This document shows positions 1 to 34,381 of a stretch of 34,381 nucleotides of DNA, one piece after another. Position 1 is the first letter of the stretch. Each line of letters begins with the position of its first letter. A program made the position numbers and the translations under genes. The notes under the pieces are model-generated. The model saw nothing but the letters and a program-made list of their open reading frames with translations, had not been told where the DNA came from and made no database searches. The stretch lies in the NCBI GenBank assembly GCA_024681275.1, contig JAILBD010000140.1, positions 1 through 34,381 of the forward strand, given 5' to 3'. This DNA comes from Erysipelotrichaceae bacterium (GTDB lineage: Bacteria > Bacillota_I > Bacilli_A > Erysipelotrichales > Erysipelotrichaceae).

Positions 1-10
1 TGTTTATCAG

Positions 11-358
11 ATGGATCGAAAAAAGAAAACAGTAATCGTTTTATTATTCATTCTATGCGGATGCAGCAGACAGCGTTCTGCCGCCTGCACTTACTATAAC
101 GGTGACGACTCACTGACCCTGGACCTGATCGCTGTCAATGATGATATCAGGATGATCGAGGTCAGTGAAGTTTTTGTTCTGCCACCGGAGCTGCTCGCAA
201 ATGGAAAGTTTTTCTCCGATCTTTGCAAACAGTTCGATCCTTCCTGCCATGTTGAGGATGATAAACTGGTCAGGAGATATTCTTTGGCTGTTGAGAGACG
301 TTACAGCCTGAATGCCACGATCACTTCTCTGGAAGAAAAGAGGTTTCACTGTGAGTGA
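11..358 (+). CDS. small putative lipoprotein, unknown function
   Basis: I do not recognise this 115-residue protein. It starts with a basic stretch (KKK at residues 4-6), a short hydrophobic segment and the sequence LCGC, with Cys18 as a plausible lipidation site, so it is probably an exported lipoprotein. The body is hydrophilic with three further cysteines (26, 72, 80), which could form disulfides. The ATG lies only 10 bases into the window, so the upstream gene and any ribosome-binding site cannot be judged. Its stop overlaps the GTG start of radC by 8 bases, which implies translational coupling. A second lipoprotein gene follows radC. The lipobox (Leu-Cys-Gly-Cys) is slightly off consensus, so lipidation is inference. 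Confidence 0.6.
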   Translation: MDRKKKTVIVLLFILCGCSRQRSAACTYYNGDDSLTLDLIAVNDDIRMIEVSEVFVLPPELLANGKFFSDLCKQFDPSCHVEDDKLVRRYSLAVERRYSLNATITSLEEKRFHCE

Positions 359-1013
359 AATGATCATGCCAAGAGAAAAGGCATTGCAGTATGGCATCAG
401 GTCCTTGAACAATGAAGAACTTCTGGCTTTGATCATAAAGTCTGCATACCGGGAAAAGAACGTCCTGGAACTGGCAAGAGAAGTCATAGACACAGCGAAT
501 GGCTTTGAAAACCTTCTTTCGCTGACATATGAGGAACTCACTTCCATCAAAGGGATCAAGAAGGCCAAGGCGTTGGAGATCATGGCTATCCTGGAGATCT
601 CCAAACGCTTGAGCAAGGTCGATCGGATCGCTGAATCACAGCTTTCTTCTCCGGAAAGAGTCGTTGAATGGCTGCGTTTCAATCTGGGTTTTGAAAATCA
701 GGAATTGTTTTTCGTGATCTATCTGAACGGCCGTAATTCGGTCATCAAATCGGAAGTCCTGTACAAAGGAAATAAGAATTCAGCCAACGTAAGTATTGAT
801 GAGATCCTGCGGAAGGCTCTGCTGGTAAAGGCATCATCGATTCTGGTCGCCCACAACCATCCAAGTGGTCATACCGAACCTTCTTCGGCAGATATCGAAT
901 TGACTGATAAACTTTCCAGGGCCTGCCAACTGATGGGAGTCCCTCTGGTCGATCATATCATCGTTTCCAGGACCAGCTACTTTAGTTTTAAGAATCATTG
1001 TATGTTAGAATAA
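351..1013 (+). CDS. radC: RadC family JAB/MPN-domain protein
   Basis: This is a 220-residue RadC (UPF0758) protein. Residues about 60-85 form a helix-hairpin-helix segment (TSIKGIKKAKA). The JAMM metal-site residues are visible: E119 in the segment NQELF, H168 and H170 in AHNHPSG, and D181. The fold predicts a zinc-dependent hydrolase, but the biochemical role of RadC is not settled in the family; the old link to DNA repair is doubtful. I chose the GTG at 351 because AAGAGG sits 7 bases upstream and the protein then begins just before the conserved MPREK segment; an in-frame ATG exists at 360. The reading frame is open to 312, but that extension has no ribosome-binding site and reads as overlap with the previous gene. 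Likely co-transcribed with both flanking lipoprotein genes. Confidence 0.9.
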   Translation: MSEMIMPREKALQYGIRSLNNEELLALIIKSAYREKNVLELAREVIDTANGFENLLSLTYEELTSIKGIKKAKALEIMAILEISKRLSKVDRIAESQLSSPERVVEWLRFNLGFENQELFFVIYLNGRNSVIKSEVLYKGNKNSANVSIDEILRKALLVKASSILVAHNHPSGHTEPSSADIELTDKLSRACQLMGVPLVDHIIVSRTSYFSFKNHCMLE

Positions 1014-1017
1014 AGAC

Positions 1018-1680
1018 GTGAAAAAGTTCATAGTCTTTTTGATGTGTATATGTTTGTACGGGTGCGCTCAGAGCCTTGATCTGGAAACTGAACTTGATCA
1101 GGTCTTTTCTGCTGAACTCGTACAGGAAAAAGTGAGAAGAAACAATTACAGCCGTTATCTGGATTACTATCTGCCCAGCGATCTGCATGAAGTAGAAGGA
1201 GATATGCTGACGAATTATTTCTCATACAACGATTCGTGTTTCATCATGGATGTCAATATCTCCGGCATCGTCAACGACAGATATTACCCTGATCAGAAAC
1301 TCGGCGATGAAGGTTTTTTTGATGAGCAGAGACTGGTCTATTATAGAGCTGGCACGTACAAGGACAACGAGGGGAATGAACGGGAATACCAGTACAAGGT
1401 GTATGGATATGACGGCGAGTATCTCTCCTACTTTTTCTCAAAGGATCTGATCTTCTATGGATATGCCACACCTGATGACATCGTCCCTATGAGTTCAAGG
1501 ATCCTGTTGATGGCAAAAGGAACGATCGTCAGAGAAGATGATGTGGCTGCCGGTTATTCGTTGAAGAATGAGATCGACTACGAAAAGAAGCAGGTCAACC
1601 TGTTTGAAACGATCATGCCGGTCAATGGCAATGTCAATGACTTCTTTGTCTCAGATGACCAGGAAAGTGCTCAGCAATAG
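1018..1680 (+). CDS. putative lipoprotein, unknown function
   Basis: I do not recognise this 220-residue protein. It has an N-terminal signal sequence ending in LYGC (Cys16), a good lipobox, so it is predicted to be anchored on the outer face of the membrane. The mature part is acidic and rich in Tyr and Asp, with no cysteine apart from one at about residue 71 and no motif I can name. The start is a GTG at 1018, only 4 bases after the radC stop, so it is almost certainly in the same transcript. A possible promoter for the next gene begins just after its stop. Confidence 0.7.
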   Translation: MKKFIVFLMCICLYGCAQSLDLETELDQVFSAELVQEKVRRNNYSRYLDYYLPSDLHEVEGDMLTNYFSYNDSCFIMDVNISGIVNDRYYPDQKLGDEGFFDEQRLVYYRAGTYKDNEGNEREYQYKVYGYDGEYLSYFFSKDLIFYGYATPDDIVPMSSRILLMAKGTIVREDDVAAGYSLKNEIDYEKKQVNLFETIMPVNGNVNDFFVSDDQESAQQ

Positions 1681-1682
1681 TG

Positions 1683-1710
1683 TTGTGCTGATCTTAAAAT
1701 GATGTAGAAT
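1683..1710 (+). promoter_or_regulatory. candidate promoter for the SPIFG-motif protein and murC
   Basis: TTGTGC at 1683-1688 and TAGAAT at 1705-1710 are separated by 16 bases, a fair sigma-A-like match. It lies in the 46-base gap between two genes, and a strong ribosome-binding site (GAGGTGGG) follows it. Seen by eye only; no terminator separates it from the upstream gene. Confidence 0.4.
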
Positions 1711-1726
1711 TAAGTAGAGGTGGGAA

Positions 1727-2290
1727 ATGAAAAACGATATAAAGAAGAAATTTATTGACATCCTGTTTGAGCCGGATGAAGATGACGAAGTTTATGAAAA
1801 GCCGGTCGAGGAGAAGAAAAAACCGGTCAAAAAGCAGGAGAATACAGTAAAAGCAAAGGACATCTTGTATCGCAAACCGGAGAAGTCAGCTTTTATCGAC
1901 CTCAATGAGAAAAAGAAAAAAGAAGATCAGCAGAAAAAAGCTGAAGAAGTATACGGCGACTACGAATTCTCATCTCAGATCTCTCCGATATTCGGCGTGA
2001 TCAAAGAGAACAAGCCTGAATTCAAGTCTTCTGTAAGTGCGAATGAGTCACTTGTCAATAAACCGGATAGTTCCCATCTGGAGATCATCACCTCGCCGAT
2101 CTATGGATACGGTACCCGTGATGACTATATGAAAGACAATCTCGATTTCAATCACGTTCTGGAAGACACAGATGAGGAAGAACTGCATCGTCTTCTGGAT
2201 GATGATCTGGACTTTGGTTCTCATACATATGATGATCTTGACGAAGATGAAGAACTGAATCTGTTCAACGATCTTGAAGAGGAAGAGTGA
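1727..2290 (+). CDS. highly charged cytoplasmic protein with two SPI(F/Y)G motifs
   Basis: A 187-residue protein with no signal peptide or membrane segment. Residues 1-75 are mixed-charge and lysine-rich (runs such as EKKKKE); residues 138-187 are strongly acidic. Two short matching motifs, SPIFG (86-90) and SPIYG (123-127), sit in the middle, 37 residues apart, each preceded by Ile-Ser or Ile-Thr. This looks like a disordered protein carrying two copies of a short linear binding motif. GAGGTGGG upstream supports the ATG. Its stop overlaps the murC start by one base (TGATG), so the two are translationally coupled, which suggests a role connected with wall synthesis or division. I cannot assign a function. 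Confidence 0.75.
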   Translation: MKNDIKKKFIDILFEPDEDDEVYEKPVEEKKKPVKKQENTVKAKDILYRKPEKSAFIDLNEKKKKEDQQKKAEEVYGDYEFSSQISPIFGVIKENKPEFKSSVSANESLVNKPDSSHLEIITSPIYGYGTRDDYMKDNLDFNHVLEDTDEEELHRLLDDDLDFGSHTYDDLDEDEELNLFNDLEEEE

Positions 2291-3585
2291 TGTATTACTT
2301 TATCGGAATCAAAGGTACCGGTATGGCTTCTCTTGCCGTCATGCTGCATGAACTGGGCAACGAGGTCATCGGTTCTGATCTGGAAAAGCATTTTTTTACT
2401 GAGGACGAATTGGTCAAAAGGGGGATCAGGATCCTTCCTTTTGATGAGGATAACATAAAACCTGAATATACTGTCATCATCGGCAATGCCTTCCTGGAGG
2501 ACTTCCCGGAAGTCATCAGAGCAAGGAAGCTGTGCAGATGCTACCGTTATCATGAGTTCCTTGGTGAGCTCATGAAGAACTACAAGAGCGTTTCGATCTG
2601 CGGCTCTCATGGCAAGACGACCACCACCACGATCACCAAGACGGTCTTTTCTGAATTCAAGAAGACTGCTTATCTGATCGGCGATGGAGAAGGCTTCCTT
2701 GAGAAAGACAGCGAGTTCCTCTGTGTTGAATCGGATGAGTTCCGCCGTCACTTCATCTCGTATCATCCTGAATATGCCATCATCACGAATATCGAGATCG
2801 ATCATGTCGATTATTTCAAAGATGAGATCGATTATTTCAATGCCTATCAGGAATTCGTCAACAACGTGAAAGAAGCCGTATTCTATTATGGAGATGATCC
2901 ATGGTGCCAAAAACTGCAGTTCAGCAGCAAGGCCTTTTCTTTCGGACTCAGCGATCAGAACGACTACTATATCGCATATCTTGTGACCAGTGAGGATGGA
3001 TCGGCTTTTGATCTGATGTACAGAGGAGAGAAGCTGTATCGCTATGAGGTGCCTTTTGTAGGTGATCATCTGATGATCGATATACTCGGTGTTCTGTCTC
3101 TGGCTCATTACATGGGCTTTGATCACGAAAGGGTGGAGAAGGTGCTGCATGAATATGTCGGCCCCAAGAGACGTTACGTGATAGAGGAGTATAAAGGTAC
3201 GATCTTCGTGGATGACTATGCACATCACCCGACGGAAGTAGGCGTGACGATAGAGGCTTCACATAAGCGCTATCCTGATAGGAAGATCATTGCCATCTTC
3301 AAGCCGCATAGGGCTTCCAGAGTCAAGTATTTTGCGAAGGAATTCAAGGAAGCGCTCGAGAAGGCGGATGAGATCTACCTGCTGGACTTCACTTCGATCG
3401 ATGACAAGCAGGATGGAACGGATATCGATATCACTTATCTTGCGGATATGATACCGGAAAGCCATGTCCTTTCGGAGGATATCGAAGGAGCCAAGGTACT
3501 GGCTCAGTATAAGGGAGAATGTCTCCTCTTCATGTCCAGCAAGGATATCTATAACATAGCGGAAATGGTGAAGGAACTGTTATAG
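2290..3585 (+). CDS. murC: UDP-N-acetylmuramate--L-alanine ligase
   Basis: MurC adds L-alanine to UDP-MurNAc, the first amino acid of the peptidoglycan stem peptide, using ATP in the cytoplasm. The 431-residue protein shows the three Mur-ligase domains: an N-terminal nucleotide-sugar-binding fold starting with GIKGTGMA (6-13), the ATP loop GSHGKT (105-110), the central IEIDHVDYF segment, and a C-terminal domain with DDYAHHPTEV. The ATG at 2290 overlaps the upstream stop by one base; a GTG one codon earlier is less likely. In B. subtilis murC is also followed by ytxG and, further on, ccpA, as here. The gene ends inside a hairpin terminator. Confidence 0.96.
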   Translation: MYYFIGIKGTGMASLAVMLHELGNEVIGSDLEKHFFTEDELVKRGIRILPFDEDNIKPEYTVIIGNAFLEDFPEVIRARKLCRCYRYHEFLGELMKNYKSVSICGSHGKTTTTTITKTVFSEFKKTAYLIGDGEGFLEKDSEFLCVESDEFRRHFISYHPEYAIITNIEIDHVDYFKDEIDYFNAYQEFVNNVKEAVFYYGDDPWCQKLQFSSKAFSFGLSDQNDYYIAYLVTSEDGSAFDLMYRGEKLYRYEVPFVGDHLMIDILGVLSLAHYMGFDHERVEKVLHEYVGPKRRYVIEEYKGTIFVDDYAHHPTEVGVTIEASHKRYPDRKIIAIFKPHRASRVKYFAKEFKEALEKADEIYLLDFTSIDDKQDGTDIDITYLADMIPESHVLSEDIEGAKVLAQYKGECLLFMSSKDIYNIAEMVKELL

Positions 3586-3594
3586 TTCCTTTTT
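3571..3594 (+). terminator. rho-independent terminator of murC
   Basis: AAGGAACT (3571-3578) pairs with AGTTCCTT (3584-3591) around the loop GTTAT and runs into five T. The stem overlaps the last codons and stop of murC. Confidence 0.7.
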
Positions 3595-3617
3595 CATTTG
3601 TAAAGGCATACAGATTA

Positions 3618-3646
3618 TTGAAAACTTTTACATTTTCATTTAGAAT
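3618..3646 (+). promoter_or_regulatory. promoter of the ytxG-like/ccpA/tyrS unit
   Basis: TTGAAA (3618-3623) and TAGAAT (3641-3646) with a 17-base spacer, directly downstream of the murC terminator. This gives a leader of about 15-17 bases containing the AGGAAGGTG ribosome-binding site of the next gene. Confidence 0.65.
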
Positions 3647-3668
3647 ACAGATGAGGAAGGTGAATGAT

Positions 3669-4058
3669 ATGGATGCTTTCATTATTGCTTTTAGAGATCT
3701 GAGCAGGGACCTGATCCCGATCCTGGGTGCAATTTGCCTGGTCTGTGTGATCATACTGCTGATAAAGCTGATCAAAGTATTATCCAGCGTAGATGATACT
3801 CTGCTGAAGACGCATGGTACGATCGATCTTGTCGATCGTTCGATCGAAAAGGTCCAGGCCCCTCTGGATACCGTCGTCAGAGTATCCGGTACTGTCGACA
3901 AAGCGCATGATGCAACGATCTCGGCAGCCAAAGACGCGAAAGAATTTGTGACGAAGAATGCCGGTGAGATCAAGGAAAGAGTCCTGGCATTCATCAAGGA
4001 AGAAGAAAACGAAGACGAATTAAAAGAACCAAGCCCTGAAGATATCATAGGAGGATAA
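3669..4058 (+). CDS. DUF948 / YtxG-like membrane protein
   Basis: A 129-residue protein with one N-terminal membrane helix (about residues 13-35, PILGAICLVCVIILLIKLI) followed by a long hydrophilic helix. It matches the general shape of DUF948 proteins such as B. subtilis YtxG, and the position directly after murC is the same as for ytxG. Function in the family is unknown; envelope or stress roles have been proposed. The ATG at 3669 is chosen because AGGAAGGTG lies just upstream; an upstream in-frame TTG at 3618 is part of the -35 box and can be excluded. The C-terminus is acidic. It is separated from the next gene by only two bases. Confidence 0.75.
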   Translation: MDAFIIAFRDLSRDLIPILGAICLVCVIILLIKLIKVLSSVDDTLLKTHGTIDLVDRSIEKVQAPLDTVVRVSGTVDKAHDATISAAKDAKEFVTKNAGEIKERVLAFIKEEENEDELKEPSPEDIIGG

Positions 4059-4060
4059 AC

Positions 4061-4606
4061 GTGGAAGACAAGTATATCGAAGAAAGCGTTAAAGAAGTTA
4101 TTGAGGATCTTAAGAGCAAAGTCGATGCTTTGACTGAAGCTGCAAGTGGCAGTGATGAGACCGTTGCGGAAAAAGTTGAAGCCGTAAAAAACAAAGCAGT
4201 AAAAGTATTCCAGGATGTTACTGAGAGACTGAAAGGCCTGAGTGGGAGCGCAGCGAATGAAGAAGAGCTCGCTAAGGCGATCTCCACGATCAAAGATAAA
4301 TCCAAGGATCTTTATGAGAATGCCTTGAATAAGATCGATGAGTTGAGAGGCGGTAAAAAAGAAGGATCAGAAAGCGAGAAAGATGCGGCTCCCGCAGAAC
4401 AGAAAGAGGATGCCGATCCTTTTACGGAAGTGAAAAAGGGGATCGAGAACATCGTCGCGGATGCGAAAGCGGAGTTTGATGATTTCATGCACAGAGAAGA
4501 TGTCAAAGAGGCTGTCGACAAGGCAAAGGTCCAGGCAGTCGATATCGCTGAAAAGACGCTGGAGATTCTGAAAGGATGGCTGACGCCAGATGGTGATGAC
4601 AAATGA
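4061..4606 (+). CDS. acidic helical repeat protein (ytxH position)
   Basis: A 181-residue, almost wholly helical, charged protein (many Glu, Lys, Asp and Ala; no Cys; no signal peptide or membrane segment). Heptad-like alternation suggests an amphipathic or coiled-coil rod of the kind seen in YtxH-like and apolipoprotein-like proteins. B. subtilis has ytxH in the corresponding position after ytxG, but this protein lacks the glycine-zipper membrane start of YtxH, so I call it positional similarity only. The GTG start at 4061 is preceded by a strong TAGGAGGA site. The stop overlaps the ccpA start as ATGA, implying coupling. The partner is most likely the DUF948 protein just upstream. Confidence 0.7.
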   Translation: MEDKYIEESVKEVIEDLKSKVDALTEAASGSDETVAEKVEAVKNKAVKVFQDVTERLKGLSGSAANEEELAKAISTIKDKSKDLYENALNKIDELRGGKKEGSESEKDAAPAEQKEDADPFTEVKKGIENIVADAKAEFDDFMHREDVKEAVDKAKVQAVDIAEKTLEILKGWLTPDGDDK

Positions 4607-5595
4607 AAAAAGTGACGATCTACGAAGTTGCTAAAGAATCAAATGTTTCATTAGCTACTGTATCAAGAGTTATTAATGGCTCGACAGTAGTCAAGGAAGA
4701 TACAAGAAAAAGAGTCGAAGAAGCGATCAACAAGCTCGGTTACAGACCGAATGCGATCGCTCAGGGGCTTGCCCTGTCGCGCACGACGACAGTCGGTCTG
4801 ATCATTCCTTCGACTTCTGTTTCATTTTCAGGAAGGATCATAAACGGTCTTTGCGATGTCGCCAAGATCTATGATTATTCCGTCTATCTGCATACGATCA
4901 CAGAAGGAGTGACGGATATCAAGGAGATCATCGATGAAGTGATCAAGGCAAGAGTTGATGGTGTCATCATCTACGCCGATAAGGATCTTGATGATTCGCT
5001 TAAGCTCCTGGAGGAGTATAATATTCCAATGGTGGTCATGTGTTCGCAGATCTCTTCTGATAACATCTGTTCAGTCTATGTCGACTATAAGAAGGCGGTG
5101 TCTGAACTTTGCGAGTCTTATCTGCAGAAGGGTATCGAAGATATCGCGATCCTGCAGGATCACCGCAATGATGTCGTTTCCGAGCTGATGAGAAGCGGTG
5201 CGGAAGAAGCTTTTGCCAAATATGGCAAGGAATACAAGGGTTACATCGAGGTCTCCAAGGACAATCGTTCGACTTACAAGTTCCTGAAGTCTTACTTCAA
5301 GACACACAGGCACCAGGTCTTCATTGCGAATCGTGATTCACAGGCCATGGCCGCATTGAACGCAGGCCAGGGTGCGGGTATCGCGATCCCTGAAGATATG
5401 GATCTGATCTGCATGAACGAAAGCAAGTATACGTCTTCAGTGCGTCCTGAGATCAGTTCATTCGTCGTTCCTACTTATGATCTTGGTGCCATTTCTATGA
5501 GACTGATGACCAAGATGCTGAAAGACGAACATGTCGAAGAAAAAGAGAAGAGGCTCAACGCCTTGTATTCACCGAAGAAAACAACAAAGGAATAG
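4603..5595 (+). CDS. ccpA: LacI-family regulator, probable catabolite control protein A
   Basis: A 330-residue LacI/GalR-family repressor. Residues 4-50 hold the helix-turn-helix and hinge helix (TIYEVAKESNVSLATVSRVI, then YRPNAIAQGLA), followed by a periplasmic-binding-protein-like effector domain. CcpA with phosphorylated HPr binds cre sites to repress or activate carbon genes. Assignment rests on the sequence opening typical of CcpA and on the neighbourhood: murC, a ytxG-like gene, then this gene, then tyrS, as in the B. subtilis murC-ytxG-ytxH-..-ccpA region. No sugar operon lies directly next to it, which favours a global rather than a local regulator. Cre-like sites are present at the mgl and ptsI promoters. 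Another LacI-type regulator remains possible. Confidence 0.8.
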   Translation: MKKVTIYEVAKESNVSLATVSRVINGSTVVKEDTRKRVEEAINKLGYRPNAIAQGLALSRTTTVGLIIPSTSVSFSGRIINGLCDVAKIYDYSVYLHTITEGVTDIKEIIDEVIKARVDGVIIYADKDLDDSLKLLEEYNIPMVVMCSQISSDNICSVYVDYKKAVSELCESYLQKGIEDIAILQDHRNDVVSELMRSGAEEAFAKYGKEYKGYIEVSKDNRSTYKFLKSYFKTHRHQVFIANRDSQAMAALNAGQGAGIAIPEDMDLICMNESKYTSSVRPEISSFVVPTYDLGAISMRLMTKMLKDEHVEEKEKRLNALYSPKKTTKE

Positions 5596-5601
5596 TTTAT
5601 T

Positions 5602-6825
5602 ATGGGAATTTATGAAGAACTGGTATGGCGCGGGTTGATCAAAGATGAGTCTTCGCCGGAAATAAAGGATCTGCTCAACAAGGGTGGCGTGACTTTTTAT
5701 ATTGGCACCGATCCGACGGGCGATTCTCTGCACATCGGACATTTTTCGTCTTTTCTGATCTCTAAGCGTCTGAAAGACGCGGGTCATAATCCGATCCTGC
5801 TGGTAGGTGGCGGTACGGGACTGATCGGTGATCCGAAACCGGATGCCGAAAGACCGATGATCACGGTGGAAGAAGTTGAACACAACTTCAAATGTCTCAA
5901 GGCTCAGGCGGAGAAGCTTTTTGGTTTTGAGGTCGTCAACAACTACGACTGGCTGAAAGATTTCACGTATATCGACTGGCTCCGCGATGTCGGCAAGTAT
6001 TTCAATATCGGCTACATGCTGAACAAGGATATCGTCAGAAGAAGGCTGGATGAAGGTATCACCTATACCGAGTTTTCTTATATGACGATGCAGGCTTATG
6101 ACTTCATGCATCTGTATCTGGACCGCGGCGTCACGATGCAGGTCGCAGGTCAGGACCAGTGGGGCAATATCACTGCCGGTATCGAGCTGATCAGAAAGAA
6201 ACTGGGCAAGGAGGCGTATGGCTTTACGATGCCTCTGCTGACGAAAGCAGACGGCCAGAAATTCGGCAAGACCAACGGTAAGGCCATATGGCTGGATATC
6301 AACAAGACTTCTGCATATGAGATGTATCAGTTCTTTATCAACTCCGAAGACAGCAAGGTCATCGATTATCTCAAGTTCCTCACTTTCCTGTCCAAGGAAG
6401 AGATCGAGAGACTGGAAGTCTCTAACAATGAACATCCGGAACTTCGTGAGGCGCATAAGGCACTTGCCAGAGAGGTCATCACTTTCCTGCATGGACCGGA
6501 AGCGTATGGATCAGCTGTCAAGATCGCTGAGACTTTCTTCAAAGGCAATCTCAAGGATCTGACTTACGATGAACTCAAACAGGGTACAGCTGATCTGGAG
6601 CGCACGAAGATCGAAGACGGTGGTTCTCTGATCGAGACCCTGGTGAAGGTCGGCGCCTGCAGATCCAATCGCGAGGCGAGGGATCTGATCAAAGGCTCTT
6701 CCATTTCGGTCAACGGCGAGAAGGTCACGGATCTGAATCATGTCCTGAAAAAGGAAGATGCCTTCAATCAGGAACTGACCATCATCAAAAAAGGAAAGAA
6801 GTTCTATTACGCTGTTGAATTCTGA
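5602..6825 (+). CDS. tyrS: tyrosyl-tRNA synthetase
   Basis: Charges tRNA-Tyr with tyrosine. The 407-residue class I enzyme has the HIGH motif intact at residues 44-47 (LHIGHF) and the KMSKS loop in the form KFGKT at 220-224, normal for bacterial TyrRS. The substrate-binding segment GYMLNKDIVRRR and the C-terminal S4 RNA-binding domain (from about 340, with REARDLIKGSSISVNGEKV) are complete. The gene starts 6 bases after ccpA with AAAGGAA as ribosome-binding site. There is no T-box leader in front of it, unlike tyrS of many Bacillota, so it appears to depend on the upstream promoter. Confidence 0.96.
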   Translation: MGIYEELVWRGLIKDESSPEIKDLLNKGGVTFYIGTDPTGDSLHIGHFSSFLISKRLKDAGHNPILLVGGGTGLIGDPKPDAERPMITVEEVEHNFKCLKAQAEKLFGFEVVNNYDWLKDFTYIDWLRDVGKYFNIGYMLNKDIVRRRLDEGITYTEFSYMTMQAYDFMHLYLDRGVTMQVAGQDQWGNITAGIELIRKKLGKEAYGFTMPLLTKADGQKFGKTNGKAIWLDINKTSAYEMYQFFINSEDSKVIDYLKFLTFLSKEEIERLEVSNNEHPELREAHKALAREVITFLHGPEAYGSAVKIAETFFKGNLKDLTYDELKQGTADLERTKIEDGGSLIETLVKVGACRSNREARDLIKGSSISVNGEKVTDLNHVLKKEDAFNQELTIIKKGKKFYYAVEF

Positions 6826-6826
6826 T

Positions 6827-7327
6827 ATGAAAAGATTGATCCTGATACTGGTTTTGTTGGTGAGCTTGTGTGCCTGCGAACAGGACGGCAAGCAGATGGC
6901 GAATCCGGACGACAGATATATGTATATCATTGAAATGATCGGGGAGCACGATAGTTTTCAGGATACCTCGAACTATTTCGATATCAGCGCTGAGATGGCG
7001 AAGATAGAAAATGGTTACCGTTACTATATCACCATCGATAATCCGCGCATCGCCATGTATGATATCGAGCTTCTTGCGATCGAAAAGAATGTCGATTACC
7101 GCAGTACGATGGCTGCCAATGTCGGCATCTTTGAGGACAAGGAATACAACATGGTACCGAATCAGGCCAATATCGAACAGGGCTTCGTCAAGGGTATCGT
7201 CGCATCAGCGATCACCAAGTATCCCGAGACGACACTGTATATCTTTGTCCAGTTCAAAAATTCTGACTATTCTGTCGTTCGTTCCGAGTATTTCAAGCTC
7301 GATGTGAGTTACGGAGAGAATGAATGA
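6827..7327 (+). CDS. small putative lipoprotein
   Basis: An unrecognised 166-residue protein. It has a lysine-arginine start, a hydrophobic core and SLCAC (Cys17 as the lipidated residue), so it is predicted to be a membrane-anchored lipoprotein. The mature part resembles a small beta-rich domain and contains no further cysteine. The ATG at 6827 comes one base after the tyrS stop; a TTG at 6815 in the same frame is less likely. Its stop overlaps the start of the MurJ-like gene (ATGA), so the two are coupled and may act together at the membrane, which is inference. Confidence 0.7.
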   Translation: MKRLILILVLLVSLCACEQDGKQMANPDDRYMYIIEMIGEHDSFQDTSNYFDISAEMAKIENGYRYYITIDNPRIAMYDIELLAIEKNVDYRSTMAANVGIFEDKEYNMVPNQANIEQGFVKGIVASAITKYPETTLYIFVQFKNSDYSVVRSEYFKLDVSYGENE

Positions 7328-8967
7328 ATAAAGAGAAGATGAAACAATCATTACTGATCGGAGCTTTAACGAGCTCCTTTGGTATTTTTGTCTCCAAGCT
7401 TCTCGGATTGCTTTACTATTCACCGCTTTCTGCGATCGCAGGGGAGTCCAATATGGCTTTCTATTCGATCGTCTATACCTATTACGATCTGCTTCTGCAG
7501 ATCTCTCAGGCGGGCATACCTTTTGCGATCGCTTCCCTGGTCGCAAAGTACTATTCCAAACAGGATTACAAGACTGTCCTGCTGGTCAGAAAGATGGGCA
7601 CTTCCATCGTCATGGGACTTTGCGTTCTGACAGGTCTTTTCCTGACTCTGATGTCAGGACCTCTTGCCAGACAATCGCTAGGTATCTCCGCACCTGCCCA
7701 GGATATACAGAATCTGAGGATCATGTTCAATATCCTGACGATCGCTGTGATCCTCGTTCCGCTGCTTTCGGCTTTGAGGGGCTATATCCAGGGACTGAAA
7801 CGCCTTGATCTCTACGCTTCCTCTCAGGTTCTTGAACAGTTCGTCAGAGTCTTTTCCATCATTCTTTTTTCGTTTCTCTTTGTCAGGTTACTGCATTTTG
7901 ACAATATCTGGGCGATCTTTGCTGCGATCGCGGCGGCATCTTTAGGCGCTTTTGCAGCCTTCGCATATACGAAGCTGCTGAGCAGACGGGATGTCAGGAA
8001 TGTGGAAGTCCTTGCAAAAAAGCAGGAGAAAGAAGCTTTGATGAACGAAAAGGAGATCGTCAAAGAGATCCTTTTCCTGGGCATCCCTTATGTGATCATT
8101 TCCTTCCTTGGTACAGCCGGTCCTTTGATCAATACGACTTTCTTCATGGATTACATGACCAGAGTCAATGGACCGTCCGTCTACGAGAGCGCAAAGCTCT
8201 CCGCCGGCATCCTGCAGGCCAATGTTGCCAAGATCTCCAATATCCCTTCGGTTCTGGCTCTCGGTTTCGGTTCCGGCATGGTCCCTTACCTGAGTGAATC
8301 GCTGGAGTCTCACGATCACAGAAAGATCACCATGCAGATCAATCAGATCCTCGACACCGTCTTTTTCATCCTGATGCCGATGATCGTGATCTTCATCTTT
8401 TTTGCCAGAGATATCTACTTCATCATGTATGGAAATCACAATCTCGATCTGGGTACGACACTTTTTGCTGTGAGCAATATTCAGATCTTTTTGGGGACGG
8501 TCGCACCGATCTTCTCTTCGATCATGATGTCGCTGAAACTGCGCAAAGAGGCGATCATCACGCTGATCATCTCTTTCCTGGCAAAGCTGATCACGTTCTT
8601 TCCGCTGGTGAGATTTTTCGGTGCCTATGGCATGATCTATTCATCGGGAGTCTATTACCTGATCCAGATCGTCTGTTATTTCTACAGTTTGAAGAAGAAT
8701 TTCGGGATCAATATAAAAGGAACTTCACGCCGTTTCGTGAAGATCCTCATTTCTTCTTTATTGATGGTGATCCCGGCATTTGCCTTGCGTTCCCTCATTC
8801 CGTTTGGCTATGACTCCAGAGTCATCGACATCGGTATCATGGGCGTACTTGGTTTGATCATGCTGGGGATCTACTATGCTGTTTCAGTTTATTTCAGACT
8901 TCCGCAGAAGATATTCGGCATCAAAGATGTCTCAGTCAGAAGTCTGATCAGGGCATTGCGCCCTTAA
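7324..8967 (+). CDS. MurJ/YtgP-like MOP-family flippase
   Basis: A 547-residue integral membrane protein with about 14 hydrophobic segments, in the MOP (multidrug/oligosaccharidyl-lipid/polysaccharide) exporter superfamily. The start (LIGALTSSFGIFVSKLLGLL) and the segment LRGYIQGLKR are typical of the SpoVB/YtgP group; YtgP is the B. subtilis MurJ lipid II flippase of 544 residues. A role in moving lipid II across the membrane is likely, and murC occurs in the same region, but SpoVB-type polysaccharide transport cannot be excluded. Its last 36 bases overlap the 3' end of ispH on the opposite strand, and I see no clear terminator between the two convergent genes. Confidence 0.85.
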   Translation: MNKEKMKQSLLIGALTSSFGIFVSKLLGLLYYSPLSAIAGESNMAFYSIVYTYYDLLLQISQAGIPFAIASLVAKYYSKQDYKTVLLVRKMGTSIVMGLCVLTGLFLTLMSGPLARQSLGISAPAQDIQNLRIMFNILTIAVILVPLLSALRGYIQGLKRLDLYASSQVLEQFVRVFSIILFSFLFVRLLHFDNIWAIFAAIAAASLGAFAAFAYTKLLSRRDVRNVEVLAKKQEKEALMNEKEIVKEILFLGIPYVIISFLGTAGPLINTTFFMDYMTRVNGPSVYESAKLSAGILQANVAKISNIPSVLALGFGSGMVPYLSESLESHDHRKITMQINQILDTVFFILMPMIVIFIFFARDIYFIMYGNHNLDLGTTLFAVSNIQIFLGTVAPIFSSIMMSLKLRKEAIITLIISFLAKLITFFPLVRFFGAYGMIYSSGVYYLIQIVCYFYSLKKNFGINIKGTSRRFVKILISSLLMVIPAFALRSLIPFGYDSRVIDIGIMGVLGLIMLGIYYAVSVYFRLPQKIFGIKDVSVRSLIRALRP

Positions 8968-9813
8968 GAACGTGATCACTTCACTAATGAGATCCGGTGG
9001 CGTGGATGCTCCTGCCGTCACATAGACCTTTTCGGCATTTTGAAGATCTTCGATATCGATGTCTTTATAGTTCTGTATCAGCAGAACTTTTTTAATGCCG
9101 CTTTTGATGCCGATATCGACGAGTTTTCCGGTGTTGTTGGATTTCCTGTCGCCGACGACATAAAGCAGGTCGCAGTCCTGCAGTTTCGTGATGGCCAGCT
9201 GTCTGGATGAAGTGGCGTTGCAGATCTCTTCTTCGATGATGATCTGCGGATAAAGCTTTTTGGCGATCTCAAAAAGGTCTTTGAGTTCCAGATAGGACAT
9301 GGTCGTCTGATTGGTAAGGAAAAGTTTATCATTTTTCAGATCAAGATCTTTCAGATCCTTCTCACTGCTGACAAGGTGTATCCTGTCTGAAATGGAAAGG
9401 ACAGCTTCCGCTTCCGGATGTCTCTGCTTTCCGAAATAAATGATGTCGTATCCCTTTGCCAGGTATTCCTTGATGATGTTCTGCGTCTTGAGGACGTCAA
9501 CGCAGGAAGCATCGACGTATTTCAATCCTTTGGCCAGCGTTTTTTCTTTGATGCGGTCAGAAATGCCGTGTGCAGTGAAAATGACGATGCCCTGATCGAT
9601 CTGATCGAGCAGTTCATCCTTGCTTAAATGTGTGTCATCGAGGGTGATGATGCCCAACTGTGACAGTTCTTCCGTGACATAGGAGTTGTGCACCAGCATG
9701 CCCAGGATATATACGTTTTCATCCGGATGCTGGAGCTTTGTATCTTTGGCAAGTTTGATGGCGTTGATGACGCCTTTGCAATAGCCGCTTGGGACCACTT
9801 TTTTAATTTCCAT
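8932..9813 (-). CDS. ispH: 4-hydroxy-3-methylbut-2-enyl diphosphate reductase
   Basis: IspH (LytB) performs the last step of the non-mevalonate isoprenoid pathway, reducing HMBPP to IPP and DMAPP with a [4Fe-4S] cluster. The 293-residue protein carries the three cluster cysteines C12 (SGYCKGV), C104 (DASCVDV) and C198 (EEICNAT), plus the conserved VHN, TAHG, RHPE, TNQTT, SNNT and GASTP segments. The start at 9813 is set by family alignment: IspH proteins begin a few residues before the first cysteine. It has no ribosome-binding site and TATAAT sits seven bases upstream, so the message is predicted to be leaderless. ispH lies next to the cshB-like helicase, as in B. subtilis, but here the two genes are divergent. 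Confidence 0.95.
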   Translation of the reverse strand: MEIKKVVPSGYCKGVINAIKLAKDTKLQHPDENVYILGMLVHNSYVTEELSQLGIITLDDTHLSKDELLDQIDQGIVIFTAHGISDRIKEKTLAKGLKYVDASCVDVLKTQNIIKEYLAKGYDIIYFGKQRHPEAEAVLSISDRIHLVSSEKDLKDLDLKNDKLFLTNQTTMSYLELKDLFEIAKKLYPQIIIEEEICNATSSRQLAITKLQDCDLLYVVGDRKSNNTGKLVDIGIKSGIKKVLLIQNYKDIDIEDLQNAEKVYVTAGASTPPDLISEVITFLRAQCPDQTSD

Positions 9814-9819
9814 AAGTTC

Positions 9820-9825
9820 ATTATA
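9820..9825 (-). promoter_or_regulatory. -10 box of ispH, predicted leaderless start
   Basis: On the minus strand TATAAT occupies 9825 to 9820 and the ATG begins at 9813, leaving six bases between. This places the expected transcription start on or next to the start codon. The flank is ACTGTATAATG. I see no good -35 box and no Shine-Dalgarno site. Confidence 0.6.
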
Positions 9826-9830
9826 CAGTA

Positions 9831-9839
9831 TGCTAAAAT
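9831..9839 (+). promoter_or_regulatory. extended -10 of the cshB-like gene
   Basis: TGCTAAAAT matches the TGnTATAAT extended -10 pattern with one mismatch. The ATG at 9848 starts nine bases after its last T, so the leader would be zero to three bases. AGAGG at 9840-9844 would lie mainly upstream of the predicted transcript start. Confidence 0.5.
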
Positions 9840-9847
9840 AGAGGCGT

Positions 9848-11185
9848 ATGAATAAGAATTTAAAAGAAACGACAAAAAGATTCATCGAACTGAACAGTTT
9901 TGAGGAACTGACCGCTGTTCAGAATGAAGTCCTTCAATTTGCTTCGTCCCATAAAGATGTGATCGCTCTTTCCAAGACTGGAACAGGCAAGACGCACGCC
10001 TATCTGATCCCGATCATGGAAATGATCAATCCGGTATCCGATAAGACACAGGTGGTGATCTCTGTTCCGACCAGAGAACTCGCTTATCAGGTCTATCAGA
10101 ATGCTCTGCTGATGAAAGAGGTCCTTCCTGAATTACGGATCTCGCTTCTTTCGGGCGGTACGGATAAGAAGAAGTCCATTGCCAAAATGGAGAATGTGCC
10201 GCATATCGTCATCGGGACACCAGGACGTATCAGAGACCTCTTTGAATCCAATGCGTTGCGTGTGGATTTCGTCCAGATGTTCGTGATCGATGAAGCGGAC
10301 ATGACACTGGAGTTCGGTTTTCTTGAGGATATCGATATCGTGTTCTCTCACATGGTCAAGAATCCTCAGGTCCTGTGTTTTTCAGCTACTTTTCCTGAGG
10401 AACTCAATGCTTTCGTCAAAAAGTATCTGTCAAATCCGAAGATCATCCGGGTCGAAGATAAAAAGAGGGATCCGCACATCACACATGTCCTTGTCAACTG
10501 CAAGCATAAGGAATACAAAGAAGTCGTCTATGACATCCTGCCTGGTTTCAAGCCATATGTTTGCCTGATCTTTGCCAATTCCAAAGATGAAGCCGATGCG
10601 ACTTATGAATATCTGAGCGAGAAAGGGGTCAAAGCCCTGCTGATACATGGCGGTCTGGATTCAAGGACCCGTCAGAAGGCCATCAAGGATCTGCAGGCGA
10701 AAAAATACACCTATGTCATCGCTTCAGATGTCGCTTCAAGAGGTATCGATATCGACGGGATTAGCCATGTCATTTCAATGGGCCTGCCTAAGCAACTGCA
10801 GTTCTATATGCACAGGGCCGGCCGAACAGGCAGGAATGAAAAAGATGGGACCTGCTATCTTCTGTACAAGGAGACCGATATCCCACAGATCAAGACGCTG
10901 AATAAGAAGGGGATCAACTTCCTGGCCAAAGAATTCAAGAAGGGCGTCTGGAAGGAGGCAAGCAATCCGACTGACAAAAGAAGGATCAAGGCGGATGTGG
11001 AGGAGAAACAGATCGTAAAGACGCTCTATCGCAAGAATGAAAAAGTCAAACCGAACTATAAGAAGAAAAAGAATCGGGAAGTCGAGAAGATCAAGCGGAA
11101 AAAGAGAAGGGAAATGATCCAATCCAAGATCAAGGAAGAGCGGATCGAACGTTACAAGGAAAAACAGCGAAACAAGGCGCAATAG
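9848..11185 (+). CDS. cshB: DEAD-box RNA helicase, CshB-like
   Basis: A 445-residue ATP-dependent RNA helicase. Motifs in order: the Q-motif-like opening (FEELTAVQNEVL, 18-29), Walker A SKTGTGKT (42-49), PTRELA, GTPGR, DEAD (148-151), SAT, then the second RecA domain with FANSKDEAD, VASRGIDI and HRAGRTGR. The last 70 residues are a very basic Lys/Arg tail, usual in RNA-binding helicases of this size. In B. subtilis cshB (yqfR) lies two genes from ispH, and the adjacency here supports the CshB assignment over CshA. Roles in the family are mRNA turnover and cold adaptation. The gene ends in a hairpin terminator. Confidence 0.88.
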   Translation: MNKNLKETTKRFIELNSFEELTAVQNEVLQFASSHKDVIALSKTGTGKTHAYLIPIMEMINPVSDKTQVVISVPTRELAYQVYQNALLMKEVLPELRISLLSGGTDKKKSIAKMENVPHIVIGTPGRIRDLFESNALRVDFVQMFVIDEADMTLEFGFLEDIDIVFSHMVKNPQVLCFSATFPEELNAFVKKYLSNPKIIRVEDKKRDPHITHVLVNCKHKEYKEVVYDILPGFKPYVCLIFANSKDEADATYEYLSEKGVKALLIHGGLDSRTRQKAIKDLQAKKYTYVIASDVASRGIDIDGISHVISMGLPKQLQFYMHRAGRTGRNEKDGTCYLLYKETDIPQIKTLNKKGINFLAKEFKKGVWKEASNPTDKRRIKADVEEKQIVKTLYRKNEKVKPNYKKKKNREVEKIKRKKRREMIQSKIKEERIERYKEKQRNKAQ

Positions 11186-11195
11186 CCTTGTTTTT
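11171..11195 (+). terminator. rho-independent terminator of the helicase gene
   Basis: AACAAGGC (11171-11178) pairs with GCCTTGTT (11185-11192), loop GCAATA, followed by T (to 11195). The stop codon is inside the stem. The -10 of the next gene begins four bases later. Confidence 0.8.
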
Positions 11196-11198
11196 CTG

Positions 11199-11204
11199 TA
11201 TAAT
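11199..11204 (+). promoter_or_regulatory. -10 box of the MATE gene, predicted leaderless start
   Basis: A perfect TATAAT in the context CTGTATAATACTGATTGTG. The only credible start codon, GTG at 11212, begins eight bases after the final T. There is no Shine-Dalgarno site between them and no obvious -35 box. Confidence 0.55.
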
Positions 11205-11211
11205 ACTGATT

Positions 11212-12561
11212 GTGAATATCGCAAAATTCATCGCCGAAAGTGATTTCTATAAAAGAGTGTTGAGAGTCGCACTGCCGTGTGCTCTTTCGCATCTGCTTCT
11301 TTCGTGCCGTTCGGTGATCTGTTCCATCATGGTCTCTTCCATCGGCATGGTCACGGCTGTAGGCAATGCCAACAATATCCTCTATCTTCACGATTATCTG
11401 CTTTGGGGCTTTGAAGCGGGTGCCGCTTTGTTCGGCGCTCAGTTCTTTGGCGCCAAAAAGTTTTCCAATATGGCTAAGACACAGGGAGTCTTTCTGCTGA
11501 TGTCGCTGCTGAATGCCTTTCTTTGGATCGGGATCGTTTTTACTGTAGGAGATAGGCTTCTTCTTTTCTATCTGAATGATCCAGAGTTGTTGCCGTATTC
11601 CCTGACGTATCTGAGATATGTGATGATCTCATTGATATTCTTATGCATCTCGATGTCTTTTCGCAGCATGTATCAGGCGATGCACAGGACGAGACTGACT
11701 TTCACGATATCCGGTCTCTATGTCCTGAGCAACATCATCTTCAATTATCTGTTCATCTTTGTGTTTCGGATCGGTGTTGCCGGTGCCGGTCTTTCAGTGC
11801 TCGTTTCTGAAATGCTGTGCTGCATCGGTGTCTTGATCTATGTGCATTATGACAAGCCGGATTTCTATCTTGGTTTAAAGCAGATGTTTTCTTTTGACTG
11901 GTCTTTCATCAAGCCGTTCATACTCAAGGTCGCTCCGATCGCTTTCAATGAGATGCTGTTTGGATTCGGCCAGTCGCTTTTCAACAAAGCGTACGGCATG
12001 CTGGGAAGCAGTTCGATGGAAGCGATCTACGTCTGTTCGGAGATCCTTTCGATGGCTTTGTTTGCAGTGTGGGGCTATGGCGAGGCTGTCGCCATCCTGG
12101 TCGGCACTCTTCTGGGAGAAAGCCGTATCGAACAGGCAAAGGAAGAATCGGCTTATCATCTGGGATTGTCTTTTGCTGTCGGCGTCGTGCTTTGGGTCTT
12201 CATGGTCGTCTTCAGTCCGGTATTCCTGAAGCTGTACCATATCTCTGACCCCGCAGTATACTCATCCTGCAGACAGATTCTCGCCGTCTATGGTTTCAAA
12301 GCCTTCCTGCGCGTTTTCACTTATGTGATGTTCTGCACACTGAAAGCGGGTGGCGATTCAAAGATCTACAACCTGCTGGATTCCGGCATCATGTATGCTG
12401 TCGGCATTCCGATCGCTTTTGCCGGTGTTTATCTTGGCGTTCATGATATCGTCTTTCTGGTCCTTCTGTGTCAGATCGAACAGGTGGTCAGATTCTTTCT
12501 GACTTTGAAACGGTATAATAGTTTCAAGTGGGCTAAAAATCTAACGGAGCTGGTGAACTGA
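11212..12561 (+). CDS. MATE family efflux transporter
   Basis: A 449-residue membrane protein with about 12 hydrophobic helices and the two-fold repeat of the MATE/MOP superfamily (LPCALSHLLLSCRSVICSIM at the first helix pair; GFEAGAALFGAQFFGAKK, the typical GxxxGxxxxxxQxxGA-like loop). Such transporters expel drugs or metabolites using a Na+ or H+ gradient; the substrate is not predictable. The frame is open back to a TTG at 11188, but that lies inside the terminator of the previous gene and upstream of the -10 box, so I start at GTG 11212. The next in-frame Met is too far inside. It is followed after one base by rimO. Confidence 0.85.
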   Translation: MNIAKFIAESDFYKRVLRVALPCALSHLLLSCRSVICSIMVSSIGMVTAVGNANNILYLHDYLLWGFEAGAALFGAQFFGAKKFSNMAKTQGVFLLMSLLNAFLWIGIVFTVGDRLLLFYLNDPELLPYSLTYLRYVMISLIFLCISMSFRSMYQAMHRTRLTFTISGLYVLSNIIFNYLFIFVFRIGVAGAGLSVLVSEMLCCIGVLIYVHYDKPDFYLGLKQMFSFDWSFIKPFILKVAPIAFNEMLFGFGQSLFNKAYGMLGSSSMEAIYVCSEILSMALFAVWGYGEAVAILVGTLLGESRIEQAKEESAYHLGLSFAVGVVLWVFMVVFSPVFLKLYHISDPAVYSSCRQILAVYGFKAFLRVFTYVMFCTLKAGGDSKIYNLLDSGIMYAVGIPIAFAGVYLGVHDIVFLVLLCQIEQVVRFFLTLKRYNSFKWAKNLTELVN

Positions 12562-12562
12562 T

Positions 12563-13858
12563 ATGAAAATTGGTTTTATTTCTCTTGGCTGTGCCAAAAA
12601 TCTCGTCGATTCGGAAAATATCATTGCATTATTCGATGATCCGTTTTTTGAGTATGAGGCGGATCTTCGCCAATGTGAAGCGATACTGATCAATACCTGC
12701 GGATTCATCCTCAGCGCAAAAGAAGAGGCGATCGATACGATCCTTGAGATCGCGGAATACAAACAGGACAAGCTCAAGAAACTCATCGTCTGCGGCTGTT
12801 TCGTGCAGCGTTATTTCGATGACTGTCTCAAAGAATTCCCGGAAGTGGATCTTTTTGTCAGATTGTCCGACTATCCAAAGCTGCCCGATCTTCTTTCAGA
12901 ACTCTTTGGTCACAGGTTCTTGCATACTTACGGCAAGAACCGAAAGCTTGCCAACAATTCCTATACCGCCTATCTGAAGATCTCTGATGGCTGCGATAAT
13001 CGCTGCACTTATTGTGCGATCCCTCTGATCAGAGGGAACTGCCGTTCCTATACGATAGAGGAGAATGTAGAACAGGCAAAGCTGCTTTCCGAGAGTGGCG
13101 TCAGAGAACTGAATGTCGTTGCACAGGATACGACATACTATGGTCATGATCTCTATGGCGAATTCAGGCTCAAAGATCTGATCCACGAGCTGGATAAGCT
13201 CGATTTCAAATGGATCAGGATCCTTTATATGTATCCGGACGAGATCGAAGAAGAGCTTCTGATCGAGATGAAGAAATGTCGGAAAGTCCTCCCGTATTTT
13301 GATATTCCGATCCAGTATGGCAATGACGAGATCCTCAGACTGATGAACAGGAGAGGAACGGTCGCTCTGATCAAAGAGAAGATCGCTCTGATCAGGAAGT
13401 ATTTTGATGATGCCTATATCCGTACGACCCTGATCGTCGGATTCCCGCATGAGACGGAAAAGACCTTCAGAGATACTCTTGATCTGGTGAAGGAGATCGG
13501 TTTTGATTCTTTAGGTGCTTTCACTTATTCTCCGGAAGAAGATACTCTCGCCAACGAGATGGATGAGCAGGTGGATGAAGAAGTGAAGAACAGGCGTTAT
13601 GAGGAACTGATGAGTCTGCAGCAGAGGATCGTTGAAAAGAAGAATGAAGGAAGAACCGGCAAGGTCTACACAGTGCTGATCGAAAGATATGAATCCCTTT
13701 TTGACAGATACATCGGCAGAAGCTATATGTCAGCTCCGGACGGGATCGATGGCATCATCTACATCCGCCATGAGAAGGAGCTTGAGATCGGTGGATTCTA
13801 TGATGTCGAGATCACCGGCTTTAAAGAGTACGACCTGTATGGAACGATCAAAGAATGA
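12563..13858 (+). CDS. rimO: ribosomal protein uS12 methylthiotransferase
   Basis: RimO is a radical-SAM enzyme that adds a methylthio group to an aspartate of ribosomal protein S12. The 431-residue protein has the N-terminal UPF0004 domain with cluster cysteines C10 (LGCAKN), C46 (NTCGF) and C79 (CGC), the radical-SAM triad C144-C148-C151 (GCDNRCTYC), and a C-terminal TRAM domain (from about residue 365). The sequence LVDSE after the first cysteine motif separates RimO from MiaB. The ATG lies one base after the MATE stop; the ribosome-binding site is weak (GGAG 14 bases upstream, GGTGA nearer). A clear hairpin terminator follows. Confidence 0.95.
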   Translation: MKIGFISLGCAKNLVDSENIIALFDDPFFEYEADLRQCEAILINTCGFILSAKEEAIDTILEIAEYKQDKLKKLIVCGCFVQRYFDDCLKEFPEVDLFVRLSDYPKLPDLLSELFGHRFLHTYGKNRKLANNSYTAYLKISDGCDNRCTYCAIPLIRGNCRSYTIEENVEQAKLLSESGVRELNVVAQDTTYYGHDLYGEFRLKDLIHELDKLDFKWIRILYMYPDEIEEELLIEMKKCRKVLPYFDIPIQYGNDEILRLMNRRGTVALIKEKIALIRKYFDDAYIRTTLIVGFPHETEKTFRDTLDLVKEIGFDSLGAFTYSPEEDTLANEMDEQVDEEVKNRRYEELMSLQQRIVEKKNEGRTGKVYTVLIERYESLFDRYIGRSYMSAPDGIDGIIYIRHEKELEIGGFYDVEITGFKEYDLYGTIKE

Positions 13859-13882
13859 CATCGTCTGATGACGATGTTTTTT
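13858..13882 (+). terminator. rho-independent terminator of rimO
   Basis: ACATCGTC (13858-13865) pairs with GACGATGT (13870-13877), tetraloop TGAT, then six T. Confidence 0.85.
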
Positions 13883-13924
13883 AAAATTATCAGTTTATCG
13901 TTTTTAAAATGATCTTTTACATAC

Positions 13925-13930
13925 TATAAT
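13925..13930 (+). promoter_or_regulatory. -10 box of the sugar-kinase operon
   Basis: TATAAT, 21 bases before the ATG at 13952, leaving room for a short leader with AGAGGT as ribosome-binding site. The -35 region (TTTTAA, about 17 bases upstream) is weak. A conventional leadered start, in contrast to the leaderless starts elsewhere in the window. Confidence 0.55.
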
Positions 13931-13951
13931 GAAGAAAAAGAGGTAAATATC

Positions 13952-14857
13952 ATGAATTATTATGTAGGAATCGATTTGGGCGGTACGAACGTCAGGATCG
14001 CCAAAGTAGATGAAGATGGCAGGATCGTTCAGGATGTCATCGCTCCTTCACATGGTCTTGAGGGTCCTGAAAAGATCGAAGAAAATATCCTTGAGCTTCT
14101 GAATCAGTTCGATCTGAATGATGTCAAGTCCATTGGTCTGGCTATCCCGGGACCGGTAGATGGAGAGAAGAACGTCATCACGATGGCGACGAATATTCCT
14201 GGCTGCGAAGGCTATCCGTTTGCAGATAATATGCAGAGAGTGACAGGCATCCCGGTCTTCCTTGACAATGACGCCAATGCCGCAGGTCTTGCAGAGGCGG
14301 TCCTTGGCTCAGGGAAAGGCTACAATGTCGTTTATTTCCTGACGCACTCGACTGGTATCGGCGGTGCTCTTGTGATCAATGGAAAGGTCATCCAGGGACA
14401 CAAAGGCTATGCGGGTGAAGTTGCCAATGTCATCGTAGACCCTGATGCAAAACAGTATCCGGTCTATGCGCATCTGAATAAAGGCGGTGTCGAGTCTGTT
14501 GCCTCCGGTACAGCGATCGGCCTGATCGGTAACGAACTGATCGGTCCGGAAGCGAATTCAGCCAGAAAAGTGTTTGTACTGGCTTCTGAAGGAAATCCGA
14601 TCGCTGAGGCCATCATCGATAAGATGTCAAAGGATTTTGCGACATGTCTGGCAGCGATCTCCGCGATCTGCGCTCCGGATTGTTTCGTCATCGGCGGCGG
14701 ATGTTCGCATTCTTCCGCGCTGTATTTTGATAAGCTCAGAGATTATTTCCGTTCCATGGCTCACGAAGGCATGAGAGAAGTTCCGATCCTCAAGGCTTCA
14801 TTAAGCGAACCCGGCGTATTGGGGGCTGCCATGATCGGCAGATCACGTGTGAGCTGA
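13952..14857 (+). CDS. ROK family sugar kinase (glucokinase-like)
   Basis: A 301-residue ROK (repressor, ORF, kinase) protein without a DNA-binding domain, so an enzyme. The phosphate loop DLGGTN is at residues 8-13, and the catalytic aspartate is D107 in LDNDANAAG. The sugar/metal site is unusual: the standard ExGH motif reads EVAN (156-159) and the CxCGxxGCxE zinc motif expected just after it is absent (that stretch reads VDPDAKQYPVYAHLNKGG). It therefore belongs to a zinc-less branch, and its substrate may not be glucose. The gene lies four bases upstream of galactokinase and probably shares its transcript, pointing to sugar phosphorylation linked to the mgl transporter further on. Confidence 0.85.
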   Translation: MNYYVGIDLGGTNVRIAKVDEDGRIVQDVIAPSHGLEGPEKIEENILELLNQFDLNDVKSIGLAIPGPVDGEKNVITMATNIPGCEGYPFADNMQRVTGIPVFLDNDANAAGLAEAVLGSGKGYNVVYFLTHSTGIGGALVINGKVIQGHKGYAGEVANVIVDPDAKQYPVYAHLNKGGVESVASGTAIGLIGNELIGPEANSARKVFVLASEGNPIAEAIIDKMSKDFATCLAAISAICAPDCFVIGGGCSHSSALYFDKLRDYFRSMAHEGMREVPILKASLSEPGVLGAAMIGRSRVS

Positions 14858-14861
14858 AAAC

Positions 14862-16139
14862 ATGTATTATAGAGAACTAAGGGAATATATCAGTTCCGGA
14901 AAGATCGATGGGATCGTTTCAAAGATCATCGGTTCTGAAGACGTTGAAAAAGAACTGGAACGCTATCTGAAGCTTCTGGATGATGCCTTCGATCTGTTTG
15001 GTGATGGAGATTATCATTTCGTATCTTCTCCTGGCCGTTCTGAGATCGGCGGCAATCACACCGATCACCAGCATGGCCACGTTGTCGCTGCCGGACTGAA
15101 TATCGACAATCTCGCGGTCATCAAAGGCAATGGCAGCGATCTTGTCAACTATCATGACCGGGCTTTTGCCTTTCAGCAGGTCGATCTTTCAGATCTGAGG
15201 ATGCGCGAGGAAGAGAAGAATTCTTCACAGGCATTGATCAGAGGCATCGCTTCAAGACTGAATGAGCTCGGTTTCAGGATCGGTGGTTTCGATGCTTTAT
15301 GTGAATCCAGGGTCCTTGTTGGATCAGGTATCTCTTCTTCAGCCTGCTTTGAAATGATGGTCGTGGAGATCTTCAACGCCTTATTCAACGAAGATAAAGT
15401 CGATCCTGTCCTGAGGGCCAAGATCGGACAGTATTCGGAAAATGTCTATTTCGGCAAGCCAAGCGGTCTTCTTGATCAGATGGCGATCTCGGTCGGCGGC
15501 TTCGTGACGATCGATTTCAAGGATCCCAAAGATCCGATCATCGAGAGCTTTGATTTCTCCTTCTCTGACTATGGCTACGAACTTATCCTGGTCAACACGA
15601 AGGGAGATCACTCCGATCTTTCTCATGAGTATGCAGCTGTTCCTTTTGAGATAAAGGAAGTCGCAAAAGAACTTGGTGTCGAATATCTCGCCGATTCTTC
15701 CAGAGAAGCCCTTCTCAAAGACTTCGCTTCGATCCGTGAAAAAGTCGCAAATGACAGAGGGATCTTAAGAGCTTTGCACTTCTATAACGAAGATGAAAGG
15801 GCAGTCTTGCAAAGGGAAGCGATCAGAAACAGGGATATCGGCTCTTTATTGAAACTGATGAAAGAATCCGGCCGTTCCTCTTTTGAATATCTGCAGAATG
15901 TCTATCCTGCATCGAGGCCATCTTCTCAGTCTCTGGCGATCGGTCTGGCTCTGGCGGATCTTTACCTGAAGCAAGAGGGTACTTATCGTGTGCATGGCGG
16001 CGGATTCGAAGGGACGATCCAGTGTGTCGTTCCAAAAGAAAAACTTGCCGGTTTCAAAGAACTGATGTATTCGGTCTTTGGGAACGACTGTCTGCTGGAA
16101 GTCAGAGTCAGACCTTTCGGTACAGCTTTGGTGGTATAA
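14862..16139 (+). CDS. galK: galactokinase (GHMP kinase)
   Basis: Phosphorylates galactose to galactose-1-phosphate, the entry step of the Leloir pathway. The 425-residue protein shows the galactokinase signature as PGRSEIGGNHTDHQ (57-70), the ATP-binding GSGISSSA (154-161), catalytic D205 in SGLLDQMA, and HGGGFEGT near residue 375. The signature reads SEIGGNHTDH rather than VNLIGEHTDY; I recall this variant from clostridial and related galactokinases. The N-terminus is about 35 residues longer than in E. coli GalK. No galT or galE is visible in the window. The ribosome-binding site is weak (GTGAG), which fits coupling to the ROK gene four bases upstream. A bidirectional terminator follows. 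Confidence 0.88.
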   Translation: MYYRELREYISSGKIDGIVSKIIGSEDVEKELERYLKLLDDAFDLFGDGDYHFVSSPGRSEIGGNHTDHQHGHVVAAGLNIDNLAVIKGNGSDLVNYHDRAFAFQQVDLSDLRMREEEKNSSQALIRGIASRLNELGFRIGGFDALCESRVLVGSGISSSACFEMMVVEIFNALFNEDKVDPVLRAKIGQYSENVYFGKPSGLLDQMAISVGGFVTIDFKDPKDPIIESFDFSFSDYGYELILVNTKGDHSDLSHEYAAVPFEIKEVAKELGVEYLADSSREALLKDFASIREKVANDRGILRALHFYNEDERAVLQREAIRNRDIGSLLKLMKESGRSSFEYLQNVYPASRPSSQSLAIGLALADLYLKQEGTYRVHGGGFEGTIQCVVPKEKLAGFKELMYSVFGNDCLLEVRVRPFGTALVV

Positions 16140-16174
16140 AAAATGGTTTCCTGCAAGGGAGACCATTTTTCTTT
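16138..16174. terminator. bidirectional terminator between galK and trpZ-like gene
   Basis: AAAAAATGGT (16138-16147) pairs with ACCATTTTT (16162-16170) with an inner TTCC/GGGA pairing. T runs on both strands let it serve the two convergent genes. Confidence 0.8.
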
Positions 16175-16958
16175 ATGCGAGGATCATCCTTTCATCATCG
16201 AGCTCTCTTCTTGACCGTTGTCTGAACAGATCACGGAGATCATCGATACTGAGCTTTTCTTTTTCTTCTTTGCTGAGATCCAGGATGATCTTTCCGTCAT
16301 CCATCATGATCAGACGGTTTCCCATCTGCAAAGCGGTCTGCATGTTGTGTGTGATCATGACACAGGTGATCCTTTTTTCTTCGATGCAGTCTTTCGTCAT
16401 CTTCAGGACCTTATCAGCAGTTTGCGGATCGAGAGCTGCCGTGTGTTCATCAAGAAGCAGAAGCTTCGGCGTTTTGATCGTATTCATGACCAGGGTCAGA
16501 GCCTGACGCATGCCTCCGGACAATACGCCGACTTCCATCTTCAGCTTGTCTTCCAGTCCCATATCGAGTCTGAGCAGTTTTTCTTTGAACATCTTCCTGT
16601 CTTTCTCACTGATCCTGGAAAGCCAGCCGCCGTTTTTCGCGGCCAAAGCCAGATTCTCTTCGATCGTCATATGAGGAGCTGTACCGGCCATCGGATCCTG
16701 GAAGAGATGGCCGATATCATGCGCTCTTTGATGCTGAGGAAGCAAGGTGATATCCTTGCCATCCATGATGATATTTCCTTTTTCGGGAATGATCGCTCCG
16801 GAAAGGCAGTTCAGAAGTGTCGATTTGCCCGATCCGTTGGATCCGATCATGCAGATGAAATCAGAGTCGTTGATGAACAGATCGATATCAGAAAGAGCGA
16901 TCTTCTCGTTGACTGTTCCTTCATTGAAGATCTTTGTCATATTCCTGATCTCAATCAT
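16173..16958 (-). CDS. trpZ: ABC transporter ATPase, TrpZ-like
   Basis: A 261-residue ABC ATPase. Walker A is GSNGSGKST (39-47), signature LSGGM (146-150), and Walker B ends in DEHTAALD (170-177), with His instead of Pro after the catalytic Glu; I recall DEH as usual for ATPases paired with PF04392 binding proteins. The ATG at 16958 overlaps the permease stop (ATGA), so the two are coupled; the upstream open frame (to 17144) lies inside the permease gene and is not coding. With the permease and binding protein it forms an importer; the UGG-specific T-box leader of the operon indicates tryptophan or a tryptophan precursor as the substrate. Confidence 0.85.
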   Translation of the reverse strand: MIEIRNMTKIFNEGTVNEKIALSDIDLFINDSDFICMIGSNGSGKSTLLNCLSGAIIPEKGNIIMDGKDITLLPQHQRAHDIGHLFQDPMAGTAPHMTIEENLALAAKNGGWLSRISEKDRKMFKEKLLRLDMGLEDKLKMEVGVLSGGMRQALTLVMNTIKTPKLLLLDEHTAALDPQTADKVLKMTKDCIEEKRITCVMITHNMQTALQMGNRLIMMDDGKIILDLSKEEKEKLSIDDLRDLFRQRSRRELDDERMILA

Positions 16959-17869
16959 CTTGAAGCACCTCTTCTGATCATGGCTTTTCTTTGCAACATT
17001 GGGATCTGTCGCTTCAGATAAGGCAGGGATATCGTCACGGCGACGATGACTGCCGATACGAATTTCAGCATATAGGCAGGCATATTGAATCTCAAGGCAA
17101 GCGCATAAACACTCCTGAAGATCAGCGAACCAAGTACTGAACAAAGGAGCCTGACGGAAGTCTTCCTGGATCTGCTCAGGATCTTTCCGATCAGAAGGGA
17201 AGCCAGTGCGATCGTGACCATTCCGTTTCCGATATCGATATTGACAGATTTCTGTGACATTGCCAGCAGAGCTCCGGAAAGGGCTGTGAAACTGTTTGAG
17301 ATGGATAAGGCGATGATGGTCGTGATCCTGGCATCGATCGAAGAAGCCTCGACCATGAATGGATTATCTCCGGTCGCTTTGACCGCCAGTCCGGTCCTGG
17401 TCTTCAGAAACCAGTTCAGGAAGCAGGCGACCGCAAGGACAAAAGTAAAGTCGATCAGCAGAAAGATGTACCCTTTCAGAAAAGTGCCCTGAAAGATTTC
17501 TTTAATGATCGTATAGATCGTCTTTGCTTTATTCAGATTCAGCAGCGAAGAATTGCCCATGATGGCAATGTTGACAGAATACAGGGCTGTGTTGACGATG
17601 ATGCCGGATAACAGGGAGTTGATCCCGCAGAAAGTCTGCAGAAAGGATACAGTCAATCCTGAGAGCAGGCCTGATATCATCGCCCCGGCGATCGCCAGAT
17701 ACGGATGCCCGCTTAAAGCGAGCACGGCAGCCGCACATGCTCCAAGCGTGAAGCATCCATCTGTAGAAAGATCACAGACATCAAGTGTCAGATAGCTCAG
17801 GTAAAGGCCAAGCACGGTCAAAGAACCGATGAGAGCCAATTCCAGAGTCGTATATACCAGCGAGATCAT
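16955..17869 (-). CDS. trpY: ABC transporter permease, TrpY-like
   Basis: A 304-residue membrane protein with about eight hydrophobic helices, in the branched-chain-amino-acid/LivH-like permease family that pairs with PF04392 binding proteins. Recognisable segments are YLSYLTLDVCDLSTDGCF near the start, GINSLLSGIIVNTALY, and GLAVKATGDNPFMVEASSID in the cytoplasmic loop that contacts the ATPase. The gene begins eight bases after the binding-protein stop and overlaps the ATPase gene. Ribosome-binding site is weak, suggesting coupled translation. Confidence 0.83.
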   Translation of the reverse strand: MISLVYTTLELALIGSLTVLGLYLSYLTLDVCDLSTDGCFTLGACAAAVLALSGHPYLAIAGAMISGLLSGLTVSFLQTFCGINSLLSGIIVNTALYSVNIAIMGNSSLLNLNKAKTIYTIIKEIFQGTFLKGYIFLLIDFTFVLAVACFLNWFLKTRTGLAVKATGDNPFMVEASSIDARITTIIALSISNSFTALSGALLAMSQKSVNIDIGNGMVTIALASLLIGKILSRSRKTSVRLLCSVLGSLIFRSVYALALRFNMPAYMLKFVSAVIVAVTISLPYLKRQIPMLQRKAMIRRGASR

Positions 17870-17877
17870 GATGAGCT

Positions 17878-18903
17878 TTACTCGAATTCCTCAGCTGTTT
17901 CGATCGTTTGGATCCTGGTGCAGAATGGTCCGAAAACTTCTTTGAGCTGATCGAGGTCGAGACCTAATTGAGAAATGATATCGGAATTGATCGTTGCTGT
18001 GCCATTGTCGAAGGTCCTGACACCATAAGAAGAGATGTCGACATCGTTGAAAAGGACATCGTAGATCATGTCGGCTGTTTCCTGACCAAGCTGGGCGTAA
18101 TCGACGCCAAAGCCGAGGAATGCTCCATTCAGAGCGAAAGAATCCGCACCGGCATAGTGAAGGATGCCTGCATTGGCGATCTCTTCATAGATGGATAGTT
18201 CTGCGGTCATGACTGTATTGTCGGTCGGCGTGAAGATCGCTTCGACACCTTCCGCGATCAGTGCAGAGACCGCAAGTTTGATCTCATCGACATTCGTACC
18301 GGTCTTTTCCACGTATTCGATATTCCTTTCTTCAAGGAAAACTTTAGCTTCTTTGATCGGATTGGTCGAAGCGTCCTGTGAGATGTCATAGAGAAGTCCT
18401 GCTTTTTTGATCTCCGGGTTTTGCGCAACGATGAGTTCCAGGACTGCCTGTGTATTGAGATAATCGGATGTTCCGGATATGTTGTGCCCAGGCATGTCAA
18501 GAGAATCGACCAGCCCGGCAGCCAATGGATCGGATACAGCGGAGAAGATGACAGGGATCTGATTGTCTTCCGTCATCGCCTGCATATCCAGAGCAACAGG
18601 TGTCGCAATACCTACAAGCAGATCCACATCTTTGGAGATGAAATTGGAGATGATCTGGCGCATGACGTTGGCATCCGCGTTCGCGTTGTCATAAAGGATA
18701 TCGATACTGGTACCATTCTGCTGGTTGAGTTCGTCAAGTCTGGTGTTGATGTTGGCGACGATCTGGTTCAGGGAAGCGTCGTCGACGTAGTTGCAGATGC
18801 CGATCTTCAATGTGCTGTTTTCTTTGCTGTTGCCGGCATCAGCTGAGCAGGCGCAAAGTACGAATAAAGATAGAACAAATAATACAGTCAAGATTTTTTT
18901 CAT
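17878..18903 (-). CDS. trpX: ABC transporter substrate-binding lipoprotein, TrpX-like
   Basis: A 341-residue binding protein of the PF04392 (ABC_sub_bind) family. It has a signal peptide and lipobox VLCAC (Cys19), so it is anchored outside the membrane. Family features include VGIATPVALDMQAMT, PVIFSAVSDPLAAGLV and the ligand-site region ISGTSDYLN. In streptococci the homologous operon trpXYZ is controlled by tryptophan and proposed to import it; here the T-box leader with a UGG specifier gives independent support. AAAGGAAA precedes the ATG. Tryptophan specificity rests on the leader, not on binding-site residues. Confidence 0.85.
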   Translation of the reverse strand: MKKILTVLFVLSLFVLCACSADAGNSKENSTLKIGICNYVDDASLNQIVANINTRLDELNQQNGTSIDILYDNANADANVMRQIISNFISKDVDLLVGIATPVALDMQAMTEDNQIPVIFSAVSDPLAAGLVDSLDMPGHNISGTSDYLNTQAVLELIVAQNPEIKKAGLLYDISQDASTNPIKEAKVFLEERNIEYVEKTGTNVDEIKLAVSALIAEGVEAIFTPTDNTVMTAELSIYEEIANAGILHYAGADSFALNGAFLGFGVDYAQLGQETADMIYDVLFNDVDISSYGVRTFDNGTATINSDIISQLGLDLDQLKEVFGPFCTRIQTIETAEEFE

Positions 18904-19002
18904 TTTTTTATTTCCTTTCTTTAAATCAGTTTTCGGTTTTTCTCTATCGATCTAAAGAAAGACGCCATCGTTTGTTCAATTTCATCATTCAACCTCCCGA
19001 AA

Positions 19003-19039
19003 ATATAAAAATCCTGTCCCAAATATGCTGGGACAGGAT
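19003..19039 (-). terminator. regulated terminator of the T-box leader
   Basis: On the minus strand ATCCTGTCCC (19039-19030) pairs with GGGACAGGAT (19020-19011), followed by TTTTATATTT. It is the alternative partner of the T-box antiterminator. Confidence 0.85.
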
Positions 19040-19266
19040 CATATTTATCCTGCGGTGCCACCCGGCTTGATGTACGTCATACATCCACTCATGCATACCA
19101 TCATATGCGGATTCTTTTTACGAAGGATCACTTCGGCGCCCATACTCTTTGCATTTCTGTTTGCCCTTAGGAGTCCATTCGGATCTGTCTTCTTTACCGC
19201 TTTTCACCATGCAGCGGCTCTCTTTGAAAGGGTGCTCAGATCTTACTTACTCTCCCTCATCGGTTT
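19003..19266 (-). ncRNA. T-box riboswitch leader, tryptophan (UGG specifier)
   Basis: Read on the minus strand this is a complete T-box leader. The T-box core GGGTGGCACCGCAGG is at 19063-19049. Stem I opens with GGGAG and the AGTAA bulge; GATCTG pairs with CAGATC, and the specifier strand reads CGAATGGA before CTCC closes the base. The codon in the specifier position is TGG (19177-19175), which matches tRNA-Trp. Stem III (GATGTA/TACATC) directly precedes the antiterminator. A strong terminator hairpin follows. Uncharged tRNA-Trp should favour antitermination and switch on the downstream transporter. The element class is certain; the codon assignment is from pairing done by hand. Confidence 0.92.
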
Positions 19267-19271
19267 ATTCA

Positions 19272-19301
19272 TTTATAAAACGATATCGTCCGAATTGTCA
19301 A
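19272..19301 (-). promoter_or_regulatory. promoter of the T-box/trpXYZ transcript
   Basis: TTGACA (19301-19296) and TATAAA (19277-19272) on the minus strand with an 18-base spacer; the expected start is near 19265. A palindromic TTGAA-N5-TTCAA element lies directly upstream at 19306-19320. Confidence 0.75.
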
Positions 19302-19305
19302 CAAA

Positions 19306-19320
19306 TTGAATCGGTTTCAA
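19306..19320. promoter_or_regulatory. LacI/CcpA-type operator-like palindrome
   Basis: TTGAATCGGTTTCAA: arms TTGAA and TTCAA around TCGGT. It resembles cre (TGWAANCGNTNWCA) but with a spacing one base shorter. It sits between the divergent trpX leader promoter and the mgl promoter, so it could influence either. Confidence 0.35.
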
Positions 19321-19341
19321 AGATTATGTACCAAAAATGAT

Positions 19342-19356
19342 AAATAATCGTTATTT
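19342..19356. promoter_or_regulatory. cre-like palindrome, upstream mgl site
   Basis: AAATAATCGTTATTT, a near-perfect palindrome centred on CG. Its core TAATCGTTA repeats the core of the downstream site at 19386, 41 bases away. Candidate auxiliary operator for CcpA or another LacI-family regulator. Confidence 0.4.
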
Positions 19357-19382
19357 GTGAAATAAAGGTGAAATTAAAATGT

Positions 19383-19410
19383 TTGTAATCGTTTACATTT
19401 GATTTATAAT
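19383..19410 (+). promoter_or_regulatory. mgl operon promoter
   Basis: TTGTAA (19383-19388) and TATAAT (19405-19410) with a 16-base spacer. The leader is about 25 bases and includes a GAGGAGG ribosome-binding site (19431-19437). Confidence 0.7.
19384..19397. promoter_or_regulatory. cre site at the mgl promoter
   Basis: TGTAATCGTTTACA matches the cre consensus TGWAANCGNTNWCA at every fixed position. It overlaps the -35 region (TTGTAA, 19383-19388), a place where bound CcpA would block transcription; ccpA itself is at 4603. Confidence 0.8.
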
Positions 19411-19442
19411 AAGAAGTGGACAATAAGTCCGAGGAGGAAAAA

Positions 19443-20450
19443 ATGAAAAAGCTTTTAAGTGTATTACTGGCTGTCCTCATGGTTTTCGCTCTTGTCGGTT
19501 GCGGTCAGAAGGAAACTCCTGCTGACGGTGGCGAAGCAGCTCCAGAGACAGTCAAGATCGGTGTTGCGATTTATCAGTTTGATGATAACTTCATGACTTT
19601 ATATCGTAATGATATTCAGAAGTACTTTGATGATCTCAACGCACAGGGCGGCACTCAGTACGAAGTCGTCATCGTTGATGGCGCTAACGACGCTGCAACT
19701 CAGACAGAACAGGTCAATACTTTCATCACTCAGGGTGTTGATGGCATGATCGTCAACCTGGTTCAGACTTCTTCCGATGCTTTGGCAAAGGCTGTTGAAG
19801 AATCAGGTATTCCTACAGTCTTCATCAACCGTGAGATCGCTGACTACCAGTATGGCGAGAAGACTTGCTATGTTGGCGCAGATGCAAGAGATTCAGGCAC
19901 ATACCAGGGCCAGATCATTTTTGATCAGGAAAACCATGGCGACCTGAACGGCGATGGTGTTGTCAACTACATCATGATCATGGGCGACCCAGAGAACTCA
20001 GATGCTCAGTTCAGAACTGAATATTCTATCAAGTATCTGACAGAAAATGGCGCAAATGTCAACTGCTTATATCAGGAAACTGGTAACTGGGCACAGGCTC
20101 AGGGCCAGGAACTCGTTGCTACTGAACTGTCAAAAGAAGGCGATGCTATCGAAGTCGTATTCTGCAACAATGATGGTATGGCAATGGGCGCTCTCGAATC
20201 CATCAAGGCTGCTGGCAGAAAAGTTGGCGAAGACATCTACCTCGTAGGTGTTGATGCTATTCCTGAGGCTTGCGAAGCTGTCAAGAACGGTGATATGACT
20301 GGTACAGTTCTTAACGACGACCTCGGCCAGGCAACTGCTGCTTGCGAATCATTATTGAAGATGCTCGGTGGCGAAGTCATTACCAACAAGGTCAACTATG
20401 TTCCTTACGTAATGGTCACTGCTGCAAACGTTGATCAGTATATCAAATAA
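19443..20450 (+). CDS. mglB: galactose/methyl-galactoside ABC substrate-binding lipoprotein
   Basis: A 335-residue periplasmic-type sugar-binding protein, lipid-anchored in this Gram-positive (lipobox LVGC, Cys20). The calcium-binding loop of the galactose-binding protein is present: DLNGDG, with D167, N169 and D171. Other family segments are GANDAATQ, FINREI and CNNDGMAMGALE. Together these point to glucose/galactose rather than ribose binding. The ATG at 19443 follows GAGGAGG; a GTG at 19416 is upstream of the ribosome-binding site and is rejected. It is first in an operon with mglA and mglC and is separated from them by a strong hairpin, a usual way to make more binding protein than transporter. 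Confidence 0.92.
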   Translation: MKKLLSVLLAVLMVFALVGCGQKETPADGGEAAPETVKIGVAIYQFDDNFMTLYRNDIQKYFDDLNAQGGTQYEVVIVDGANDAATQTEQVNTFITQGVDGMIVNLVQTSSDALAKAVEESGIPTVFINREIADYQYGEKTCYVGADARDSGTYQGQIIFDQENHGDLNGDGVVNYIMIMGDPENSDAQFRTEYSIKYLTENGANVNCLYQETGNWAQAQGQELVATELSKEGDAIEVVFCNNDGMAMGALESIKAAGRKVGEDIYLVGVDAIPEACEAVKNGDMTGTVLNDDLGQATAACESLLKMLGGEVITNKVNYVPYVMVTAANVDQYIK

Positions 20451-20468
20451 TCAATAATCGTACGTTTG

Positions 20469-20505
20469 AAGAGTTACATGTCTATACATGTAACTCTTCT
20501 TTATT
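20469..20505 (+). terminator. hairpin between mglB and mglA, partial terminator
   Basis: AAGAGTTACATG (20469-20480) pairs with CATGTAACTCTT (20487-20498), loop TCTATA, followed by a broken T run (CTTTATTATTT). Expected to reduce read-through and to protect the mglB message 3' end. Confidence 0.75.
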
Positions 20506-20523
20506 ATTTGAAGGAGGAAATAT

Positions 20524-22035
20524 ATGTCAGAATATATTCTTGAAATGAAAGATATCTGTAAATCCTTCCCTGGTGTAAAAGCGTTGGATCATGTGTCGCT
20601 GCAACTGAAACCCGGACATGTCCATTCTCTGATGGGTGAAAACGGAGCCGGCAAATCGACTTTGATGAAATGCTTGTTTGGCATATATAAGAAAGACGAA
20701 GGCTCGGTCATATACAACGGCGAAGAAGTGAACATTACCGACCCGTTTGACGCCTTGAACAGGGGTATAGCCATGGTCCATCAGGAACTCATGCCGATCA
20801 GAGACCGTTCTATAGCGGAAAATATCTATTGTGGAAGATATCCGGTAAAGAATTTCGGTCCGATCAAGGTCGTAGACCATAAGAAGATGAATGCAGATGC
20901 ACAATTTCTGCTGGATGATCTTGGTTTAGGCTTTAAAGCTACAGACAAACTTGGTACACTCACAGCTTCACAGATGCAGCTCGTTGAGATCGCTAAGGCT
21001 GTAAGCGCTGATGCAAAGATCATTATTTTGGATGAGCCTACTTCATCGCTGACACTGAGAGAAGTCAACAAACTTTTTGAGATCATCAAAAGACTGACTT
21101 CCAAAGGATGCGGTGTTATTTATATTTCTCATAAAATGGATGAGATCCTGCAGATCTCGGATGAAGTTACGATCATGCGCGATGGTCAATACATTGGCAC
21201 ATGGCCCGCAAGTGAACTGACTACCGATTTTATCATTGCAAAAGAAGTCGGACGTGAACTGAAAGATCTCTATCCGCCAAAAGTCAACACTCCTGGTGAA
21301 ACAATCTTTGAAGTAAAGGACTTTGATTCAATTATTGAAGGTTCATTCAAAGACTGTTCATTCTCGGTAAGAAAGGGTGAGATCTTCGGCGTTGCCGGTC
21401 TGGTAGGCGCACAGAGGACAGAACTGATGGAAGCGATCTACGGAATGCGTGGCATCAGTTCCGGTACAGTGTTCTTCAACGGTCAGACTTTGAAGATCAA
21501 AAACCCGGAAGATGCGATCAGAAACGGCATTGCCCTGATCACGGAAGACCGAAGAGGCAATGGTATCTTCGGTGTCCTTTCGGTAAGTGACAATGTCGCT
21601 GTGGCTTCACTCAATGATTATCTGAAGTATCGCGTGATGCTGGATCATAAAAAGATCAGGGATATCGTTGAAAAATCGATCAATGAACTATCGATAAAGA
21701 CTCCTAGCACCAAAACACTGATCAAGAATCTTTCCGGCGGCAATCAGCAGAAAGTCATCATTTCACGCTGGTTGGCAAAGGAACCTGAGGTTCTGATCAT
21801 GGATGAACCGACCAGAGGTATCGACGTCGGTGCGAAATACGAGATCTATTCCATCATCGGCAGGCTGGCTGCGGAAGGCAAGACGATCATCGTCGTCTCA
21901 TCCGAAATGCCTGAACTGATCGGCATATGTGACAGGATCATGGTCATGTGTGAAGGAAAGATCACCGGCATCGTTGAAGGCGAAGATATGAATCAGGAAA
22001 AGATCATGGAACTCTCTACGACGTTCGTTAGTTAA
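20524..22035 (+). CDS. mglA: galactose/methyl-galactoside import ATP-binding protein
   Basis: A 503-residue ATPase made of two fused ABC domains, typical for sugar importers of the CUT2 class. The first domain has Walker A GENGAGKST (38-46), the degenerate signature LTASQMQ and Walker B ILDEPTSSL. The second has the altered Walker A region GVAGLVGAQRTEL, the signature LSGGNQQK and MDEPTRGIDVG. This asymmetry is normal for the family. The start is supported by AAGGAGG six bases upstream. It energises MglC using sugar delivered by MglB. Confidence 0.93.
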   Translation: MSEYILEMKDICKSFPGVKALDHVSLQLKPGHVHSLMGENGAGKSTLMKCLFGIYKKDEGSVIYNGEEVNITDPFDALNRGIAMVHQELMPIRDRSIAENIYCGRYPVKNFGPIKVVDHKKMNADAQFLLDDLGLGFKATDKLGTLTASQMQLVEIAKAVSADAKIIILDEPTSSLTLREVNKLFEIIKRLTSKGCGVIYISHKMDEILQISDEVTIMRDGQYIGTWPASELTTDFIIAKEVGRELKDLYPPKVNTPGETIFEVKDFDSIIEGSFKDCSFSVRKGEIFGVAGLVGAQRTELMEAIYGMRGISSGTVFFNGQTLKIKNPEDAIRNGIALITEDRRGNGIFGVLSVSDNVAVASLNDYLKYRVMLDHKKIRDIVEKSINELSIKTPSTKTLIKNLSGGNQQKVIISRWLAKEPEVLIMDEPTRGIDVGAKYEIYSIIGRLAAEGKTIIVVSSEMPELIGICDRIMVMCEGKITGIVEGEDMNQEKIMELSTTFVS

Positions 22036-22046
22036 AGGAGAAAAAT

Positions 22047-23060
22047 ATGTCAGAAAAAGTGAATAAAGAAAAGAAATTTGATATCGTTCAGTTTTTAGTC
22101 AATAATGCACTGATCATCCTGATCATTGCTTCAGCGATATTTGTCGGTTTACAGAATCCAAGGTTCTTCTCGATGGCGAACATCAAGAACCTCTTGGCAA
22201 ACACTTCTGTCCGTATGGTCATCGCTTTGGGTATTTCGGGTGTTCTGATCATGAGGAACAACGACCTTTCCGCCGGACGTCAGGTCGGTCTTGCCGGCTG
22301 TATCTGCGCGACTCTTCTGCAGAGGGTCGATTATGCCAGCAAAGTCTACCCAAACCTCACTCCGCCAAACATGTGGCTGGTATGTCTCCTGGTTATGGTT
22401 GGATTCGCGATCACATTTGGCATCATCAACGGACTGGTCGTCACAAAACTTCATGTGCCGGCTTTCATCGGAACATACGGCATGCAGACGATCGTATATG
22501 GTATCGCTTTGATCTTTACAGGCGCGCAGCCTATCGGCGGTCTGATCCCGGAATATACTGACTGGGCTTCCGGTTCTTTCATGAAGATCCAACTGATTCC
22601 GAATCTGGCTATCGTGACCGCTATCGTCATGCTGGTGATGTGGTTCCTTTATAACCATACCCCATATGGCAAGAAGATGTATGCGATCGGCGGAAACCCG
22701 GATGCTGCTGAGGTCTCCGGAATCAACACGACCAAAATGACGATCATCTCCTACATGATCGCTGCGGCACTGTTTGCTTTGGCGGGCTTCATGCTTGCAG
22801 CAAAAGCCGGTGGTACTTCATCGAACTTGGCCGCTGGATATGAACTGTTTGCTATTGCCGGCTGTACGATCGGTGGTGTCTCCGTCAACGGTGGTACTGG
22901 CAAGGTCTCCGGTATCCTGATGGGCGTTCTGGTCTTCGAGATCCTGAAGATCGAGATGACCTTCTTAGGGATCGATACCGCATGGACTTACATCGTTCAG
23001 GGTATCGTTATCGTGGTAGCTATCGCTCTGGATATCAGAAAGTATATTGCTAAGAAATAA
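22047..23060 (+). CDS. mglC: galactose/methyl-galactoside ABC permease
   Basis: A 337-residue CUT2-class permease with about ten hydrophobic helices. It shows the family segments LGISGVLIMRNNDLSAGRQVGLAG near the start, HVPAFIGTYGMQTIVYGIALI, and the cytoplasmic loop GKKMYAIGGNPDAAEVSGINT that meets the ATPase. AAAGGAGA precedes the ATG; the gene is 11 bases after mglA and ends the operon at a 14-bp hairpin. Confidence 0.93.
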   Translation: MSEKVNKEKKFDIVQFLVNNALIILIIASAIFVGLQNPRFFSMANIKNLLANTSVRMVIALGISGVLIMRNNDLSAGRQVGLAGCICATLLQRVDYASKVYPNLTPPNMWLVCLLVMVGFAITFGIINGLVVTKLHVPAFIGTYGMQTIVYGIALIFTGAQPIGGLIPEYTDWASGSFMKIQLIPNLAIVTAIVMLVMWFLYNHTPYGKKMYAIGGNPDAAEVSGINTTKMTIISYMIAAALFALAGFMLAAKAGGTSSNLAAGYELFAIAGCTIGGVSVNGGTGKVSGILMGVLVFEILKIEMTFLGIDTAWTYIVQGIVIVVAIALDIRKYIAKK

Positions 23061-23068
23061 TTGAATCA

Positions 23069-23100
23069 AAAATTGGATTCCCAAACGGGAATCCAATTTT
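23069..23100. terminator. bidirectional terminator after mglC
   Basis: AAAATTGGATTCCC (23069-23082) pairs perfectly with GGGAATCCAATTTT (23087-23100), loop AAAC. It lies between two convergent genes and can serve both. Confidence 0.85.
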
Positions 23101-23110
23101 CATATGTTTC

Positions 23111-23635
23111 TTAAGAACCTTTTTCGTTTTTCAGCTGAAGGAACAGTTTCAGGAATGTCATAGCAGCTGCCAGAGGCATTGCTAGTCCGAAGAAGATCTT
23201 TCCTTCACTGGATGTGATGTATGTGATCGTTATCGCGAAAAACAGCATGAACTGCCAGCTGATATTGCGCTGGATCGCTTTCTGGTCTTCATCGAAGACC
23301 TTGTTTTTGATTTCAGCTTTTAAGAAGGCTTTTTCGTAGATCGATGAAGAGAAAGACTTTGAAACAAAATAGGCTCCGACAAGAAGCCCTATCAGCAAGA
23401 TGACCGATAAGATGCTTATCCCCATCTTGTTGAAGATCAAAACAGACAAGAGGCTCAAGGCGATATAAAGGACTTCGCTGATCCCAAAAAACAGAAGGAT
23501 GTCTGCTTCCGAGATGTATCTTTTTTGCTGATGGTGGCATTTGGGACAGACGACTCTTCCTACAGAATAGTTCTCTATCGCTTTATTGCATTCAGCGCTG
23601 ATGTCTTCGTGACATTTTTCGCAATAGATCTTCAT
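23111..23635 (-). CDS. zinc-ribbon membrane protein, unknown function
   Basis: A 174-residue protein with an N-terminal zinc ribbon of two CxxC knuckles (C5-C8 and C30-C33) and then four hydrophobic helices at about 46-67, 72-92, 128-145 and 148-166. I do not recognise a family. The ribbon would face the cytoplasm. A monocistronic gene: it has its own TATAAT seven bases before the ATG, no Shine-Dalgarno site, and convergent or divergent neighbours. The start is firm because the first cysteine knuckle begins at residue 5. Confidence 0.7.
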   Translation of the reverse strand: MKIYCEKCHEDISAECNKAIENYSVGRVVCPKCHHQQKRYISEADILLFFGISEVLYIALSLLSVLIFNKMGISILSVILLIGLLVGAYFVSKSFSSSIYEKAFLKAEIKNKVFDEDQKAIQRNISWQFMLFFAITITYITSSEGKIFFGLAMPLAAAMTFLKLFLQLKNEKGS

Positions 23636-23641
23636 ATCTCA

Positions 23642-23670
23642 ATTATAAAGACGCTTTTGCAGAAGTTCAA
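23642..23670 (-). promoter_or_regulatory. promoter of the zinc-ribbon gene, predicted leaderless
   Basis: On the minus strand TTGAAC (23670-23665) and TATAAT (23647-23642) are separated by 17 bases. The ATG begins at 23635, six bases after the -10 box, so the transcript should start at or beside the start codon. Confidence 0.65.
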
Positions 23671-23726
23671 TCGATGAGAAGGATACCGGCTATAGAATCT
23701 TTTTAGCATTGATCAACAAATTACGA

Positions 23727-23732
23727 TATAAT
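23727..23732 (+). promoter_or_regulatory. -10 box of the DUF2779 gene
   Basis: TATAAT in CGATATAATAAAG, 17 bases before the ATG at 23749, followed by the ribosome-binding site AGAGGT. No convincing -35 box. A short conventional leader. Confidence 0.5.
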
Positions 23733-23748
23733 AAAGACAGAGGTAGAT

Positions 23749-25200
23749 ATGTATCATATAAGCGACTTAAAAAAGTTTCTGCGTTGTGGACGTCTTTACT
23801 GCTTCAGTAAGGATGTCAACAGCGTGTTTAAGCCATATCTGCGTGCTGATGAGAATATCTTTGATCTCGTAAAAAGGTATTTCGGTATAAATGATTGTTT
23901 TGAGGGAGTAAGAAATGATCCTGCTGATAGGTTCTTTTCTGAGATAGATCAATATGAATGGTTCTTTCATCCGCGTTTCACAGATGGTGAAATGAGGGTG
24001 AATGTTCCTTTGGTGCACAAAAACGGAAACGTTTTTGATCTTTATTTTATTTATTACGGTTCTATCGTCAGGGAATTGGATCTCATGACTTATAGGGTGA
24101 CTTATCAGATCGTTAAAAGATCGGGCCTTGAAGTTGGGGAGATCTTTCTGCTTTCTTTCAACGGTGACTACGTCAATGAGGGGGTTTTGGATCCTGAGAA
24201 GCTCTTTATTTGCAGCAATACATTTAAAAAGAAGAGGATCAGAGATCTGGTCGAGAGGGAAGAATTTGATTATCATTCCCTGATCGGACAAATGGGATCT
24301 TTTGATCCGGATGCGCAGAGCCCGAAAAAATGTCGTTATTGCAAGCTTAATGGACTTTGTGAGTATTATGAACGCTGTTTTCCAAATGAAGAAAAGGAAG
24401 CGGATGATTCGATCCTGACACTGGTCTCAAGTCAAAACAAGAATAAGATGTATCAGGATGGTATCCGCAGCCTGAAGGATGCGGATCCGGATCAGCTCGA
24501 GGGCAATAAAGTCCAGTATGCACAGATCATGGCTTCACGAAATGGTGGTCTCTTCATCGACAGGTATCCTCTCACCCGGTGGCTCAACAGGGTATCGGGA
24601 AGGCCGATCTCTTTCATCGATTTTGAATGGGATCGTTACCTGGTGCCGGTCTATAAAGGCATGAAGCCGATGGACGTGGTCTGCTTTGAGTTTGCGCTAT
24701 ATTACATCGATGAAGCAGGTCACATGGAACATCGAACATTTTTGGGGACCGGAGATTGCCGAAGAGAATTCGTCGAGGCCTTGTTTGAGTATCTTCCGGA
24801 TTCCGGCCCGGTCCTGGCATATAACGCCTGGGGTGCGGAGTGTCTGAGACTGACGGAACTTGGAGAGATGTTCCCGGAATACAGGGATAGGCTTGAAAGC
24901 ATCAATGAGAGGTTTTTCGATCTTGCTGAACCATTCCTGGAGGGCATGATCTACGATGTACGGATGCAGGGGAACTTCACATTGAAAAAGCTCGTTGACA
25001 TCTGTTCCGACTATTCCTATAAAGATCTGGATATCTATGACGGAATGGAAGCCGTGTTCAACTGGCGTGATGTCGATAAAAGTGAGACGCAGGATGGAGA
25101 AAAGATCCTGGAAAATCTGAAGGAATACTGTTCTTTGGATGCCTACGGATTGTTCCTGGTCTATAAATGGCTTGTAAAACTCATCATTGAGTCTAAATAG
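23749..25200 (+). CDS. DUF2779-like protein: Cas4-like Fe-S region plus DEDD exonuclease-like domain
   Basis: A 483-residue protein that I place in or near the DUF2779 family, which has no known function. The N-terminal half recalls RecB/Cas4-type PD-(D/E)XK nucleases: C13 near the start, then C195-x2-C198-x5-C204 (with C210 further on), the cysteine layout of Cas4-type iron-sulfur nucleases. The catalytic E-x-K, expected after D97 (VFDLYF), is not visible, so this half may be inactive. The C-terminal half resembles a DEDD 3'-5' exonuclease: DFEW (291-294), AYNAWGAE (357-364), D391, and YCSLD (460-464). It is followed by hpf after 20 bases. Nuclease activity is inference. Confidence 0.6.
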   Translation: MYHISDLKKFLRCGRLYCFSKDVNSVFKPYLRADENIFDLVKRYFGINDCFEGVRNDPADRFFSEIDQYEWFFHPRFTDGEMRVNVPLVHKNGNVFDLYFIYYGSIVRELDLMTYRVTYQIVKRSGLEVGEIFLLSFNGDYVNEGVLDPEKLFICSNTFKKKRIRDLVEREEFDYHSLIGQMGSFDPDAQSPKKCRYCKLNGLCEYYERCFPNEEKEADDSILTLVSSQNKNKMYQDGIRSLKDADPDQLEGNKVQYAQIMASRNGGLFIDRYPLTRWLNRVSGRPISFIDFEWDRYLVPVYKGMKPMDVVCFEFALYYIDEAGHMEHRTFLGTGDCRREFVEALFEYLPDSGPVLAYNAWGAECLRLTELGEMFPEYRDRLESINERFFDLAEPFLEGMIYDVRMQGNFTLKKLVDICSDYSYKDLDIYDGMEAVFNWRDVDKSETQDGEKILENLKEYCSLDAYGLFLVYKWLVKLIIESK

Positions 25201-25220
25201 AGAAAAAAGGAGGTAGACTT

Positions 25221-25748
25221 ATGAAATTTGCGATTTACGGTGAGAATGTAACGATCAATGACGCAATGAGAGAGAAGATCGAAAATCGTCTCTCAGATCT
25301 CAACAAGTATGTCGTCATCGATGAGGCACAGAGTGCCAAGGTTACAGTCAAGATCTACGGAGAAGAAGGCCTTAAGGTGGAGGTCAACGTTCCTACCAAG
25401 GTCGGCTTGCTCAGGTCGGAAGTCGTGCATGAAGACTTCTCGACTGCGGTAGATCTCGCTATCGACAAATTGGAAGATCAGATCAGAAGACAAAAGGGCA
25501 GATTGTCCAGAAGACACAAAGAATCTTTAGCCGAAAACTTCTACGTAGCTGATCAGGACGATAGCGAAGAAACTCCTGTAAGGACCAAGACTGTCTATGC
25601 GGATGAAATGATCCTCGATGAGGCTATCATGCGCATGGAGATGCTTTCACACTCATTCTTCATCTACAAGGATGCAGACAGTGGAAAGATCGCGGTCGTG
25701 TACAAAAGGAATGATGGAGGATACGGACTTATCGAAGTCGGTGAATGA
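25221..25748 (+). CDS. hpf: ribosome hibernation promoting factor, long form
   Basis: Long-form HPF (175 residues), which dimerises 70S ribosomes into inactive 100S particles in stationary phase or stress. The N-terminal S30AE domain covers residues 1-100 (IYGENVTINDAMREKIENRL; DLAIDKLEDQIRRQK) and binds the decoding region. After a linker, the C-terminal dimerisation domain begins near residue 117 (VYADEMILDEAIMRMEMLSHSFF) and ends with VVYKRNDGGYGLIE, a conserved signature. AGGAGGT precedes the ATG. It follows the DUF2779 gene by 20 bases, so the two are probably co-transcribed. Confidence 0.95.
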   Translation: MKFAIYGENVTINDAMREKIENRLSDLNKYVVIDEAQSAKVTVKIYGEEGLKVEVNVPTKVGLLRSEVVHEDFSTAVDLAIDKLEDQIRRQKGRLSRRHKESLAENFYVADQDDSEETPVRTKTVYADEMILDEAIMRMEMLSHSFFIYKDADSGKIAVVYKRNDGGYGLIEVGE

Positions 25749-25802
25749 TCAATGGGCATATTAATTGATATTCGGGCCTTTGATTAAAACATAAGGGGAG
25801 CT

Positions 25803-26111
25803 ATGCAAGGGTTCGACAAAAAGAAATTCGAGATCGAATTACTCTCTAGAGAGTATATGAAATCTAAAAGAGTCCTCACAGAGGCACAGAAAGGGACGTT
25901 CGAATACGATAAAAGGACGCTGGAAAGAAGCATATGTATCGTCGGCCATATCGATATGACCTACGAGTGTCTCAATGAGGCTGATAAGCTGATCATCAGA
26001 AATGAATTAATGGAAGGGAGAAGGGGAGACTGGTTCAAGTCCTATCTCTCTCCCTCCGCTTATTATCGCCATCGAAAAAGAGCTTATGAGAATTTTCTTC
26101 ATTGTTTGTAA
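25803..26111 (+). CDS. small helical protein, MG284/MPN403-like
   Basis: A 102-residue, Lys/Arg-rich, helical protein with no signal peptide. The C-terminal segment LSPSAYYRHRKRAYENFL resembles the end of ArpU-type phage regulators and of the mycoplasma MG284/MPN403 family; similarity is from memory and moderate. It could bind nucleic acid, since Tyr-Tyr-Arg plus basic helices are typical of small regulators, but I cannot assign a function. GGGGAG precedes the ATG. It lies between hpf and ptsI, 54 bases after hpf, and the ptsI promoter overlaps its last codons. Confidence 0.6.
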   Translation: MQGFDKKKFEIELLSREYMKSKRVLTEAQKGTFEYDKRTLERSICIVGHIDMTYECLNEADKLIIRNELMEGRRGDWFKSYLSPSAYYRHRKRAYENFLHCL

Positions 26112-26130
26112 GCGCTTAGGGAAGTATAAT
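26102..26130 (+). promoter_or_regulatory. ptsI promoter with cre-like spacer
   Basis: TTGTTT (26102-26107) and TATAAT (26125-26130) with a 17-base spacer. The spacer region carries TGTAAGCGCTTAGG (26107-26120), which matches cre except for the last two bases (GG for CA). Binding there would sit between the promoter boxes. Confidence 0.6.
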
Positions 26131-26155
26131 TATTGATATAAAGAGAGGACGAAAA

Positions 26156-27862
26156 ATGAATTTAAAAGGAATAGCAACCTCGAGCGGTATCGCCATTGGC
26201 AAGGTATACAAGCTCGAACAGCCGACGATCGTGATCAATGAAGGACAAGGAGATCCCGAAAAGGAACTTAAGATCTTTGAGGATGCTTTGAATAAGACGA
26301 TCAGTGATATCGAGCAGATCAAAGTGAGAGCGAGTGCAACATTGGCTCCTGAAGAACTGGCGATCTTCGATGCCCATCTGATGATGGCACAGGATCCTGA
26401 ATATAAAGATCAGATCACCGGCATGATTAAAGACGGCGCTACTGCTGATAAAGCGACCAAGACCGTTTCTGATATGATGGTCGGAATGTTTGAGTCAATG
26501 GATGATGCTTATTTCAAAGAGAGAGCAGCTGATATCAAGGATGTTTCCTTCAGGCTCTTATGCAATATCCTCGGTTTGACTATTCCTGATCTGACAGCGA
26601 TCGATGAGGAAGTCGTCATCGTCGCTGAAGAGATGACTCCTTCTGATACAGCTCAGCTCAACAAGAAGTATGCGCTGGGCTTCGTAACAGAGATCGGTGG
26701 CAAGACTTCGCACGCTGCGATCATGGCGGTTGCGCTTGGACTTCCGGCAGTAGTCGGCTGCACAGGCATCATGTCTTCCTGCAAACACGGTGACAAGATC
26801 ATCCTTGATGCAAAAGAGGGCGATGTCATCATCGATCCGACTGAAGAAGAACTGAAAGAATACGAAGAGAGACGAGTCAGATTCCTGGAAGAGAAAGCAG
26901 CCTTGCAGGTGCTGCTTGATAAGCCGACGATCTCGCTCGATGGTCATCAGGTAGAGCTCGTAGCCAATATCGGTTCTCCAAAAGATATGGACAATGTCAT
27001 CGCCAATGGCGCTGAGGGTGTCGGTCTGTATCGTACAGAGTTCCTGTACATGGAATCAACTGAAGACTTCCCGACTGAAGAAGAACAGTACAAAGCGTAT
27101 AAGGTCGTTCTGGAAAGAGCTGAAGGCAAGAGAGTGGTTGTCAGGACGCTGGATATCGGCGGTGACAAGAAGCTTCCTTACTTCGAATTCGATCCGGAAA
27201 TGAATCCGTTCCTCGGATACAGAGCGATCAGGCTTTGCCTTGACAGAAAAGATATCTTCAAGACACAGGTCAGAGCATTGCTTCGCGCTTCCGTTTACGG
27301 AAAGTTGGCGATCATGTTCCCGATGATCGCGACTGTCGACGAGTTCAAGAACGCAAAACAGTTCGTACTGGAGACAAAAGAAGAACTGAAAGCAGAGGGT
27401 GTTGCAGTATCTGATGAGATCGAGATCGGTATGATGGTCGAGATCCCTGCTTCTGCTGTCCTGGCTGATGAATTCGCAAAATATGCTGACTTCTTCTCGA
27501 TTGGTACCAATGACCTGATCCAGTATTCAATGGCAGCTGACAGAATGTCCGAAAAAGTCGCATATCTGTATCAGCCTCTCAACCCTTCGATCCTGCGCCT
27601 GATCAAGATGACGATCGATGGTGCCCACTCTCAGGGCAGATGGTGTGGCATGTGCGGCGAAATGGGCGGTGACCCAATGGCTGCTCCGGTACTCCTGGGC
27701 TTGGGTTTGGACGAATTCTCAATGTCTGCGACCAAGATCCTTCCGACCAGAAAGATCATCACCAATCTGTCAAAGGCTGAGATGGAGGAGCTTGCTTCCA
27801 AAGCTCTGAAATGCCATACCGAAACAGATGTCATCGGATTAGTCAAAGAAGTTTTGAATTAA
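26156..27862 (+). CDS. ptsI: PTS enzyme I (phosphoenolpyruvate-protein phosphotransferase)
   Basis: Enzyme I takes phosphate from phosphoenolpyruvate and passes it to HPr, starting all PTS sugar uptake in the cytoplasm. The 568-residue protein has the full architecture: the HPr-binding and phosphohistidine domain with H186 in GGKTSHAAIMA, then the PEP-binding barrel with GVGLYRTEFLYM, FFSIGTNDLIQYSMAADR and the catalytic cysteine C500 in GMCGEMGGD. AGAGAGGACG precedes the ATG. ptsH, often directly upstream in Bacillota, is absent here, so HPr must be encoded elsewhere. A cre-like sequence in the promoter suggests feedback with CcpA. Confidence 0.97.
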   Translation: MNLKGIATSSGIAIGKVYKLEQPTIVINEGQGDPEKELKIFEDALNKTISDIEQIKVRASATLAPEELAIFDAHLMMAQDPEYKDQITGMIKDGATADKATKTVSDMMVGMFESMDDAYFKERAADIKDVSFRLLCNILGLTIPDLTAIDEEVVIVAEEMTPSDTAQLNKKYALGFVTEIGGKTSHAAIMAVALGLPAVVGCTGIMSSCKHGDKIILDAKEGDVIIDPTEEELKEYEERRVRFLEEKAALQVLLDKPTISLDGHQVELVANIGSPKDMDNVIANGAEGVGLYRTEFLYMESTEDFPTEEEQYKAYKVVLERAEGKRVVVRTLDIGGDKKLPYFEFDPEMNPFLGYRAIRLCLDRKDIFKTQVRALLRASVYGKLAIMFPMIATVDEFKNAKQFVLETKEELKAEGVAVSDEIEIGMMVEIPASAVLADEFAKYADFFSIGTNDLIQYSMAADRMSEKVAYLYQPLNPSILRLIKMTIDGAHSQGRWCGMCGEMGGDPMAAPVLLGLGLDEFSMSATKILPTRKIITNLSKAEMEELASKALKCHTETDVIGLVKEVLN

Positions 27863-27870
27863 TGAAGAGA

Positions 27871-27895
27871 GAAAAGGCTGCCAGGCAGCCTTTTC
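27871..27895 (+). terminator. hairpin after ptsI
   Basis: GAAAAGGCTG (27871-27880) pairs with CAGCCTTTTC (27886-27895), loop CCAGG. The T stretch is short, so termination may be incomplete. Confidence 0.65.
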
Positions 27896-27906
27896 AAGTA
27901 TCTTTT

Positions 27907-27935
27907 TTGTAAATATGCTGATTTAGTATTAAAAT
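27907..27935 (+). promoter_or_regulatory. promoter of the yebC-like gene
   Basis: TTGTAA (27907-27912) and TAAAAT (27930-27935) with a 17-base spacer, giving a leader of about 25 bases that contains GAGAGGTGA. Confidence 0.65.
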
Positions 27936-27967
27936 ATAGAAGTAAAAATTTTTTGAGAGGTGAAATT

Positions 27968-28687
27968 ATGGGAAGAGCGCATGAAGTTAGAGCTGCTGCA
28001 ATGGCTAAGACCGCAGCAATGAAATCGAAAGTTTATTCTAGATATGGCAAAGAGATCTATATCGCTGCCAAATCAGGCGTTCCTGACCCTGAAATGAACC
28101 TCACGTTAAGATCGAAGATCAAAGAAGCCAAAGCGAACCAGGTACCTGTCGATGTCATCAAGAGAGCGATCGAGAAGGCGAAAGGCGGTACAGGCGAGTC
28201 TTATGATTCGCTCCGTTATGAAGGTTTCGGACCTGGCAATGCAACGATCATCATTGATTGCCTGACAGATAACTCAAATCGCACTGTGGCAGCTATGAAC
28301 CAGTGTTTCAACAAGTCACGCTGCAAGATGGGTGTCAAAGGTTCTGTTTCGTTTACCTATGACAACCTTGGTGTCCTGTCCTTCAAATACGAAGATGAGG
28401 ATACGATGCTGGATACTTTGATCAACGCCGATGTCGATGTGACAGATCTGGAAGTTGAAGACGGTGAGATGACGGTCTATGTTGTACCGACTGATCTGCA
28501 CAAGGCTCAGGAAGCGATCGATGAACTGATCCCTGACTGTGAGTATTCAGTCTGCGCGATCAAGATGCTTCCGCAGGAATATGTCACTTTGACTGATGAA
28601 CACGACAAGGAACTCTGGCAGAGACTGCTGGATAACCTGGATGAAGTCGACGACGTTCAGGAAGTCTATCACAACGTACTGATGTAA
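27968..28687 (+). CDS. YebC/PmpR family protein, YeeN type
   Basis: A 239-residue YebC/PmpR (TACO1) family protein. Opening MGRAHEVRAAAMAKT and the segment YSRYGKEIYIAAKSGVPDPEMN identify the YeeN-like branch. Other landmarks are DVIKRAIEKAKGG, YEGFGPGNATIIIDCLTDN and GSVSFTYDNLGV. Members have been described as transcription regulators and, more recently, as factors that relieve ribosome stalling at difficult motifs. I start at ATG 27968, directly after GAGAGGTGA; an in-frame start five codons earlier is upstream of that site. A monocistronic unit with its own promoter and a hairpin terminator. Confidence 0.92.
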   Translation: MGRAHEVRAAAMAKTAAMKSKVYSRYGKEIYIAAKSGVPDPEMNLTLRSKIKEAKANQVPVDVIKRAIEKAKGGTGESYDSLRYEGFGPGNATIIIDCLTDNSNRTVAAMNQCFNKSRCKMGVKGSVSFTYDNLGVLSFKYEDEDTMLDTLINADVDVTDLEVEDGEMTVYVVPTDLHKAQEAIDELIPDCEYSVCAIKMLPQEYVTLTDEHDKELWQRLLDNLDEVDDVQEVYHNVLM

Positions 28688-28719
28688 AAGTGATCTGCTT
28701 GAATGCAGATCACTTTTTT
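28686..28719. terminator. bidirectional terminator between yebC-like gene and tmcAL
   Basis: AAAAGTGATCTGC (28686-28698) pairs with GCAGATCACTTTT (28705-28717), loop TTGAAT. The stop codons of both convergent genes lie inside the stem. Confidence 0.85.
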
Positions 28720-29801
28720 ATGACAGGGCCCTGAAGCTCTCTTTTGATATAGGCGTTCGGATCTTTTAGAAGCGAGGCGTAGAGAAGATTTGTCTTCCAC
28801 TCGATCTGCTTGTAGGGATCCGGTATGTTTTTGAACTGCGTCACGATATTGACGTCTTTTTTTATCCGTTTCAGCAGTTCGCGCCCTTTCTGATCGAAAC
28901 CAAGGACTCTGATGTGATCGGCTTCAGGCAGGGCTTCCACATCTTTCTTTCTGATGTGACAGGCAATATGCAGCAAGATACGCTGGATGCGGGAACGCGT
29001 ATATCTTCGGGATACGGATGCCTGTAGGAATCCTTCATAATCCGTATATCTGATCGCATTTTCTTTGAAGAGGTTTTCGATCCCTTCGCTGACCAGAAAG
29101 ATCTCTGATAATTCCTGACTGTCGATCGTAAGCAGAAGCTTGCGAAGATATGGCCATAGATCTTCTGTGAAGACAGGATCAGTCATACTCATCGGTGTTG
29201 CCATGGAGACATCTTTTCCTTCTTTGACCGCTTTTCTGATCGCCGTAGCTGAAGCGACCAGATCAAGATCGGTCGAAAGGTAATCGTTGGTCCTTTGAAT
29301 GCTGATTGGGTTGATGGAAGTATCTTTCAACGTTTTGAGATATGTCACTGCCAGCATGTCATTTGGATACAGGGACCCGCTCAAGAGCCCGTATGATCGG
29401 GGATAGGAGTTGCCATCGTGAAGCAGCTGACGCAGTCTGGTCACATCGACTTCGAGTTCCGCGTATTTTTTCAGTTCTTCCAGATTGTTGGTCTCGGAAC
29501 CGAAAACGAGTTCGTCGATGCCAAGCTTGTTCAGGATGGTGACAGCACTTTTTCCAAAGACATAGGCATTCTGCACGGTGCAGATATAAGGCAGTTCGAC
29601 GACCAGGTCTACACCATGGTCAAGGGCTGCCTGCGTTTTCTGGAATTTGTCGACGATGGAAAGGTCGCCGCGCTGATTGAAATTTCCGGACATGCAGGCA
29701 ATAAGCACGTCAGGATCGCTGATCTTCAGAGTTTCCCGGATATGATGCAGATGACCGTTGTGGAACGGATTGTATTCGACGATGATGCCTGCTGTTTTCA
29801 C
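28710..29801 (-). CDS. tmcAL: tRNA(Met) cytidine acetate ligase
   Basis: TmcAL (YlbM) makes N4-acetylcytidine at the wobble base of elongator tRNA-Met from acetate and ATP. The 363-residue protein has the nucleotidyltransferase-like motif EYNPFHNGH (9-17), SGNFNQRGD and VDLVVELPY. Family members start exactly at this motif, which fixes the start at GTG 29801. That start has no Shine-Dalgarno site; TATAAT ends seven bases upstream, so the message should be leaderless. It is about 50 residues shorter at the C-terminus than B. subtilis YlbM as I remember it. The gene is divergent from yceD and rpmF; in B. subtilis ylbM, ylbN and rpmF run in the same direction. Confidence 0.88.
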   Translation of the reverse strand: MKTAGIIVEYNPFHNGHLHHIRETLKISDPDVLIACMSGNFNQRGDLSIVDKFQKTQAALDHGVDLVVELPYICTVQNAYVFGKSAVTILNKLGIDELVFGSETNNLEELKKYAELEVDVTRLRQLLHDGNSYPRSYGLLSGSLYPNDMLAVTYLKTLKDTSINPISIQRTNDYLSTDLDLVASATAIRKAVKEGKDVSMATPMSMTDPVFTEDLWPYLRKLLLTIDSQELSEIFLVSEGIENLFKENAIRYTDYEGFLQASVSRRYTRSRIQRILLHIACHIRKKDVEALPEADHIRVLGFDQKGRELLKRIKKDVNIVTQFKNIPDPYKQIEWKTNLLYASLLKDPNAYIKRELQGPVIKK

Positions 29802-29807
29802 AAGAAT

Positions 29808-29817
29808 ATTATATAAT
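29808..29817. promoter_or_regulatory. palindromic bidirectional -10 element of tmcAL and yceD
   Basis: ATTATATAAT is its own reverse complement and contains a perfect TATAAT on each strand (29812-29817 forward, 29813-29808 reverse). The forward ATG at 29824 and the reverse GTG at 29801 each begin seven bases beyond the last T of their own -10 box. Neither side has a clear -35 or Shine-Dalgarno site. Confidence 0.75.
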
Positions 29818-29823
29818 AGCGGT

Positions 29824-30318
29824 ATGAAAATATATCTTAAAGATCTGGTCAATATGACTAGTGAAAGAGTCTATCCGGTCAATATCGACAGATATGAAGT
29901 CGAGGATAACGTCTTTCTACGCCGTCTTGAAGATGTGCGTGGACAGATCATCTTCTACTACGATGCTTCAGATAAACTGCATATCGATTATTCGGTGGAA
30001 GGGAAAATGATATGTCCGTGTGCCATTTCTCTGGAAGATGTCGAAGTTCCTTTCGAGGTCCACGAAGATGAACTCGTCGTGCATAAGCAGAGCGAAGATG
30101 GTTTTTTCCTCAATGAGAATACGGAACTGGAAGATCTGGTACTTTATATCATTTTGCCGGAAGTTCCGATAAAAGTTGTAAAAAAAGAAAAAATAGAGTA
30201 TTCTAGAGGGGACGGTTGGGTTTTTGTATCCGAAGAAGACTATGAGGCGTCCAAAAAAGACCAGATCGATCCGAGGTTACAGAAGCTTAAAGAGTACAGA
30301 TTCGAGGAGGATGATTAA
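29824..30318 (+). CDS. yceD: DUF177 / YceD family protein
   Basis: A 164-residue DUF177 protein (YceD; YlbN in B. subtilis), found next to rpmF across bacteria and linked with 23S rRNA or ribosome accumulation. The conserved core is visible as [16 protein letters not shown] (about residues 61-76) and the C-terminal [12 protein letters not shown]. The ATG at 29824 is the only start giving the full conserved N-terminus; it lacks a ribosome-binding site and follows TATAAT by six bases, so a leaderless message is predicted. rpmF follows two bases after the stop. Confidence 0.9.
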
Positions 30319-30320
30319 CA

Positions 30321-30470
30321 ATGGCTGTTCAGCAGAGAAGAAACTCAAAGACACGTAAAGCCAAGAGAAGAACCCATTATAAATTGACACCGCCGACATT
30401 GGTCAAGTGCCCATCTTGCGGTGAATATAAAATGGCTCATCGTGCATGCCCTAATTGCGGCGCAAAATAG
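30321..30470 (+). CDS. rpmF: 50S ribosomal protein L32
   Basis: A 49-residue bL32: [17 protein letters not shown] at the start, then a zinc ribbon made by CPSC and CPNC. All four cysteines are present, so this is the zinc-binding (C+) form. GAGGAGG lies ten bases before the ATG. It is co-transcribed with yceD and ends before a clear terminator. Confidence 0.97.
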
Positions 30471-30542
30471 TTTTGTAAAGAAAGAAGAGGGATCTTCTTT
30501 TTTTCATGCGATTTTTTAGTGTCCGGATCGCGAAATTCAAGT

Positions 30543-30574
30543 AAAAGTGCAGGAAATTCCTGCACTTTTTCTTT
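30543..30574 (+). terminator. rho-independent terminator of yceD-rpmF
   Basis: AAAAGTGCAGG (30543-30553) pairs with CCTGCACTTTT (30559-30569), loop AAATT, followed by a T-rich run. Confidence 0.88.
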
Positions 30575-30600
30575 ACTTTCAGCCCATAAAATGAAATAAT
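30572..30600 (+). promoter_or_regulatory. candidate promoter of the dcw cluster
   Basis: TTTACT (30572-30577) and AATAAT (30595-30600) with a 17-base spacer; expected start near 30607, inside the MraZ repeat array. The -35 box overlaps the tail of the upstream terminator. TATATT at 30616-30621 is a possible alternative -10. Confidence 0.45.
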
Positions 30601-30601
30601 A

Positions 30602-30636
30602 GTGGTAGAAAGTGGTATATTGTGGGTAAAAGTGGG
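30602..30636 (+). promoter_or_regulatory. MraZ operator: four GTGG direct repeats
   Basis: GTGG recurs at 30602, 30612, 30622 and 30632, exactly every 10 bases; two copies read AAAGTGG or AAGTGG. This is the expected MraZ binding array in front of mraZ and suggests autorepression of the division cluster. The last repeat ends two bases before the ATG region and also takes the place of a ribosome-binding site. Confidence 0.85.
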
Positions 30637-30638
30637 AA

Positions 30639-31076
30639 ATGTTCATAGGTGAATACCAACACAATCTGGATGCCAAAGGCAGGATCATCATTCCCAGCAG
30701 GTTCAGAGATGAACTCAATTCTGCGTTTATCCTTACCAGAGGCCTTGATGGCTGTCTGACGATCTACTCCCTGAAACAGTGGGACAAATTGTTTGAGGAA
30801 GTCAACAAACTGCCCACGACTAAGAAGGCGGCCCGTCAGTACATCAGGATGCTCACAAGTACCGCAACCGAATGCACGCTCGATAATCAGGGACGTATCC
30901 AGATACCGGCGTTTCTTTCCAAACCTGTCAATATCACGAAAGAATGTGTCGTAATCGGCGCGAACGATCATATCGAGATCTGGGATAAGGCGGCTTGGGA
31001 AGCTTATTACGAGACAGCTTCTGAAAGCTTTGAAGAAGTTGCCGAAAATCTCAGTGAACTTCTGAACAATGACTAA
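30639..31076 (+). CDS. mraZ: transcriptional regulator MraZ
   Basis: MraZ (145 residues) is the first gene of the division and cell-wall cluster and represses it by binding GTGG repeats. Two SpoVT/AbrB-like halves are seen: GEYQHNLDAKGRIIIPSRFR (3-22) and ATECTLDNQGRIQIPAFL (about 78-95). Four operator repeats precede it. Its stop overlaps the rsmH start by eight bases. Confidence 0.95.
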   Translation: MFIGEYQHNLDAKGRIIIPSRFRDELNSAFILTRGLDGCLTIYSLKQWDKLFEEVNKLPTTKKAARQYIRMLTSTATECTLDNQGRIQIPAFLSKPVNITKECVVIGANDHIEIWDKAAWEAYYETASESFEEVAENLSELLNND

Positions 31077-31983
31077 GCACGTATCTGTGATGCCGGAAAA
31101 GGCGATCGAACTGCTGGGAATCAAAGAAGGCGGCGTCTATGTTGATGGGACACTGGGAAGGGGAGGCCATTCAAGACTGATCCTTGAAAGGCTCGGCAAC
31201 GGAAAACTCTTCTGTTTCGATCTGGATGAAGAGGCGATCAGAGAATCCAGAGAAGAACTGAAAGAATACGATAATGTCGTTTATATTCATGACAATTTCA
31301 TGAATATGAAAGAATATGTCAAACATGCGGATGGGATCCTCCTGGATCTGGGTGTTTCTTCTCCGCAGTTTGATGAGGCGGAAAGAGGTTTCTCTTACCG
31401 CTTTGATGGTCCGCTTGATATGCGGATGAACAGAGAGGATCGTTTAAGCGCCTATGAGGTGGTGAACGATTACAGCGAAGAAGAACTGGCACGTGTCCTT
31501 TGGCAGTACGGTGAAGAAAAGAACGCCCGCCGGATTGCCGCAAACATCGTGAAAAACAGACCGATCGCGACGACTTCACGACTGGTCGAGGTCATCCGGG
31601 AAGCTTTACCGGCAAAGGTGCTTTCAAAAAAGGGGCATCCGGCAAAACAGAGTTTCCAGGCGATCAGGATAGAAGTCAATCACGAACTGGATTCGCTGAA
31701 AACATTTCTCAACAGTTTTGACGAGATTCTCAATGTTGACGGGAATCTCGTCATCATCACTTTCCATTCGTTGGAAGACAGACTGGTCAAGCGCTGTTTC
31801 AAGTCTCTGACCACAGTCAAGGATGATATCAGGATCCCTTTGGCTCCTGAAGAAGTCAAAAAAGCAGATTACATTTTGTTGAACCACGGCGACAAGGCAG
31901 ATGATGATGAGATAGAAAAGAATCGCCGTGCAAAGAGCGCTATCATCAGGGGAATAAAAAAGGTTTATGGCAAAGATAGTTAA
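31069..31983 (+). CDS. rsmH: 16S rRNA (cytosine(1402)-N4)-methyltransferase
   Basis: RsmH (MraW) methylates C1402 of 16S rRNA using SAM. The 304-residue protein has the SAM motif YVDGTLGRGGHS (about 24-35), FCFDLDEEAI, the catalytic-region ILLDLGVSSPQFDEAERGFSYR and GPLDMRM, and the C-terminal IITFHSLEDRLVK. It overlaps mraZ by eight bases and ftsL by 17, so it is translated as part of the dcw transcript. Confidence 0.97.
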   Translation: MTKHVSVMPEKAIELLGIKEGGVYVDGTLGRGGHSRLILERLGNGKLFCFDLDEEAIRESREELKEYDNVVYIHDNFMNMKEYVKHADGILLDLGVSSPQFDEAERGFSYRFDGPLDMRMNREDRLSAYEVVNDYSEEELARVLWQYGEEKNARRIAANIVKNRPIATTSRLVEVIREALPAKVLSKKGHPAKQSFQAIRIEVNHELDSLKTFLNSFDEILNVDGNLVIITFHSLEDRLVKRCFKSLTTVKDDIRIPLAPEEVKKADYILLNHGDKADDDEIEKNRRAKSAIIRGIKKVYGKDS

Positions 31984-32266
31984 GAGAAGGAAAAGAAGAC
32001 TCAGTTTCAATGGTTTCGCGATCATACTTTTTACTTTTTCTTTATTTGCATGGCTGGCAAGCTCTCTTTTGGTCAACACGATGAATACCAAACTCACGAT
32101 GAAGATCCAGACGATGAATGAAGAGGTAACTGTTCTGAAATCTCAGAACCAGACTCTGACCTATGAGATCTCAAATCTTGAAAGCAAAGACAGGATCTAT
32201 GCAGCTGCTTCCGCTGCAAATCTTGATCAGCTGAGTGACAATATCATCTCAGTCAACGGAGAATAA
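31967..32266 (+). CDS. ftsL: FtsL-like cell division protein
   Basis: A 99-residue bitopic membrane protein: basic cytoplasmic tail (KRRKRR), one membrane helix (about 16-36), then a coiled coil to about residue 80. This shape and the position between rsmH and the transpeptidase gene identify FtsL, which joins FtsB/DivIC and activates the septal wall synthase. Sequence conservation in the family is low, so the call rests on topology and context. The start lies 17 bases inside rsmH. Confidence 0.85.
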   Translation: MAKIVKRRKRRLSFNGFAIILFTFSLFAWLASSLLVNTMNTKLTMKIQTMNEEVTVLKSQNQTLTYEISNLESKDRIYAAASAANLDQLSDNIISVNGE

Positions 32267-32269
32267 AAA

Positions 32270-34381
32270 ATGAAACGAAGTAATCAAACGCTTCGTTTTC
32301 TCTATTTTTTAATGTTGGGGATGACACTTCTGGTCATCGTCAACGTTTTTTTAGTTACGATCCTTAAGCTTCACATCCGATCCAATACTTCTTTGAAGGA
32401 TTATGTGCAGTCAGTTTCCAATGTTGAAGAAAAGATCTTCGCCTCCAGAGGGAATATCTATGATAACGCCGGAGCGATCGTTGCACAGGACGTGAAGACC
32501 TATGATATCATCTGTTACCTGGATCAGGACAGGCTTTCAAGTTCGGACGAAGTGGCATATGTCGACAATCCTTTGTTCACCGCTCAGGCTCTTGCGCCGA
32601 TCCTGGAGATGGATCCGAGCGATATCTATGCCATTCTGACTTCCAATCCGGATCTCTATCAGGTGGAGCTTGGTGCTGCCGGAAGGAATCTGAGCGAAGA
32701 AAAGAAGGCACAGATCGAGGCGATCGAAGGGCTGCATGGCATCGATTTCCGCAATTCCTACAAACGCTATTATCCTTTTGGAGAGACTTTTTCACCGCAG
32801 CTGGTCGGTTTTGCCCAATCTGACAACACAGGTAAACTGATCGGCAAACTGGGTATCGAATCATATCTCAATGACGAGCTGTCCGGTACTGACGGCTACC
32901 ATTCGTATCAGAGAGACAAGTATGGATATATCCTGCCGGGCATGTTCGAAGAGACTTTGAATGCTGTCAACGGCTATGATGTCTATCTGACACTGGATGT
33001 CTCCATACAGGAAGCTCTCAATACGGCTTTGACCACTACGATGGAAGCGAAAAACGCCTCCAGAGCATGGGGTGCTGTGGTCGAGGTCAAGACAGGGAAG
33101 ATACTGGCCTGGGGTCAGACACCTTCCTATGATCCAAACAATCTGTCTGCCGATGATGTGCAAGTCAATTACGGTTCACAATTGGCTTATGAACCGGGCT
33201 CTGTCATGAAAGCCGTCATTTATTCCGCAGCTATGGATCTTGGTGTCTATGATGGTGACAGAGACTTTGATTCTTCACCTTACTGCTATACGGCATCTAC
33301 AGGGCGCACTTATGCCGGGGATCAGCTCGGCTGCATCTACAACGTTTCGCGTCTTGACTGGGGCAATATCCCTTTGGACTACGGACTGATCTATTCGAGC
33401 AACGTTGCAACAGCAACCCTGCTTTCGCAATATGTCGGTATCAACAATTTTAAAGATTATCTGGATCGCTATCATCTGTATCAGAGGGTGAATTCTGACG
33501 GGATCGACGAAGTGGCCGGCTATACCAACTATGGTCTTTCTCCGGTCGATGATATCACAGCGACCTATGGCCAGGGTTCTTCGACGACGATGCTGCAGCT
33601 TTTGCAGGCGTATACAGCCATCTTTGGAAATGGTGAGATGATCAAACCTTATTTCATCGAGAAGATCGTCGATCCTAACAGCAATACCGTCGTCTATCAG
33701 GGGAGCCGGAAAGTCGTTTCGACGCCGATCTCAAGTTCCACAGCCAAGCAGATGCAGGATCTTCTCAGAAGGGTCGTTTCTGAGCCGGATGGGACTTGCC
33801 GGCACTATGCGGCAAGAACAGTAGATGTCATGGGCAAGACGGGAACTTCCGAGATCCCGCTTGATGGAGGATATGCCGAGGACCAGAACATCATTTCCTG
33901 CATGCTGGGATTCCCGTATGAGGATCCGGAATACATGGTCTATTTTGCCTATGTCTCTCCTGAGACGGTCTACTACAACTATGAGATCAAGCCCATCCCT
34001 GATCTGATCGACAGGATCGCGCTTCTGGAAAACATCATCCTTCCGGATGAAGGGGAGGATGGCTTCAGATACATCGAACGTTACGAGATGCCAAACCTGC
34101 TTTCCAAAGATCTTTATGAAGCCAGGGAGATCCTTTCAAAAATGGATGCGAAGATCATAGAGATCTCTGATGGTTCAAGGATCATCGGACAGTATCCGGA
34201 ATACAGGGATGATGTCTATACTTATCAGAAAGTATATTTGCTGACAGATGGCAACAGCATGACTTTGCCTGATTTCAGTGGCTGGACCAGAAAAGAAGTG
34301 ATCAGCTACTGGGAGCTTTCCAGATTGCCGATCAAAATGGATGGCTATGGTGTCGCTTATGAACAGTCGCTTGCCCCGGGA
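32270..34381 (+). CDS. ftsI: division-specific penicillin-binding protein (FtsI/PBP2x-like), 3' end outside window
   Basis: A class B transpeptidase that cross-links septal peptidoglycan. The frame is open from ATG 32270 to the end of the window (704 codons), so the protein is truncated only by the window edge. It has an N-terminal membrane anchor (about 9-33), a dimerisation domain (ASRGNIYD), and a transpeptidase domain with the active serine S311 in PGSVMK, SSN at 376-378 and KTG at 523-525. Beyond about residue 605 there are PASTA-like segments, two at least (MPNLLSKDLYEAREIL; LPDFSGWTRKEVISYW), as in pneumococcal PBP2x. The gene follows ftsL by three bases and has a weak ribosome-binding site. 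Confidence 0.93.
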   Translation, partial: MKRSNQTLRFLYFLMLGMTLLVIVNVFLVTILKLHIRSNTSLKDYVQSVSNVEEKIFASRGNIYDNAGAIVAQDVKTYDIICYLDQDRLSSSDEVAYVDNPLFTAQALAPILEMDPSDIYAILTSNPDLYQVELGAAGRNLSEEKKAQIEAIEGLHGIDFRNSYKRYYPFGETFSPQLVGFAQSDNTGKLIGKLGIESYLNDELSGTDGYHSYQRDKYGYILPGMFEETLNAVNGYDVYLTLDVSIQEALNTALTTTMEAKNASRAWGAVVEVKTGKILAWGQTPSYDPNNLSADDVQVNYGSQLAYEPGSVMKAVIYSAAMDLGVYDGDRDFDSSPYCYTASTGRTYAGDQLGCIYNVSRLDWGNIPLDYGLIYSSNVATATLLSQYVGINNFKDYLDRYHLYQRVNSDGIDEVAGYTNYGLSPVDDITATYGQGSSTTMLQLLQAYTAIFGNGEMIKPYFIEKIVDPNSNTVVYQGSRKVVSTPISSSTAKQMQDLLRRVVSEPDGTCRHYAARTVDVMGKTGTSEIPLDGGYAEDQNIISCMLGFPYEDPEYMVYFAYVSPETVYYNYEIKPIPDLIDRIALLENIILPDEGEDGFRYIERYEMPNLLSKDLYEAREILSKMDAKIIEISDGSRIIGQYPEYRDDVYTYQKVYLLTDGNSMTLPDFSGWTRKEVISYWELSRLPIKMDGYGVAYEQSLAPG

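Follow-up and report, generated by a model that had tools for sequence, protein, structure and literature searches.

The tmcAL/yceD junction of an Erysipelotrichaceae bacterium raises the question of how two divergent genes are transcribed and translated when their start codons are separated by only 22 bp. The window, by which we mean the whole analyzed stretch of 34,381 nucleotides (GenBank assembly GCA_024681275.1, contig JAILBD010000140.1), carries on its reverse strand a gene that we take from its family to be tmcAL, and on its forward strand yceD, followed by rpmF. The initial annotation had proposed that a symmetric bidirectional promoter drives both genes and that both are leaderless. 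Conservation in relatives, a peak of TATAAT six bases before start codons and recurrence of the arrangement at other gene pairs support this proposal at the level of sequence comparison. Very probably, the palindrome at the center of the junction is a single minimal promoter that is read both ways, with each RNA starting at its start codon.

Palindrome and start codons at the tmcAL/yceD junction

The junction is organized around a 10-bp palindrome, ATTATATAAT, of which the whole window contains a single copy (Table 1). As claimed, and exact to the base, this palindrome gives a TATAAT on each strand. On the forward strand, six bases (N6) and then the yceD ATG (29824-29826) follow the hexamer, and on the reverse strand N6 and the tmcAL GTG (29801-29799) follow it, so that the coordinates also confirm the identical placement of the two start codons. 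In the window the symmetry extends to a perfect 12-bp palindrome, TATTATATAATA (29807-29818). The key -10 positions of the two strands overlap reciprocally, which is the symmetric -10 criterion of bidirectional promoters, and the start sites predicted from position lie 23 bp apart.

Both start codons had been described as fixed by their families. For TmcAL this is borne out by alignment: the E of EYNPFHNGH is residue 9, as claimed, and 14 of 17 chosen homologues aligned with the window protein begin at the same residue. Among the others, the start of P0069 is later, and N-terminal extensions, LYNNLM and LYNKLM, are found in P0012 and P0015, respectively. Judged from the protein sequence alone, these extensions match the translation of TATAAT-N6-ATG and look like translated promoter, a resemblance that annotation pipelines should take as a warning. 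The corresponding argument for YceD is weak, as its Pfam domain match does not begin until residue 55. The yceD start is fixed better by orthologues than by the domain: of the 30 near loci (defined below) with an identified yceD, 21 have no alternative in-frame start in the preceding 60 nt. The window yceD itself has upstream in-frame start candidates at -54, -42 and -39. The rpmF gene is presumably on the same transcript as yceD. Between rpmF and mraZ, a 12-pair stem at 30543-30569, scored on both strands, is a possible two-way terminator.

Table 1. Positions of the junction elements and of further predicted leaderless genes in the window
Feature	Position	Strand	Basis or remark
tmcAL (HIGH nucleotidyl transferase family), GTG start, predicted leaderless	28710..29801	-	Pfam PF05636 (HIGH_NTase1), E 3.4e-98; alignment
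yceD (DUF177), ATG start, predicted leaderless	29824..30318	+	Pfam PF02620, E 2.1e-9
rpmF (ribosomal protein L32)	30321..30470	+	Pfam PF01783; two bases past yceD
28-bp module: reverse tmcAL GTG, N6, ATTATATAAT, N6, yceD ATG	29799..29826	.	sequence and relatives
Palindromic -10 element ATTATATAAT, common to both genes	29808..29817	.	fixed in 25 aligned copies (selected for the pattern)
-10 hexamer TATAAT for yceD	29812..29817	+	preceding TATTA gives T at -5 and T at -3
-10 hexamer TATAAT for tmcAL	29808..29813	-	TATA in common with + strand hexamer
Six-base spacer to yceD start	29818..29823	+	variable: 18 sequences in 25 copies
Six-base spacer to tmcAL start	29802..29807	-	variable: 14 sequences in 25 copies
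ispH/lytB, TATAAT-N6-ATG, predicted leaderless	8932..9813	-	-10 at 9825-9820; Pfam
MATE family gene, TATAAT-N7-GTG, predicted leaderless	11212..12561	+	-10 at 11199-11204; Pfam
Gene without Pfam match, TATAAT-N6-ATG, predicted leaderless	23111..23635	-	-10 at 23647-23642

The best match to TTGACA at 15-19 bp was no better than in shuffled sequence, both for 25 tmcAL/yceD copies and for 52 predicted leaderless promoters. A generic promoter scan of 28600-30700 gave 3 sites against 3.4 in shuffles; one of them, TTAAGA-16-TATTAT on the reverse strand in the tmcAL direction, has a second hexamer that overlaps the palindrome. In the TnTG extended -10, with T at -5, T at -3 and G at -2, the -35 is dispensable, and the T at -5 and -3 are part of the Gram-positive form of this element. 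Of the 52 predicted leaderless promoters, 75% have T at -5 and 71% have T at -3 before the TATAAT, but only 27% have G at -2, and the full TG is present in 12. The palindrome itself gives T at -3 on each strand and has T at -2. On the two strands, 72% and 80% of the copies carry T at -5, which pairs with the opposite direction's first spacer base. With these T positions, a single short palindrome could be enough for both directions even where coding sequence takes up the -35 sites.

Based on these features and the comparisons below, the 28-bp interval is likely a bidirectional promoter of the extended -10 kind that lacks a -35 and yields two leaderless transcripts, a reading to which we assign a probability of roughly 0.87. 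RNA polymerase with the housekeeping sigma factor would read TATTATATAATA, as found in the window, in either orientation without a -35. Transcription would start about seven bases past each TATAAT, which is the first base of each start codon, and tmcAL and yceD, the latter with rpmF, would be made as leaderless mRNAs. Since the two -10 hexamers have four base pairs in common, polymerase would be expected to bind in one orientation at a time and so exclude a second polymerase.

Conservation and recurrence of the module

Among 272 genomes of the family searched for TmcAL, 247 had a match. The near set of 31 loci consists of the best 30 of this search (L081, L084-L112; 54-77% identity) and L082, from Solobacterium sp. 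UBA1789 (G002; 56% TmcAL identity), while the distant set consists of 20 family loci (L083, L173-L191). The full pattern CAY-N6-ATTATATAAT-N6-RTG lies between tmcAL and yceD at 24 of the 31 near loci, where TmcAL identity falls as low as 54%, and is absent at all 20 distant loci. Conservation of palindrome and spacing in relatives, whose absence the initial annotation had named beforehand as refuting, was found in the near relatives and not farther out in the family. Because the 25 aligned copies (window included) were selected for the pattern, their fixed palindrome is given by construction; the informative evidence is the rate of 24 in 31 together with the variable spacers (Table 1). Spacer identity to the consensus is 0.49 and 0.69 in these copies, versus 0.77 and 0.83 for the flanking codons. 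GTG starts are frequent among the 25 copies, with 11 for tmcAL and 7 for yceD, a point against the leaderless reading given that most sampled leaderless starts use ATG (48 of 52).

The other near loci depart from the pattern in several ways. In L082 the palindrome is retained, at N7 from tmcAL and N6 from yceD. The palindrome is lost in L100, with TATAAT-N6 for tmcAL and yceD at N9, and in L107, where tmcAL has TATAAT-N6 and yceD was not found. L102 has TAAAAT-N6 for tmcAL and yceD at N9, and L104 has TAGAAT-N8 for tmcAL and N6 for yceD. L105 lacks the palindrome and its tmcAL start is unreadable by motif. Separate -10s, each a TATAAT-N6, precede the two genes in L101, which has no palindrome, and the same arrangement was seen by eye in L192, from the genome of L105 (G109); the spacing is thus kept apart from the palindrome in L101 and G109. 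The tmcAL start was likewise unreadable by motif in L175, L180, L185, L186, L188, L189 and L192, the last being read by eye. At the 14 distant loci where it was readable, seven have TATAAT at N6/N7, three have a hexamer with one mismatch there and four have neither; yceD is at N10-N11 in five of the 20 distant loci. By eye, L177 and L183 have TATAAT-N6 for tmcAL with TTTACA 17 bp upstream, this TTTACA standing one base from the yceD -10 on the opposite strand and the yceD -10 at N11. This arrangement may be an older layout. One genome (G001) carries two tmcAL/yceD junctions, L081 and L169, on different contigs, and this MAG may be a mixture.

A perfect palindrome that is fixed in 25 copies, even if these were selected for it, could also be the operator of a dimeric regulator, with the promoters elsewhere, for example inside the opposing genes, and with leadered mRNAs. 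The failure to find a -35 in either direction fits this view as well. However, the exact six-base distance to both start codons would be unexpected of an operator, and in the same genomes TATAAT-N6-start is found at many single genes that have no palindrome. Moreover, L100, L101, L107 and, as judged by eye, L192 have lost the palindrome and yet have TATAAT-N6 before tmcAL. An SD-like 4-mer occurs before tmcAL in 0 of the 25 copies, and the named gene pairs listed below have no evident common pathway. An operator palindrome would be conserved independently of a fixed -10 position, whereas here the N6 spacing accompanies the palindrome. We consider an operator very improbable.

The specificity of the bidirectional module was examined in a group of 36 Erysipelotrichaceae genomes, comprising G001, G002 and the block G103-G136, which was delimited before the pattern search. 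Four members (G117, G123, G128 and G131) are without a TmcAL match, and the named members L001 and L002 are MAGs. The N6/N6 pattern occurs in 30 of the 36 genomes at 53 sites, counts that relatedness inflates because sites in related genomes are not independent events. Outside the group it occurs in one of 236 other family genomes (G071, one site), giving 31 of 272 family genomes and 54 sites overall. Read backward, the same pattern gave zero sites in all 272 family genomes. An N9/N9 control gave one site in the 36 group genomes, without an ORF on one side, and an N6/N7 pattern gave 16 sites in 13 of the 36. A class-wide sample of 395 genomes contains seven with the pattern, namely G001, G106 and five of the 359 that are not in the family sample.

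These last five sites matter for the possibility that a strong AT-rich -10 on one strand became self-complementary by accident, which is made easier by the TATA within TATAAT, as half of the symmetry comes cheaply. Among them, only L209 has ORFs on both sides, and L208, L210, L211 and L212 have at most 63 codons on at least one side. Such an accident does not account for 53 sites in 36 group genomes, with ORFs on both sides, at several gene pairs and with free spacers around a fixed palindrome, and it is contradicted by conservation within the group. It has hardly any probability, and the comparison indicates that the module is not a product of chance.

Flanking genes were examined at 20 of the 54 N6/N6 sites, mostly those away from tmcAL. 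At 18 of the 20, an ORF of at least 91 codons lies on both sides (that of L160 being cut after 186 codons); at L153 and L169, one side reaches the contig end after 4 and 19 codons. The 20 sites represent ten gene pairs, nine inside the group and one in G071. Besides tmcAL/yceD, they are uracil-DNA glycosylase with a FolC-like Mur ligase (6 loci), PfkB with a MurE-like Mur ligase (3 loci), GH25/GNAT (3 loci), HD/TraB (2 loci), TruB/PP-loop, IspD/MsrA, peptidase M19 with a 109-aa protein, a pair of unfamiliar proteins at L167 and, in G071, acylphosphatase with a 229-aa protein. Pfam was run on one example each of the eight pairs other than tmcAL/yceD and L167, the remaining sites being grouped by eye from their N-termini, and FolC, MurE and ung are names given in this analysis. 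The module recurs at unrelated gene pairs, and no common pathway is evident in the named ones. Of the 16 N6/N7 sites, 14 were examined: nine are ung/folC, one is PfkB/Mur ligase, one is guanylate kinase/NFACT, L204 is a further pair of 297 and 90 codons, and L205 has no ORF on one side; L082, with tmcAL/yceD, is one of the remaining two. Near position 1394 of L203, also N6/N7, a TmcAL-like start comes after the palindrome, and a short run of unknown bases separates it from a ung start. This locus looks misassembled, as if the assembler had joined two loci at their common module.

Leaderless-like starts across the group

The initial annotation had proposed a count of TATAAT at different distances from start codons, and in the group exact TATAAT does peak at six, before single genes too. 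Counted at each gap of 0-30 before the starts of long ORFs, it occurs at gap 6 in 4 cases in the window (33 ORFs), 10 in G113 (157), 20 in G106 (168) and 8 in G119 (142), versus 2, 3, 5 and 4 at the next highest gap. The controls, with 2 in G249 (146 ORFs), 0 in G017 (68), 3 in Bacillales (629) and 5 in Bacilli MAGs (250), have no gap-6 peak; the last two represent 29 Bacillales and 17 Bacilli MAG loci, 46 of at least 80, with the other 34 left out. Looser hexamers weaken the peak, to 17, 37 and 15 in G113, G106 and G119 versus 11, 28 and 13 at the next gap, and in the window gap 6 and another gap both give 6.

Over whole genomes, TATAAT-N6-ATG and TATAAT-N9-ATG stand at 2821:981 in the 36 group genomes (median 3.12, range 1.38-6.33), 457:159 in seven intermediate genomes and 694:546 in 13 distant genomes (range 0.86-2.33), with overlap of the per-genome ratios between group and distant genomes. 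These 56 genomes were chosen from the 272, and G224 was set with the intermediates after the counts had been seen; when it is moved to the distant set, the totals become 407:146 and 744:559. A backward-read control for the N6 counts was set aside because its composition and frame differ, and the frame-matched N9 was used.

Nine divergent pairs in which both starts are leaderless-like (at most one mismatch, N6 or N7, at least 90 codons) occur in 594 kb of the group, with 23 to 93 bp from one start to the other; 1143 kb of controls contain none. Leaderless-like orthologues also recur by eye, from their N-termini: RsmE, NusB and an Spx-like protein in G113, G106 and G119, and Ffh and RimM in G113 and G119. 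A Shine-Dalgarno (SD) 5-mer is found at 1 of 52 predicted leaderless starts, 48 of which are ATG, versus 213 of 500 ORFs at some start candidate (four samples); before yceD, an SD-like 4-mer occurs in 6 of 25 copies. Both marks of leaderless genes, a -10 at a fixed short distance and no SD sequence, are found here.

The same distances bear on a bidirectional promoter whose start sites are displaced and whose mRNAs would have leaders a few bases long, through use of TATTAT-N11, for instance, or variable start choice. TATTAT-N11 lies inside the palindrome in most copies, N7 copies exist (16 sites), the yceD of some relatives is at N9-N11, and the available text of one report states that the distance from -10 to start site varies in bacteria (Warman 2026, PMC12825309). 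However, the spacing peaks at six, with some at seven, also for genes without a palindrome, and TATAAT is closer to the consensus than TATTAT. Additionally, start sites favor purines, according to the accessible part of another report (Middlemiss 2023, PMC10268837), and RTG begins with one. Displaced starts are improbable.

The view that leaderless mRNAs are rare in Bacillota, which had accompanied the proposal, calls for a correction. The window has three more TATAAT-N6/-N7 starts (Table 1), and a survey found leaderless genes in 56 of 209 Firmicutes genomes, at 4.2% of genes on average and concentrated in Lactobacillales and Mycoplasma, as far as its available text shows (Zheng 2011, PMC3160421). 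Judged by their -10 distances, leaderless starts look common in this organism. A separate survey, again in its accessible part, gives the class Erysipelotrichia an SD value of 74, and SD sequences are accordingly in use in these bacteria. Two further sites were noted in the window. At 9813-9848, a second divergent pair consists of ispH (reverse) and a DEAD-box helicase gene (ATG 9848) with starts 35 bp apart, the helicase gene having TAAAAT-N8 and an AGAGG word. The gene at 1018-1680, without a Pfam match and lipoprotein-like by eye, has TAGAAT-N6-GTG and is perhaps leaderless.

Relation to known promoters and significance

Bidirectional promoters were reportedly first described by Warman in 2021. 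That divergent promoters with a symmetric -10 in common are known, as the initial annotation stated, agrees with the available text of two later reports, in which start sites lie 7-25 bp apart, with 18 commonest and 10 and 23 common (Warman 2026, PMC12825309; Middlemiss 2023, PMC10268837). The module resembles these promoters in its common symmetric -10 and in the expected binding of one polymerase at a time, and its predicted start distance of 23 bp falls in a known class (PMC12825309). In the accessible parts of both reports, the transcripts are not described as leaderless, whereas the start codons of the module stand at the predicted start sites (PMC12825309, PMC10268837). The module also differs in that its symmetry is perfect over 10-12 bp and its spacing is conserved between species.

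A TA-like signal some 10 bp upstream of the start codon, as found here, is a mark of leaderless genes in the available text of Zheng 2011 (PMC3160421) and of a Deinococcus-Thermus study (PMC12340547), which also describe TAtAAT in low-GC genomes, several of which show a TG peak that is described as taking the place of the -35 region. The string Erysipelo is absent from the accessible text of Zheng 2011 (PMC3160421), and the present case concerns another Bacillota group and two leaderless genes at one element. In Mycobacterium tuberculosis, where closely juxtaposed divergent promoters are called common, the divergent neighbors prpD and Rv1129c were both mapped as leaderless, but the available text reports no palindromic -10 in common and no recurring module (Cortes 2013, PMC3898074). 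The overlapping divergent promoters of lysG and lysE in the same species are a partial likeness, with one leaderless transcript; as far as the available text goes, only the second lysE promoter is leaderless and a regulator binds the intergenic region, which has an inverted repeat (PMC5648196). According to partly accessible work on mycobacteria, ATG or GTG at the 5' end is enough for leaderless translation, so that the GTG start of tmcAL is no obstacle in principle. Neither the recurring symmetric leaderless module nor leaderless genes in the group were found in the open-licence literature. Symmetric -10 promoters and leaderless genes are known separately; their fusion into a recurring module appears to be the new part.

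The initial annotation had further suggested that polymerase exclusion would tie tmcAL to yceD. In E. coli, according to the accessible text, none of the five bidirectional promoters tested was strong enough for polymerase competition at basal level, and competition was seen once one side was activated. Exclusion would therefore be physically expected at the module, and it may or may not serve regulation. A stronger view, on which the module is a selected, repeatedly arising control unit that formed separately at nine or ten gene pairs, with polymerase competition tying the genes and leaderless expression standard, is tentative, and we lean against it.

In conclusion, the junction would be close to the smallest divergent arrangement, with 22 bp between start codons and no leader, SD sequence or recognizable -35. 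Should the start sites be confirmed, leaderless expression would be common in a Bacillota group beyond those named in Zheng 2011. The arrangement also makes two questions testable: what an SD-using Firmicute ribosome needs at a bare 5' AUG or GUG, and what polymerase competition costs or serves at a symmetric promoter, the latter because many species carry natural replicates of the module with free spacers.
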